DNA of 43,001 bases, from assembly GCA_001795535.1 (NCBI GenBank), contig MGPK01000019.1, forward strand, positions 23,229-66,229, written 5' to 3'. Under the pieces are notes generated by a model that made no database searches, was not told where the DNA came from, and saw nothing but the letters and a program-made list of their open reading frames with translations. Shown in pieces: positions 1-43,001 of the stretch. Source of the stretch: Deltaproteobacteria bacterium GWA2_54_12 (lineage in GTDB: Bacteria; Desulfobacterota; GWC2-55-46). The position numbers and the translations under genes were made by a program. Numbering within the stretch: position 1 is the stretch's first letter; each line of letters begins with the position of its first letter.

Positions 1-579
1 CCGAATGTCGCCTACATACTCATGATAATCGGCGTGGCAGGCATATATTTCGAGCTGGCCAATCCCGGGGCCATCTTTCCGGGCGTTATCGGCGCGGTCT
101 GCCTTGTGCTCGCGTTCTACGCTTTCCAGACCCTGCCTATTAATTACGCCGGGCTTCTTCTCATAGGCCTCGGCATAATCTTTTTCATAGTGGAGCTGAT
201 GGTGGTAAGCTATGGGCTTTTAACCATTGCCGGGGTAGTATCTCTCCTGTTGGGCTCGCTCATGCTCTTTGATTCACCGGCGCCGTACTTCCAGATATCC
301 ATCTGGGTCATACTCCCGGCTGTTATCCTCATGACGGCCGTCATACTCGGGGCCATGGTCTACGCGCTCAAGATCCACCGGAAAAAGCCTGTGAGCGGCC
401 AGGAGGAGATGTTAGGCGCGCCCGGCATGGCTGTTGATGACTTCGGGGGCGAAAAGGAAGGCAGCGTCTTTTTGGAAGGGGAGTACTGGAACGCCGTCTC
501 TGACGGGCAGATACAAAAGGGCGACAAGGTTGTCGTACTCGAGATAAATGGGCTTTTGCTCAAGGTAAGGAAAGCTTAG
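1..579 (+). CDS. NfeD family membrane protein, C-terminal part (5' end outside window)
   Basis: The reading frame is open from base 1 (P-N-V-A-Y-I-L then Met at 22), so the start lies upstream. What remains is the NfeD membrane region: four to five hydrophobic segments, with the FELANPGAIFPGVIGA motif after the first and NYAGLL before the next. A soluble OB-fold-like beta domain of about 60 residues follows (GEYWNAVSDG to the end). Long NfeD proteins carry an N-terminal ClpP-like serine protease domain, which would be upstream of this window. NfeD proteins typically partner with SPFH/slipin proteins and help organise membranes or cleave stomatin-type partners. The slipin gene follows after 15 bp, consistent with that pairing. 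Family is secure; presence of the protease domain is inferred. Confidence 0.85.
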   Translation, partial: PNVAYILMIIGVAGIYFELANPGAIFPGVIGAVCLVLAFYAFQTLPINYAGLLLIGLGIIFFIVELMVVSYGLLTIAGVVSLLLGSLMLFDSPAPYFQISIWVILPAVILMTAVILGAMVYALKIHRKKPVSGQEEMLGAPGMAVDDFGGEKEGSVFLEGEYWNAVSDGQIQKGDKVVVLEINGLLLKVRKA

Positions 580-594
580 AATAAAGGGGGGAAC

Positions 595-1359
595 ATGGAA
601 TTCGGGATAGGCAGCGGCGCTTTGATACTCATAGGTCTGGCGGTCCTTTTGTTGTGGAGCGCCATAAAGATACTGCCGGAATATGAAAGAGGAGTCATTT
701 TCTTTCTGGGCAGGTTTCAAGCGGTGAAGGGGCCCGGCCTCATACTCCTCATCCCGGGCATCCAGAAGATGATAAAGGTGAGCCTCAGGACCGTTACGAT
801 GGATGTCCCTCCGCAGGAGGTCATAACCAGGGACAACATCTCCGTGAGGGTCAACGCGGTCATTTACTTCAGGGTGATGATGCCTGACAAGGCGATCATA
901 GCCGTCGAGAACTTCCTTTACGCAACGAGCCAGCTTTCGCAGACCACACTGCGCAGTGTATGCGGCCAGCGCGAGCTTGACGAGCTTTTGACTGAAAGGG
1001 AGAAGATAAACAAGTCCATTCAGGAGATACTCGACAGGCAGACCGACCCGTGGGGCATAAAGGTCAGCCTCGTCGAGGTGAAGGCAATAGACCTGCCCGA
1101 AGAGATGAAACGGGCGATGGCCAAGCAGGCCGAGGCTGAAAGGGAAAAGAGGGCCAAGATAATACACGCGGAAGGCGAGCTGTTGGCTTCCTACAAGATA
1201 CTCGAGGCCGCGGACCTTCTTTCGAAGAACCCGGTTTCTCTCCAGCTGAGATACCTCCAGACGCTGACAGAGATAGCGGTTGAGAAAAACTCGACGATAC
1301 TCTTCCCGCTGCCGATGGACATCATCAAGCCGTTTTTGAAGTCAATGAAGACTGAATAG
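595..1359 (+). CDS. Slipin (stomatin/band 7, SPFH family)
   Basis: A 254-residue SPFH protein with one N-terminal membrane anchor (about residues 8-27), followed by the slipin core [19 protein letters not shown] and the [11 protein letters not shown] strand motif. A charged helical segment rich in Ala/Glu/Lys (about 180-215) should form the oligomerising coiled coil. Slipins assemble into membrane rings and are nearly always encoded beside an NfeD protein, as here (15 bp downstream, same strand). The start is supported by an AAGGGGGG ribosome site a few bases upstream. Probably cotranscribed with the NfeD gene. Length is normal for bacterial slipins. Confidence 0.92.
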
Positions 1360-1373
1360 CTGAGAAGAAAAAA

Positions 1374-2078
1374 ATGCCGGCAGCAGTGAACGGTTCACCA
1401 GGACACAGAAAAAGGCTGAGGGAGAGGTTTGTGCGCTCGTCCCTCGAAGGGTTCCACGACTACGAGGTCGTGGAGCTTTTGCTCACCTTTGCCATACCGA
1501 GGAGGGATGTAAAGCCCCTTGCCAAGGCGCTCATATCGAGGTTCAAGGGGCTCTCCGGTATTTTCGAGGCGTCGGCCGAAGAGCTGCGCGAGGTGAGCGG
1601 GTGCGGCGCGAGGAGCGTGGACCTGTTTAATCTCATCAAGGCTGCGGCATCCGTTTATGTGAACGAGAAGGCGTCAGCGCGCCCGCCGGTAAGGTCAGCG
1701 GCCGATGTGGTCTGTTTCGTCAACGACCATTCGAAAGAATACGGGGGCAATGGCGAAAGGCTCTTCGCGCTGTTTCTCAACTCGAAGAACGAGATACTGG
1801 GGATAGAGCTTCTGCATGAAGGGGAGATGAACAAGGCGCTCGTGCAGCCCCGCGCCGTGATGGAGAAGGCTTTTGGACACAACGCCCGCTCGATAATTTT
1901 CGTGCATACGGCTGACGGGAAGGCCGCCCCTTCAAAAGGAGAGCGGGCCCTCGCGGAAGGCCTTGAATCGGCGGCCCGGTCGATAGACATTCTAGTCCAT
2001 GACCATATCATAGTGGGGAAGGGTAATTTTCTGAGCGCCAGGGACCTGGGCTGGCTCAGGCCCGGACCCTCTGCCTGA
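1374..2078 (+). CDS. RadC-like protein (UPF0758) with degenerate JAMM site
   Basis: This 234-residue protein has the RadC layout. An N-terminal GHRKRLRERF motif and helix-hairpin-helix region (LSRFKGLSGIFEASAEELREVSG) are followed by the MPN/JAB fold (LFLNSKNEILGIELLHEGEMN). The metal site is broken: where RadC has V-H-N-H-P-S-G-D, this protein reads V-H-T-A-D-G-K-A, so the second His and the Ser are missing. The late Asp is also replaced (S-K-G-E-R for S-x-x-D). Later RadC features (HDHIIVGKGNFLSA) remain. It follows the slipin gene by 14 bp and its 3' end overlaps thiD by 23 bp tail to tail. It may keep a structural or DNA-binding role without catalysis. An intact paralogue lies at 30967-31680. 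Confidence 0.85.
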   Translation: MPAAVNGSPGHRKRLRERFVRSSLEGFHDYEVVELLLTFAIPRRDVKPLAKALISRFKGLSGIFEASAEELREVSGCGARSVDLFNLIKAAASVYVNEKASARPPVRSAADVVCFVNDHSKEYGGNGERLFALFLNSKNEILGIELLHEGEMNKALVQPRAVMEKAFGHNARSIIFVHTADGKAAPSKGERALAEGLESAARSIDILVHDHIIVGKGNFLSARDLGWLRPGPSA

Positions 2079-2802
2079 GCTCTTTTTCGAGAAATCTTTT
2101 GGCCTCTTTTATTGCTTCCTTCATGCCCTTCCCTTTTGCAAGCCCCGCTGCTATAGCCGCTGAAAGCATGCACCCTGTGCCGTGAAAAGCGGCATCAAAC
2201 CCCGTTATTCTCCTGCCCTTGAAATAAGTAAAGGTTTTGCCGTCGTAAAGCAGGTCAGTCGGGGCCGCGCCGAGGTGGCCGCCTTTCACAAGAACATTCC
2301 TCGCGCCCATCTCAAAGAGCGCTTTAGCGGCCTTTTCCATGCCTGTCTCGTTTGTGATTTTAATGCCGGTCAGGGCTGATGCTTCAGGGATGTTGGGGGT
2401 GACGATAGCCGCAAGAGGCAGGAGCGAGGTCAGTTCTTTTGCCCCTGCGGCGTCGAGGAGCGGCTTGCCGCCGGTTGAACGCAGGACAGTGTCGATGACG
2501 AGGTTTTTAACGGGCCGGGCCTTCAGGACTTTTTTAATGACCCTGAGGTTTTCAAGGCTCCCTATCATGCCGGTCTTTGCCGCGTCTATTGTGAACTCTT
2601 CGAAAAGGAGCTCGAGCTGCTCCTTGAGGAGTTTTCCCGGCACAGGCATGACGGACTTAACTCTTGCGCTGTTCTGCGCGGTCAGGGCAGTCACCGCTGA
2701 AAGCCCCTTTACATTGAAGGCCGAAAAGGTGCGCAGGTCTGACTGTAACCCGGCCCCGCCCGAGGGGTCTGAGCCTGCTATGGTAAGGACCGTCTTCATC
2801 AT
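2056..2802 (-). CDS. thiD: Hydroxymethylpyrimidine/phosphomethylpyrimidine kinase ThiD
   Basis: ThiD phosphorylates HMP and then HMP-phosphate to HMP-diphosphate, the pyrimidine half of thiamine, in the cytoplasm. The ribokinase-like signatures are clear: TIAGSDPSGGAGLQSDL at the N terminus, KTGMIGS, the VLVKGGH strand, and the anion-hole/catalytic motif FHGTGCMLSAAIAA near residue 210. I start at the ATG at 2802, two bases after the stop of the DUF445 gene; two in-frame GTG codons lie 6-9 bp further upstream. No other thiamine gene and no TPP riboswitch is visible nearby. The 3' end overlaps the RadC-like gene by 23 bp. Confidence 0.93.
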   Translation of the reverse strand: MMKTVLTIAGSDPSGGAGLQSDLRTFSAFNVKGLSAVTALTAQNSARVKSVMPVPGKLLKEQLELLFEEFTIDAAKTGMIGSLENLRVIKKVLKARPVKNLVIDTVLRSTGGKPLLDAAGAKELTSLLPLAAIVTPNIPEASALTGIKITNETGMEKAAKALFEMGARNVLVKGGHLGAAPTDLLYDGKTFTYFKGRRITGFDAAFHGTGCMLSAAIAAGLAKGKGMKEAIKEAKRFLEKELRQRVRA

Positions 2803-2804
2803 GC

Positions 2805-3407
2805 TCACCACCCGGACACAAGCATGAAAACTGACTGGAACACGCCTATTAAAAAGCCCATGACGCCCCCGAGATATTCAAGGTGCTTCAGCTCCCGTGC
2901 TATGAAGTCTGTGAGAAGTCTCTCGAAATTCTTCAGGTCGAGCTTGTCTATCCTGTTTACAAGGAGCTCCTGCACATCGATGCTGTCCTTTACCTTGGCC
3001 GCGAGCTTATCCTTTTTCCTGTCGAGGTGCGAGATTATCTCCTTCGTGAGTATGAGCTTTATCTGCCCCTTGAGGTTATCGGAGACAAGGCCCACGAGAG
3101 GGAGCTTCAAATACTTTGATGAGAACCTGTGCTCGACCGCCTCTTCCACGGTCTGTTCAATTTCTTTTTCCCATTCGAGGCCTGAAAGGGCTTTGGCGAG
3201 GTCGTGGGAGGAAAGGAGCTCTTTTTCGATGGTCTTCGCCATCGAACGGGCTATCTCTTTTCTTCTTTTCGGGATGACGCCCTGGACCTGGATGCCCAGG
3301 AACCTGAACGGCACATGCGGCCTGAAAAGGAGCTTTATGGCGACATAGTTGGTGATCCAGCCTATTACGCCGCCTACGACAGGCGGCAGGAGAAGGTCAT
3401 ATTGCAT
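2805..3407 (-). CDS. DUF445 family membrane protein
   Basis: A 200-residue DUF445 (YheB-like) protein. The N terminus carries the family motif GGVIGWITNYVAIKLLFRP within a hydrophobic segment, followed by GIQVQGVIPKRRKEIA. A long charged helical middle follows, and a second hydrophobic segment closes the protein (LGGVMGFLIGVFQSVF). The arrangement suggests two membrane anchors around a cytoplasmic or periplasmic helical domain. Function in the family is not established. It sits directly upstream of thiD with only two bases between stop and start, so the two are probably cotranscribed. No strong ribosome site precedes the chosen ATG. Confidence 0.85.
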   Translation of the reverse strand: MQYDLLLPPVVGGVIGWITNYVAIKLLFRPHVPFRFLGIQVQGVIPKRRKEIARSMAKTIEKELLSSHDLAKALSGLEWEKEIEQTVEEAVEHRFSSKYLKLPLVGLVSDNLKGQIKLILTKEIISHLDRKKDKLAAKVKDSIDVQELLVNRIDKLDLKNFERLLTDFIARELKHLEYLGGVMGFLIGVFQSVFMLVSGW

Positions 3408-3482
3408 TTTGTATGGTGCTCCGGTCTATGAGGAAAGCTGCGGCGCGGGATTCTCGGCGGGTATATCTGGAAGAGGGCTTAA

Positions 3483-3761
3483 TCAGGACAGAAAGCCCTT
3501 CTTCGATTTCTCTTCGTCAAAATATTTCTTGTAAAGGATGTCCCACTCCCTGCTCCCCTCAGGGACGCCTCTTGAAAGCGAGCGAATCTTCTCGCGCGCG
3601 ATGGAGTCTGCCTCGTCCTCGACCTTCAGATAATCCGTTATTACTTTTTTTATTTCGAGGAGAGCTTTTTTATCGTCGGTGAAATCGACCAGGTCGTCAT
3701 TCCATACGGCGTCGTAAATCAGGTGGGCTATATGGGATATCCTGTCTTCCGTGAGCCTCAA
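3483..3761 (-). CDS. DUF507 family protein (second of a tandem pair)
   Basis: A 92-residue protein beginning MRLTEDRISHIAHLIYDAV, the characteristic DUF507 start. It is acidic and helical, with no membrane segment or signal peptide. Its start overlaps the stop of the upstream DUF507 gene in an ATGA arrangement, so the pair is translationally coupled. The two proteins are clearly paralogous in their first 20 residues (MRLT-x-x-x-x-x-x-I). The function of DUF507 is not known; it is widespread in Aquificota, Desulfobacterota and Nitrospirota relatives, often as tandem copies (recalled knowledge, not checked). Confidence 0.8.
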   Translation of the reverse strand: MRLTEDRISHIAHLIYDAVWNDDLVDFTDDKKALLEIKKVITDYLKVEDEADSIAREKIRSLSRGVPEGSREWDILYKKYFDEEKSKKGFLS

Positions 3762-4039
3762 ATGATTATCCCCCGTTCTCTGGCGAGCTTGCCCTTGACG
3801 ATGTTGAACATCTTCCTGTAGTCGAGGCGCTGGCTGTCTATCTCGCCGGAGTGGCCTTTCAATATCTCCTCGACCTCACGGTCAAGTGTGTCTTCCGCGC
3901 GAAGGTCCGTTAAAAAGACCTCGACCATGCGCTCATGGACCTTGGCCTCTGAAGCCTTGAACTCGATGAGCTCTTTGTCCTTGAGCTTGTCAAGGATCGT
4001 GCGCGTTATCTTCTCGACCTGTTCTTTTGTCAGCCTCAT
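3758..4039 (-). CDS. DUF507 family protein (first of a tandem pair)
   Basis: A 93-residue DUF507 protein beginning MRLTKEQVEKITRTILDKL, acidic and predicted all-helical, without signal or membrane segment. It is the promoter-proximal member of a two-gene operon with the 3483-3761 gene (4-bp overlap). The 40-bp region just upstream is AT-rich and is shared with the divergent promoter at 4080-4108, which reads the other way. No biochemical role can be assigned from the sequence. Confidence 0.8.
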   Translation of the reverse strand: MRLTKEQVEKITRTILDKLKDKELIEFKASEAKVHERMVEVFLTDLRAEDTLDREVEEILKGHSGEIDSQRLDYRKMFNIVKGKLARERGIII

Positions 4040-4079
4040 ATTGCGAAAATATCACATAATATCCATGTTTGCAAGGGAG

Positions 4080-4108
4080 TTGACAGATAGGGGTTTTTGG
4101 ACTATAAA
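4080..4108 (+). promoter_or_regulatory. Sigma-70 type promoter for the PA2779-like operon
   Basis: A textbook pair, TTGACA (4080-4085) and TATAAA (4103-4108), is separated by exactly 17 bp. Transcription would begin near 4115, giving a leader of about 145 nt before the ATG at 4261. The leader starts with a small dyad (AACGG ... CCGTT, about 4110-4130). I recognise no known riboswitch in it. Confidence 0.7.
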
Positions 4109-4260
4109 TTAACGGACATCGTACGCCGTTAATCGGCGACAGGTGTTTTTTTGGCAATCCTCTGGCTTGAACTGAGAACTTCTCTGCTGGAAAAATCGAA
4201 TGTTGACTCGGGGTTTCAGCTTTAAGAGGCCCGAAAATCAGAAAAAGGGGGAGTGCGGAA

Positions 4261-4659
4261 ATGAAGTTGGTCAAAAACTGGTATTTCAGGCAGATAGCGT
4301 TGGTGCTCGCATTCACGATGCTGGCCTTAGGGAGCATACCGGCGAAGAGCATGGCGTTTGTCGTCGGTTCTGAGGCGGCGGTTTCCGAATATTCGAGGGA
4401 AGCTGACATCGCCAGGATACAGAGGGTGCTGGAGTCGAAGCTGGTCTCTGACAAGCTTTCCCAGGCCGGTCTTACGGAAGAAGAGATAAACGGCAAGATA
4501 ACCCAGCTTTCGGACGAAGAGGTCCATTCCTTCGCGTCCCAGCTCGAGAGCGTCTACCCGGGCGGAGACGGCCTCGGCATTATAATAGGCCTTCTCATAA
4601 TAGTGATACTCGTGATGGTCATACTGAAGATGGCCGACAGGAAGATCATCATAAGATAG
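4261..4659 (+). CDS. PA2779 family (DUF6627) small membrane protein
   Basis: A 132-residue protein with an N-terminal signal or anchor (about 10-33), a conserved helical middle and a C-terminal transmembrane helix (GIIIGLLIIVILVMVILKM). The middle contains IQRVLESKLVSDKL, the G-L-T-E-E-E repeat and ITQLSDEEVHSFASQL, then PGGDG. This matches the PA2779 family: an exported helical domain with G(V/L)-x-x-E and LTDEE motifs, a P-x-GGD turn and a closing membrane helix. In other Gram-negatives it is encoded next to a PA2778-type C39 peptidase, which is the next gene here, so the peptidase may act on it (inference). A terminator-like hairpin follows the stop. Confidence 0.75.
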   Translation: MKLVKNWYFRQIALVLAFTMLALGSIPAKSMAFVVGSEAAVSEYSREADIARIQRVLESKLVSDKLSQAGLTEEEINGKITQLSDEEVHSFASQLESVYPGGDGLGIIIGLLIIVILVMVILKMADRKIIIR

Positions 4660-4672
4660 GCTTTTTGGCAAG

Positions 4673-4708
4673 GGCCCGGGGTCTTAAGGCCCCGGGCCTG
4701 TTTTTTTT
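4673..4708 (+). terminator. Intrinsic terminator or attenuator within the operon
   Basis: A perfect 9-bp GC stem (GGCCCGGGG at 4673-4681, CCCCGGGCC at 4690-4698) with an 8-nt loop is followed by TG and eight T residues. It lies between the PA2779-like gene and the C39 peptidase gene, whose ATG is only 8 bp beyond the T-tract. It therefore looks like a partial terminator that lowers expression of the downstream genes. A nearly identical hairpin occurs at 41720-41755. Confidence 0.75.
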
Positions 4709-4715
4709 GAGGGTC

Positions 4716-5270
4716 ATGGGATTATTTAAAAATGTTCTTTTCGCGGCTTTTGCCGCGTGCCTTCTCGGGTGCGCCGGACAGGTTGATACCGTAAAGCCCG
4801 CGTCTTCCGGCCTCTACATAGAGGGCGTGCCCTTTTTTCCTCAGGACGAGTACATGTGCGGCCCGGCCGCGCTTGCCAGCGTGATCGGCTATTACGGCGC
4901 GGCGGCAGGCATGAAGGATGTGGCCGCTGAGGTCTACAGCGAAAAGCTCAAAGGCACATTGCCGATGGACCTGCTGCTCTACGCCAAGGCAAAGGGCTTT
5001 GAGGCGAAGTTTTACAAAGGCAGCATGAACGGCTTGAAAGAAAGCCTGACCCGCAGGGAGCCGCTGATATTATTTTTGAACCTCGGGTACAGCTTCTACC
5101 CGGTAGGGCATTACATCGTCGCTGTAGGCATTGACGAAGGGGCTGGAGTGGTCTTCGCCCATTCCGGCACTGAAAAGGAACAGCCTTTCACGATGAAGGA
5201 ACTGGAAAACTCGTGGTCTAAAACAGGCTATTCAACCCTCCTTGTGAGGCCTAAAGAGAGGCCGGAATGA
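4716..5270 (+). CDS. PA2778-like C39 family cysteine peptidase lipoprotein
   Basis: A 184-residue lipoprotein: positively charged start, hydrophobic segment and a lipobox L-L-G-C with the lipidated Cys at 19. The C39 papain-like core follows with all catalytic features: oxyanion Gln43 (FFPQDEY), nucleophile Cys48 (MCGPAALASV) and His132 (VGHYIVAVG), then an AHSG segment where the third catalytic residue would lie. I chose the ATG at 4716 because an upstream in-frame ATG would run through the terminator hairpin and bury the signal peptide. Family members are bacteriocin-processing-like proteases without the ABC transporter. It overlaps the TPR lipoprotein gene (ATGA) and follows a PA2779-like gene, a conserved trio. 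The substrate is unknown. Confidence 0.85.
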   Translation: MGLFKNVLFAAFAACLLGCAGQVDTVKPASSGLYIEGVPFFPQDEYMCGPAALASVIGYYGAAAGMKDVAAEVYSEKLKGTLPMDLLLYAKAKGFEAKFYKGSMNGLKESLTRREPLILFLNLGYSFYPVGHYIVAVGIDEGAGVVFAHSGTEKEQPFTMKELENSWSKTGYSTLLVRPKERPE

Positions 5271-5914
5271 AAAAACATCTGCTTGCCGTGCTTGTCTTTG
5301 CCGCCCTTGGAGTATACGGCTGCGGCGTCGTCGACATTAAAGAGCCTGACGCGCTCAGCTACACCGAGCACATGAAACTCGGGGCCATATACGAGTCAAA
5401 GGGAGAGTTTGATCTGGCCCTGCGCGAGTACGGGGACGCCCAGGCCATAGACACCAAAGAGCCCAGGGTCTATTTTGCGATGGGCAATGTCTATCTCAAG
5501 ATGAAAGACTACGAGAAGGCGGAAAAGGAATATCTCAAATCCATAGAGCTCGGGGCCGCGCCTGACTTCTACAACAACCTCAGCTGGGTCTACATCGAGA
5601 AGGGGCAGTTGAACGAGGCCAGAAAAGCGGTAAATGAGGCTGTTGCCAGTGCCCAGCCGGAAAAGACCCATATATATCTCGACACATTAGGGGTCGTGCT
5701 CATGAAAACAGGTGAGTACGCGGAGGCCGAGGAGAGCTTCATGAAGGCCGCGGGCAGCGTGCCTGGAATAAACAGGAACGCGTACCGTGCCATTTACGGA
5801 CATCTTGTGGAGCTTTATAAAAAAGAAGGAAAGACTGAAGAGGCGTCCATAGTGCAAGAGAAGCTCAAGCTTTACGAGAGCGCTACAGAGGGGGCGGCAA
5901 AGCCCGGCATATGA
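5267..5914 (+). CDS. TPR repeat lipoprotein
   Basis: A 215-residue lipoprotein with signal peptide and lipobox V-Y-G-C (Cys19), followed by at least four tetratricopeptide repeats. Examples are the MKLGAIYESKGEFDLALREY, YFAMGNVYLKMKDYEKAEKE, YNNLSWVYIEKGQLNEAR and LDTLGVVLMKTGEYAEAE segments. It is a periplasm-facing protein-interaction scaffold, probably working with the C39 peptidase encoded just before it (4-bp overlap). Its own stop overlaps the rlmB start, so all four genes form one transcript unless the 4673 hairpin stops it. A specific partner cannot be named. Confidence 0.85.
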   Translation: MKKHLLAVLVFAALGVYGCGVVDIKEPDALSYTEHMKLGAIYESKGEFDLALREYGDAQAIDTKEPRVYFAMGNVYLKMKDYEKAEKEYLKSIELGAAPDFYNNLSWVYIEKGQLNEARKAVNEAVASAQPEKTHIYLDTLGVVLMKTGEYAEAEESFMKAAGSVPGINRNAYRAIYGHLVELYKKEGKTEEASIVQEKLKLYESATEGAAKPGI

Positions 5915-6651
5915 GGACTATCTACGGCATAAACCCGGTCACGGAAGCATTGCGCGCCGGGAAGAACATCGACCGCGTAGTCGTAAGCGACACGAGGGGC
6001 GACAAGGCGGTCGCGCTGATAATGAAGGCGGCAACTGACAAGGGCATAGAGGTAAAAAGGGCCCCTGAGGACGAGCTTCGGCGCATATCCAAAACCGAAA
6101 AGCACCAGGGCGTGGCAGCCGTCCTTGCCGAAGATTTCAGATACAGTGACCTGGAAGACCTCATCAAGGCATGGAAAGAAAGCGGCGATCAGGCCTTTTT
6201 CCTCATACTCGACTCCATTCAGGACCCGCAGAACCTGGGCGCGCTCGTGCGTACCGCGAACGCCGCCGGTGTCCACGGCATCATCATACCCAAAGACAGG
6301 GCGTCTGAAGTCACCTCGACAGTCGTGAAGACATCGGCTGGCGCCACGGAAGTAACTCCGATAGCGCGCGAGGTAAATATCTCAAGGGCCATCGAGCGGC
6401 TCAAGGAAGAAGGCGTCTGGGTGGCTGCCATCGAGGCCGGGTGCAGGGACACGGTCTACAGCGCCGACCTTGACAGGGACATAGCAATCGTCATAGGCAG
6501 CGAAGGCCGGGGCATCAGAAGGCTTGTGAGGGAGAACTGCGATTTCTGCGTCTCAATACCCATGTACGGCGAGATAAGCTCCTTGAACGCGGCCCAAGCT
6601 GGGGCGGTAGCCCTATTCGAGGCGAGGCGGCAGAGGCTCAAGGGCCGTTAA
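5911..6651 (+). CDS. rlmB: 23S rRNA (guanosine-2'-O-)-methyltransferase RlmB
   Basis: A 246-residue SpoU/TrmH-family enzyme that 2'-O-methylates a conserved guanosine (G2251 in E. coli) of 23S rRNA using SAM. The N-terminal substrate-binding domain begins YGINPVTEALRAG. The knotted SPOUT domain shows motif 1 DSIQDPQNLGALVRTANAAG with its catalytic Asn/Arg, motif 2 VIGSEGRGIRRLV and motif 3 PMYGEISSLNAAQAGAVALF. Length and motifs are normal. Start by ATGA overlap with the TPR gene. Its stop codon touches the left edge of a degenerate dispersed repeat at 6651. Confidence 0.94.
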   Translation: MRTIYGINPVTEALRAGKNIDRVVVSDTRGDKAVALIMKAATDKGIEVKRAPEDELRRISKTEKHQGVAAVLAEDFRYSDLEDLIKAWKESGDQAFFLILDSIQDPQNLGALVRTANAAGVHGIIIPKDRASEVTSTVVKTSAGATEVTPIAREVNISRAIERLKEEGVWVAAIEAGCRDTVYSADLDRDIAIVIGSEGRGIRRLVRENCDFCVSIPMYGEISSLNAAQAGAVALFEARRQRLKGR

Positions 6652-6720
6652 GGCTGCTCAACAAGGCCCATCTGCGTTGTCGTCTTCAAAGCTCGTAATT
6701 TCTGCGTACAAACAAAGCCA
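6651..6720. repeat. Partial copy of dispersed palindromic repeat family A
   Basis: The left half of the element seen in full at 11574-11697. Shared landmarks are AGGCTGCTCA, CCATCTGCGT and GCGTACAAACAAAG, and the copy breaks off before the right arm. It fills the space between rlmB and ilvA, so the ilvA leader is partly made of repeat. Confidence 0.7.
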
Positions 6721-6735
6721 GACATAAAGAGGCCT

Positions 6736-7935
6736 ATGAAAGACCTTATCAACGAGGCCGCTTCCAGAATAAAAGGGGTAGTAACTCGCACGCCAGTAAT
6801 ACCTTCCTCAACCCTCTCCAGGCTTTTCGGTTTCAAGGTCTGGCTCAAGCTTGAAAATCTCCAGAAAACAGGCTCATTCAAAGTAAGGGGCGCCTTCAAC
6901 AAGGTCTCTTCCCTGTCAGTTGCTGACAAGGCCAGGGGAGTAGTAGCCGCCTCTTCGGGCAACCACGCCCAGGGGGTTGCGTGGGCCTCTTCTCTCCTTG
7001 GCGTCAGGTCCCTCATCATCATGCCTGAGAATACCCCGATAGTGAAGTTCGTGGCCACCAGGGGCTACGGCGCTGAGGTGATTTTCCACGGCGACAACTT
7101 CTTCGAGGCATATCAGTTCGCCATCGGCTATGCAAGGGACAGAGGCCTTGCCTTTATCCCGCCCTTTGAAGACGACCTCGTCATTGCCGGGCAGGGGACC
7201 ATTGGCCTTGAGATACTCGAAGACCTGCCTGACGCAGACACCATAGTCGTGCCAGTGGGCGGCGGCGGGCTCATCTCCGGCATAGCCTCTGCCGTAAAAA
7301 GCGCCCGCCCGTCCATTACCGTCATTGGGGTGGAAGCTGGAGCGTCCAGCTCGTGCATCGAGTCTCTAAAGCAGGGCAGGCCCGTTGAGGTAAGGGGTGG
7401 GCCGACGATCGCCGACGGCATAGCGGTTAAGAGGGTCGGGGACAAGACCTTCGCCTTGATAAGGCGTTTCGTCGACATGGTTGTGGACGCCGGAGAGGAT
7501 TCGATAGCAAGAGCCATACTCCAGCTACTCGAAAGAAAAAAGCTGATGGTCGAGGGGGCAGGCGCAGTGACAATAGCAGCGGCCATGGAGGGCAAGCTTC
7601 CGAGGTCGACAAAAAAAGCCGTCTTTGTCCTGAGCGGCGGCAACATAGATGTGACAATGCTCGACAGGGTAATAAGGCTGGGCCTCTTGCGGGAGGGCAG
7701 GATAATAAAGCTGGCGACGGTAATAAGGGACATCCCCGGCACGCTGGCTGGCCTTACCGCCCTCATAGCCGGGCTCCAGGCCAATATCCTGCATGTGATA
7801 CACCAGAGAGAGGCTGTGGAAGTGCCGGTAGATTCAATAAGGCTCGAGATAATCCTGGAGGTCGAAGGCTTTGAGCACTCGGAGAGGATTTTAAAGGCGC
7901 TGAAAGAGAACGGTTATGAGCTGGAGGAGAGATAA
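6736..7935 (+). CDS. ilvA: Threonine ammonia-lyase with C-terminal ACT domain
   Basis: A 399-residue fold-type II PLP enzyme that deaminates threonine to 2-oxobutyrate, the first step towards isoleucine. It has the PLP lysine motif TGSFKVRGAFN (Lys near 49), the substrate loop SSGNHAQGVA, and the phosphate-binding GGGGLISGIA (about 174-183). A C-terminal segment of about 75 residues (IRDIPGTLAGLTALIAG onward) is a single ACT regulatory domain. This matches the 400-residue IlvA/TdcB-type group, with one ACT domain instead of the two of the long E. coli IlvA. No other branched-chain gene is adjacent, so biosynthetic versus catabolic use is undecided. Confidence 0.92.
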   Translation: MKDLINEAASRIKGVVTRTPVIPSSTLSRLFGFKVWLKLENLQKTGSFKVRGAFNKVSSLSVADKARGVVAASSGNHAQGVAWASSLLGVRSLIIMPENTPIVKFVATRGYGAEVIFHGDNFFEAYQFAIGYARDRGLAFIPPFEDDLVIAGQGTIGLEILEDLPDADTIVVPVGGGGLISGIASAVKSARPSITVIGVEAGASSSCIESLKQGRPVEVRGGPTIADGIAVKRVGDKTFALIRRFVDMVVDAGEDSIARAILQLLERKKLMVEGAGAVTIAAAMEGKLPRSTKKAVFVLSGGNIDVTMLDRVIRLGLLREGRIIKLATVIRDIPGTLAGLTALIAGLQANILHVIHQREAVEVPVDSIRLEIILEVEGFEHSERILKALKENGYELEER

Positions 7936-7947
7936 AACCAGTATCTG

Positions 7948-7968
7948 ACCCGGGCTCAAGGCCCGGGT
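7948..7968. terminator. GC hairpin between convergent genes
   Basis: A perfect 8-bp stem (ACCCGGGC / GCCCGGGT, loop TCAAG) lies between the converging ilvA and zinc-ribbon genes. There is no T-tract on either strand, so it may be a Rho-assisted 3' end or a member of the CCCGGG hairpin family noted elsewhere in the window. Confidence 0.45.
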
Positions 7969-7983
7969 TAGACGCCGGACGGG

Positions 7984-8259
7984 TTACTGGTCCTTCCACC
8001 TCTTCAAAAGCTTCATCATGTCTCCGGCCATCTTCCTGGCTTCTTCATCAGTGAGCTTCTTGCCGAGCTTCATTGCGTTGGCGAGGTTTGTAAGCATCTC
8101 TTCTTTCGTGATGTTCTCGGTGAACTGCCCTTTCCAGTAGCAGTGCCTGCAGTACGAGATATTCATGACAGTGAGGTTTGCCTCGCTCCCGAAATCTTCT
8201 TTTCTCGTGATAGCCATGCCGCAGCTGTGGCATACGGGGCCTGGTAGTATCTCAGACAT
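7984..8259 (-). CDS. Small zinc-ribbon protein (putative zinc ribbon domain)
   Basis: A 91-residue cytoplasmic protein with four cysteines in a ribbon arrangement: C-H-S-C-G-M near the N terminus and Y-C-R-H-C-Y-W about 25 residues later. A charged helical tail follows (TKEEMLTNLANAMKLGKKL, DEEARKMAGDMM). The start at 8259 is fixed by an AAGGAGAG ribosome site 6 bp upstream; longer in-frame starts lack one. It matches the putative zinc ribbon family that often accompanies small regulators, but no function is established. It stands alone, convergent with ilvA and behind a leader containing a large dyad (8314-8363). Confidence 0.8.
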   Translation of the reverse strand: MSEILPGPVCHSCGMAITRKEDFGSEANLTVMNISYCRHCYWKGQFTENITKEEMLTNLANAMKLGKKLTDEEARKMAGDMMKLLKRWKDQ

Positions 8260-8313
8260 ATAACTCTCCTTTATTGTGAAAATTGCTGTTTTTCCTGATC
8301 TCTTCATTAGGTC

Positions 8314-8363
8314 GGAAATAAAAATGCTCACATATTGACATATATGCTCCGCTTTTTATTTCC
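8314..8363. promoter_or_regulatory. Long imperfect dyad upstream of the zinc-ribbon gene
   Basis: Two arms reading GGAAATAAAAATGC (8314-8327) and GCTTTTTATTTCC (8351-8363) are near-perfect inverted repeats. An inner CATAT/ATATG pair also matches. It could be an operator or an mRNA structure in the leader of the 7984-8259 gene. The role is unknown. Confidence 0.4.
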
Positions 8364-8419
8364 ACATAAGCCTCGACCTCAGAAAAAACAGCTAATTTTC
8401 CTGAGGCACCCTGAAATAC

Positions 8420-8758
8420 TTATCCCATCCTGCCTGTAAGTGGCCGCCCGGCCATGAAGTGCATGTGCAGATGGAAGACGGTCTGCCCGGCTTCTTCATT
8501 CGTGTTTATTACTGTTCTGAAACCCCTGTCTTCAAGCCCCAGCTCTCTGGCAATGTTTTGAGCCGTCTGAAGGAGCTCGCCCAGGAGCTCGCGATCTTCG
8601 CAGTCCATGAGCGTCGGGTAGTGCGCCTTGGGTATTATGAGAAGGTGCGTGGGGGCCTGCGGATTGATGTCTTTTATGACCATGACTTTTCCGGTCTCAG
8701 ACACTATCTCGGCTTTTATCTTCTTTTCGGCTATTTTGCAGAAAATGCACTCGCTCAT
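8420..8758 (-). CDS. HIT (histidine triad) family hydrolase
   Basis: A 112-residue HINT-type protein. It begins with the zinc-binding C-I-F-C-K-I, has the [14 protein letters not shown] segment, and ends with the histidine triad H-L-H-M-H-F at about residues 95-100. Family members hydrolyse purine nucleoside phosphoramidates and acyl- or aminoacyl-AMP. The start overlaps the stop of hisIE (ATGA), so it is expressed with histidine biosynthesis. HIT genes next to hisIE or hisE are common in related bacteria (recalled). Length is typical. Confidence 0.93.
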
Positions 8759-9420
8759 CTGGACTCCCTCGAGTTCTTCTCTTCTATGCCGGATGTCCCG
8801 AACCTGCGGGCCAGCTCGGTGAAGACCTCGTCAATGGCGATGCCCTTATGCGAAAGGAGCGCCATTGAATGGAAGAGGAGGTCGCAGAACTCGTAGAGGA
8901 CCTGTCCGTTGTCCTTCTCGCTTGCCGCCTCGACGAGCTCGTATGTCTCCTCTTCTATCTTGGCGAGTATCCTCGGGAGCCCCTTGGCGTAAAGGGATGC
9001 GACATAAGAGCTTCCCGGGTCTGCCTGCTTTCTTTCTTCGAGTACCTTCGCAAGCTCGGATATTACGAATGGGCCGGAGGGCTTTGCTTTGGCTTCACTC
9101 CCCAAAGACCTGTAAAAGCAGGTCTGCTCCCCGGTGTGGCAGGCTGGCCCTTTGGGCTCGACCAGCAGAAGGAGCGTATCTCCGTCGCAGTCGTAGCGGA
9201 TGGACTTGACCTCCTGGAAGTTGTCGGAGGTCTCGCCCTTTATCCACAGCGAGTTCCTTGATCTGCTGTAGTAATGGGCTTTTCCGGTCTCAATTGTCTT
9301 TTCAATGGACTCGGCGTTCATCCAGGCCATCATGAGGACTTCTCCGGTGCGGATGTCCTGGGCAATGGCCGGGACAAGCCCCTTGTCATTAAACTTGAGA
9401 GCGCCTATTTCGTTGAGCAT
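8755..9420 (-). CDS. hisI: Bifunctional phosphoribosyl-AMP cyclohydrolase / phosphoribosyl-ATP pyrophosphatase HisIE
   Basis: A 221-residue fusion catalysing steps 2 and 3 of histidine biosynthesis. The N-terminal HisI domain (about 1-115) shows [35 protein letters not shown], the metal motif [13 protein letters not shown] and [14 protein letters not shown]. The C-terminal HisE domain (about 130-221) has [17 protein letters not shown], the [10 protein letters not shown] helix and [15 protein letters not shown]. The usual GETSGN reads GETSDN here, a mild variation. I start at the ATG at 9420, which begins the conserved N terminus; further upstream codons have no homology. It is translationally coupled to the HIT gene. 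Other his genes are outside the window. Confidence 0.93.
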
Positions 9421-9552
9421 CGTTGGGCCGCCGGTTTGTTTTTTTTGAGAGAATATTATATCCCGTACATTGGTGTCAATGCCAGCCTTTTCACAGTTTT
9501 TCCATGGGTGGCCGCCTTGACTGGATGGTGTTTGGCTGGTAGACTTTCGCAT

Positions 9553-10620
9553 ATGCCAAAGACAATCATAGAACGCTCAGAGACGCAATTCCTCCAGGTA
9601 ATAAACGAAAAAGGCGAAGCCGACGCCTCGTTAATGCCTTCCCTCGGGGAGGCGGACTTCAAGAGGTTTTTCGAGACCATGCTCCTGGCGCGCGCCTTCA
9701 ACAACAGGGCGCTCTCGCTCCAGAGGGAGGGGCGCATAGGGACTTACGCGTCGATATGGGGGCAGGAGGCCTCCCAGATAGGCTCCGCGCTCGCCTTCTC
9801 AGACGAGGACTGGCTCTTCCCGTCGTTCAGGGAATCAGGCGTGCTGGTCGCCAGGGGCTATCCCATGTGGATGCTCTACCGCTACTGGGCAGGGGACGAA
9901 AGGGGCATGCAGGCCCCGCCCGGGTTCAACATCTTCCCGATGAGCGTGCCGGTCGGTACCCAGATACCCCACGCGACTGGAGCGGCATGGGCCATGAAGC
10001 TCAAGGGCCACAAAAAAGTCGCGGCTGTCTACTTTGGTGACGGCGGGTCTTCAAAAGGGGACTTCCACGAAGGGCTCAACTTCGCCGGGGTCTTCAAGGC
10101 CCCATGCGTATTCCTCTGTCAGAACAACCAGTGGGCCATCTCTGTGCCGAGGTCGCGGCAGACAGCCGCCAGGACCATAGCTCAGAAGGGCTATGCTTAT
10201 GGCATGGAAGGCATACAGGTCGACGGCAACGACATTGCCGCCGTGTACAAGGTTGTAAAAGAGGCCGTTGATAAAGGGCGCTCAGGCGGCGGGCCGACTT
10301 TGATAGAGTGCTTCACCTACAGGCTCGACGACCATACTACCTCTGACGATGCCTCGAGGTACAGGACTGATGAAGAGGTCGAGGCCTGGAAGGCGAAAGA
10401 GCCGCTCATAAGGCTCAGGCTCTACATGGAAAAGCAGGGCTGGTGGACGAAGGAGTATGAGGATGCCGCGGCGAAAAAGGCGCAGGAGGCGGTCGACGCG
10501 GATATAAAAAAGGCTGAAAGCGTTGCCGCCCCTGACCCGGCTGACATAATAAAGTATACCTACAAGGACCTGACCGACAGGCAAAAAAAGGAGATCAAGG
10601 AGTTCGGATGGGGAAGCTGA
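9553..10620 (+). CDS. pdhA: Pyruvate (2-oxoacid) dehydrogenase E1 component, alpha subunit
   Basis: The 355-residue alpha chain of a two-chain (alpha2beta2) thiamine-diphosphate E1 that decarboxylates pyruvate or a branched-chain 2-oxoacid. The ThDP/Mg motif is intact: [18 protein letters not shown] (from about residue 162) ending in QNNQWAIS (Asn191-Asn192). The phosphorylation-loop equivalent [16 protein letters not shown] is also visible. The sequence fits PDH alpha of the Gram-positive/branched-chain-like type. The ATG at 9553 is chosen because homology starts there, although its ribosome site is weak. It overlaps the E1 beta gene by 13 bp. Pyruvate is more likely than branched-chain substrates but not proven. 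Confidence 0.9.
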
Positions 10621-11570
10621 ACATTGTCCAGGCCATAAACCAGGCCCTTCAGCAGGAGATGGAAAAGGACACTGACGTCATAGTCATGGGCGAGGATGTG
10701 GCAAAGGACGGCGGCGTGTTCAGGGTGACCCAGGGCCTCCTCGACAAATTCGGCGCCGAAAGGGTCATAGACACTCCTTTGTCCGAGCTTGGCATAATCG
10801 GCACCGCCGTAGGTCTTGCTGCCTACGGCTTCAAGCCGGTGGCCGAGATACAGTTCATGGGCTTTACCTACGCGGGCGTCGAGCAGCTTTTTTCCCACGC
10901 CTCAAGGATAAGGTCGAGGTCAAGGGGGAGGTTTTCGTGCCCGATGGTCGTGCGCACGCCCTACGGCATAGGCATAAAGCCTCCTGAGCTCCATTCTGAA
11001 TCGTCAGAGGCGCTTTTCGCCCACATGCCAGGGCTCAAGGTCGTCATCCCGTCGAACCCCTATAACGCCAAGGGCCTGCTTGTCTCTGCCATAAGAGACC
11101 CTGATCCGGTGCTTTTCATGGAGGCTTCGAGGCTGTACAGGTCGATTAAGTCAGAGGTGCCTGAAGAGCTGTATTCCATCCCTCTGGGCAAGGCGAACAT
11201 CTACCAGGAGGGCGCGGAGATAACCGTCGTCGCCTGGGGCACGATGCTGCACAGGGCAGCCGAGGCGTCCGAAGACTTTGACTGCGAGATAATCGACCTC
11301 CAGACCATCCGCCCGTTCGACGAGGAGACAGTCGTCAACTCCGTCAAGAAGACGGGCAGGCTCGTGGTCGTGCACGAGGCCCCGAGAACAGGCGGCTTTG
11401 GCGCGGAGATAGCCGCTCTTGTCGCCGAAGAGGCGTTCGGGTATCTGAAAGCCCCTGTCGTGAGAGTTACGGCCCCGGATGCGGTCGTGCCCATGGCCAG
11501 GCTTGAAGACCACTACATGCCGAGCCAGGACATGATTAAGAAGGCCTTTCAGAAAGTCATGCAGTACTGA
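10608..11570 (+). CDS. pdhB: Pyruvate (2-oxoacid) dehydrogenase E1 component, beta subunit
   Basis: The 320-residue beta chain of the same E1. It carries the N-terminal pyrimidine-binding domain (VMGEDVAKDGGVFRVTQGL, RVIDTPLSELGIIGTAVGLA, EIQFMGFTYAGVEQLFSHAS). The transketolase C-terminal domain follows (IDLQTIRPFDEETVVNSVKK, VVVHEAPRTGGFGAEIAALV, and PDAVVPMARLEDHYMP at the end). Complete and of normal length. It is translated in the -1 frame relative to pdhA with a short overlap, which implies coupling. A 124-bp palindromic repeat begins 3 bp after its stop and separates it from E2. Confidence 0.93.
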   Translation: MGKLNIVQAINQALQQEMEKDTDVIVMGEDVAKDGGVFRVTQGLLDKFGAERVIDTPLSELGIIGTAVGLAAYGFKPVAEIQFMGFTYAGVEQLFSHASRIRSRSRGRFSCPMVVRTPYGIGIKPPELHSESSEALFAHMPGLKVVIPSNPYNAKGLLVSAIRDPDPVLFMEASRLYRSIKSEVPEELYSIPLGKANIYQEGAEITVVAWGTMLHRAAEASEDFDCEIIDLQTIRPFDEETVVNSVKKTGRLVVVHEAPRTGGFGAEIAALVAEEAFGYLKAPVVRVTAPDAVVPMARLEDHYMPSQDMIKKAFQKVMQY

Positions 11571-11573
11571 TCT

Positions 11574-11697
11574 CAGGCTGCACAAAAAGTCCATCTGCGT
11601 CGTTGTCATTCGTCGCTCGTCATTGCGGCGTACAGACAAAGTACGCCTCACTCCTTGCTCCTCGACGCCTTGCATATGGAGCTTTTTGAGCAGCCTG
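11574..11697. repeat. Dispersed palindromic repeat family A, complete copy
   Basis: A 124-bp element with inverted ends: CAGGCTGCACAAAAAGTCCAT on the left and ATGGAGCTTTTTGAGCAGCCTG on the right pair almost fully. The core contains TTGCGGCGTACAGACAA. It sits inside the pdhB-E2 operon gap. Related copies occur at 6651-6720 (half) and 41567-41692 (full). The structure resembles a MITE or large REP-type element. It has no coding capacity of its own that I trust. Confidence 0.82.
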
Positions 11698-11761
11698 TTA
11701 ATATTTGCGTTTTTGTGAGCTTTATTTTCTTTTTAGAAACCAGCTTTCACGGAGGCTTTCG

Positions 11762-13039
11762 ATGGAATTCGATTTCAAGCTGCCTGACCTTGGCGAGGGC
11801 ATTACTGAGGGAGAGGTCGTCAAGTGGAAGGTCAAGGAGGGAGACCATGTCGAAGAGCACCAGGTCGTCCTTGAGATCGAGACGGACAAGGCCATAGTCG
11901 AGGTGCCTTCCCCGCGGAGCGGCAAAGTCACGAAGATAAGCGTCAACGAGGGGCAGACAGTGAATGTCGGCTCAACCCTCATGAAGGTCGAGACCGGAGA
12001 GGCTGAAGCCAAAGTCATCGAGGAGGTCCCTGAAAAGAAAGTAGAGGAAGAAAAAAGGACAAGGCAGCCTTCGGTGTCGGTTGTAGGCTCCCTTCCTGAC
12101 AGGGAAGAGATAATGGCCGCGCCCAAGGCAAGGGCGCTCGCGAAAAAGCTCGGAATAGACCTGGCGAATGTCGTGGGGACCGGCCCCGGCGGGCTCGTGA
12201 CAGAAAAGGATGTGCAGGCCGCGTCAGAGGGGAAGGTTGCTCCGCCCGAGAAGCCAAAGGCGCAGGAGAGGATAGAGACGAAGGCGGAGGAGCCGAAAGA
12301 GGCAAGGCCTCCGGGCCCGGGACAGGACAAGTACGGCGCGATAGAGATTGTGCCCATCAAAGGCGTTAGAAGGGCCATAGCCAAAAACCTCATGGCCAGC
12401 CAGAAGAACTCGGCCTTTGTTACCGGCATGGACGACGCCGATGTGACAGAGCTGTACAACCTCCGTAAGAGGGAGGCGAAGGTCGCGAAGGAGAAAAAAA
12501 TCCATCTCACCTTCCTGCCTTTTTTCATGAAGGCGGCCCAGCACGCCCTTGCCATGCACCCGATGATAAACGCCTCGGTCGATGAAAAGGCCGAAGAGGT
12601 CGTGGTAAAGAAGTACTACAACATAGGCGTAGCCGTGGACACTGCCGAGGGGCTCATGGTCTCGGTCGTCAAAAATGTCGAGAAAAAGACCATACTGGAG
12701 CTTGCCGCCGAACTCCAGGAGCTTTCAGTAAAGGCAAGGGACAGAAAGATTACTCTTGAAGAGTTGAAGGGCTCGACCTTCACTATAAGCAACTATGGGA
12801 CATTCGGCGCGACCTATGCCACGCCCATAATAAATAAAGGCGACATAGCCATACTCGGCACAGGCAGAATAGCCGACCGGCCCTGGGTCGTGGATGGACA
12901 GATAGCTATAAGGAAAGTTTTGCCCATCTCATTCACCTTTGATCACAGGATAGTAGACGGAGCGGAAGCGTCGAGGTTTGTCAGCAGGATAAAAGCCTTT
13001 CTCGAAGATCCGGGCAGGATATTCATCGAGAGCGCGTAG
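11762..13039 (+). CDS. pdhC: Dihydrolipoyllysine acyltransferase (E2) of 2-oxoacid dehydrogenase complex
   Basis: A 425-residue E2 that takes the acyl group from E1 and passes it to CoA. Domains in order: one lipoyl domain (1-80) with modified Lys43 in EIETDKAIVEVP; a charged Pro/Glu linker; a peripheral-subunit-binding domain at about 118-152 (PKARALAKKLGIDLANVVG, GPGGLVTEKDV); a second linker; and the catalytic domain with SFTFDHRIVDGAEASRF (His395, Asp399). The start is fixed by GGAGG seven bases before the ATG. It is separated from pdhB by the repeat but is probably in the same transcript. No dihydrolipoamide dehydrogenase follows; E3 must be encoded elsewhere. Confidence 0.93.
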   Translation: MEFDFKLPDLGEGITEGEVVKWKVKEGDHVEEHQVVLEIETDKAIVEVPSPRSGKVTKISVNEGQTVNVGSTLMKVETGEAEAKVIEEVPEKKVEEEKRTRQPSVSVVGSLPDREEIMAAPKARALAKKLGIDLANVVGTGPGGLVTEKDVQAASEGKVAPPEKPKAQERIETKAEEPKEARPPGPGQDKYGAIEIVPIKGVRRAIAKNLMASQKNSAFVTGMDDADVTELYNLRKREAKVAKEKKIHLTFLPFFMKAAQHALAMHPMINASVDEKAEEVVVKKYYNIGVAVDTAEGLMVSVVKNVEKKTILELAAELQELSVKARDRKITLEELKGSTFTISNYGTFGATYATPIINKGDIAILGTGRIADRPWVVDGQIAIRKVLPISFTFDHRIVDGAEASRFVSRIKAFLEDPGRIFIESA

Positions 13040-13052
13040 AGGCGCGAGGTTT

Positions 13053-13139
13053 TAATCCCCCTTTTCTAAAGGGGGGGCTGAGGGGGATTATTTGACTTCA
13101 ATAACCTATTTGGGCCCCATCTTTAGAAAAGAGGGGGAC
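13053..13139. repeat. Dispersed palindromic repeat family B, copy 1
   Basis: An 87-bp element with arms CCCCCTTTTCTAAAGGGGG and CTTTAGAAAAGAGGGGGA around AGGGGGATTATTTGA. The second copy is at 18746-18829 with the same order of blocks. It lies just after the E2 stop codon and upstream of a bidirectional terminator. Confidence 0.78.
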
Positions 13140-13145
13140 TGCTAT

Positions 13146-13194
13146 AAGAATAGAAAAAGCCCGCTTTTTCAAGCGGGCTTTTCTATTCTCTTAT
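13146..13194. terminator. Bidirectional terminator between E2 and sodB
   Basis: A long stem, AATAGAAAAAGCCCGCTT pairing with AAGCGGGCTTTTCTATT, has a GC core flanked by A-runs and T-runs. On either strand it therefore ends as GC hairpin plus T-tract. It serves the rightward pdh operon and the leftward sodB gene. Confidence 0.85.
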
Positions 13195-13205
13195 TTGGCC
13201 TACAG

Positions 13206-13820
13206 TCAGCTCGCGGCCTCTTTCTGGACCTGGTCGAGGTCGACCCTCTCAAGCCTCTTCGAGCATATGGCCCAGTTTATGTTCTTCATGAAGGCGTCTA
13301 TGTAAGGAGCCCTCTTGGCCCCGTAGTCCATGAAGTAGGCGTGCTCGTAGACATCCAGCACGAGCACAGGCACTACGTTTATGGGCGTCTTTTCGTTGTG
13401 CGCGTCTAGGCAGTAGTTGTGCAGCTTGCCGTCGTAGAGGCTCAGGGCGAGTATGACCCAGCCCCTGCACGCAAGCCCGCAGGCCTTGAACTCTTCGGCC
13501 CACCTTTCAAAAGAGCCCCATTCCCTGGCCACGAGATCCGCGAGCTTTCCAGTGGGCTTGCCGCCCTTGCCAGTGAGGTTCTCGAAATAATATTCGTGGA
13601 GCACCACGGCGTTATAGGCGAATGTCTCGTCTATCTTAACTGACCTCCAGTCAGAAAAGGCCTGGTTCGCGGTCGAAAGCTCGGTCTTTTTCTGCCTCTC
13701 CTCTATCTCGTTCAGCTTGTTTACATAGCCCACGTAGAGTATGTCCCTGTGGTTCGAGATCTGCGCGTCAGAGAGCCCTTCGGGCTTGATGTCGAATTTC
13801 TTCGGTTGGTGCTGTGCCAT
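13206..13820 (-). CDS. sodB: Iron/manganese superoxide dismutase
   Basis: A 204-residue SodFM enzyme converting superoxide to O2 and H2O2. The four metal ligands are present: His24 (NHRDILYVGYVNKLN), His75 (VLHEYYFENL), Asp156 and His160 (LDVYEHAYFMDYG). The sequence is atypical. The usual D-V-W-E-H-A reads D-V-Y-E-H-A, the GSGW segment reads CRGW, and the second-sphere Q-D position appears as D-A-H, which resembles His-containing cambialistic forms. Metal preference cannot be read off. There is no signal peptide, so it is cytoplasmic. The start is fixed by AAGGAGGAG. A promoter with a 5' hairpin precedes it. Confidence 0.9.
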   Translation of the reverse strand: MAQHQPKKFDIKPEGLSDAQISNHRDILYVGYVNKLNEIEERQKKTELSTANQAFSDWRSVKIDETFAYNAVVLHEYYFENLTGKGGKPTGKLADLVAREWGSFERWAEEFKACGLACRGWVILALSLYDGKLHNYCLDAHNEKTPINVVPVLVLDVYEHAYFMDYGAKRAPYIDAFMKNINWAICSKRLERVDLDQVQKEAAS

Positions 13821-13872
13821 GTACTCCTCCTTGATAAATGAGCGTTGTGTAAGTTTTAAAATAATCGGAGCC

Positions 13873-13888
13873 CCGGGCGCTCGCCCGG
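13873..13888 (-). other. Perfect hairpin in sodB leader
   Basis: CCGGGCG and CGCCCGG pair perfectly around CT. If the promoter at 13901-13928 is used (start near 13894), this hairpin is the very 5' end of the sodB mRNA and could stabilise it. Alternatively it is a T-less terminator for the upstream suhB operon. Confidence 0.45.
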
Positions 13889-13900
13889 ATACATAGCTTA

Positions 13901-13928
13901 ATTAGACCAGTAAATGGGATTCTGTCAA
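13901..13928 (-). promoter_or_regulatory. Predicted sodB promoter
   Basis: On the minus strand, TTGACA (13928-13923) and TCTAAT (13906-13901) are 16 bp apart in the gap between the holin-like gene and sodB. The leader would be about 70 nt. Confidence 0.5.
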
Positions 13929-13938
13929 GAAAGGGCTT

Positions 13939-14274
13939 TTAAATGAATCTGCTGAGGACGATACTGAGGATGCTTATGACTATCGCGCCGAGCAGCGCCG
14001 GGAAAAACCCAGCCACCACGAACCCGGCTATGGCATAGCCAACGAACCAGAGGATGAACGCGTTAAGGATGAAGGTGAAAAGGCCGAGTGTCAGGAGGTT
14101 TATCGGCAGTGTCAGAACGATGAGGACAGGCTTTGCGATAAGGTTCAGTACTCCCAGGAGGATGGCAGCTTTGACAGCCGTCCCATAGCCATCCACAGTG
14201 ACCCCGGGGACGAGGTATGAGGCCAGGAATATGCCTGCCATGAGGATTATGAGCCTGAGGAGTATGTTAAGCAT
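13939..14274 (-). CDS. Phage holin family (4-TMS) small membrane protein
   Basis: A 111-residue, very hydrophobic protein with four predicted membrane helices: LLRLIILMAGIFLASYLVPG, AAILLGVLNLIAKPVLIVLT, a segment around LLTLGLFTFILNAFILWFVG and ALLGAIVISILSIVLS. The VDGYGTAVKAAILLGVLNLI segment is typical of the YvlD-like/holin_4_2 family. Despite the family name these are usually chromosomal housekeeping genes of unknown function, and nothing here suggests a prophage. The start overlaps the suhB stop in a TAATG arrangement, so translation is coupled. Confidence 0.83.
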   Translation of the reverse strand: MLNILLRLIILMAGIFLASYLVPGVTVDGYGTAVKAAILLGVLNLIAKPVLIVLTLPINLLTLGLFTFILNAFILWFVGYAIAGFVVAGFFPALLGAIVISILSIVLSRFI

Positions 14275-15056
14275 TAAGCTTTTCCTGCGAGTATGCGCGT
14301 CATGTCTTTATGAATGAGCCCGTTTGTGGCAAGGCATTCCTTGCCGTATATCGAAAACAAGCCTCCGGAGAAGTCCGTTACCCGGCCGCCAGCTTCACTG
14401 ACGATAAGTGCCCCGGCCGCCATGTCCCATGGCCGGAGCTTCATCTCCCAGTACCCGTCGAACCTGCCGGAGGCCAGGTAGCACAGGTCAAGAGCGGCTG
14501 AGCCTGCCCTTCTTATGGCCTGGGCCTTCACAGCGAATTCAGAGAAAAAATTGAGGTTGTTGTCCCTGGAGGCCCTGAGGTCATAGGGGAAGCCCGTGGC
14601 AAGAAGGCTCCTGCCAAGGTCGTCTATGGCCGAAACCGTTATCTTCTTTCCGTTAAGGGACGCACCAATGCCCTTTTCGGCTGTAAATAGCTCATCCAGC
14701 ATCGGGTCGTAGACCGCGCCGAAAGTGACCTCTCCTGCTTCCTCGAACCCGATTGAGACGCAAAAGAACGGAAACCCGTGGGAGTAGTTAGTAGTCCCGT
14801 CCAGCGGGTCTATTATCCATTTATAAGGGGAGTCCTGCTTTACTTCCGGGCTTTCCTCCGTAAGTATGCCGTGGCCGGGAAAGGATTTCCTGATGGCGGC
14901 CATTATGAGGTCTTCGGACTTCCTGTCGATCTCGGTCACGATATCCACCGCGCCCTTGAACTCGATCCTGCCCACCTTGCCGACATGCTCTTTAAGGAGC
15001 GCCCCGGCCCTCCTGGCCGTCTCTATGGCAAACTCCCTTATATCCGTTTTTCCCAT
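14274..15056 (-). CDS. suhB: Inositol-1-monophosphatase family protein (SuhB-like)
   Basis: A 260-residue Mg/Li-sensitive phosphatase of the IMPase family, removing phosphate from inositol-1-phosphate and related sugar phosphates. Metal ligands and motifs are complete: TEIDRKSEDLI, LTEES (Glu), WIIDPLDGTTNYSHGFPFF and PWDMAAGALIVSEAGG. Length matches SuhB. An inositol-3-phosphate synthase is encoded 25 kb away (39979-41205), so together they could make free inositol, but SuhB also has an RNA-related role in other bacteria. It is the first gene of a two-gene unit with the holin-like gene. Confidence 0.88.
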   Translation of the reverse strand: MGKTDIREFAIETARRAGALLKEHVGKVGRIEFKGAVDIVTEIDRKSEDLIMAAIRKSFPGHGILTEESPEVKQDSPYKWIIDPLDGTTNYSHGFPFFCVSIGFEEAGEVTFGAVYDPMLDELFTAEKGIGASLNGKKITVSAIDDLGRSLLATGFPYDLRASRDNNLNFFSEFAVKAQAIRRAGSAALDLCYLASGRFDGYWEMKLRPWDMAAGALIVSEAGGRVTDFSGGLFSIYGKECLATNGLIHKDMTRILAGKA

Positions 15057-15156
15057 TTAAGTTGATGGCCTTTCAAAAGGGTCTATATTAACTGAATATT
15101 GCGGCAAGGGCCAGCTAATAACCGTTGAAAATACATAAGGAAGGCATGGAAAAGAC

Positions 15157-15179
15157 AAGCCCGGGTCTCCCCGGGCCTT
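15157..15179 (-). terminator. GC hairpin downstream of fmdB
   Basis: AAGCCCGGG and CCCGGGCCTT form a stem with one bulge, placed about 30 bp after the fmdB stop on the minus strand. The following sequence is only weakly T-rich. It belongs to the CCCGGG hairpin group seen at several gene ends in the window. Confidence 0.45.
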
Positions 15180-15210
15180 GTAGTTGAAAATCTCTTTATA
15201 AACCCGGTCT

Positions 15211-15459
15211 TCAGCAGTTCGGGCAGGAAGCGCAGCCGGGGTTGTTCTTTTTGTCCTTCTTGGTCTCGGTTGAACTGGAGCTGCCTGAGTAATTGTCCTT
15301 ATACCAGCCGGAACCCTTGAGATGGAAGGAAGAGGACGATATTTTCTTTTCGACCTTTCCTCCGCAGTCTTCGCATTTGCTTAGCGGCTTGTCCGAGAAC
15401 TTCTGCAAGACCTCGAACTCTTTGCCGCATTTGTGGCAGATATATTCATAAATCGGCAT
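15211..15459 (-). CDS. FmdB family zinc-ribbon protein
   Basis: An 82-residue protein starting MPIYEYICHKCGKEFEVLQK with two C-x-x-C knuckles (C-H-K-C and C-E-D-C) that bind one zinc, then a conserved K-K-I-S-S-S-S-F-H-L-K-G-S-G-W-Y segment. The low-complexity tail ends P-G-C-A-S-C-P-N-C, giving four extra cysteines. FmdB proteins are small putative regulators first noted near formamidase genes. The GGAGG ribosome site fixes the start. It appears monocistronic. Confidence 0.9.
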   Translation of the reverse strand: MPIYEYICHKCGKEFEVLQKFSDKPLSKCEDCGGKVEKKISSSSFHLKGSGWYKDNYSGSSSSTETKKDKKNNPGCASCPNC

Positions 15460-15708
15460 AGCTTTCCTCCGGGTTGTGGCAGATTACTGAGTCATTGTTT
15501 CTTGTCATCCTGCCCATATATTGTAGGTACCTGGGGGCAAGATGTCAATTTTAAAAAAAATCTTTCAGCGGTCCGCAGTGAAAAGAGCTGGCTAACCTGC
15601 TGATTTTATGACAGAATACACAAGTCCTAGGCGGCCGCTCACTTTCCCCCTGACAGTAGATTTTTTGGGTGTGGAAATGGCCCAGTGGGATAGAGAAAGA
15701 GGTAGTCA

Positions 15709-16209
15709 ATGATTATCAGAAGTGAGACTCCAGAGGACATTGCTGTAATTTCAGAGGTGACAATTGCCGCATTTTCAGACCACCCGATCAGCAATCATAC
15801 TGAGCAATTTATAATAAACGCGCTGCGTCGCGCTAACGCATTAACTATTTCTCTCGTTGCTGAAATTGACGGGAAAATAGCCGGCCATATCGCGTTTTCA
15901 CCAATCAGAATTTCTGATGGTTCCACAGGTTGGTACGGCTTAGGGCCTGTTTCGGTATTACCCGAGCTGCAAAGGCAAGGTATTGGTACGGCCCTGGTTC
16001 TTAAAGGCATTTCCATGCTGAAAGAAATTGGTGGCCAGGGTTGCGCTCTCGTTGGATACCCTGATTATTACAAGCGATTTGGTTTTAAAAACAATCCCGA
16101 TTTAATCCACGAAGGAATACCTCAAGAGTTTTTTCTTGTCCTTCATTTTTATGAGAATATCGCAAAGGGTAAAGTGGAGTTTCACGAAAGTTTTCTGGCA
16201 ACAAGGTAG
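15709..16209 (+). CDS. GNAT family N-acetyltransferase (YhbS-like)
   Basis: A 166-residue GNAT protein. The acetyl-CoA-binding motif A is clear (GLGPVSVLPELQRQGIG followed by a helix), and the late VGYPDYYKRFGF is typical of the YhbS/PA4866-like predicted acetyltransferases. The substrate is not predictable. Its base composition is clearly more AT-rich than the neighbours (many AAA, TTT, ATT and GAA codons), which suggests recent acquisition. It stands alone between fmdB and the MFS gene. The upstream 249 bp (15460-15708) is also AT-rich, and I see no recombination site there. Confidence 0.88.
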   Translation: MIIRSETPEDIAVISEVTIAAFSDHPISNHTEQFIINALRRANALTISLVAEIDGKIAGHIAFSPIRISDGSTGWYGLGPVSVLPELQRQGIGTALVLKGISMLKEIGGQGCALVGYPDYYKRFGFKNNPDLIHEGIPQEFFLVLHFYENIAKGKVEFHESFLATR

Positions 16210-16319
16210 CTGCCGGGAAAGTGTAGTAGAAAAATTCAATTTCACCCGAAAAACCAGTTACATACCCGATTTTTGTCACTGCCTCGCTTGCCGCTCCCGT
16301 TGTATCATCATCTATTGAT

Positions 16320-17630
16320 ATGAACCCAGAAGATTCAAAAAAAGAAAAAAGCCTCAGGCACTCCATCAGGGACGGGGTGTTCGTGAGCATGATGCACGGC
16401 TTTACGCTCGACTATTTCACTCCGTTTCTCATCCTCCTTGGCGGGACGATAAGGCATGTGGGCATATTGAGCGCGCTGCCGAACCTCATCGCAGCCTTTA
16501 TCCAGCTCAAGAGCCCGGATATAGCCGACAGGCTCAGTTCCCGGAAAAAGGTCATAAGCCTGTTTATCCTCATCCAGGCCTTGATGCTCCCGCCTATGGT
16601 CGCGTGCTGGTTCCTTGAATGGCGCATAGGCGTCTTCATCGCGATAGTCACCCTCTTTACGGCCTCAGGCGCGGTCATAATGCCTGCCTGGGGAAGCCTC
16701 ATGGCCGACCTGGTGAACGATGATAAAAGGGGCGAGTACTTCGGCTGGAGGAGTAAGACCCTCGGAGTAACCACTGTTCTGGCGACCTTTTCGGCCGGGT
16801 TCATCCTGCACAGGGCGGAGAAGACAAACGCCCTTCTGGGATTTGCCATAATCTTCGTCCTCGCTTTTGTCTTCAGGCTCGTCTCCTGGCACTACATGAA
16901 CAAGATGCACGAGCCAGCCATGGCAAGGAAAGAGGAGGATTACTTTTCCCTGCGTGATTTTGTCTCCCGCTACCGGACGAGCAACTTTTTGAGGTTCGTC
17001 GTCTTCGTCTCGCTCCTGAAGTTCACGGTATACATCGCCTCGCCTTTTTTCGCGGTCCTGATGCTCAAGAACCTGGGCTTCGGCTACATGTCATTCACGA
17101 TGGTCACGCTGTCCGCTACCCTTGCGGCCATAGTCAGCATAAGGCGCTGGGGCCAGCACGCGGACAGGGTAGGCAACCTCAAGGTGGTGCGCTCCACCTC
17201 GATGCTGGTCGCTCTCATCCCGATGTTCTGGCTCGTAAACCAGCACCCTGTCTACCTTTTCTTCGTGCAGGCCTTTTCGGGTTTTGCCTGGGCCGGGTTT
17301 AACCTCTCAGCCTCGAACTTTATTTACGACGCCTCGAGCCCGGGCAAGAGGACCAGGTGCATAGCGTACTTCAACTTTTTCAGCGGCGTTTCAATGAGCC
17401 TCGGGGCCCTTGTCGGCGGCTGGCTGGCCATGGTCCTTCCCACGGGCTTCCTTGAGTTCAAGACTATGAACCTCATTCTGATATCCGCCATACTGAGGCT
17501 CGCGATGGCCTATTTCCTGCCTTTTAAATTGAAAGAGGTAAGGGAGGTCGAGCACATAAGGACCCATGAGCTTTTCTGGAGTATGCTGCGCCTGAGGAGG
17601 CCGGTTTTCGCAAGGGGCGACGGGAAATAA
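16320..17630 (+). CDS. Major facilitator superfamily transporter
   Basis: A 436-residue inner-membrane protein with about eleven to twelve hydrophobic helices. The loop after helix 2 reads KSPDIADRLSSRKKVI, the MFS D-x-x-S-x-R-K position. The mid-protein ADLVNDDKRGEYFGWRSK and the VPDS-like GFNLSASNFIYDASSPGKR motifs are typical of uncharacterised drug- or sugar-type MFS proteins. The substrate is unknown. It is convergent with the U32 gene with only 10 bp between stops. The first 14 residues are charged and cytoplasmic. Confidence 0.87.
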   Translation: MNPEDSKKEKSLRHSIRDGVFVSMMHGFTLDYFTPFLILLGGTIRHVGILSALPNLIAAFIQLKSPDIADRLSSRKKVISLFILIQALMLPPMVACWFLEWRIGVFIAIVTLFTASGAVIMPAWGSLMADLVNDDKRGEYFGWRSKTLGVTTVLATFSAGFILHRAEKTNALLGFAIIFVLAFVFRLVSWHYMNKMHEPAMARKEEDYFSLRDFVSRYRTSNFLRFVVFVSLLKFTVYIASPFFAVLMLKNLGFGYMSFTMVTLSATLAAIVSIRRWGQHADRVGNLKVVRSTSMLVALIPMFWLVNQHPVYLFFVQAFSGFAWAGFNLSASNFIYDASSPGKRTRCIAYFNFFSGVSMSLGALVGGWLAMVLPTGFLEFKTMNLILISAILRLAMAYFLPFKLKEVREVEHIRTHELFWSMLRLRRPVFARGDGK

Positions 17631-17640
17631 GTGGGAAGGC

Positions 17641-18645
17641 TTACTTTACGAGGTATGACCCGAGCGTTTCGTTCGTGCCCTCGAAGGTGGCTACCGTCTT
17701 TGAGCTCCATTCCGGGCGCACCTTGTAGGCTGCGGCGTCTTTGAAGCACGAATCAACGGCGTCACGGAGGACGCCGGTCATGGCGGCGACATAGGTCTTA
17801 GTCCTCTGGCGGCCTTCTATTTTCAAGGCGGCCACCCCTGCGTCCATAAGTCCGGGAAGTATCTGGAGGACATTCAACGATTCAGGGTCTTCAAAGACAT
17901 AGGCGTAACTGCCGTCCGGCTTTGTGTATCGGCCCTTGCAGCAGGTCGGATAGGGCGACGATTCGTTCTTCCCGAGCCTGTTCAAAGTCATATTGTTGAG
18001 CGTAATGGACATCCCGCCCGCCGGTTCTGATATGAACCGGACGAACCTCGATGGCGAACACGCCCCTTCTGTGTTGGTGGACGCGCCCGTCACGAAGGAC
18101 GAAAGATAACACCTGCCCTCTATGTTGATGCACAGGCCGCCGAGAGCGAATACCTCTATTTCGACATCGGTGCGCTCCCTCAAGTGTTTTATCTCCTCGA
18201 CCGTCAACACCCTCGGCAGAACGACTCTTTTTATCCCGAAATGCTTTTTGTAGAAGTTTATGGACTCGTAGTTGGACGAGCTCGCCTGCGTCGAAAGGTG
18301 GAGGTTGGCCTGAGGATACTTATCCCTCGCGTACTTCAGCACCCCGATATTGGCTATTATGACGGCGTCGGCACTGAGCTCCATCGCCAGGTCCACGGCC
18401 TTGTACCACTTCGGGACGGCGTCTGCCTGGGGGAAGGTGTTGATGGCGACGAAGAACTTGCGACCCTTTGAGCGGATGTACTTAATGCCGTCCTCGAGCT
18501 CTTCGGGAGTGAAGTTGAGCCCCTCGAAATTCCGGGCGTTCGTAGAGTCGCTGAAGCCGAGGTATACCGCGTCCGCGCCGCTGTCAACGGCCGCCCTGAG
18601 GGAGGCAAGGTTGCCTGCCGGGGCTATGACTTCAGGTTTTGTCAT
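17641..18645 (-). CDS. U32 family protein resembling UbiU
   Basis: A 334-residue U32 (former peptidase) protein. It begins PEVIAPAGNLASLRAAVDSG and carries four cysteines spaced like the 4Fe-4S ligands of E. coli UbiU: Cys172, Cys179 and Cys196 (GGLCINIEGRCYLSSF and EGACSP), and Cys235/236 in YPTCCKG. UbiU (331 residues) works with UbiV in O2-independent ubiquinone hydroxylation. Other U32 members hydroxylate RNA or have unknown roles, and no UbiV partner is present here, so the function is inferred only. The ATG at 18645 starts exactly where homology begins and has no ribosome site; see the adjacent promoter, which implies a leaderless mRNA. Confidence 0.82.
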   Translation of the reverse strand: MTKPEVIAPAGNLASLRAAVDSGADAVYLGFSDSTNARNFEGLNFTPEELEDGIKYIRSKGRKFFVAINTFPQADAVPKWYKAVDLAMELSADAVIIANIGVLKYARDKYPQANLHLSTQASSSNYESINFYKKHFGIKRVVLPRVLTVEEIKHLRERTDVEIEVFALGGLCINIEGRCYLSSFVTGASTNTEGACSPSRFVRFISEPAGGMSITLNNMTLNRLGKNESSPYPTCCKGRYTKPDGSYAYVFEDPESLNVLQILPGLMDAGVAALKIEGRQRTKTYVAAMTGVLRDAVDSCFKDAAAYKVRPEWSSKTVATFEGTNETLGSYLVK

Positions 18646-18651
18646 GGGGAG

Positions 18652-18680
18652 AATATATAATTTTTTGATGCTTGCGTCAA
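18652..18680 (-). promoter_or_regulatory. Promoter predicted to give a leaderless U32 transcript
   Basis: On the minus strand, TTGACG (18680-18675) and TATATT (18657-18652) are 17 bp apart. The A of the ATG at 18645 lies 7 bp past the -10 box, the usual transcription start position. The absence of any Shine-Dalgarno sequence agrees. Confidence 0.55.
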
Positions 18681-18745
18681 ACTGATTGATGGAAAAGGGT
18701 ATGGCGGGAGATATTACGGGGATGCGAAGCAATCCCGTTTTGAAC

Positions 18746-18829
18746 TTCTCCCTTTTCTAAAGGGGGAGTAGGGGGATTATTTGTTTTCAGGTTAATCTCC
18801 CCTGGCCCTTCTTTAGAAAAGAGGGGGAC
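18746..18829. repeat. Dispersed palindromic repeat family B, copy 2
   Basis: Same blocks as the copy at 13053-13139: CCCTTTTCTAAAGGGGGAG, AGGGGGATTATTTG, and the closing CTTTAGAAAAGAGGGGGA. The arms are inverted. It lies between the U32 gene and the 3' end of the GGDEF-EAL gene. The next 90 bp (to 18920) hold no gene. Confidence 0.78.
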
Positions 18830-18920
18830 ATATTAAAAGGCCTGCTCATCAAAAGCTCGCGCGCGGAGCCGCATCCCTCGTGGAGTGCTCCTCGTGATGA
18901 CAACAGAACAGACGAAGGTT

Positions 18921-21872
18921 TCAGGGCCTGTTCATGAGCAGAGATTCTATGATTTTCGCGGGGGCCGGCCTGCTGAAAAGAAAGCCCTGGGCAGACCCGC
19001 AGCCCAGGTCGTTCAACATGGCGAGCTGCTCTTCGGTTTCCACGCCTTCGGCCACCACGGCGAGCCCCAGGCTGTTGGCTATGGCGATAATGCCCATTGT
19101 CATTGAAAGGCTGCTTGAGTCGGTTGCCAGGTCCCTGATGAACGAGCGGTCTATTTTCAGCGTGTCAATGGGCAGCTCCTTCAGATAGCTCAGTGAAGAG
19201 TAGCCGGTGCCGAAGTCGTCGATATAGACCATCATGCCGAGCCCTCGCGCCTTTTTCAATGTGCTGACGAATATCTCCATGTTATTCATCAGCTCGCTTT
19301 CAGTCACCTCCAGGGCGAGCTTTATTGCGCGCGAGCCGAAATCAAAGCCCAGTATGCGCTCGAGCCGTTCGCAGAAATCCGGGTGCTTTATCTGCCTTAC
19401 CGAGACATTCACGCCAAGCTTCAGGTCCCTTATGCCGCGCTTTTCCCATTCGAGGGCCTGCGCCACGGCTGTTTTCAATACCCACTCGCCTATGGGTATT
19501 ATGAGGCCGGTCTCTTCCGCCACCGGGATGAACCTGTCCGGGGACACTGGGCCGAGTGTCCTGTTATTCCATCGGAGAAGGGCCTCGACGCCGATTATCC
19601 TGCGGTCCTCGACATTGACTATTGGCTGGTAAGCGAGTTCGAATTCCTTTCTTTCGAGGGCGTGCCTGAGCTCGTTTTCCACGCCCCTCCTTTCCTGGGC
19701 CTTGAGGTTTATCTCCTGGGAGTAGTACTGGGCTGAGCCAGCGCCCGAGGCCTCGGCGGCGTGCATGGCGAGTTCCGTGTTCTTGATCAGTTCCTGCGTG
19801 GAAGCGCCGTCGTCCGGATATATGGAGATGCCTGAGTAGATTTTTATGAAGACCTCTTCGCCTGCTGCTGTTACCGAGCGGGGAAGGCCGCCTATTATCT
19901 TCTCCGCGACCATGACCGCGTCCTTCCTGTCGGCCAGGTCCAGCAGGATGACGCCGAAGTTGTCGTTCCCGAGACGGGCGACCGTGTCGCCTTCCCTTAC
20001 CGAGGCCGCAAGATACCCGGCCAGGGCCTTCAAGACATCGTCCCCGGCCCTGTGGCCGAGCGTGTCGTTTATCCTGCTGAAGTTATCTATGTCAAGCATC
20101 GCCACGGCGACTACCCTCTGGCTGTACTTGGCCCGCTTCAGGCTCTGGTCCAGGTGGTCCTCGAAGACCCATCTGTTGACGAGCCCCGTCAGGATGTCGT
20201 ACCTGGAGAGGTACTCGATACGCCTTTCTTTTTCGATTTTTTCGAGTCCGAAAGAGGTATCAGAGGCAAGCTCTAATAGAAGCCTTAATTCTTCTTCTTC
20301 GTCAAAGAAGGACGCGTCAGCGGAGTAAAGCGAGAGGGCCCCGACAGGCCTGCCTTCCACCCTCAGGGGGAAAGCGGCAACCGACCTGTAGCCGTATCTC
20401 GCGGCTAGATCTCTCCACGGCGCGAGTTTGATATCCTTTTCGAAATTTTCGACGATTATCTCGCGGTCTTCCAGAAAAGCCCTCAGGGCCAGCGGTTTTG
20501 TCCCGGCATCCGGGCTCATGTGTTCCATCAGCTTGTCAATGTACTCCTTTTCCCTGCCTGCCCAGGCCGCCGGATAGAACTGTCCCGAGTCATCTGAAAG
20601 GGCAGCCCACGCCAGCGTGAATGAGCCGTGTTCAACGGCTATGCGGCAGACCTCTTTCAGCAGGTCGTCCTTGCCCATGCTCCGTATTATCGCGCTGTTT
20701 ATCGCGCTCAGGACCGCGTATATCCTGTTGAGGCGGGCTATCCTCGTCAGGTGGCGCTCGGATTCCTCTTCGCGCGCCTCCAGGGCGTCCGCCATCGCGT
20801 TAAGGCTTCTCGCCAGCCAGTTCAGCTCCTCGCTTCCACCGTCGATTCTGACCCTGGACTTTCTTTTTCCAGCGCCAAGCTCCATGGTCACGGAAACCAG
20901 TTCCCTTACGCTCTTGAGGACAAGCTTTTCGGAGGCCAGCAGGGCCAGCAGGAGGACGAAGGCGATGATAAGCGTCGAGGTCAGCAGGTTCCTCGCGAGC
21001 AGGCGGTCGGCCTTTGCGTAGACTACCGAGGCCGGGATGCCCGATATGATGAAGATGCTGTTGCCGCTGTCGCGGGAAAGGTCGAGCTTGATGAAAGAAT
21101 AGACGCGTGGCATCTCGTCGCTGCCGCTGAGCATGGCATGCCCTTCATCCCCGGTGCTGTTGAGCAGGGGCTCAAGCTCGGAGCCTCGAAGGTTTTTGCC
21201 TGCCCACCCTTCTTCAAAAGGGTACCTGGCAAGTACTGTTCCGGCGCTGTCCGTCAGAATGACTGCCTGCCCCCATTGGAGCGGCAGGGCTGAGAGCTTC
21301 TTGCCGAGCAGAGTTATGGGCAGAGCCGCGAAAAGCACGCCCTTGAGGTCTCCCTTTTTTATGACCGGGTAGCCGAAGTTTATGGTCGCGATGCCGGTGA
21401 TAGACCCGATCTGGTAGTCTCCTATGGAGAACTCAAGGGTCTCGGCAGCCCGCTTGAAATATGTTCTATTACCAGCGTAAACCGGCGGCTTGAAGGGAAG
21501 GGCGCTCGCCCGGATCATTCCGTCAGGGCTTATGAAACCGATGTTCGAGTATATCCCCTGCTGGCGCAGCAGCTCTGTGAGCAGGGGCGTAAGGGCAGGG
21601 CTGTTTTCCGCGTCCATCGTGTGCGCGAGTACTGAAAGAAGGGTCTCCGTGTCCTGCACAAGGTCCATCTGGTGCATCGAGACATGGCGGATAGCCGAGA
21701 GCGCCTCGGCTCTGGCCTCTGCCGAGTCATGCCTGCGCTGTTCGATGTTGGTATAGATTATGAGGACAAGCGCGGGCAGGGAAGCGAGAAGCACGAGCGC
21801 GATGAGGCGCGCCCGCAGCGTTGAGAGCAGCCCGTCCGGGGCGCGGCCTTTCCTTGTTACGGTTTTTTCCAT
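18921..21872 (-). CDS. dCACHE-HAMP-GAF-GGDEF-EAL c-di-GMP signalling protein
   Basis: A 983-residue membrane sensor. Order: helix 22-40; periplasmic dCACHE-like sensor (about 45-290); helix 297-317; HAMP (318-370); GAF (about 385-545); GGDEF (552-715); EAL (735-980). The GGDEF signature is G-N-D-N-F (635-639), so cyclase activity is unlikely, but the I-site R-x-x-D (626-629) that can bind c-di-GMP is kept. The EAL domain is complete: E763-A-L, Asn822, Glu855, Asp885-Asp886 in DDFGTG, Lys906 and Glu942. It is therefore predicted to be a phosphodiesterase gated by the sensor. I start at the ATG at 21872, with AGGTGAT seven bases upstream; the in-frame GTG within that site is rejected. Confidence 0.9.
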   Translation of the reverse strand: MEKTVTRKGRAPDGLLSTLRARLIALVLLASLPALVLIIYTNIEQRRHDSAEARAEALSAIRHVSMHQMDLVQDTETLLSVLAHTMDAENSPALTPLLTELLRQQGIYSNIGFISPDGMIRASALPFKPPVYAGNRTYFKRAAETLEFSIGDYQIGSITGIATINFGYPVIKKGDLKGVLFAALPITLLGKKLSALPLQWGQAVILTDSAGTVLARYPFEEGWAGKNLRGSELEPLLNSTGDEGHAMLSGSDEMPRVYSFIKLDLSRDSGNSIFIISGIPASVVYAKADRLLARNLLTSTLIIAFVLLLALLASEKLVLKSVRELVSVTMELGAGKRKSRVRIDGGSEELNWLARSLNAMADALEAREEESERHLTRIARLNRIYAVLSAINSAIIRSMGKDDLLKEVCRIAVEHGSFTLAWAALSDDSGQFYPAAWAGREKEYIDKLMEHMSPDAGTKPLALRAFLEDREIIVENFEKDIKLAPWRDLAARYGYRSVAAFPLRVEGRPVGALSLYSADASFFDEEEELRLLLELASDTSFGLEKIEKERRIEYLSRYDILTGLVNRWVFEDHLDQSLKRAKYSQRVVAVAMLDIDNFSRINDTLGHRAGDDVLKALAGYLAASVREGDTVARLGNDNFGVILLDLADRKDAVMVAEKIIGGLPRSVTAAGEEVFIKIYSGISIYPDDGASTQELIKNTELAMHAAEASGAGSAQYYSQEINLKAQERRGVENELRHALERKEFELAYQPIVNVEDRRIIGVEALLRWNNRTLGPVSPDRFIPVAEETGLIIPIGEWVLKTAVAQALEWEKRGIRDLKLGVNVSVRQIKHPDFCERLERILGFDFGSRAIKLALEVTESELMNNMEIFVSTLKKARGLGMMVYIDDFGTGYSSLSYLKELPIDTLKIDRSFIRDLATDSSSLSMTMGIIAIANSLGLAVVAEGVETEEQLAMLNDLGCGSAQGFLFSRPAPAKIIESLLMNRP

Positions 21873-21902
21873 CGTACAAATCACCTGTTAAAAAGTAAAC
21901 GC

Positions 21903-21930
21903 TAACGCCCGGGCAGACCTCGGGCGTTTG
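21903..21930. terminator. Hairpin in the gap behind ssb
   Basis: AACGCCCG and CGGGCGTT pair around a 9-nt loop, followed on the plus strand by TGGTTTTATT. It lies between ssb and the GGDEF-EAL gene, both leftward. The T-tract is on the wrong strand for ssb, so the call is weak. Confidence 0.35.
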
Positions 21931-22005
21931 GTTTTATTCAGGGGATTCGTTCAAGAAAGATAGGTCTTAGATGCGGGAACCCCAAAGCGGGGAATGGAGA
22001 GCGCG

Positions 22006-22037
22006 TTCCGAGGGCGGCGTATGGGCCGCCCTCGGAA
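22006..22037 (-). terminator. Strong hairpin downstream of ssb
   Basis: A perfect 13-bp stem (TTCCGAGGGCGGC / GCCGCCCTCGGAA) with a 6-nt loop lies about 40 bp past the ssb stop. It has no clear T-tract, so it may act as an RNA 3'-end stabiliser or a factor-dependent terminator. Confidence 0.55.
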
Positions 22038-22077
22038 GTTTAATACATTCTGGCTTTACATTCGGTACTGGCTGATC

Positions 22078-22488
22078 CTAAAACGGTACGTCGTCTATGT
22101 CGCTTGTAGGGATTTCATCGACCGAGACATCGGATGCCGCGTGCGCGCCGCCGCCTTCGCCCTTCGACCCGAGCATCTGCATGCTGTTGGCGACTATCTC
22201 GGTGGTGTATTTCTTGTTGCCGTCCTTGTCATCCCAGCTTCTGGTCTGTATCTTGCCTTCTATGTAGACCTGCTTGCCTTTTGACAGGTACTGGCCGCAT
22301 ATCTCCGCGAGTTTGTTGAAGGCCACGACCTTGTGCCACTCGGTCTTGGTCTCCTTCTTGCCGTCCTTGGCCCATGTTTCGGTCGTGGCGAGCTTGAAGG
22401 TGACTACCGCCATGCCGCCCGGCGTGTATCTTATCTCCGGGTCAGCCCCGAGGTTGCCTACGAGAATGACCTTATTAACTCCTGCCAT
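22078..22488 (-). CDS. ssb: Single-stranded DNA-binding protein SSB
   Basis: A 136-residue SSB. The OB fold starts [20 protein letters not shown], with [20 protein letters not shown] and the aromatic [19 protein letters not shown] strand. A short Gly-rich linker follows and the acidic tip ends D-I-D-D-V-P-F, the docking peptide for replication and repair partners. It is shorter than E. coli SSB (178) because the linker is short. The ribosome site AAAGGAGA fixes the start. A promoter with an internal palindrome lies just upstream. Confidence 0.95.
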
Positions 22489-22518
22489 TTAGGGTTCTCC
22501 TTTGAGGATTGTTCCCGT

Positions 22519-22548
22519 ATTATATCTGCCTGGGCAGGCTTTTGGCAA
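22519..22548 (-). promoter_or_regulatory. ssb promoter with palindrome in the spacer
   Basis: On the minus strand, TTGCCA (22548-22543) and TATAAT (22524-22519) are 18 bp apart. The spacer contains the perfect 12-bp palindrome GCCTGGGCAGGC (22528-22539), a good place for a repressor. The leader is about 24 nt. Confidence 0.6.
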
Positions 22549-22639
22549 GTCCAATCGATACATTTTTTGGTGATATTTCCTTTCCTTGCGTGATATATTT
22601 ATACATTAAAAATCTAAAAAGGGAATATTAAGCCGTCCT

Positions 22640-23356
22640 ATGAGCGTTTTGAGGTCTATTGCCGTATGGGCACTATGGGTGCCGACAACGGTATTCGCGA
22701 CTTTTCTCATTGCGTTAGTCTGGCCTTTTGACAGGCAATGCGCTCTTATGCACAACATATGCGTCCTCTGGGCCAAGGCCGTCGTCGCCATCTCCGGCGT
22801 AAGGGTCAAGGTCGCGGGGCTCCAGAATGTGCCCAAGGGGCAGCCTGTTCTGTTCCTTTCAAACCACCAGGGCGCGTTTGACATACCCGCGTTGCAGTCC
22901 GTCCTTCCGGTCCAGTTCCGCTGGGTCGCCAAAAAGAGCCTGTTCAAGGTGCCTTTCGTAGGCTGGTCCATGCGCCTTGCCGGGTACATATCAATAGACA
23001 GGGAGAACCCGGCCGAGGCGGTCAAGAGCATGGAAGAGGCCGCCGAAAAGATGAGCAAAGGGGCTTCAGTTGTCATATTCCCCGAGGGTACGCGCTCTGA
23101 GACCGGCGCGCTGCTGCCCTTTAAGAGGGGCGCTTTCATGCTCGCCAGGAAAAGCGGCAGGCCGATAGTGCCGGTCGCCATAAGCGGTACCAGCGGGATA
23201 TTGAAAAGAGGGGGCTTCATCGTGAACCCCATGCGGGTCACGGTCACGATAGGAAGCCCCATACCGATAGGGTCGTCCGATGAAAAGGAATTGAGGAACC
23301 TGACCAAGAGGCAGGTAGAGGCCATGCTTAAAGGCACGGCAGGGGAGCTGGTATGA
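22640..23356 (+). CDS. plsC: 1-acyl-sn-glycerol-3-phosphate acyltransferase PlsC
   Basis: A 238-residue membrane acyltransferase that converts lysophosphatidic acid to phosphatidic acid. It has one or two N-terminal hydrophobic segments, the catalytic N-H-x4-D box (NHQGAFDIPAL, His76/Asp81), a KKSLFKVPFVGWSMRLAG motif II, the substrate motif FPEGTRS (about 147-153) and VPVAISGT. Normal length. Its stop overlaps the start of the RNase J gene (ATGA), so the two are coupled. The ribosome site is weak. Confidence 0.93.
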   Translation: MSVLRSIAVWALWVPTTVFATFLIALVWPFDRQCALMHNICVLWAKAVVAISGVRVKVAGLQNVPKGQPVLFLSNHQGAFDIPALQSVLPVQFRWVAKKSLFKVPFVGWSMRLAGYISIDRENPAEAVKSMEEAAEKMSKGASVVIFPEGTRSETGALLPFKRGAFMLARKSGRPIVPVAISGTSGILKRGGFIVNPMRVTVTIGSPIPIGSSDEKELRNLTKRQVEAMLKGTAGELV

Positions 23357-25029
23357 GCGAAGGGGACAGGACAACGGAAGCGTTGAGGATGATACCTCTG
23401 GGGGGCCTGGGCGAGATAGGCCTGAACATGATGGCAATGGAGTACGGCGATACCATAATCGTCATCGACTGCGGCCTCATGTTTCCGGAAGATTACATGC
23501 TGGGCATAGACCTGGTGATCCCGGATGTCACCTACTTGATCAGGAACCGGGACAAGGTAAAGGCTTTCATAATAACGCACGGCCATGAAGATCATACCGG
23601 GGCCCTGCCGTTCGTGCTGCGCGAGATAGACGCGCCGATATACGGGACAGCCATGACTCTGGGGCTCATCGAGGAGAAGCTCGAAGAGCACGGCCTTGCC
23701 CGCTCGACGGTTTTGGAGACGGTGCGCCCGAGGGACAGGGTCTCCATCGGCCCGTTTGACATCGAATTCATCAGGGTCAGCCATTCCATAGTGGACGGCT
23801 GCGGGCTGGCTATAAAAACGCCGGTCGGCACGGTCGTGCACACAGGGGACTTCAAGATGGACCAGACCCCGGTGGACGGAGAGGTGATGGACTACGCCAG
23901 GTTCTCCGAGTACGGGGAGGCCGGGGTGCTCCTGTTCATGTCAGATTCGACCAATGTCGAAAAGGAAGGCTATACGCTCTCCGAGCGTGAGATAGGCCGT
24001 AACCTCGAGGATGTTTTCAGGAGGTGCGAAGGCAGGATAATCGTGGCGGCCTTCTCCTCTAACATCCACCGCATACAGCAGGTCATGGACGCCGCCGATA
24101 AATTTGGCCGCAAGGTCGTGCTGAACGGCAAGAGCATGGTCGCTAACTCAAGGATAGCCCGGGCGTTGGGCTACCTGAAGGCTCCGGACGGGCTTATCGT
24201 AGACCTTCGCGATCTTGACTCGCTCCCCCACCAGAGGGTAGTGCTCCTCACTACCGGGAGCCAGGGCGAGCCCATGAGCGCGTTGACGCGCATGGCCATG
24301 GACAACCACAAGCAGATAAAAGTGACGAAGGGCGACACCATCATCCTGTCGTCGAAGTTCATACCCGGCCACGAAAAAGCCATCTCGACGATGATGAACC
24401 ACCTGTACAGGAGAGGGGCCGATGTCATATACGAGAAGGTCTCTGAGATCCATGTCTCCGGGCACGCGAGCAAAGAAGAGCTCAAGATAATGCTTAACAT
24501 AGTCAAGCCCAGGTACTTCATGCCTGTCCACGGCGAGTACCGCCACCTCGTGCTCCACGGAAGGCTCGCCTCGACTGTCGGCATACCGGAAGAGAACATT
24601 TTCGTGGCCGAGGACGGACAGGTGATCGAGTTCACGAAGGACGGGGCGCGAAGGGCCGAAATAGTCGAGCACGGCAGGGTCTTCGTCGACGGCAAGGGCG
24701 TCGGAGATGTCGGCGAGATGGTCCTCAAGGACAGGAGCCACCTTTCCGAGGGCGGAATGGTGCTGGCCGTCGTCGCCATAAACAACTCAACCGGAGAGAT
24801 AGTCTACGGCCCTGAGATAATCACCAGGGGCCTTGTGCTTGAGGAAGGAAGGCCGGGGCTCCTTGACCAGGCGAAGAATATCGTCATCGAGGCCCTGGGC
24901 AGCGTGAGCGCCGAGGTCAAGACAGAGCAGCTCGAGGTAAAAGAAGAGGTCAGGCGCGCACTCAGGCGCTTTTTCAACAAGACCCTCGAAAGAAGGCCGG
25001 TCATACTGCCGGTCATCATCGAGATTTAA
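23353..25029 (+). CDS. rnj: Ribonuclease J
   Basis: A 558-residue metallo-beta-lactamase/beta-CASP ribonuclease with 5'-3' exo- and endonuclease activity on RNA. It shows IPLGGLGEIGLNMMAMEY, the zinc motif THGHEDHTGALPF (His76, His78, Asp80, His81), HTGDFKMDQTP, MSDSTNVEKEGYT, the beta-CASP TTGSQGEPMSALTRMA and the C-terminal MPVHGEYRHLVLHGRLA and SGHASKEEL motifs. Complete, with a normal C-terminal oligomerisation domain. Translationally coupled to plsC. The short N-terminal extension of about 12 residues precedes the fold. Confidence 0.95.
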   Translation: MSEGDRTTEALRMIPLGGLGEIGLNMMAMEYGDTIIVIDCGLMFPEDYMLGIDLVIPDVTYLIRNRDKVKAFIITHGHEDHTGALPFVLREIDAPIYGTAMTLGLIEEKLEEHGLARSTVLETVRPRDRVSIGPFDIEFIRVSHSIVDGCGLAIKTPVGTVVHTGDFKMDQTPVDGEVMDYARFSEYGEAGVLLFMSDSTNVEKEGYTLSEREIGRNLEDVFRRCEGRIIVAAFSSNIHRIQQVMDAADKFGRKVVLNGKSMVANSRIARALGYLKAPDGLIVDLRDLDSLPHQRVVLLTTGSQGEPMSALTRMAMDNHKQIKVTKGDTIILSSKFIPGHEKAISTMMNHLYRRGADVIYEKVSEIHVSGHASKEELKIMLNIVKPRYFMPVHGEYRHLVLHGRLASTVGIPEENIFVAEDGQVIEFTKDGARRAEIVEHGRVFVDGKGVGDVGEMVLKDRSHLSEGGMVLAVVAINNSTGEIVYGPEIITRGLVLEEGRPGLLDQAKNIVIEALGSVSAEVKTEQLEVKEEVRRALRRFFNKTLERRPVILPVIIEI

Positions 25030-25042
25030 GCTGGAAACCCCA

Positions 25043-26152
25043 ATGGATAAAAAGAGCGTTGTCTGGTTCGCGGACCTGCGTGCAGGCGCCAGAAAAAACC
25101 TCTTCGACAAGATTGGCGCGCTCTTGGAGTCTGCGGGCGTAAAGGACAGGTTCAGGAAGGGCCACCTTGTCGCCGTGAAGCTCCATTTCGGCGAGAAGGG
25201 CAATGCCTCGTTCATCCGCCCGGTCTTCGTCAGAAGCGTGGTCGAAAGCATAAAGGAGACCGGCGCTTCCCCCTTTCTCACGGACACCAATACCCTCTAT
25301 GTCGGCACGCGGGGCAATTCGCCCGAGCACTTGAAAACGGCAATAGAGAACGGCTTTGACTATGCCGTTGTGTCCGCGCCTCTTATAATAGCCGACGGCC
25401 TCCGGGGCGATTCTGCCTCGTATGTAGAGATAGGCGGCAAGCACTTCAAAGAGGTCGGCATAGCTAAAGAGATCGCCTCGGCCGACGGCCTCGTCGTGCT
25501 CACTCATTTCAAATGCCATGAGCTGACGGGCTTTGGCGGCGCGCTGAAAAACATCGGCATGGGTTCGGCGTGCAGGGAAGGCAAGCTGGCCCAGCACTCG
25601 AATACAGCACCTGTCGTAGACCCTTCCGGCTGCGCGGCCTGCGGCGACTGCGTGGCAGCCTGCCCGGCTGCGGCAATAGAAGTCGGGGCCGCGGCTGTCA
25701 TCAGCGAAGAGGCGTGCATAGGGTGCGGCCACTGCATAGCCGTCTGCCCCCAGGGCACAATTAAGATAAGATGGAACGAGAGCGCGGGCAGGCTTCAGGA
25801 AAAGATGGTCGAGCACTTCGAGGGGGCCGTAAAAGGGAAAGAGGGCAGGTGCGTCTACTTTACCTTCGTGACCCAGGTCTCTCCGGCCTGCGACTGCTAC
25901 GGCCACAATGACGCGCCCATAGTCGGCGACATTGGCATGCTCGCGTCAAACGACCCGGTTGCCATTGACCAGGCCGCAGCCGACCTCGTGAACGGCGCGG
26001 AAGGCTTTCGGGGTACGGCCCTTTCAACCGGGCACGAGAGCGGGGGAGACAAGTTCAGGGGCGTGCACCCGGACATAGACTGGGAGGCTCAGCTTGATTA
26101 TGCCTGCCTGCGAGGTCTGGGGACGCGCGATTATATTTTAAAAAAGTTATAG
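25043..26152 (+). CDS. DUF362 protein with two 4Fe-4S clusters
   Basis: A 369-residue DUF362 protein. The DUF362 region (1-180 and 260-369) includes VAVKLHFGEKGNASFIRPVF, LTDTNTLYVGTRG, THFKCHELTGFGGALKNIGM and, late, ASNDPVAIDQAAADLV. Inserted at about 195-240 are two ferredoxin motifs, C-A-A-C-G-D-C-V-A-A-C-P and C-I-G-C-G-H-C-I-A-V-C-P. These are cytoplasmic iron-sulfur proteins of unsettled function, common in anaerobes. It follows RNase J by 13 bp and precedes the PilB-like gene by 12 bp, so all probably share a transcript. Confidence 0.9.
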   Translation: MDKKSVVWFADLRAGARKNLFDKIGALLESAGVKDRFRKGHLVAVKLHFGEKGNASFIRPVFVRSVVESIKETGASPFLTDTNTLYVGTRGNSPEHLKTAIENGFDYAVVSAPLIIADGLRGDSASYVEIGGKHFKEVGIAKEIASADGLVVLTHFKCHELTGFGGALKNIGMGSACREGKLAQHSNTAPVVDPSGCAACGDCVAACPAAAIEVGAAAVISEEACIGCGHCIAVCPQGTIKIRWNESAGRLQEKMVEHFEGAVKGKEGRCVYFTFVTQVSPACDCYGHNDAPIVGDIGMLASNDPVAIDQAAADLVNGAEGFRGTALSTGHESGGDKFRGVHPDIDWEAQLDYACLRGLGTRDYILKKL

Positions 26153-26164
26153 AGAGATAAAACG

Positions 26165-28045
26165 ATGGCCATAAAGAAGATCGGAGAGCTGCTTGTAGAA
26201 GCCGGGCTTATCACTGATTCGCAGCTACAGGAATCTCTCCAGGCCTCAAAAGACGGCAAGGGACAGAGGCTTGGCGCGATAATCGTGCACAAGGGGTACG
26301 CGACCGAAATAGACATAGCCCAGACCCTTGCGTTTCAGCTCGGCATCCCGTTCATCGACATCTCGAAAACGCAGGTCGACCCCGAGGCCGTAGGCCTCGT
26401 TCCCGAGAGGCTCGCGAAGAAGTACCTGCTCATGCCGCTGGTCCAGGAGCACAGGGTCCTCAAAGTGGCGATGGCAGACCCCTTGAACCTGCACGCCATA
26501 GACGATATCAGGTTTTCCACGGAGATGGAGGTGCAGCCCATGGTTGCCACCCTGTCCGATGTGGACGCCGCCATAAACACCCACTACCACCTGAGCGAGC
26601 CGATAGAGGACCTGCTGGGCGACATCAAGAGGGACAGGCTCGTCGAGCTGGTGCGAGAGCCTGAATCGGACAGGGACATAGTCGAGAACACGAGAAAGTC
26701 CTCGGCCCCGCCGATAATAAAGATGGTAGATTCAATACTTATACACGGGTTCGAGAACAGGGCGAGCGACATCCATCTGGAGCCGCAGGAGCTGTCGGTA
26801 AAGCTGCGCATCAGGGTCGACGGGATCATGAGGGAGACCATGAAGCTACCCAAGTGGGTGCAGGGGCCGGTGATCTCGAGGATAAAGCTCATGGCCAGGA
26901 TGGACATCGCCGAAAGGCGGGTCTCCCAGGACGGCAGGTTCAAGGTCAAGCTTGGCGAAAAGGCTGTGGACCTGCGCGTGTCGACACTGCCGACCCAGTA
27001 CGGCGAGACCGTCGTCATGAGGCTCCTTGACCCGAAGTCATCCATGCTCGACCTGGGTGGCGCCGGGTTTCTCCCCGATGACTTTGCCAGGGTAAAAAGC
27101 ATCATCGAGCGGCCCCAGGGCGTGGTCCTCGTGACCGGCCCTACGGGAAGCGGCAAGACCTCGACCCTGTACTCGATGGTATCGAGCATCAAAAGCGAGC
27201 GCATAAACATAATCACCATAGAAGACCCCATCGAGTACGAGCTCAAGGATGTTAACCAGGTGGCCGTGAACGACAAAACGGGCCTGACATTTTCGTACGC
27301 CCTGAGGAGCGTCCTCAGACAGGACCCCGATGTCATACTCATCGGAGAGATGAGGGACGAGGAGACCGCCGTCATAGCCCATCAGGCATCGATGACCGGC
27401 CACCTGGTCTTTTCAACCCTTCACACCAACGACGCCGTGTCGTCAGTCGTAAGGCTCCGGAACATGGGCATACCTCCTTACATGATAGCCTCGGCATTGA
27501 ACGGCGTGGTGGCCCAGAGGCTCGTCAGGATGATATGCGCGCAATGCAAGGAGGCCTATGACCCGTCTGAGGACGAGCTTAAAAAGGGCGGAGTCAAGTG
27601 GAGCGGAAGGAAGCTGTACAGGGGCGCCGGATGCAAGTCTTGTTCAGGCACGGGCTATTCCGGGCGCGTGGGGATATTCGAGGTGCTCACCGTCAATCAG
27701 AAAGTCAAAAGCCTTATCAGCTCTGACGCTTCCGAACAGGATATTTTCAGGGCCGCCGTTGACGCGGGCATGACTCCGATGCACATGGACGGGCTCAAGA
27801 AGGTGGCTGCCGGGATAACAACCCTGGAGGAGCTGACGAGGGTGATATATCTCGGAAAGGCCGATGACGCCGCGAAGTGCCCTGTCTGTTCCGAGAGCCT
27901 GCCGCCAGGTGCGCCGCAGTGCCCGAATTGCGGGGCCGTTTCCCTGAAGAACTGCCCGTCGTGCGGCAAGGAGAGCCAGAGCGGCTGGAAGGTCTGCCCC
28001 TGGTGCGCGGAAGGTCTGACAAATACGCCAAAACTCCGTTCATGA
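26165..28045 (+). CDS. PilB/GspE-type secretion ATPase with C-terminal double zinc ribbon
   Basis: A 626-residue ATPase that would power type IV pilus or type II secretion assembly. The N-terminal MshEN region (about 1-150: KKIGELLVEAGLITDSQLQE, FIDISKTQVDPEAVGLVPE) can bind c-di-GMP in relatives. The core has Walker A GPTGSGKTSTLY (about 324-335), the Asp box, Walker B LIGEMRDEETA and the His box GHLVFSTLHTND. The usual zinc site is present (C-A-Q-C and C-K-S-C with GYSGRVGIFEVL). Unusually, a second zinc region at about 571-618 adds four C-P-x-C-type knuckles (CPVC, CPNC, CPSC, CPWC), a double zinc ribbon. No other pilus gene is nearby. Confidence 0.9.
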   Translation: MAIKKIGELLVEAGLITDSQLQESLQASKDGKGQRLGAIIVHKGYATEIDIAQTLAFQLGIPFIDISKTQVDPEAVGLVPERLAKKYLLMPLVQEHRVLKVAMADPLNLHAIDDIRFSTEMEVQPMVATLSDVDAAINTHYHLSEPIEDLLGDIKRDRLVELVREPESDRDIVENTRKSSAPPIIKMVDSILIHGFENRASDIHLEPQELSVKLRIRVDGIMRETMKLPKWVQGPVISRIKLMARMDIAERRVSQDGRFKVKLGEKAVDLRVSTLPTQYGETVVMRLLDPKSSMLDLGGAGFLPDDFARVKSIIERPQGVVLVTGPTGSGKTSTLYSMVSSIKSERINIITIEDPIEYELKDVNQVAVNDKTGLTFSYALRSVLRQDPDVILIGEMRDEETAVIAHQASMTGHLVFSTLHTNDAVSSVVRLRNMGIPPYMIASALNGVVAQRLVRMICAQCKEAYDPSEDELKKGGVKWSGRKLYRGAGCKSCSGTGYSGRVGIFEVLTVNQKVKSLISSDASEQDIFRAAVDAGMTPMHMDGLKKVAAGITTLEELTRVIYLGKADDAAKCPVCSESLPPGAPQCPNCGAVSLKNCPSCGKESQSGWKVCPWCAEGLTNTPKLRS

Positions 28046-28182
28046 ACCAGTCAATTTCCTTTTGACTCAGGCTTTCAAATCCGGTAGATTGTAAGTTCAC
28101 TAGTATTCTGTTAATAAGTTGTGTGTCGTGGTCCGCTTTGGCGTTTGCGGGGCGGTTCCATTTGTGCTATTATGTCCCGGCT

Positions 28183-28779
28183 ATGCCTACTCTGAAGAGA
28201 CTTCGCCTGTTGATGTTGAAGCCAAGACTGAAAACCTCGCTTATAGCCGGTTTTACGCTGCTCGCAGCCTTGGCCGCGGCCGAATGTTTTGCCGCGATGG
28301 ACCCTGCTCCGGCAGACTGGCCGAATTACGAATATAACAGGGTCCCGGGCGAGTTCAAGAGGAACAAGTACGGGATAATCGACCCGAGCCCTGATGTCGT
28401 CTCCCTTCAGCAGCTCCCGGTCGACACCTACGGCTTCGTGGACTGGGGTAAGGCGATGAAAGACGGCATAATAGCCCCGAGAGAATCGATAAGCGGCAAG
28501 CCTCCCAGGCTCAGCCCCGAGGACAGCGAGCCGTTCAGCGCGGACATCCTCATAAAGTCCAAAATGAAGTTCATGCCGGATGTCATCTTTCCCCATAGCG
28601 CACATACTGAGTGGCTCAAGTGTTCCGTCTGCCACCCCAGGATTTTCAAGAAAAAAGCCGGAGCCACCCCTATAACCATGGCCGGCATCTGGAACGGCCA
28701 GTTCTGCGGCAGGTGCCACGACAAGGTTGCATTTCCCACAAGAAACTGTTTCAAATGCCACTCAGCCCCCAGGCAGTGA
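28183..28779 (+). CDS. c7-type triheme cytochrome (nanowire_3heme-like), exported
   Basis: A 198-residue protein with an N-terminal signal segment (TSLIAGFTLLAALAAAECFA) and a C-terminal triheme domain. Three C-x-x-C-H sites lie close together (C-S-V-C-H, C-G-R-C-H, C-F-K-C-H), with extra His ligands in F-P-H-S-A-H and the PRIFKKKAGATPITM segment. This matches the c(7)-type cytochrome triheme domain used for periplasmic or extracellular electron transfer. I start at 28183; a GTG/ATG choice further upstream adds a segment without homology. It is followed after 32 bp by the first luxR-like gene. Upstream (28046-28182) is an AT-rich gap with a small AGTCAA/TTGACT dyad at 28049-28067. Confidence 0.87.
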   Translation: MPTLKRLRLLMLKPRLKTSLIAGFTLLAALAAAECFAAMDPAPADWPNYEYNRVPGEFKRNKYGIIDPSPDVVSLQQLPVDTYGFVDWGKAMKDGIIAPRESISGKPPRLSPEDSEPFSADILIKSKMKFMPDVIFPHSAHTEWLKCSVCHPRIFKKKAGATPITMAGIWNGQFCGRCHDKVAFPTRNCFKCHSAPRQ

Positions 28780-28811
28780 GCGCTCAGGTCCGCCTTTAAA
28801 GGAGCAGCCCG

Positions 28812-29417
28812 ATGCCTTTTGACGACCTTGCTAAAAACGAACTCATAAGCATACTTGAACTTATAGACCAGGCGCAGCGTTGCTCAGGGGCCTCAGGCCT
28901 GCAGTCTCTCATATTGAACGCGGCCCTCCTCCTTGAGGCCGAATTCACCGTATGCGGGCTCGCGCGTACCGGGACGGACGGACTGCCCGTCGTGACTTCT
29001 TATGTAAACGGCAACTACCCGGAAGAATGGGTCAGAAGATACATTGAGAGCGCTTATCATCGGAAAGACCCGGTAGTGCGGTTCCACACCAAGTACGCGC
29101 TTACCCAGACCTGGACGAATGTATTCAGGCAGTTCGAGGACAAGGCGGCCAGGCAGGTCGTTAATGAAGCTTCCGATTACGGCTTGAGGTTCGGGATCAC
29201 CGGGGCCCTGTATGTCCCTGAAATGGACAATATCGCCATGTTCACATTTGCCGGGAGGGCGGATAAGTTCGGCTCGCACCACAAGAGAATAGCCGATATC
29301 CTTTCGTTGCATTTCACCCGGGCCCTTGCTGGCTGCGCCCGTGAATCACTTTTTGCCACAGGGCATCGTTTAGACGATGAAGGTCACCCGAAAGAACGGG
29401 AGGGGAAGGCATGGTGA
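28812..29417 (+). CDS. LuxR-type autoinducer-binding protein lacking a DNA-binding domain
   Basis: A 201-residue protein made only of the acyl-homoserine-lactone-binding domain. The ligand residues have the LuxR spacing exactly: Trp73, Tyr77, Asp86-Pro87 and Trp101 (LuxR Trp66, Tyr70, Asp79-Pro80, Trp94), then YGLRFGITGAL. The sequence ends at about 200 with a charged tail and has no helix-turn-helix; the stop codon overlaps the next gene by 7 bp. It could bind signal and heterodimerise with the full LuxR beside it, as the anti-activator TrlR does with TraR, or act as a signal buffer (inference). AAAGGAGC is the ribosome site. Confidence 0.87.
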   Translation: MPFDDLAKNELISILELIDQAQRCSGASGLQSLILNAALLLEAEFTVCGLARTGTDGLPVVTSYVNGNYPEEWVRRYIESAYHRKDPVVRFHTKYALTQTWTNVFRQFEDKAARQVVNEASDYGLRFGITGALYVPEMDNIAMFTFAGRADKFGSHHKRIADILSLHFTRALAGCARESLFATGHRLDDEGHPKEREGKAW

Positions 29418-30169
29418 GCTACAGCAACTTTTCGAAAAGGGAACTGGCGGATATCCTGGATGTCATTCACTCTTCTCTGCAATGCAGGGAGGAGGGGGAC
29501 ATAAAGACCCTGCTTGACCGGATAAGGGGGCTTGTCTCCGGTGATTTTGGCATCTGCGGCATAGGCAAGGGCGGCGAGGACGGGCAGGGCGGCCTTAACG
29601 CCCCTCCCCACATAATAAACCTCAACTACCCGATGGAGTGGCTGCAGATATACGGGGCCAATCAGCTCTATAACCAGGACCCTATCGTACTGCGCAACCT
29701 GTCAAACCCCGGCTCCCAGCTGTGGGACGAGACCTACTCCATGTTCGACGGCAAGCTCTCGAGGATGTTCCTCACATCGCGCGACTTCGGCTTGAACCAC
29801 GGCGTAAGCGGCGGCATGCATAACCAGGACAGTAACACCACTACCTTGTTTTCGTTCTCCGGGAAAGGCGACTGGTTCAAGGACCATCAGAAAAAGATAC
29901 TCGCCCTTCTCGCCCCCCACCTCCACCAGGCGCTGGCCCGGATTTATAAGACGGCGCAGGCCAATTCGCGCATGGGGACCCTGTCAAAGCGGGAGTGGGA
30001 GATAGTCTCCTGGGTCAAGGCTGGCAAGACCAACTGGGAGATATCCATGATACTCAGCATAAGCGAGCGGACCGTGAAGTTCCATGTCCAGAACATCGAG
30101 AGGAAGCTCGAAGCCGTCAATAAGGCCCATGCCGTAGCGATCCTGATGGAACAGGGTCATTTAGAGTAG
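29411..30169 (+). CDS. LuxR family quorum-sensing transcription factor
   Basis: A 252-residue LuxR regulator. The N-terminal autoinducer domain keeps Trp77, Tyr81, Asp90-Pro91 and Trp105 with canonical spacing. The C-terminal GerE-type helix-turn-helix (about 188-250) reads LSKREWEIVSWVKAGKTNWE then ISERTVKFHVQNIERKL, including the conserved Glu and Gly of the DNA-binding domain. It starts within the upstream luxR-like gene (7-bp overlap) and its last 53 bp overlap the end of the convergent luxI gene. It should bind the lux-box-like sites at 30821-30840 and 30881-30900. Confidence 0.92.
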   Translation: MVSYSNFSKRELADILDVIHSSLQCREEGDIKTLLDRIRGLVSGDFGICGIGKGGEDGQGGLNAPPHIINLNYPMEWLQIYGANQLYNQDPIVLRNLSNPGSQLWDETYSMFDGKLSRMFLTSRDFGLNHGVSGGMHNQDSNTTTLFSFSGKGDWFKDHQKKILALLAPHLHQALARIYKTAQANSRMGTLSKREWEIVSWVKAGKTNWEISMILSISERTVKFHVQNIERKLEAVNKAHAVAILMEQGHLE

Positions 30170-30770
30170 ACATCCAGCTGAAGAACTCAGGCCTTTTGAC
30201 TGCCGCGGACTCTTCGAACGCCCGCCAGTCGAGCACGGCTATGCCGGACATCACACCTTCCCCCAGCGGCTTGAAGTCAGCGACCGGCACGAACGGGAAA
30301 AACCTCTTCAGGTAAAAGAAGTACCTCTGTTCGATAATCGTGATAAGATATCTGGAATCGTTCTTAAGCGACCAGTGGTATATGGCCTTGTACAGCAGGT
30401 GGGCCAGGCTTAAAGACGCGACAGTGTCCCCCCGCCTGTCCTTCCTGACGCATATCCTGGTCGATTCGGACATGCCGGGTACTTTGCTGAAACCCTCTTC
30501 GGGCAGGAGGGAGGCGAATTCTTTTTCGATCATGTAAGGCAGCGGCGCGGGTATGAGCCGCACATGGCCGACGAGCTCGGAATGTTCGAATATCCCTATG
30601 CTTTCGGCGAAGTCGTCGTAAGGGTCCCTGTCCAGGCCGTCGGCGGTTGGCGGCACCCACCGGAGTTCATCCCTGAAGACATCGTGTCTGAGCCTCAGGG
30701 CAGAGTCGACCTCTTCGGGGGCGGAGATGGTCTTTACCAGGTACTTTTCCTCTTGAAATATAAGATCCAT
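30117..30770 (-). CDS. LuxI-type acyl-homoserine-lactone synthase
   Basis: A 217-residue autoinducer synthase making an AHL from SAM and an acyl-ACP or acyl-CoA. The invariant LuxI residues align by spacing: Arg28, Phe32, Trp38 (RHDVFRDELRW), Asp49 and Asp52, Arg71 in GHVRLIP, and Glu102/Arg105 in SESTRICV. The acyl specificity cannot be predicted. The start is fixed by AAGGAGGTG five bases before the ATG. It is convergent with luxR and overlaps it by 53 bp. A lux-box-like dyad 50 bp upstream of the start suggests positive feedback. Confidence 0.9.
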   Translation of the reverse strand: MDLIFQEEKYLVKTISAPEEVDSALRLRHDVFRDELRWVPPTADGLDRDPYDDFAESIGIFEHSELVGHVRLIPAPLPYMIEKEFASLLPEEGFSKVPGMSESTRICVRKDRRGDTVASLSLAHLLYKAIYHWSLKNDSRYLITIIEQRYFFYLKRFFPFVPVADFKPLGEGVMSGIAVLDWRAFEESAAVKRPEFFSWMSTLNDPVPSGSLRHGPY

Positions 30771-30792
30771 GTCAGCACCTCCTTTTGCCCTC

Positions 30793-30798
30793 TTTTTA
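30793..30798 (-). promoter_or_regulatory. Predicted luxI -10 element
   Basis: On the minus strand, TGC-TAAAAA forms an extended -10 that starts 22 bp beyond the dyad at 30821-30840. Transcription would begin near 30786, centring the dyad at about -44, the position of an activating lux box. Confidence 0.45.
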
Positions 30799-30820
30799 GC
30801 AGGTGACGGGCTTAAGATGT

Positions 30821-30840
30821 AACTGGCACGAGTAGCAGTT
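30821..30840 (-). promoter_or_regulatory. Lux-box-like operator for luxI
   Basis: The 20-bp sequence AACTGGCACGAGTAGCAGTT has AACTG and CAGTT arms separated by 10 bp, with further matching pairs inside (AC and GT). This is the NNCTG-N10-CAGNN layout of LuxR-family binding sites. Its place relative to the predicted luxI promoter fits. Confidence 0.6.
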
Positions 30841-30880
30841 TAAAAAAGCGTGTAAATGGCTTAGAATAAAAGATTTCGCT

Positions 30881-30900
30881 TCCTGTACCTTGGTACAGTC
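30881..30900 (+). promoter_or_regulatory. Canonical lux-box-like operator facing radC
   Basis: TCCTGTACCTTGGTACAGTC contains CTGTACC and GGTACAG as perfect 7-bp arms two bases apart. It matches the Vibrio fischeri lux box (CCTGTA-N6-TACAG core) at 13 of 20 positions by my alignment. The core is also CTGT-N8-ACAG, the E. coli LexA box, so an SOS operator is the main alternative. Confidence 0.65.
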
Positions 30901-30921
30901 GCCTTTCCCTCCCATCCGTAA

Positions 30922-30927
30922 TAAAAT
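30922..30927 (+). promoter_or_regulatory. Predicted -10 element for radC
   Basis: TAAAAT starts 21 bp beyond the dyad at 30881-30900, with no good -35 apart from the dyad itself. The start would be near 30934 and the dyad centre near -43, as in LuxR-activated promoters. Confidence 0.45.
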
Positions 30928-30966
30928 CGGCGTTACATCAGAAAAGTTGAGCTTGCGGAGGCTGCG

Positions 30967-31680
30967 TTGGATAATAGCGCTATCGGTAGCGGTCCGGGAA
31001 ATGGGGAATTCGCTTCTTCAGGGAGGGCAGGGCAAGGGCCTCCCAGGGGGAGTAAGCCAGGAGAGATGCTGGAGCGGCTTTTATCCTACGCCGTAAAAGA
31101 AAAAGATGTCGCAGATGTTTCCAGCGGGCTCATGAAGAGGTTCAAGGGCCTCCGTGGCGTGCTGGACGCGAGCCACGAGGAGCTGAAGGATTCGGGCTGG
31201 GTAGGCGAAAACGGCGCGGTTTTTTTGAAGTTCGTGAAGGAGGCTGCCGGGGTCTACCTGAAAGAGCGGATGATGGGCAGGGATGCCCTGAGAAACATGA
31301 AATGCGTGCTTGACTATCTGAGCCTGACGCTCTCCGGGGAACGGATAGAGAAGTTTCTTGCCATATACCTGAATTCGAAAAACGAGGTGCTCTCGGTCGA
31401 TGTGCTCCACGAGGGCACGATAAATCAAACAGTCGTATACCCGAGAAAGGCTATAGAGAGGGCATTCAGGCATAAGGCCTGCGGCGTCATATTCGTGCAC
31501 AACCATCCCAGCGGGGACTCAACCCCGTCAGCCATGGACAGGCAGCTTGCCAGGACGCTTGACAGCGCCGCGGCCGCCGTGGACCTTTCCGTCGTCGATC
31601 ACATCGTAATAGGGAAGAACAGGCACTTCAGCGCGAGGGAAAACGGCTGGATGGCCGGCGGGCCTTTGCGAAAAGCGTAA
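30967..31680 (+). CDS. radC: RadC family protein with intact JAMM motif
   Basis: A 237-residue RadC/UPF0758 protein. The helix-hairpin-helix region (LMKRFKGLRGVLDASHEELK) precedes the MPN domain, which keeps the whole metal motif: Glu in VDVLHEGTINQTVVYPRKA, then VHNHPSGDSTPSAMDRQL, then DHIVIGKNRHFSARENGW. It starts at a TTG, supported by GGAGG five bases upstream; the first 35 residues are Gly/Ser-rich and lack the usual GHRxRLRER start. RadC proteins are induced in DNA uptake and repair contexts, but their biochemistry is unsettled. It is transcribed divergently from luxI across a 196-bp gap with two dyads. The next 102 bp (31681-31782) hold nothing I recognise. Confidence 0.88.
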   Translation: MDNSAIGSGPGNGEFASSGRAGQGPPRGSKPGEMLERLLSYAVKEKDVADVSSGLMKRFKGLRGVLDASHEELKDSGWVGENGAVFLKFVKEAAGVYLKERMMGRDALRNMKCVLDYLSLTLSGERIEKFLAIYLNSKNEVLSVDVLHEGTINQTVVYPRKAIERAFRHKACGVIFVHNHPSGDSTPSAMDRQLARTLDSAAAAVDLSVVDHIVIGKNRHFSARENGWMAGGPLRKA

Positions 31681-31782
31681 GGCCAGGACGCCGGGCTCAT
31701 CTGCCCAGGGGACGAAACAGGCCCGGACATAGACGGATTTATGCACCAGATATGTTGAACATAGCGTAACTGACCAGGACAA

Positions 31783-32127
31783 TCATTTGTTGCTCCTGGC
31801 GTACTCCAGGCACCTTGACAGTATCGGGAAGGTTTTGCGGTTTACCTTTGCCTCGAACATTATCCCGGCCCCTACATGGTCGCCCACGGGCTGGACCCAG
31901 CTCACGACACCCGGGATCTCTTCCGCTTCCACAGGCCTCGCTCCTTCCATGTAGGTAATCCTTATTGAGACCTTCTCCCGCTTCTTGAGCGGCCCTGAGG
32001 CGTACAGGCCGATGCCGCCCCTGCTGATGTTGAGCATCACCGCCTCAATCCACTCCGGGTTCTCTGAAGACTTTACCTTTACTTCGGCGAGCATGTACCT
32101 GCGCCTTAGCTTCCTTTTCTCCTCCAT
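31783..32127 (-). CDS. PilZ domain c-di-GMP-binding protein
   Basis: A 114-residue stand-alone PilZ domain. The c-di-GMP signature is present: the arginine-rich start E-K-R-K-L-R-R-R (RxxxR) and N-I-S-R-G-G-I-G-L ((D/N)xSxxG). The following beta strands include IPGVVSWVQPVGDHVGAGIMF. It lies 67 bp downstream of the hybrid kinase gene on the same strand with its own AAAGGGGG ribosome site, so it probably shares that transcript. It may read out the c-di-GMP level set by enzymes such as the EAL protein at 18921-21872 (inference). Confidence 0.9.
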   Translation of the reverse strand: MEEKRKLRRRYMLAEVKVKSSENPEWIEAVMLNISRGGIGLYASGPLKKREKVSIRITYMEGARPVEAEEIPGVVSWVQPVGDHVGAGIMFEAKVNRKTFPILSRCLEYARSNK

Positions 32128-32194
32128 AAGCCCCCTTTAGGAAAAAACTGGGTTACTTTTAAACCCGCCAGAGGAAAAAAGCAATCTTTTTCGG

Positions 32195-34429
32195 TCAGTC
32201 CCTGCCTCTGGCGAAACAGTCGCCCACGGTCTTCAAGAGGCTTAACATGGAATACGGCTTCTGTAGATATCTGTAGCCTTTGCCGTTCAAAAGCAGCCTC
32301 TGCGAGGCTTCGAGAAACCCGCTCGTGAAGACGACCGCCATGTCCGGCTTTTTCTCCAGGAGCTGGTCGACGAGATGCAGGCCGCTCTGGTCGGAAAGGA
32401 CCATGTCGCACAAGACCATCTGGATGTCTTCTTTCTCTTTTTCGAAGACCTCCAGCGCCTCGGCCGCGTTCCCTGCGGCGGCAACATTGTAGCCGTGTCT
32501 GGAAAGCGCCATCCTGGTGAAATCCAGCACCTTCGGGTCGTCTTCGACCAGGAGTATTTTTTCCCCTTTTCCGGGAGCGCTCCTTTCGTCCTTGTGCGCG
32601 GCTCCTGCTTCTCTTTTTTTCATCATGACCGGGAAGTAGATGCGGAAAGTGGTCCCCAGGCCAGGCTCGCTCTCGACGGTTATCCAGCCATTGTGCTGTT
32701 TTACGGTGCTGTAGACGACGGCTAGCCCGAAGCCCGTGCCCTTTCCGGCTTCCTTGGTCGTAAAGAACGGCTCGAAGATGCGCGAGACAAGTTCTTTGCT
32801 CATGCCCACTCCGGTGTCGGCGACCGTAAGGCGCACCGCTTCCCCGGCGCGGGCATCGGGTATCGATTCAGCGCTCTTTTCGTCAAGGACGATATTTTCG
32901 GTCTTAATCGTGAGCTTGCCGCCCTCGGGCATCGCGTCTTTCGCGTTTACGGCGAGGTTCATTATGACCTGCTCGATGTTGCCTTCGTCAGCCTCTATGG
33001 TCCAGACTTGAGGGGCGAGGTCCGCTGAAATGGTAATCTCTTCGCCTATGAGGCGGCTTATCATGAGCAGCAGGTCGCTTATGATCTTGTTCATGTCCAG
33101 AGGCACGAGCTCGAAGGGCTGGCCGCGGCTGAAGAGCAGGAGCTGCCTTGTCAGCTTGGAGGCGAGCAGGACAGAGGTTATGATGCCGTCGAGCCTGGAG
33201 TAAAGTGGGTCGTCCTTGCCAATCTCCTCGATCGCGAGTTCGGCGTTTCCCCTTATAGCGGTAAGTATGTTGTTGAAGTCGTGGGCTATGCCGCCGGCGA
33301 ACCTTCCTATGGCCTCCATTTTCTGGGACTGGCTGAGGCGCGCCTGCATGAGTTCGCGCTCCCGTTCCGCTTTTTTCCGCTCGGTTATGTCCCTGATCAT
33401 CGCCGTGAAATGGATGACGCCGCCCAGCGTGAAGTTGTTGAGGGCGAGTTCGAGGGGGAATATCTCTCCTGTTTTTTTTATGCCCTCGTATTCCGCTATC
33501 TGGCCCTGGACCTTGCTCTCGCCGGTCTCCAGGAACCTCTTGAGGCCCCTCCTGTGCAGTTCCTTGTATTTCTCGGGTATGATAGTCGTCACAGGGATCC
33601 CGATGAACTCGCCCCTGGAGTAGCCGAATATCCTCGCGGCGCTGTCGTTGCAGTCTATTATCCTGTCCCCGGCGTTAGCGATGATTATGCCGTCGAAGGC
33701 GGTATTGTGCACGAGCCGGTAGCGGGCCTCGCTCTCTTTCAATGCCTTCTCCGTAAGCTTCCTTTCCGTTATGTCCTCGCCGGAACTCAGAAGGCCTATG
33801 ACGCGCCCGCCTTCTTTGAGCACGGAGTTGTGCCAGAGGATGGTCCTCTCAAAGCCGCCCCTCGTTAAAACAGGGTTTTCATAGTAGCTTTCGGCTTCAT
33901 CCGAATCTGCACCGCCGGAGACGAGCATTGAAAAGACCAGTTGTACCTCGGCTTTAAGGCGTTCCGGGATGAAATTCAAAAACCAGTCCTTGCCCAGTAT
34001 CTCTTCCTCGCGGAAGCCGAGCACTTCGCAGCCCTTGCGGTTTATGAGCTCGACTCTCCCCTGTTTGTCCAGCACGATGACAATCACCCCGGCTACCTCG
34101 AGGTATCTCCTGAGCTTGTTGCGTTCGCGCAGAACCGCCAGCTCGGCCTCCCGCCGTTCCTCTACAATGGAAAGGAGCGGCTTGAAAAGGAAAAAGTATA
34201 GCGCCGGGGAGAGTATCAGGACCAGCAGGGGCGCGTCGATGAGGACTACCGTCAACGGGTGGAGCAGGTCCTTTAAAAGGAAGAGCACGATCATTACGAC
34301 CAGCTCGGCCGAAAAAATCGAGACGATAAGTACGGCCAGCAACCTGGCGGGGGCCGTTAAATGGGCCGCAGGGCCGCCTTTGCCAGGGGCCTCGCCCGGT
34401 TCTTTTTTCGTATAATTATATGATGGCAT
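32195..34429 (-). CDS. PAS-PAS hybrid sensor histidine kinase
   Basis: A 744-residue membrane kinase. Two N-terminal helices (about 30-53 and 61-82) are followed by a short coil, PAS1 (about 108-225), PAS2 (about 230-350, with [17 protein letters not shown]), a HisKA domain with phospho-accepting His383 ([19 protein letters not shown]), a complete HATPase ([41 protein letters not shown]) and a receiver domain ([10 protein letters not shown], phospho-Asp675 in LCDMVLSD, Lys724 in LQKPYS). No output domain follows, so phosphotransfer ends at this receiver or an unlinked partner. I start at the ATG at 34429 (AGGA upstream) in preference to a TTG 33 bp earlier. Confidence 0.92.
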
Positions 34430-34519
34430 ATCGGTCCTGGTAGTAAGTAAATTATAACTCAAAAGCGCGCGAGTTCCGCTTTGTCTACACTATTCTTCAT
34501 TTTCGATGTCCAGTCAAGC

Positions 34520-34548
34520 TTGACACAAGTAAAGGCTTTGTGTAAAGT
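34520..34548 (+). promoter_or_regulatory. Promoter of the monoheme protein gene
   Basis: TTGACA (34520-34525) and TAAAGT (34543-34548) are 17 bp apart. Transcription would start near 34555, leaving a 53-nt leader that ends in an AGGAGG ribosome site. Confidence 0.55.
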
Positions 34549-34607
34549 CACTTATCGTGCAGGTCAGTTGAGACGAGCGTCCCGTAAACCGCACAGGAGG
34601 CATTCAG

Positions 34608-35369
34608 ATGAAAAGAGCAGCCGCAGCCTTTTTAGCCGTGCTTGCCCCGGCCATTGCCTTCGCATACCCGAACGGGACGCCTGATTATGTGACTGACACG
34701 GGGCCGTTTTGCGCCTCATGCCATTCCGCGGCCAGCGCTGAGTACATGACCGAACTCCCGGCCGTCAGAGCAAAGAGCGAGGTGGCGGAGGTAAAGCATT
34801 ACGGCCTTGTGCGCGCGCAGGCGCCTCCTTCTCCGTATATGGAGCTCGCCAGCGAGGAAAAAGAGGAGATAATAAGAAAGGCAAAGCTCATAGACGCAAG
34901 CTCGTCCGTGACCCTGGAAGCTCCGAAGAAGATGAAGGCTGGCCAGGAGGCCTCCGTCACGGTGAAGGCCAGAGGCGGGAACGGCCCGGTCATATGCGTC
35001 ATGCTCGTGGACAGGGCGTCGAGGTTCCAGGCAAGGCCGGTTTCCTCCACCGGCTGGCTGATCCAGGGGGCCCCGGAGGTGCGCGGACAGGACGGAAAGC
35101 CGCAGACGCAGTGGCTTGACAAGAGGGCCATTGGGACGGGCCGTAACCTCAATTACATAACCATAGCAGACCAGCGGTTCGACCTCGAAAAAAAGCTCTT
35201 CCCTGAGGGCACTGTATCGTACAGGGTCAAGGCCCCGATTGCCCCGGGGGTGTACACCATGGCGGCCGCTTTCCTGTATGGGACCGAGAACGCCGTGAAT
35301 TCCGCTTTCTTCCAGAGGCCCTCCGGGCGCATACTGTTTTCAGGCGAGGTCAGGATCGAGGTCGAATAG
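34608..35369 (+). CDS. Exported monoheme c-type protein with beta-sandwich C terminus
   Basis: A 253-residue protein with a clean signal peptide (1-19, AIAFA cleavage) and one heme site C-A-S-C-H (35-39) just after the mature N terminus YPNGTPDYVTDTGPFC. After a charged linker, residues about 100-253 look like an all-beta domain (VTLEAPKKMKAGQEASVTVK, APIAPGVYTMAAAFLYGTEN, GRILFSGEVRIEVE). The layout is reminiscent of reeler/DOMON-type heme or matrix proteins, but I do not recognise the family. It has its own promoter and a possible AT-rich terminator. It is probably periplasmic and involved in electron transfer (inference). Confidence 0.75.
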   Translation: MKRAAAAFLAVLAPAIAFAYPNGTPDYVTDTGPFCASCHSAASAEYMTELPAVRAKSEVAEVKHYGLVRAQAPPSPYMELASEEKEEIIRKAKLIDASSSVTLEAPKKMKAGQEASVTVKARGGNGPVICVMLVDRASRFQARPVSSTGWLIQGAPEVRGQDGKPQTQWLDKRAIGTGRNLNYITIADQRFDLEKKLFPEGTVSYRVKAPIAPGVYTMAAAFLYGTENAVNSAFFQRPSGRILFSGEVRIEVE

Positions 35370-35396
35370 GGAGCGGGCTGCCTGCGGCCGGGGGAA

Positions 35397-35425
35397 AGAT
35401 TTTTTTATTATTTATAAAAAAATCT
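35397..35425 (+). terminator. AT-rich palindromic terminator candidate
   Basis: AGATTTTTTTA and TAAAAAAATCT are perfect 11-bp arms around a 7-nt loop, 27 bp after the monoheme gene stop. The stem is almost all A-T, so its strength as a terminator is doubtful. Confidence 0.35.
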
Positions 35426-35503
35426 GTTTACAAGCCTCGGGAAATCTATTAGATTATTGGACTTATATCCTCCTTTACGGTAATTAAGAACTGCTTTGGA
35501 GCC

Positions 35504-35528
35504 GGAAAGCTGTTTGCGACAGCTTTCC
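35504..35528. other. Strong hairpin in non-coding gap
   Basis: GGAAAGCTGT and ACAGCTTTCC form a perfect 10-bp stem with a TTGCG loop, flanked by CC/CCGG that could extend it. No T-tract follows. It could be part of a structured RNA. Confidence 0.5.
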
Positions 35529-36001
35529 GCCGGATTAAATGTCCTGTTGTGAGTGAGTTGCTGTCGCATGCCGTGCGCGTTTAAATTCCTGACATGAAAA
35601 CGAGTCGCCCTTTCACCTGGATCATGCGTGCTGCCTTTGGGTCGGCGTTTGACAATGCGGGTGCGAACGGCTATTCTTGAAAGAAAATGTTGCCGTGCGT
35701 ATTCTCCGCAGTACAGTTCAGCTGCCGGAGGCAAGCGGACGAATTTAAAAAAGATATTTCCTTATGGTTTCGGAGCTTCCCTGGAATTCTCGCGGGAGCT
35801 TCATTTTTTCTTTATTCCGCCGGTTTCTCAGGCAGGGATGTTTGAAGGGAAAATATGAGCCTGCCGCGTATTATTCTGGGAGTAGGCCCCTTGGAAAGGA
35901 GGCGGATTAAACCTTTCAGGGGGGTTTGAAAAACCGCTTGCGATTTTGTTCCATAGCTTTACAAACAAAAACTCGTATCAAAAAACAGGAGGATGTAAAA
36001 A

Positions 36002-36184
36002 ATGAAAAGGTTTGGATTCGCTGTAATCGTAGCTCTTTTTGGTCTTTCGACTCTCGTGGCCTGCAAGAAGCAGGAAGCCCCCCAGCCCGCTCCGGCCCCG
36101 GTCGAGCAGCAGGCGGCCCCTGAAGCTTCACCGGCACCGGCTCCTGAGACCGCAGCACCCGCGGCTCCTGCTGAGCACAAGTAA
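36002..36184 (+). CDS. Small Ala/Pro-rich lipoprotein
   Basis: A 60-residue lipoprotein. The signal peptide ends in the lipobox L-V-A-C (Cys21), after which the mature part is almost entirely Ala, Pro, Glu and Gln (PAPAPVEQQAAPEASPAPAP). This is an extended, low-complexity chain that may span part of the periplasm or cell wall. AGGAGG precedes the ATG. No family is recognisable. A second lipoprotein gene follows after 52 bp, so the two may form an envelope operon. Confidence 0.75.
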   Translation: MKRFGFAVIVALFGLSTLVACKKQEAPQPAPAPVEQQAAPEASPAPAPETAAPAAPAEHK

Positions 36185-36236
36185 AACTTAAGCCCTGGGC
36201 AGCAACGGCCCGGAGGCCCAATTCCGGAGGTGTTTC

Positions 36237-36656
36237 GTGAATAGACTCGGAGTTGGCGTCGTTTTTTCTTTGCTGTTGCTGTCCACGGTTGCGGTGTCCT
36301 GCAGCCAGGAAACTCATGGCGGGGCCAAGAAGGAGGTAAACTCCGGACAGGCCCCGCTTTTTATTTTTGAGGAAAACGACAGCGCCTTCCTGAAGGATGC
36401 TGAAGCCAGGGTCAAGGAGCTCAGGGAAAAGGCAAGCCGCGTCGAAGACGACCTTCACAGGTCAGCCGGAAGAGCTTCCGCCCGAAAGGAGTTCGAAGAG
36501 GCGAAAAAGAGGCTCGAAGCCATGGAAAAGGACCTGGAAAAGCTCAGGGCCGAAGGCAAGGAAGCCTCTCGTGAGCTGATTGCCGATCTCAGGCAAAAGG
36601 AAGAGGAGCTGGAGATATTCCTGAACCGCGCAGCATCAGAAGTCGGCGGCAACTGA
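36237..36656 (+). CDS. Coiled-coil lipoprotein
   Basis: A 139-residue lipoprotein starting at a GTG with GGAGG seven bases upstream. The signal peptide ends V-A-V-S-C (lipidated Cys22). Residues about 48-135 form a continuous heptad-like coiled coil (KDAEARVKELREKASRVEDD, ARKEFEEAKKRLEAMEKDLE, LIADLRQKEEELEIFLNRAA). It probably acts as a periplasmic structural or tethering protein, somewhat like Lpp or YgdI-type small lipoproteins, but no family can be named. The next gene begins 33 bp downstream. Confidence 0.78.
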   Translation: MNRLGVGVVFSLLLLSTVAVSCSQETHGGAKKEVNSGQAPLFIFEENDSAFLKDAEARVKELREKASRVEDDLHRSAGRASARKEFEEAKKRLEAMEKDLEKLRAEGKEASRELIADLRQKEEELEIFLNRAASEVGGN

Positions 36657-36689
36657 TTCCAATGCCGTTACCTTCAGACGGAGGCGCTC

Positions 36690-37424
36690 TTGGGCTACAG
36701 CGGCAGGATTTACATAGCTACCTCCGGCTGGCATTACGGCCACTGGATAGGCCCGTTCTACCCGGCGGACATCCGCAAAAACCGCCTTTTCGAATACTAC
36801 CTTACCCGCTTCAATACCGTTGAGATAAACAACTCCTTCTACCGGCTCCCCGAGGAGAGGACTTTCGCACATTGGCGGGATGCGTCCCCCGATGGTTTTG
36901 TCTTCAGCCTGAAGGGCAGCCGCCTCATAACGCATGTCAAAAGATTGAAAGACCCGTTTGAGCCCCTGAAGAACTTCCTGGACAGGGCCGTCATTCTGGG
37001 CCCTAAACTCGGCCCGATACTCTTTCAGCTGCCTCCCCGATGGAACAGGAACATGGAACGGCTTGAGGGTTTTCTGAAGGCCCTTCCGGGAGGGCACAGG
37101 TTCGCCTTCGAGTTCCGTGACCCTGACTGGTTTCACCCGGATGTATACGCCCTTCTGAAGGAATACAACGCCTCGTTCTGCATATATGATTTCGATTTGC
37201 GCCTGTCGCCCAGGGAGGTCACGGCTGACTTCATCTATATAAGGCTCCACGGGCCGGCAGGGAAGTACCGGGGGCAATACTCTGAAGAGGCTCTCCAGGA
37301 CTGGGCAGGTTTTTTGAAACTCTGGCAGAAGAAGGCCAAGGCTCTGTATTGTTATTTCGACAACGACGAGGCAGGGTACGCGGCCATGGACGCGTTGAGG
37401 CTCAAGGCCATGACAGGGTCGTAA
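36690..37424 (+). CDS. DUF72 family protein (YecE-like TIM barrel)
   Basis: A 244-residue DUF72 protein beginning at a TTG supported by GGAGG. The family signatures are clear: IATSGWHYGHWIGPFYP, FNTVEINNSFYRLPEERTF, FVFSLKGSRLITHVKRL, LGPILFQLPPRWNRNMERL, FAFEFRDPDWF, FIYIRLHGPAGKYRGQYS and the terminal YCYFDNDEAGYAAMDAL. These proteins fold as TIM barrels with a conserved surface, but their activity is unknown. It is convergent with the UbiA gene (6 bp between stops). Confidence 0.92.
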   Translation: MGYSGRIYIATSGWHYGHWIGPFYPADIRKNRLFEYYLTRFNTVEINNSFYRLPEERTFAHWRDASPDGFVFSLKGSRLITHVKRLKDPFEPLKNFLDRAVILGPKLGPILFQLPPRWNRNMERLEGFLKALPGGHRFAFEFRDPDWFHPDVYALLKEYNASFCIYDFDLRLSPREVTADFIYIRLHGPAGKYRGQYSEEALQDWAGFLKLWQKKAKALYCYFDNDEAGYAAMDALRLKAMTGS

Positions 37425-37430
37425 CGAGCC

Positions 37431-38285
37431 TTAAAACCTCCTTGAGAGCACCATGGCCGGGAGCGCGAGGGCGGCGACGGGCAGGCCTGCCGTCAGGCCT
37501 CCTGTCCCGGCAGATAAGGCGGCGTCAAGGAGCGGGATGGAAAGTATCAGGGTTTTTACGGCTGCGCCTGTTCCGAGCCTGCCTGAAAGGGCCATGATTA
37601 CCGCCGCCCCTGACGCGACATAGAACATTGCCGCGAAAACAAGGCCTTCTCCCGTGAAAAAGCCGCTGAAAAGATGATATTGAACGGCGGCGCAGGCAAC
37701 TATCCAGCCTGAAAGGACGCCTATGCCGGGAGAGAGGCTTCTTTCCGCGATGGAGTGGCTCTTCAAAAGCGTTATCGCGAATACGAAAGTGAAGATAATA
37801 AGGGGCAGCAGCAGGAGCCCGATGCTGAAGGAGCCCGCGCTTAAACCAAGAGACAGGTTCAAGGCCCTGCTGAGGCCCATTGTCAGCGCGCCGGAAAACA
37901 GGCCGTTTTTAAGGCCCGCGTTGTAGGAGACCAAGGCCGCTGAAAGGCAAAGCGCGGCAATGAGCGGGTAGACCCCGGCAACTGAGGCAGAGAGTACCCC
38001 GGCGATGATGAGCACCACGCCGAGCACAAGCGCGCCTCCGTGGCTTATCCGTCCCGAAGGTATTGGCCGGTTGTCAGGGTCGCGCTCCCTGTCGGCGAAG
38101 TCGTTGCACGCCGAGGCGCCCGCGTATATGAGCGCAGAGGACGCAAGGATGTACGGGAGCTTGAAAATATCCATGCCAGAGGCGCTTGCGGCAATGAACC
38201 CGGCCATCGGGTCTGCCATCGCGATGAAAAGATGCGGGAGTCTCACGAGCTCCAGATATGGAGCCGACTTATGCCGGAAAATCAT
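37431..38285 (-). CDS. UbiA-family prenyltransferase, EboC-like
   Basis: A 284-residue integral membrane prenyltransferase with about eight helices. The first aspartate motif is N-D-F-A-D-R-E-R-D followed by PDNRPIPSG. The second conserved region near VFAITLLKSHSIAERS has H-S-I-A-E-R-S rather than the usual D-x-x-x-D, so the second diphosphate-binding motif is weak. It matches the UbiA subgroup found in ebo clusters (EboC) better than menaquinone (MenA) or ubiquinone enzymes. It is the last gene of a four-gene leftward operon. The acceptor could be a product of the cyclitol and TIM-barrel enzymes encoded upstream (inference). Confidence 0.82.
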   Translation of the reverse strand: MIFRHKSAPYLELVRLPHLFIAMADPMAGFIAASASGMDIFKLPYILASSALIYAGASACNDFADRERDPDNRPIPSGRISHGGALVLGVVLIIAGVLSASVAGVYPLIAALCLSAALVSYNAGLKNGLFSGALTMGLSRALNLSLGLSAGSFSIGLLLLPLIIFTFVFAITLLKSHSIAERSLSPGIGVLSGWIVACAAVQYHLFSGFFTGEGLVFAAMFYVASGAAVIMALSGRLGTGAAVKTLILSIPLLDAALSAGTGGLTAGLPVAALALPAMVLSRRF

Positions 38286-38328
38286 CTGACCCCCTCAGGG
38301 CTGCGCGCCCAAAACGCCACGGGCGTTG

Positions 38329-39132
38329 TCAATCCTCCTCGATGTCGAACCTCCCGGAGCTTGCCAGAAACCTGGACGGATTCGCGAATGTAAGGCCGCG
38401 GACCGATTCCTCCGAAAAGCCCCTCTGGCGCATGAGCATGGCTACTTTCGGGACGGCAAGCGGGTCGGAAGAGCCCCAGTCAGCCGAGCCGTTTACCATT
38501 ATTCTTTCCATGCCGTACCGTTCGATGATGTCCACGGCCTGGTGCGCGCTGAGCTTTGCCGGGTCATGGACGGTCAAGCCAGCCCAGCAGCCAGTCTTCT
38601 CAAGAGTGAGCGAGGCCGCCTTCCCGTCGGCGTGGTCTATGACTATTCTTTCCTGCGTGACCTGTTCATCCTCTATTATCGATATCATGCGATCCAGGCA
38701 ATTTCCCCTGCCATGCCCGGGGCAGCGGACCATCACCGGCAGGCGGCGCTCTTCTGCCATGCGGAGCTGGCGGCGGAAGGCGTCCTCTTCTTCAGGGGTC
38801 GCCAGGTCGAGGCCCACTTCGCCTATGCCGATGACCGAAGGCCTGTCGAGGAAAGGCTCCATGGCCTTCAGCACATCAAGGGCAATGGGGCTTCCGGCTT
38901 CCCTGGGGTTGAGCCCTATCATCGCGAAATGCCTTATGCCGTACGCCGCCGTTCGCTTCGGCTCAATGCTCACCACCTGTTCCCAGTAGTCCTGGAACGA
39001 CTCCGGAGACCTCCTGTAGATGCCTGACCAGAATGAAGGCTCCACGCAGGCTACTATGCCCGCCACAGCCATCCGGTACAGGTCGTCGGTGGTCCTTGAG
39101 ACAGTGTGTATGTGCGGCTCAATTAACCGCAT
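38329..39132 (-). CDS. TatD-like metal-dependent hydrolase, EboB-like
   Basis: A 267-residue amidohydrolase-fold protein. It shows the N-terminal EPHIHTVSRT (H-x-H), GIGEVGLD with the metal-bridging Glu, LPVMVRCPGHG, VIDHADGKA and the late NGSADWGSSDPLAVPK Asp. Relative to TatD DNases it differs around the middle (extended YGIRHFAMIGLNPREAG), which is the form found in ebo clusters. The substrate is probably a small metabolite. Its start lies 14 bp inside the upstream TIM-barrel gene, and UbiA starts 43 bp downstream. Confidence 0.83.
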   Translation of the reverse strand: MRLIEPHIHTVSRTTDDLYRMAVAGIVACVEPSFWSGIYRRSPESFQDYWEQVVSIEPKRTAAYGIRHFAMIGLNPREAGSPIALDVLKAMEPFLDRPSVIGIGEVGLDLATPEEEDAFRRQLRMAEERRLPVMVRCPGHGRGNCLDRMISIIEDEQVTQERIVIDHADGKAASLTLEKTGCWAGLTVHDPAKLSAHQAVDIIERYGMERIMVNGSADWGSSDPLAVPKVAMLMRQRGFSEESVRGLTFANPSRFLASSGRFDIEED

Positions 39133-39982
39133 CGCTTACTATTCTCCTTCCGGCAAGCCCCTTGAGGAATTCGAGAGATTTTCTTGCCGCCTCAATCGGC
39201 TTATCCGGATAAGTGTAGAGCTCGACGGTAATGAAGCCGCTGTAGGTTTTTTCGAACAGGGAAAGAAGTTTTTTGAAGTCCATGTCCCCGGTACCGGGGA
39301 TGAGGTGAAAGTGCTTCCTGTCCTTGATGTCCTCGAGGTGCACATGAAATATCCTGCCCTGGAGGAGCTTCACCGTGAACTCAGGGTCTTCGCCGAGCAC
39401 ATGGCTGTGTCCGAGATCGAGGTTGGCGCCAAGGTACTCAGAGCCTATCTCGTTTATAAGGCACGAGAGCTCGGAGCCTGACTCGATAAGGAGGCCCGGC
39501 TCGTACTCCAGTCCCACTTTCACATTCATCTTTTCGGCGTGCGCGATTATCTCTTTGAGAGCGGCTTTCAGGGCTTCTATCCCTTCTTCCGGTGTGCTCT
39601 CGGGCTGTATGGGCCCGGAGGTGACGCTCACATTAGGGCAATTGAGGGCTTTGGCTAGGTCTATGCATTTTTTGGTGTAATCTATCCGCCAGCCGCGCAC
39701 TTCCGGGTCAGGGTCAGTGAGGCACGGCTCGAAAAGGGGCTCAGCGTCTCCGTTCTCGTAGTAGCCGCGAACGGTGTTTGCGTTGATGTTCGAGACGGCT
39801 ATCCGGTTCGCCGTAAGCGAGGCCTTAAGCTTTTTAATATCAGAGGCGCGAAGCGTGTGGACATACAGGTGCGGGATGTCGGCCAGCAGTTCCACGCCCT
39901 CGTACCCCGCGGCGGCTATGCTTTCTATCGCGTCGTAGACGGTGTGTCTTATGAACGCGTTGGTGGAAAACGAGAACTTCAT
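39119..39982 (-). CDS. Xylose-isomerase-like TIM barrel (sugar phosphate isomerase/epimerase), EboE-like
   Basis: A 287-residue AP-endonuclease-2 superfamily barrel starting KFSFSTNAFIRHTVYDAIES. Metal ligands are recognisable: Glu in VGLEYEPG, Asp-x-x-His in GANLDLGHSHVLG, His in FHVHLEDIKDRKHFH, and the last Glu in GFITVELYTYP. Such enzymes isomerise or epimerise sugars, inosose or related polyols. EboE of the ebo cluster and IolE/IolI of inositol pathways belong here. The direct coupling (ATGA) to an inositol-3-phosphate synthase favours a cyclitol substrate, by inference. Confidence 0.85.
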   Translation of the reverse strand: MKFSFSTNAFIRHTVYDAIESIAAAGYEGVELLADIPHLYVHTLRASDIKKLKASLTANRIAVSNINANTVRGYYENGDAEPLFEPCLTDPDPEVRGWRIDYTKKCIDLAKALNCPNVSVTSGPIQPESTPEEGIEALKAALKEIIAHAEKMNVKVGLEYEPGLLIESGSELSCLINEIGSEYLGANLDLGHSHVLGEDPEFTVKLLQGRIFHVHLEDIKDRKHFHLIPGTGDMDFKKLLSLFEKTYSGFITVELYTYPDKPIEAARKSLEFLKGLAGRRIVSDAVN

Positions 39983-41205
39983 GTGTGCGCTCCTTTTATG
40001 TCCGCCAATGAAGCGTAGGAAAAGAGCATCTCAGCCTGCTCGTAGAACCGGTGCTCGTCAACGCCCTGCGGGGCCTTGAAGAACGAGGCGAGATGCTTCA
40101 TGAGCCCGCCTTCGCTTCTTCTGTTCGAGAGCTCGGAAAGCCTCACGAGGTCCAGCACCAGAGGGGCGGCGAGCACGGAATCGTAACCCTGCCAGATGAA
40201 CTGCAAAGACATCTTCGTTCCCAGAAAGCCCTTGAAATGGATGAAATTCCAGGCCGTCTTCTGGTCGTCGAGAGACGGCACATAGTGGATGTGCACCCTG
40301 GAGTGCGGATTATAGCCAAGCACCTTGCCCATGATCCCGTCCTTAGTGATTATCTTCGATTCCTTGTTTTCGGGGTCGTTCAATATCTGTCCGTCCATGT
40401 TGCCGAGTATGTTGAATCCCTCCCAGCTGAGGACTTCGAGGTTCCTGTAAAGGAACATCGGCAGTAGCGCTGATTTGACGAGCGTCTCGCCTGTTTTGCC
40501 GTCATCGCCCATGACCGGCACGCATTTGGTCTCCGCCAGCTTCACTATGGCTGGAAGGAGGGCCGCGTTAGAAGGGGTGAAGTTCAGGTACGGGCAGCCT
40601 TCGAGCACCGCGGCGTAAGAGTACAGGGTGCTTGCCCGTATCTCGTCTTGCCTGTCCTCCGCGATGCATTCCTCGAACTCGTCAACGCGCTCATGCGAGG
40701 GCCTGTGCTCCAGGGGCGGCTCGGTCGAGGCGAGGTTCACGACTGCCACGCAATCGAGTGAGTTTCTTTCCCTGAAGCCGCTCAAGTCCTTCCTGAGCTT
40801 TTTTACCTGGGCCGCCAGGGTCATCTCGCGCCCGGGCGTCTGGTGGCTGGATAGGGACTCTATGGCCTTGCCGCAGTTTGTCGTAACGCCCTGGCAGATC
40901 TCAGGGGACACTTCTATGAGGCCGCCTTCTATCTGGCGGAGTATCTCAGATGGGAGCTGTGAGTTCCTGAAGTAATTCTGCGCGCTCTCCAGCGGAGAGG
41001 AAGGGCGGATGTCCCACCCGCCGAAGACCATGTCTTCGGGGTCTATGAGCCCCAGGCCGGAAAAGGCAGGCAGCTCCGTTACCATGCCAGCGCGGTCGCA
41101 AAGGCCTTTTTTGATGGCAAGCGCGCCTGCCATCACTGCTGTCGCTATATACCCTGACGCTCCGATGAAGAATACGCCGGTCTTGCCTGTTTTATCCATG
41201 TTCAT
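39979..41205 (-). CDS. Inositol-3-phosphate synthase
   Basis: A 408-residue myo-inositol-1-phosphate synthase family protein that cyclises glucose-6-phosphate with NAD. It shows the Rossmann start GVFFIGASGYIATAV, the NLASTEPP segment, LNFTPSNAALLPA, the active-site region MGDDGKTGETLVKSAL, GFNILGNMDGQILND and the SLQFIWQGYDSVLAAPLVLDL domain. These are diagnostic for the short prokaryotic form. Lys in GKTGETLVK and surrounding residues look intact. AAGGGG precedes the ATG. It is the first gene of the four-gene leftward operon with the TIM barrel, TatD-like hydrolase and UbiA genes. Confidence 0.9.
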   Translation of the reverse strand: MNMDKTGKTGVFFIGASGYIATAVMAGALAIKKGLCDRAGMVTELPAFSGLGLIDPEDMVFGGWDIRPSSPLESAQNYFRNSQLPSEILRQIEGGLIEVSPEICQGVTTNCGKAIESLSSHQTPGREMTLAAQVKKLRKDLSGFRERNSLDCVAVVNLASTEPPLEHRPSHERVDEFEECIAEDRQDEIRASTLYSYAAVLEGCPYLNFTPSNAALLPAIVKLAETKCVPVMGDDGKTGETLVKSALLPMFLYRNLEVLSWEGFNILGNMDGQILNDPENKESKIITKDGIMGKVLGYNPHSRVHIHYVPSLDDQKTAWNFIHFKGFLGTKMSLQFIWQGYDSVLAAPLVLDLVRLSELSNRRSEGGLMKHLASFFKAPQGVDEHRFYEQAEMLFSYASLADIKGAHT

Positions 41206-41754
41206 GAAGCCCCTTTTCGTGGTCCGTCAGGTTGTTGAACGCTTCGATGGAAGCGCGTTCTTTGAAAAAAGGCACTGGCCTCCTTGCGTGCCTCATTTGG
41301 GACTTCTTCATGAAAATGGCAGGGTCTGGCTGCCGGAAATCATACCCTGCTTATCCAGCGAGGCCTTCTGGCCATGAACAGGCGGTTGATTGGCGCATAT
41401 ACGGCAGAGAACTCTTTTCGGTTCTGGTTTTCCTGACAGGTTTACGGAAGAGCTTGAAACCGTTTGCGGCGTGCGTTTGAATTCTCTTACCAAGGATTTT
41501 AAGTCAAGAATGGTGTTTGTCAAGAAGGCTAAGTGCGTGCGGTTGGGCTTAATGGAATGGCGTTTGCAGATTGCCTCAAGCTCCCCATTTGATTTTGGAG
41601 TCAATCGTCGCGCGGTATTGCGGCGTACAAACAACGAACGCCTCATTCCTCGCGTCCGTACTCCTCGCATCTGGAACTTTTTGAGCAATCTGTCGCTAAT
41701 GGTATCTTTAAAGCTTCACAGGCCCGGGGCTTTATGGCCCCGGGCCTGTTTTTT
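41206..41754. other. 549-bp non-coding stretch with repeat and plus-strand terminator
   Basis: This is the gap between inositol-phosphate synthase and the small zinc-ribbon gene. The last third is a copy of repeat family A (41567-41692) and a rightward intrinsic terminator (41718-41755). The first 360 bp has fragmentary open frames with no ribosome sites or homology that I can support. Confidence 0.5.
41567..41692. repeat. Dispersed palindromic repeat family A, diverged complete copy
   Basis: A 126-bp element with inverted ends CAGATTGCCTCAAG and CTTTTTGAGCAATCTG. The core TTGCGGCGTACAAACAA and the following CGCCTCA...TCCTCG blocks match the copy at 11574-11697. It is more diverged than that copy. 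Confidence 0.75.
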
Positions 41755-41755
41755 T
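41718..41755 (+). terminator. Intrinsic terminator, near-copy of the one at 4673
   Basis: A perfect 13-bp stem (ACAGGCCCGGGGC / GCCCCGGGCCTGT) with a 6-nt loop is followed by seven T residues on the plus strand. From the GGCCCGGGG arm to the T-tract it differs from the hairpin at 4673-4708 only in three loop bases. No plus-strand gene precedes it. Confidence 0.75.
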
Positions 41756-41949
41756 CAGGCGTGGCCGCCTTTTTCTTTGTTGCCCTTTTCGAGGTTGGTG
41801 ACCATGTCAGTGAACATGTTCCCCTTTATCGTCGTCTTCTCGCCGCATTTCGGGCACTGGAGCGTTGTTCCGTCCTTCAGGTCCCGCGCTTTCTTCTTGA
41901 AAACGGTCGTGCAGACCGGGCATGTGATGTCTATCATTACTTCTGACAT
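41755..41949 (-). CDS. Small zinc-ribbon protein
   Basis: A 64-residue protein with two C-x-x-C knuckles (TCPVCTTVFKKKA and LQCPKCGEKTTIKG) and a short helical, charged C-terminal tail. This resembles the MJ0042/YgiT-type ribbon fold. GGAGG precedes the ATG. It could be a nucleic-acid or protein-binding accessory factor, but no specific role can be given. It lies alone between the non-coding stretch and the glycosyltransferase gene. Confidence 0.75.
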   Translation of the reverse strand: MSEVMIDITCPVCTTVFKKKARDLKDGTTLQCPKCGEKTTIKGNMFTDMVTNLEKGNKEKGGHA

Positions 41950-42075
41950 GAATTCCTCCCTTATAATTCCGCCTCAGGGCGCGTATTTGCAGCTATTTAA
42001 TCATAAAAAGAGGCCGTATGGCAAGGGAAGGGGGGAAAACCTTTTCCGCCAGCCTTTCATCCCGTGATAAGCCGT

Positions 42076-42954
42076 CTACCTCGATCCGGGCGCTGAGTCT
42101 ATCAGTTTGAAATGCTTTTTGCTGAGGTCGAGCCTGGTGATTTTTTCGATAAACATTTTTACCCGCTGCCTCTTATCCCTTGAGGACAACCTGTAGCCGG
42201 GATTTAACTCGAAGAGAGCTGGAGATTCGGGAAGCCAGTCCTTTATTACAGCCGGGTGCGTCCCCTTGAACTCCCTTATTATCGCGGGGTCTATGTCGCC
42301 GTATGATACGCTTACCGGAGCCTTGTTCCAGTAGCGTTGTATGTGCCTGGTCTTCTCGTTCATGTGGCGCTCGGGCCTGGCCCAGCCGTAATGGTAGATG
42401 GTCGCGCCGGTGAGCGCGGCCCTTGGATAGCGCCCCTTTTTGTTGGAGTCGAGCACCACAAAAAAAAGACCGTCCGGGGCGTATGACCGTATGGTGTTCC
42501 TTATTATCCTCGGAGCCCGCCTGTACCAGGCAGGGCTTTCGAGATATGTCGAATGGTTCCCGTAGAAATGCAGGTAATCGAAGACGAGCGCCTCCACCTC
42601 AGGCTTGTCCAGGTTGCGTTTCATTGCGTCGTATATCTTCGGAAGGTCGTCCTCATGCACCACCTCGTCGCCTTCGAGGTAAAAGGCCCAGTCCCCGGTG
42701 CAGCTGTACTGCGCAATCATCTTCTGCTGGCCGTAGACGAAACCCTTGGCCGTAAGGTTCTCGTTCCATTTCGTGGTGATTATCTTTATCTTCGGGTCGT
42801 TTATTGATTGTATGAGCTCAAGAGTGCCGTCGTCCGAATCTCCGACATTGACGATGAACTCGTCGCATATCGGCAGGATGGACTTTATCGACTGCGCCGC
42901 AGGGTAGCCAAATTCCAACGCTTTCCTTATGAAAGTAAACCCGCTTATCTTCAC
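42076..42954 (-). CDS. Family 2 glycosyltransferase
   Basis: A 292-residue GT-A fold glycosyltransferase. The N terminus reads ISGFTFIRKALEFGYPAAQS, then DEFIVNVGDSDDGTLELIQ with the nucleotide-binding aspartates, and the D-x-D-equivalent WAFYLEGDEVVHEDDL near residue 95. There is no signal or membrane segment, so it acts at the cytoplasmic face, probably on a lipid-linked glycan or lipopolysaccharide. It starts at a GTG that overlaps the stop of an upstream gene (GTGA), so it belongs to an operon extending beyond the window. Donor and acceptor are unknown. Confidence 0.85.
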   Translation of the reverse strand: MKISGFTFIRKALEFGYPAAQSIKSILPICDEFIVNVGDSDDGTLELIQSINDPKIKIITTKWNENLTAKGFVYGQQKMIAQYSCTGDWAFYLEGDEVVHEDDLPKIYDAMKRNLDKPEVEALVFDYLHFYGNHSTYLESPAWYRRAPRIIRNTIRSYAPDGLFFVVLDSNKKGRYPRAALTGATIYHYGWARPERHMNEKTRHIQRYWNKAPVSVSYGDIDPAIIREFKGTHPAVIKDWLPESPALFELNPGYRLSSRDKRQRVKMFIEKITRLDLSKKHFKLIDSAPGSR

Positions 42955-43001
42955 TCTGCCTCTGCCTTTTCATCGGCGGGTTTCAATGCCGTTTGCAGGC
43001 C
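42951..43001 (-). CDS. C-terminal end of an upstream gene (partial)
   Basis: The minus-strand frame running into the GTGA junction is open to the window edge and encodes the last 16 residues, ending K-P-A-D-E-K-A-E-A-E before TGA. The stop-start overlap with the glycosyltransferase gene and the acidic tail support a real gene end. Nothing can be said of its function. Confidence 0.5.
   Translation of the reverse strand, partial: GLQTALKPADEKAEAE

Follow-up and report, generated by a model that had tools for sequence, protein, structure and literature searches.

A conserved LuxR-type protein without a DNA-binding domain is tied to luxI in a deltaproteobacterial groundwater order

Two LuxR-type genes and a luxI gene form a compact locus in an uncultured deltaproteobacterial groundwater order, and the first of the two LuxR-type proteins (here S) ends after its autoinducer-binding domain (ABD). 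By its phylogeny and substitution rates, S is an old, selected and conserved HTH-less LuxR of single origin. HTH-less LuxR proteins have so far been represented by isolated examples (TrlR, CerN) and by lists; S is a conserved, selected gene family that is tied to luxI and spread over several families of the order. What appears to be new in these genome comparisons is the deep conservation of S in a deltaproteobacterial lineage, its tie to luxI, and an allele exchange that takes in three genes. We put at about even the chance that S is an AHL-dependent anti-activator of the adjacent full-length regulator (F), setting the threshold of positive feedback and likely acting as its heterodimer partner.

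Results

Locus organization and protein domains

The locus lies in a window of 43,001 nucleotides, the whole stretch of DNA that was analysed (Table 1). An initial annotation made from the letters alone had described S as a protein of 201 residues that lacks an HTH and whose gene overlaps that of F by 7 bp, and reading-frame coordinates and Pfam both agree. The Pfam matches agree with the protein types it had named: S has Autoind_bind only (71 bits, E 9.9e-20; cut-off 23) and no GerE, F has Autoind_bind (69.1 bits) and GerE (72.5 bits), both above the curated cut-offs, and LuxI matches Autoind_synth at 74 bits against a cut-off of 24. Its placement of the host near the Desulfobacterota likewise fits the nearest named relatives ("Deltaproteobacteria bacterium"). 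Bit scores of this size, together with conservation in about 20 relatives, exclude a chance origin of the locus. F, S and LuxI are the sole LuxR/LuxI genes detected in the source assembly (~80% complete).

Table 1. Features of the S/F/luxI locus, in window positions.
Feature	Position	Strand	Size or basis
S, HTH-less LuxR-type protein, autoinducer-binding domain only	28812-29417	+	201 aa
F, full-length LuxR-type regulator, ABD and GerE HTH	29411-30169	+	252 aa
LuxI-type AHL synthase (predicted), convergent with F	30117-30770	-	217 aa
Antisense overlap of F and luxI, 3' ends	30117-30169		53 bp, from coordinates
Proximal candidate operator AACTG-N10-CAGTT, upstream of luxI	30821-30840		
Distal candidate operator CTGTACC-TT-GGTACAG, between luxI and radC	30883-30898		
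radC-like JAB-domain gene, divergent from luxI	30967-31680	+	Pfam RadC 125 bits

The invariant AHL-synthase residues recognized earlier in LuxI form a complete set of nine (R28-F32-W38-D49-D52-R71-F85-E102-R105), and the best solved relatives of this protein are LasI and EsaI; we infer that LuxI makes an AHL. By domain content F is a LuxR-type AHL receptor, predicted to bind AHL. The LuxR-type ligand residues of S are W73, Y77, D86, P87, W101 and G128, and each of these AHL-contact positions is invariant in 22/22 relatives. The predicted fold of S (pLDDT 88, pTM 0.83) has the CviR ligand-binding domain and other LuxR receptors as its best solved matches. S and F are about 24-41% identical, depending on the segment, and fall into separate clades. 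In the last helix of the domain, P166, H169, Q170 and R174 (S numbering) are conserved in F only and relaxed in S, so that F-like dimerisation could be lost and a non-pairing S is possible.

The minus-strand orientation of luxI and its overlap with the 3' end of F, details absent from the initial annotation, recur in other genomes: by gene coordinates, the overlap measures 50-71 bp in nearly all relatives. Nearly all of these lengths are 50, 53, 56, 62 or 71 bp and correspond to one relative frame, in which the two protein ends constrain each other. Upstream, a triheme c7-type cytochrome gene (TIGR04257 nanowire_3heme; window 28123-28779) ends 32 bp before S and is preceded by a PilB-type ATPase gene. 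This gene order is kept in the family, so S-F and the cytochrome may share one transcript. The window holds a second RadC-like gene at 1374-2078, and in two relatives (L043 and L045) a pair of full LuxR genes and luxI come after S.

Distribution, descent and selection

A search of the full set of 48 genomes in the order gave an Autoind_bind match in 28. S is present in 22 of these 28 LuxR-bearing genomes, every time directly upstream of F and, in 18 of the 22 loci, at a spacing of -23 to +24 bp. All 22 S proteins stop shortly past the domain and have unrelated tails. They form one clade (support 98/94), which holds after the addition of outgroup LuxR sequences that were chosen with an HMM from other classes of the phylum. 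The two-LuxR pair had been proposed as real rather than a local frameshift, and the survey of relatives bears this out: the same HTH-less protein in 22 genomes, within one old clade, rules out a local frameshift or an assembly error. One genome of the same class but outside the order (G051) has a broken S fragment that is placed inside the S clade, so S either predates the order or was transferred. Among 395 genomes sampled, those of phylum members outside the class of S contain no short LuxR.

Between close pairs of genomes, dN/dS is 0.16-0.35 for S, and F in those pairs has 0.07-0.22, indicating that S is under selection, constrained less than F. Mobile sources of the gene were also considered. 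No relatives of S were found among viral contigs, and plasmid matches were confined to LuxR-type proteins only ~30% identical, covering <80% of S. In family f1 the locus occupies a fixed chromosomal neighbourhood, and on these three grounds a mobile or viral origin was rejected.

Retention and loss of S with luxI

A clear LuxI is encoded in 24 genomes of the order, 21 of them with S. The remaining three comprise G033, with no S within 567 bp upstream of F, and two genomes whose contigs end in the locus. Conversely, S without a clear luxI occurs in one genome of the order only (G027), in which both luxI and F are disrupted. The flank tree places the joint loss of S and luxI at two points, once for L048, L053 and L057 and separately for L058. 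No remnant of S was found in these four luxI-less loci, which still have F, the distal operator and radC. The G027 locus (L056, 7650-9010) has an early stop and a frameshift in the HTH part of F as well as frameshifts in luxI, with S, the proximal operator and radC intact; by these lesions it is a circuit caught in decay. Finally, luxI and F occur without an adjacent S in three f11 relatives (L063, L066, L068) and one f5 relative (L059); the f11 loci indicate that S is an accessory to the circuit and not a requirement.

Operators and the radC-like gene

The gap between luxI and radC contains two palindromes of the common form CTG-N10-CAG, one proximal to luxI and one towards radC. The proximal operator reads CTG-N10-CAGTT in 28/28 luxI loci and begins with AACTG in 26, two loci being off at one outer base; its inner bases are asymmetric, and it occurs at one site in the source genome. 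About 24 nt after it, close to the luxI start, stands TGCTAAAAA, an extended -10-like element; judged by known lux boxes, the proximal operator would thus be placed as a class II LuxR activator site. In most relatives (L036, L042, L045 and others) the -10-like element ends ~7 nt before the luxI ATG, so the luxI mRNA may be leaderless there. Additional sequence with a Shine-Dalgarno-like GGAGG precedes luxI in the window and in its genus (window 30740-30840).

The distal type, CTGTAC-N4-GTACAG, has 0-3 exact sites per genome, and a reversed-pattern control gave zero. With at most three exact sites per genome, no genome-wide regulon can be derived. The source genome has a single further exact box of the distal type (L103 5008-5023, contig C66), located ~78 bp ahead of a putative lipoprotein gene and downstream of a lon-type protease gene. 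At the locus itself, the distal operator fronts the divergent radC-like gene at an activator position. This box outlives luxI and S, and synteny is also kept where both have been lost, suggesting that the radC-like gene may be a conserved target of F. A radC-like gene divergent from luxI is found in nearly all family members. The simplest reading of this arrangement would be that F drives luxI, as positive feedback, and radC. A box search upstream of S found no operator there, so S-F seems to lie outside the control of the same box.

Allelic variation between close relatives

Among close relatives whose flanks are 80-98% identical, F and LuxI are only 44-48% and S 53-63% identical. In genus g6 (L039 versus L046), for example, identity is 87-98% for flanking proteins but 63% for S, 45% for F and 48% for LuxI; for the window versus L033 in genus g1, it is 80-93% for the flanks, 53% for S, 47% for F and 44% for LuxI. 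The window and L035 are 84% identical in S and 95-96% in F and LuxI. LuxI and F trees join g1 members with g6 members and split both genera. AU tests with the genus held together reject that constraint for LuxI (p 8e-5 and 2e-6) and for F, with p far lower; for S it is not rejected. A partial Mantel analysis of 14 loci, to be read as indicative only, gave an F-LuxI distance correlation of 0.95 after flank distance was removed. On the same indicative basis (14 loci), S distance correlates mainly with the flanks (0.73) and, beyond the flanks, shows a partial r of 0.50 with LuxI and 0.54 with F (p 0.0002). Trees and distances together suggest that F and LuxI are transferred jointly, and that S mostly stays but adapts or partly moves. 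Since S stayed with its genus during these F and LuxI swaps, the S-F interface is not strictly locked. A luxI-less control pair (L048 versus L053) has F at 89% and flanks at 93% identity, with no divergence island in F. Alleles of the predicted signal and of its receptor are swapped together between conserved flanks, the pattern of a pherotype locus, whose alleles would be predicted to differ in signal specificity.

The clearest mosaic is found between L042 (G011) and L047 (G018), whose DNA is mostly 92-100% identical but contains three blocks of only ~53-83% identity, in S, F and luxI, and an additional divergent intergenic stretch towards radC. The blocks cover S codons ~72-122 (the pocket, from W73), F codons ~52-166 (the pocket) and LuxI codons ~8-206 (the body); identity is about 98-100% in the HTH segment and in the F-luxI overlap. 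In S, pS is 0.51 in the block versus 0.07 outside it (Fisher p 3e-7), and synonymous sites give Fisher p of 1e-22 for F and 2e-7 for LuxI, all with block limits chosen post hoc. The mosaic resembles the outcome of recombination confined to the signal-specific parts of the three genes, and no other observation argues as strongly that S may sense the same AHL as F. As it comes from one pair of metagenome-assembled genomes of one groundwater series, a chimeric assembly is possible; the intact reading frames and the coincidence of block limits with domain limits speak against a chimera.

Discussion

Role of S

S is best read as a modulator of F because it forms one clade, is under selection, keeps all six contact residues, is lost together with luxI and is tightly paired with F, and because the S pocket diverges between L042 and L047, where the F pocket and the LuxI body have been exchanged as well. 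The initial annotation had likewise suggested a built-in modulator, a view now supported indirectly by the co-loss, the kept pocket and the pocket exchange. In the anti-activator reading, LuxI would make an AHL, and F-AHL would bind the operators and turn on luxI, as positive feedback, and radC. S would be co-produced with F from one operon, bind the same AHL and pair with F through the ligand-binding domains. Such a pair would be short of one DNA-binding domain, and the operator would not be held. S would thereby raise the threshold and damp positive feedback, as TrlR does for TraR and, by a different logic, CerN for CerM. Loss of luxI would leave no signal circuit to brake, and S would be lost too. 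Against an anti-activator stand the relaxed F-type residues of the last helix, the occurrence of S with swapped F partners, and the S-less f11 and f5 loci.

The first two of these points would also suit the main rival, an AHL buffer or sink, in which S binds the signal made by its own cell, makes no contact with F, and delays or smooths the response. Such a role would be consistent with the intact ligand residues in 22/22 S proteins and with the retention of S only alongside luxI, and sequestration has been proposed for ABD-only proteins (Subramoni et al. 2015, PMC4338825). We nevertheless regard a buffer as rather unlikely: it would require high expression of S, close S-F gene pairing and shared descent better match a physical partnership, and the tested precedents, TrlR and CerN, both work by pairing. 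Alternatively, S with AHL could be a positive partner that stabilises or loads F, or that forms a heterodimer at the asymmetric proximal luxI operator, whose inner bases could suit one DNA-binding domain; S and F also look co-transcribed. This is improbable, given that the two-operator layout is unchanged in the S-less f11 relatives and that two lineages keep F without S. A functionless, decaying duplicate would account for the faster evolution of S relative to F and LuxI (as between the window and L035) and for one broken S fragment (L062), but it is very hard to reconcile with the dN/dS values, with intact S reading frames in 22 genomes of three families, with invariant ligand residues, and with an S that is still intact at L056 despite broken F and luxI.

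The anti-activator reading also takes in the allele swaps. Recombination between strains would exchange those parts of LuxI, F and S that carry signal specificity, and a new AHL allele would arrive with its own receptor pocket, S being retuned or left unchanged. More tentatively, with rather less than even probability, the whole may be a three-part AHL pherotype locus in which recombination between close relatives replaces the LuxI body, F pocket and S pocket together and leaves the HTH, operators and flanks unchanged; S would then be a permanent, AHL-specific component by which changes of signal allele are buffered or gated. The swapped signal-specific parts amount to a natural test of how bacterial signal "languages" change. 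The swaps provide natural genome pairs with near-identical backgrounds and different LuxI/LuxR pockets, so that a change of AHL specificity without breakage of the circuit, and the role of a receptor lacking a DNA-binding domain, become directly testable.

Comparison with known systems

In the peptide pherotype loci comQXP and agr, the signal gene and the sensor part of the receptor are allelic, and the flanks and the output domain are conserved. The S/F/luxI locus resembles them in that its signal gene and sensor parts vary, with flanks and output domain conserved. Unlike them, its signal is a predicted AHL, and the variation affects a synthase body and two LuxR pockets, with the HTH constant. 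A limited search of the open-access literature found no AHL case termed a "pherotype"; the matches were all peptide systems or reviews. Outside Pseudomonadota, AHL genes have been described before, for example in Nitrospirales (PMC12342949).

ABD-only proteins, like S in having an autoinducer-binding domain without a DNA-binding domain, have been described as often near full LuxR genes, with sequestration or heterodimers proposed (Subramoni et al. 2015, PMC4338825). The available portion of that survey does not analyse a clade, co-loss with luxI or operators, as is done here. TrlR and CerN are experimentally known HTH-less LuxR antagonists (PMC11655674). TrlR, from octopine-type Ti plasmids of Agrobacterium, is like S an HTH-less LuxR homologue, and acts on TraR, a full LuxR present in its own cell. 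It is given as 88% identical to TraR (PMC11655674), a near copy of its partner, whereas the much lower identity of S to F marks no near copy; S is instead an old separate clade, kept across families beside F and luxI. CerN of Cereibacter sphaeroides, encoded with CerM, CerR and CerI, acts with AHL, is 31% identical to its full-length partner and has all six pocket residues; CerM is bound to DNA in the absence of AHL and is released by CerN-AHL (PMC11655674). Like S, CerN is HTH-less, has the full pocket set and adjoins LuxR and LuxI genes. In contrast to the CerN locus, luxI in the window is convergent with F and overlaps it, and CerN has been studied in one species, while S shows long conservation and allele exchange. 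By architecture, S would belong with HTH-less LuxR modulators of the TrlR/CerN kind, for which AHL-dependent pairing with a full-length LuxR would be predicted.

Follow-up and report, generated by a model that had tools for sequence, protein, structure and literature searches.

RadC is a widespread protein named for DNA repair, yet to our knowledge it has no accepted function and is known mainly as competence-induced. In the window, i.e. the whole stretch of 43,001 nucleotides analysed here, a radC gene and a luxI gene are divergently arranged across a gap of 196 bp. Two luxR-family genes lie beyond luxI, preceded upstream by a triheme cytochrome gene and a pilB-like gene. An initial annotation, made from the DNA sequence, had noticed a dyad in the gap and proposed that a LuxR-type box places radC under quorum control, with SOS control as rival reading. 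This raises the question of which regulator reads the dyad and which gene it serves. Here we explore the intergenic region in the window and in a sample of 30 genomes of the same family in order to identify which elements are conserved, and with which genes.

The genes of the locus (Table 1) encode proteins with the hallmarks of their families. In LuxI, residues R28, W38, D49, D52, R71, F85, E102 and R105 are invariant among 18 aligned sequences; the conserved catalytic residues are therefore present and acyl-homoserine lactone (AHL) synthesis is predicted. The full-length LuxR combines the residues of an AHL-binding domain with a HTH domain, and among relatives both the W/Y/DP/W positions of the autoinducer domain and the recognition helix are kept. 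The binding domain is otherwise variable whereas the recognition helix is almost invariant, as expected when signals diverge and the operator stays. It is likely this LuxR that reads the boxes described below. A covariation between helix and box (RTVKFH with CTGTAC, RTAKFH with CTGTCC) was considered and discarded, since G015 has RTVKFH together with CTGTCC. RadC has the RadC/JAB domain and an intact metal motif HxH-x7-SxxD, which reads HNHPSGDSTPSAMD in the translation. A second radC paralogue at 1374-2078 of the window, approximately 29 kb away and 39% identical, lacks a lux box, and most genomes of the family have at least two radC genes.

Table 1. Coding sequences and predicted regulatory elements of the luxI-radC region (positions in the window)
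Feature	Position	Strand	Description
HTH-less LuxR-like protein	28812-29417	+	201 aa; PF03472 only
luxR	29411-30169	+	Full-length; autoinducer-binding domain (PF03472, E 3.9e-19) and GerE HTH (PF00196, E 2.1e-20)
luxI	30117-30770	-	Acyl-homoserine-lactone synthase, 217 aa; Pfam PF00765, E 1.4e-20
luxI -10 (probable)	30793-30798	-	TAAAAA, 22 bp left of site 1
Site 1	30821-30840	both directions	Lux-box-like dyad AACTGGCACGAGTAGCAGTT; AACTG-N10-CAG(T/G)T; predicted to serve luxI (left) and P1 (right)
P1 -10 (probable)	30862-30867	+	TAGAAT, 21 bp right of site 1
Site 2	30881-30900	+	20-bp lux-box dyad TCCTGTACCTTGGTACAGTC; putative operator of the radC promoter P2
P2 -10 (probable)	30922-30927	+	TAAAAT, 21 bp past the end of site 2; conserved gap 21-22
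radC	30967-31680	+	237 aa; TTG start, GGAGG just upstream; PF04002, E 1.9e-36; TIGR00608 above cut-off

The dyad of the initial annotation, hereafter site 2, is indeed built as had been described. Its perfect 7-bp arms (CTGTACC/GGTACAG) are separated by a spacer of 2 bp and its core, CTGTACCttGGTACAG at 30883-30898, reads CCTGTA-N6-TACAG; the TAAAAT hexamer that had been noted downstream is likewise found at the distance claimed. This gap puts the centre of site 2 near -43/-44, a known working position of LuxR-type activators, with respect to a predicted P2 start at about 30934, from where a transcript would run for some 33 nt ahead of radC. The estimate of about -43 in the initial annotation is thus correct.

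Taken alone, the bare dyad is not striking and hardly exceeds chance: the window has four perfect 7-2-7 dyads where about 2.6 are expected, and a search for CTGTAC-N4-GTACAG with up to three mismatches gives nine matches versus 7.9 expected, hence no enrichment. The exact pattern occurs only once in the window, at site 2. In 2000 shuffles of the 196-bp gap, none reached 11 of the 12 positions and six reached ten, whereas a TATAAT-like hexamer (at least 5/6) at a gap of 21-22 appeared in 0.8% of the shuffles. Over the 30 family genomes the exact pattern is found 26 times versus zero for the reversed pattern. It is position and conservation that make the dyad significant.

A second box, site 1, lies between luxI and site 2, and was overlooked in the initial annotation together with two further -10 elements; the reported dyad and its own -10 hexamer stand. 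The site 1 pattern is present in all 28 luxI upstream regions examined. Both sites are 20-bp imperfect dyads with the CT-N12-AG or CTGTA half sites of lux boxes, and the conserved gap of 21-22 bp would centre each at -42 to -44 of starts that are themselves predicted. The -10 element of P1, which was also chosen by a consensus scan, is TAAAAT, TAGAAT or TATAAT at a gap of exactly 21 bp, with a mean TATAAT match of 5.0/6 over 28 loci. The predicted start of P1, at about 30874, falls just ahead of site 2. On the luxI side most relatives have TAAAAA or TATAAA at a gap of 21-22, a weaker match with a mean of 3.5/6; in the window the luxI start is predicted at about 30786 on the minus strand. The predicted luxI -10 of L020, L024-L027 and L031 ends 6-7 nt ahead of the ATG, leaving no room for a RBS, which suggests that in many relatives the luxI mRNA is leaderless or that another promoter is used; the genus of the window has approximately 15 nt more between the luxI -10 and the ATG, and a good AGGAGG.

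Promoter geometry was determined from the mean match to TATAAT at each distance from a box, taken across all loci. On the radC side of site 2 the match peaks at a gap of 21 with a mean of 4.5/6, compared to about 2 at neighbouring gaps, and the luxI side, which served as internal control, has no -10 peak (2.0/6, mean over loci). The P2 hexamer is TATAAT in most relatives and weak in a few, for instance TATGGT in G022. As peaks occur on both sides of site 1 but only on the radC side of site 2, we predict that site 1 acts in both directions and site 2 in one, so that there would be three promoters (luxI, P1 and P2). The distance between the boxes varies among relatives (58-61, 67-71 or 80 bp) whereas each box keeps a constant distance to its -10, which is what one expects if every box serves its own promoter.

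To compare relatives, all radC genes retrieved from the family were included and site 2 was scored as present at a match of at least 10 of 12 positions. LuxI homologues occur in 21 of the 30 genomes. Site 2 precedes 20 of the 21 radC genes that adjoin luxR/luxI and none of the 29 other radC genes, among which is the window's own second radC; Fisher's exact test gives p~4e-13, a value that overstates independence since the loci share ancestry. In 19 of the 20 radC genes with site 2, a -10 that matches at 5/6 or better follows after 21-22 bp. In G027, the sole exception to the linkage, the frames of luxI and luxR are disrupted and the box is broken. The box thus accompanies a LuxR regulator and is missing where there is none. 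Absence of the dyad from relatives with the same gene order, which the initial annotation had named as a result that would speak against it, is not what the comparison gives. In most other genera site 2 lies 120-480 bp from radC, which leaves room for a leader or a small ORF in between.

Loci that lack one of the genes show which box belongs to which gene. Four genomes (G005, G006 and G007, and G025 from another genus), representing about two luxI loss events, have no luxI at the locus and retain luxR, site 2 and radC. Conversely, G010 and G011 have luxI with a box at the position of site 1, and neither an adjacent radC nor site 2. Site 1 is therefore tied to luxI, and site 2 to the gene on its right. 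The region with two boxes is also retained in other families of the class. There, G043 and G045 once more have radC on the right, whereas this position is taken by a XRE-type gene in G047 and a response regulator in G056 (named by eye from translations); radC is thus not the only gene next to site 2. A single merged box separates luxI from radC in G045, with suitably spaced -10-like hexamers on either side. The loci without radC L022, L023/L045 and L030 encode, divergently from luxI, proteins of approximately 60-70 aa that are similar by eye (L023: MAKQAKKASNTGKRFDASEEQKFLVDGFNRLSETGKMTLLDILCAFL).

These loci also bear on the possibility that site 2 is a distal box for luxI autoinduction only, with radC as bystander. 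It does lie upstream of luxI, luxI promoters classically bear lux boxes, and some genomes hold two boxes without radC. However, luxI has its own box at activating distance, the luxI side of site 2 lacks a -10 and the distance between the boxes is variable. Since luxI-less genomes keep site 2 with radC, luxI does not account for its presence; we rejected an exclusive luxI role and deem it very unlikely.

Under SOS control, the rival put forward in the initial annotation, the dyad would be a LexA operator and radC a member of the DNA-damage regulon. The core of site 2 agrees with the E. coli LexA consensus CTGT-N8-ACAG and RadC is traditionally called a DNA-repair protein, but the promoter of the host's single lexA carries TAGGGTAACAAATGTTACCCTA, which is unrelated to the dyad, and GGGTAAC-centred operators stand ahead of lexA in nearly every relative checked. 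The lexA operator resembles GGGTAACA-N2-TGTTACCC, and a full CTGT-N8-ACAG was found upstream of neither lexA nor recA in the relatives checked. Furthermore, G004 and G013 have lexA, lack this luxR and have no site at radC: the dyad tracks luxR, not lexA. With an unrelated lexA operator, and with lexA and recA devoid of the dyad, the SOS reading fails and is barely conceivable. Inspection of the host's lexA promoter, a check suggested at the outset, hence favours quorum control over SOS control. The LexA operator of the clade, TAGGGTAACA-N2-TGTTACCCTA-like, overlaps or just precedes the lexA start codon (L041, L161-L176).

Could LuxR at these boxes be a repressor? Either site 2 would block P1, or an EsaR-like LuxR would repress until AHL is bound. 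The genes luxI and luxR are convergent here, as are esaI and esaR. Site 2 covers about +7 to +26 relative to the predicted P1 start, and a promoter becomes LuxR-repressible when a lux box sits between its -35 and -10 (PMC4444344). All three -10 elements, however, lie approximately 21 bp beyond a box edge, with the box in place of a -35 element, which is activation geometry; and repression of P1 by site 2 would be compatible with activation of P2. We consider repression as the mode of action improbable.

Activation by LuxR at two boxes is the reading we prefer. The region is with high probability a divergent quorum region in which site 1 serves luxI and P1, and site 2 serves P2 and radC. Quorum control of radC, the central claim of the initial annotation, is strongly supported by comparison: the linkage to luxR/luxI, the fixed 21-22 bp and the retention of the box after loss of luxI all point to a LuxR-type operator, and radC is very probably switched on by cell density. 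From these conserved features we infer AHL-dependent binding of LuxR, activation rather than repression and the transcription starts given above. The signal made by LuxI would bind the full-length LuxR, a dimer of which on site 1 would sit at about -43 and recruit RNA polymerase to either side, the leftward output being luxI, i.e. autoinduction, and the rightward output P1. A dimer on site 2 would recruit polymerase to P2 from the same distance. Cell density would thereby raise RadC together with the signal synthase.

Site 2 lies immediately beyond the predicted P1 start and might therefore block P1 as well. This allows a more elaborate, density-graded relay: site 1 would fire luxI and P1, and site 2 would then block P1 and start P2. 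With increasing occupancy by LuxR, radC would be handed over from P1 to P2 at a threshold set by the HTH-less LuxR, and RadC would act as the clade's conserved quorum output in the uptake or processing of DNA in dense populations. As a whole we regard this scheme as rather doubtful. Most loci with luxI also encode the HTH-less protein, whereas it is missing from all four luxR-radC loci without luxI, which suggests a role tied to the self-made signal, as buffer or anti-activator; it is possibly a modulator. Agrobacterium TrlR, a LuxR homologue that lacks the DNA-binding domain, combines with TraR into inactive heterodimers (PMC13043044). Like TrlR, the putative modulator described here stands beside a full LuxR; unlike TrlR, it is a conserved neighbour of luxI.

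The layout appears to be an unusual-target variant of LuxR control rather than a new kind of system. TraR acts at a tra box between divergent operons of the Ti plasmid, where one LuxR-family box activates in both directions. Site 1 is predicted to be bidirectional in the same way, but here the flanking genes are a synthase gene and radC instead of transfer operons, and there is an extra one-way box, site 2. The V. fischeri luxI promoter has the same type of 20-bp dyad with CT-N12-AG, located just upstream of the core promoter and with luxI and luxR family genes adjacent, and site 2 matches its lux box at the CCTGTA-N6-TACAG core (box sequence: PMC4444344). It differs in that the present region has two boxes, three predicted promoters and radC as second output, and in that luxR is convergent with luxI here and divergent in V. 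fischeri; the host is moreover an uncultured groundwater bacterium.

Regulation of radC by cell-cell signalling has precedents in competence. S. mitis radC is up 167- and 298-fold in two strains and belongs to the SigX regulon of streptococci (PMC6001120), and radC is competence-induced in several Gram-negatives and Gram-positives, although dispensable for transformation (PMC4630621). As in competence, radC is predicted to be raised by a cell-cell signalling programme in the present case. Competence systems use peptide signals and an alternative sigma factor or other regulators, whereas here direct control by an AHL-type LuxR box is predicted. By analogy with radC in these regulons, one may guess that RadC has a role linked to the uptake or processing of DNA in dense populations. 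In the literature searched, no paper was found that connects radC with AHL quorum sensing. If an AHL-type operator is indeed conserved at radC throughout a family, radC would be an output of quorum sensing and its function could be approached directly; a quorum switch makes the control of this enigmatic gene testable. The loci with a merged box, with two boxes, with luxI lost and with radC replaced would moreover form a natural series for studying the evolution of LuxR promoters.

Motif occurrence in the host genome was assessed by pattern searches of the 2.08 Mb assembly, which is approximately 80% complete. The host has a second exact CTGTAC-N4-GTACAG (C66:13707; L073 position 5008), 77 bp ahead of a secreted lipoprotein gene and with no convincing -10 at 21 bp. 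Exact dyads recur in genus g2 between DNA ligase and CxxCH cytochrome-like genes (L063, L068, L051, L065) and in genus g13 before a SemiSWEET-like/acpS region (L058-L061, L072), and these loci are possible further LuxR targets. By eye, the 21-bp -10 geometry was found at none of the exact matches at C66, g2 and g13, hence we claim no regulon.

One genome of the host's own genus, G003 (L032, L048, L074), combines luxI and luxR products only 43-45% identical to those of the window with RadC and PilZ proteins that are 82% and 83% identical, and both boxes are conserved. It seems that the signal-receptor pair was exchanged in place while operators and target were retained.
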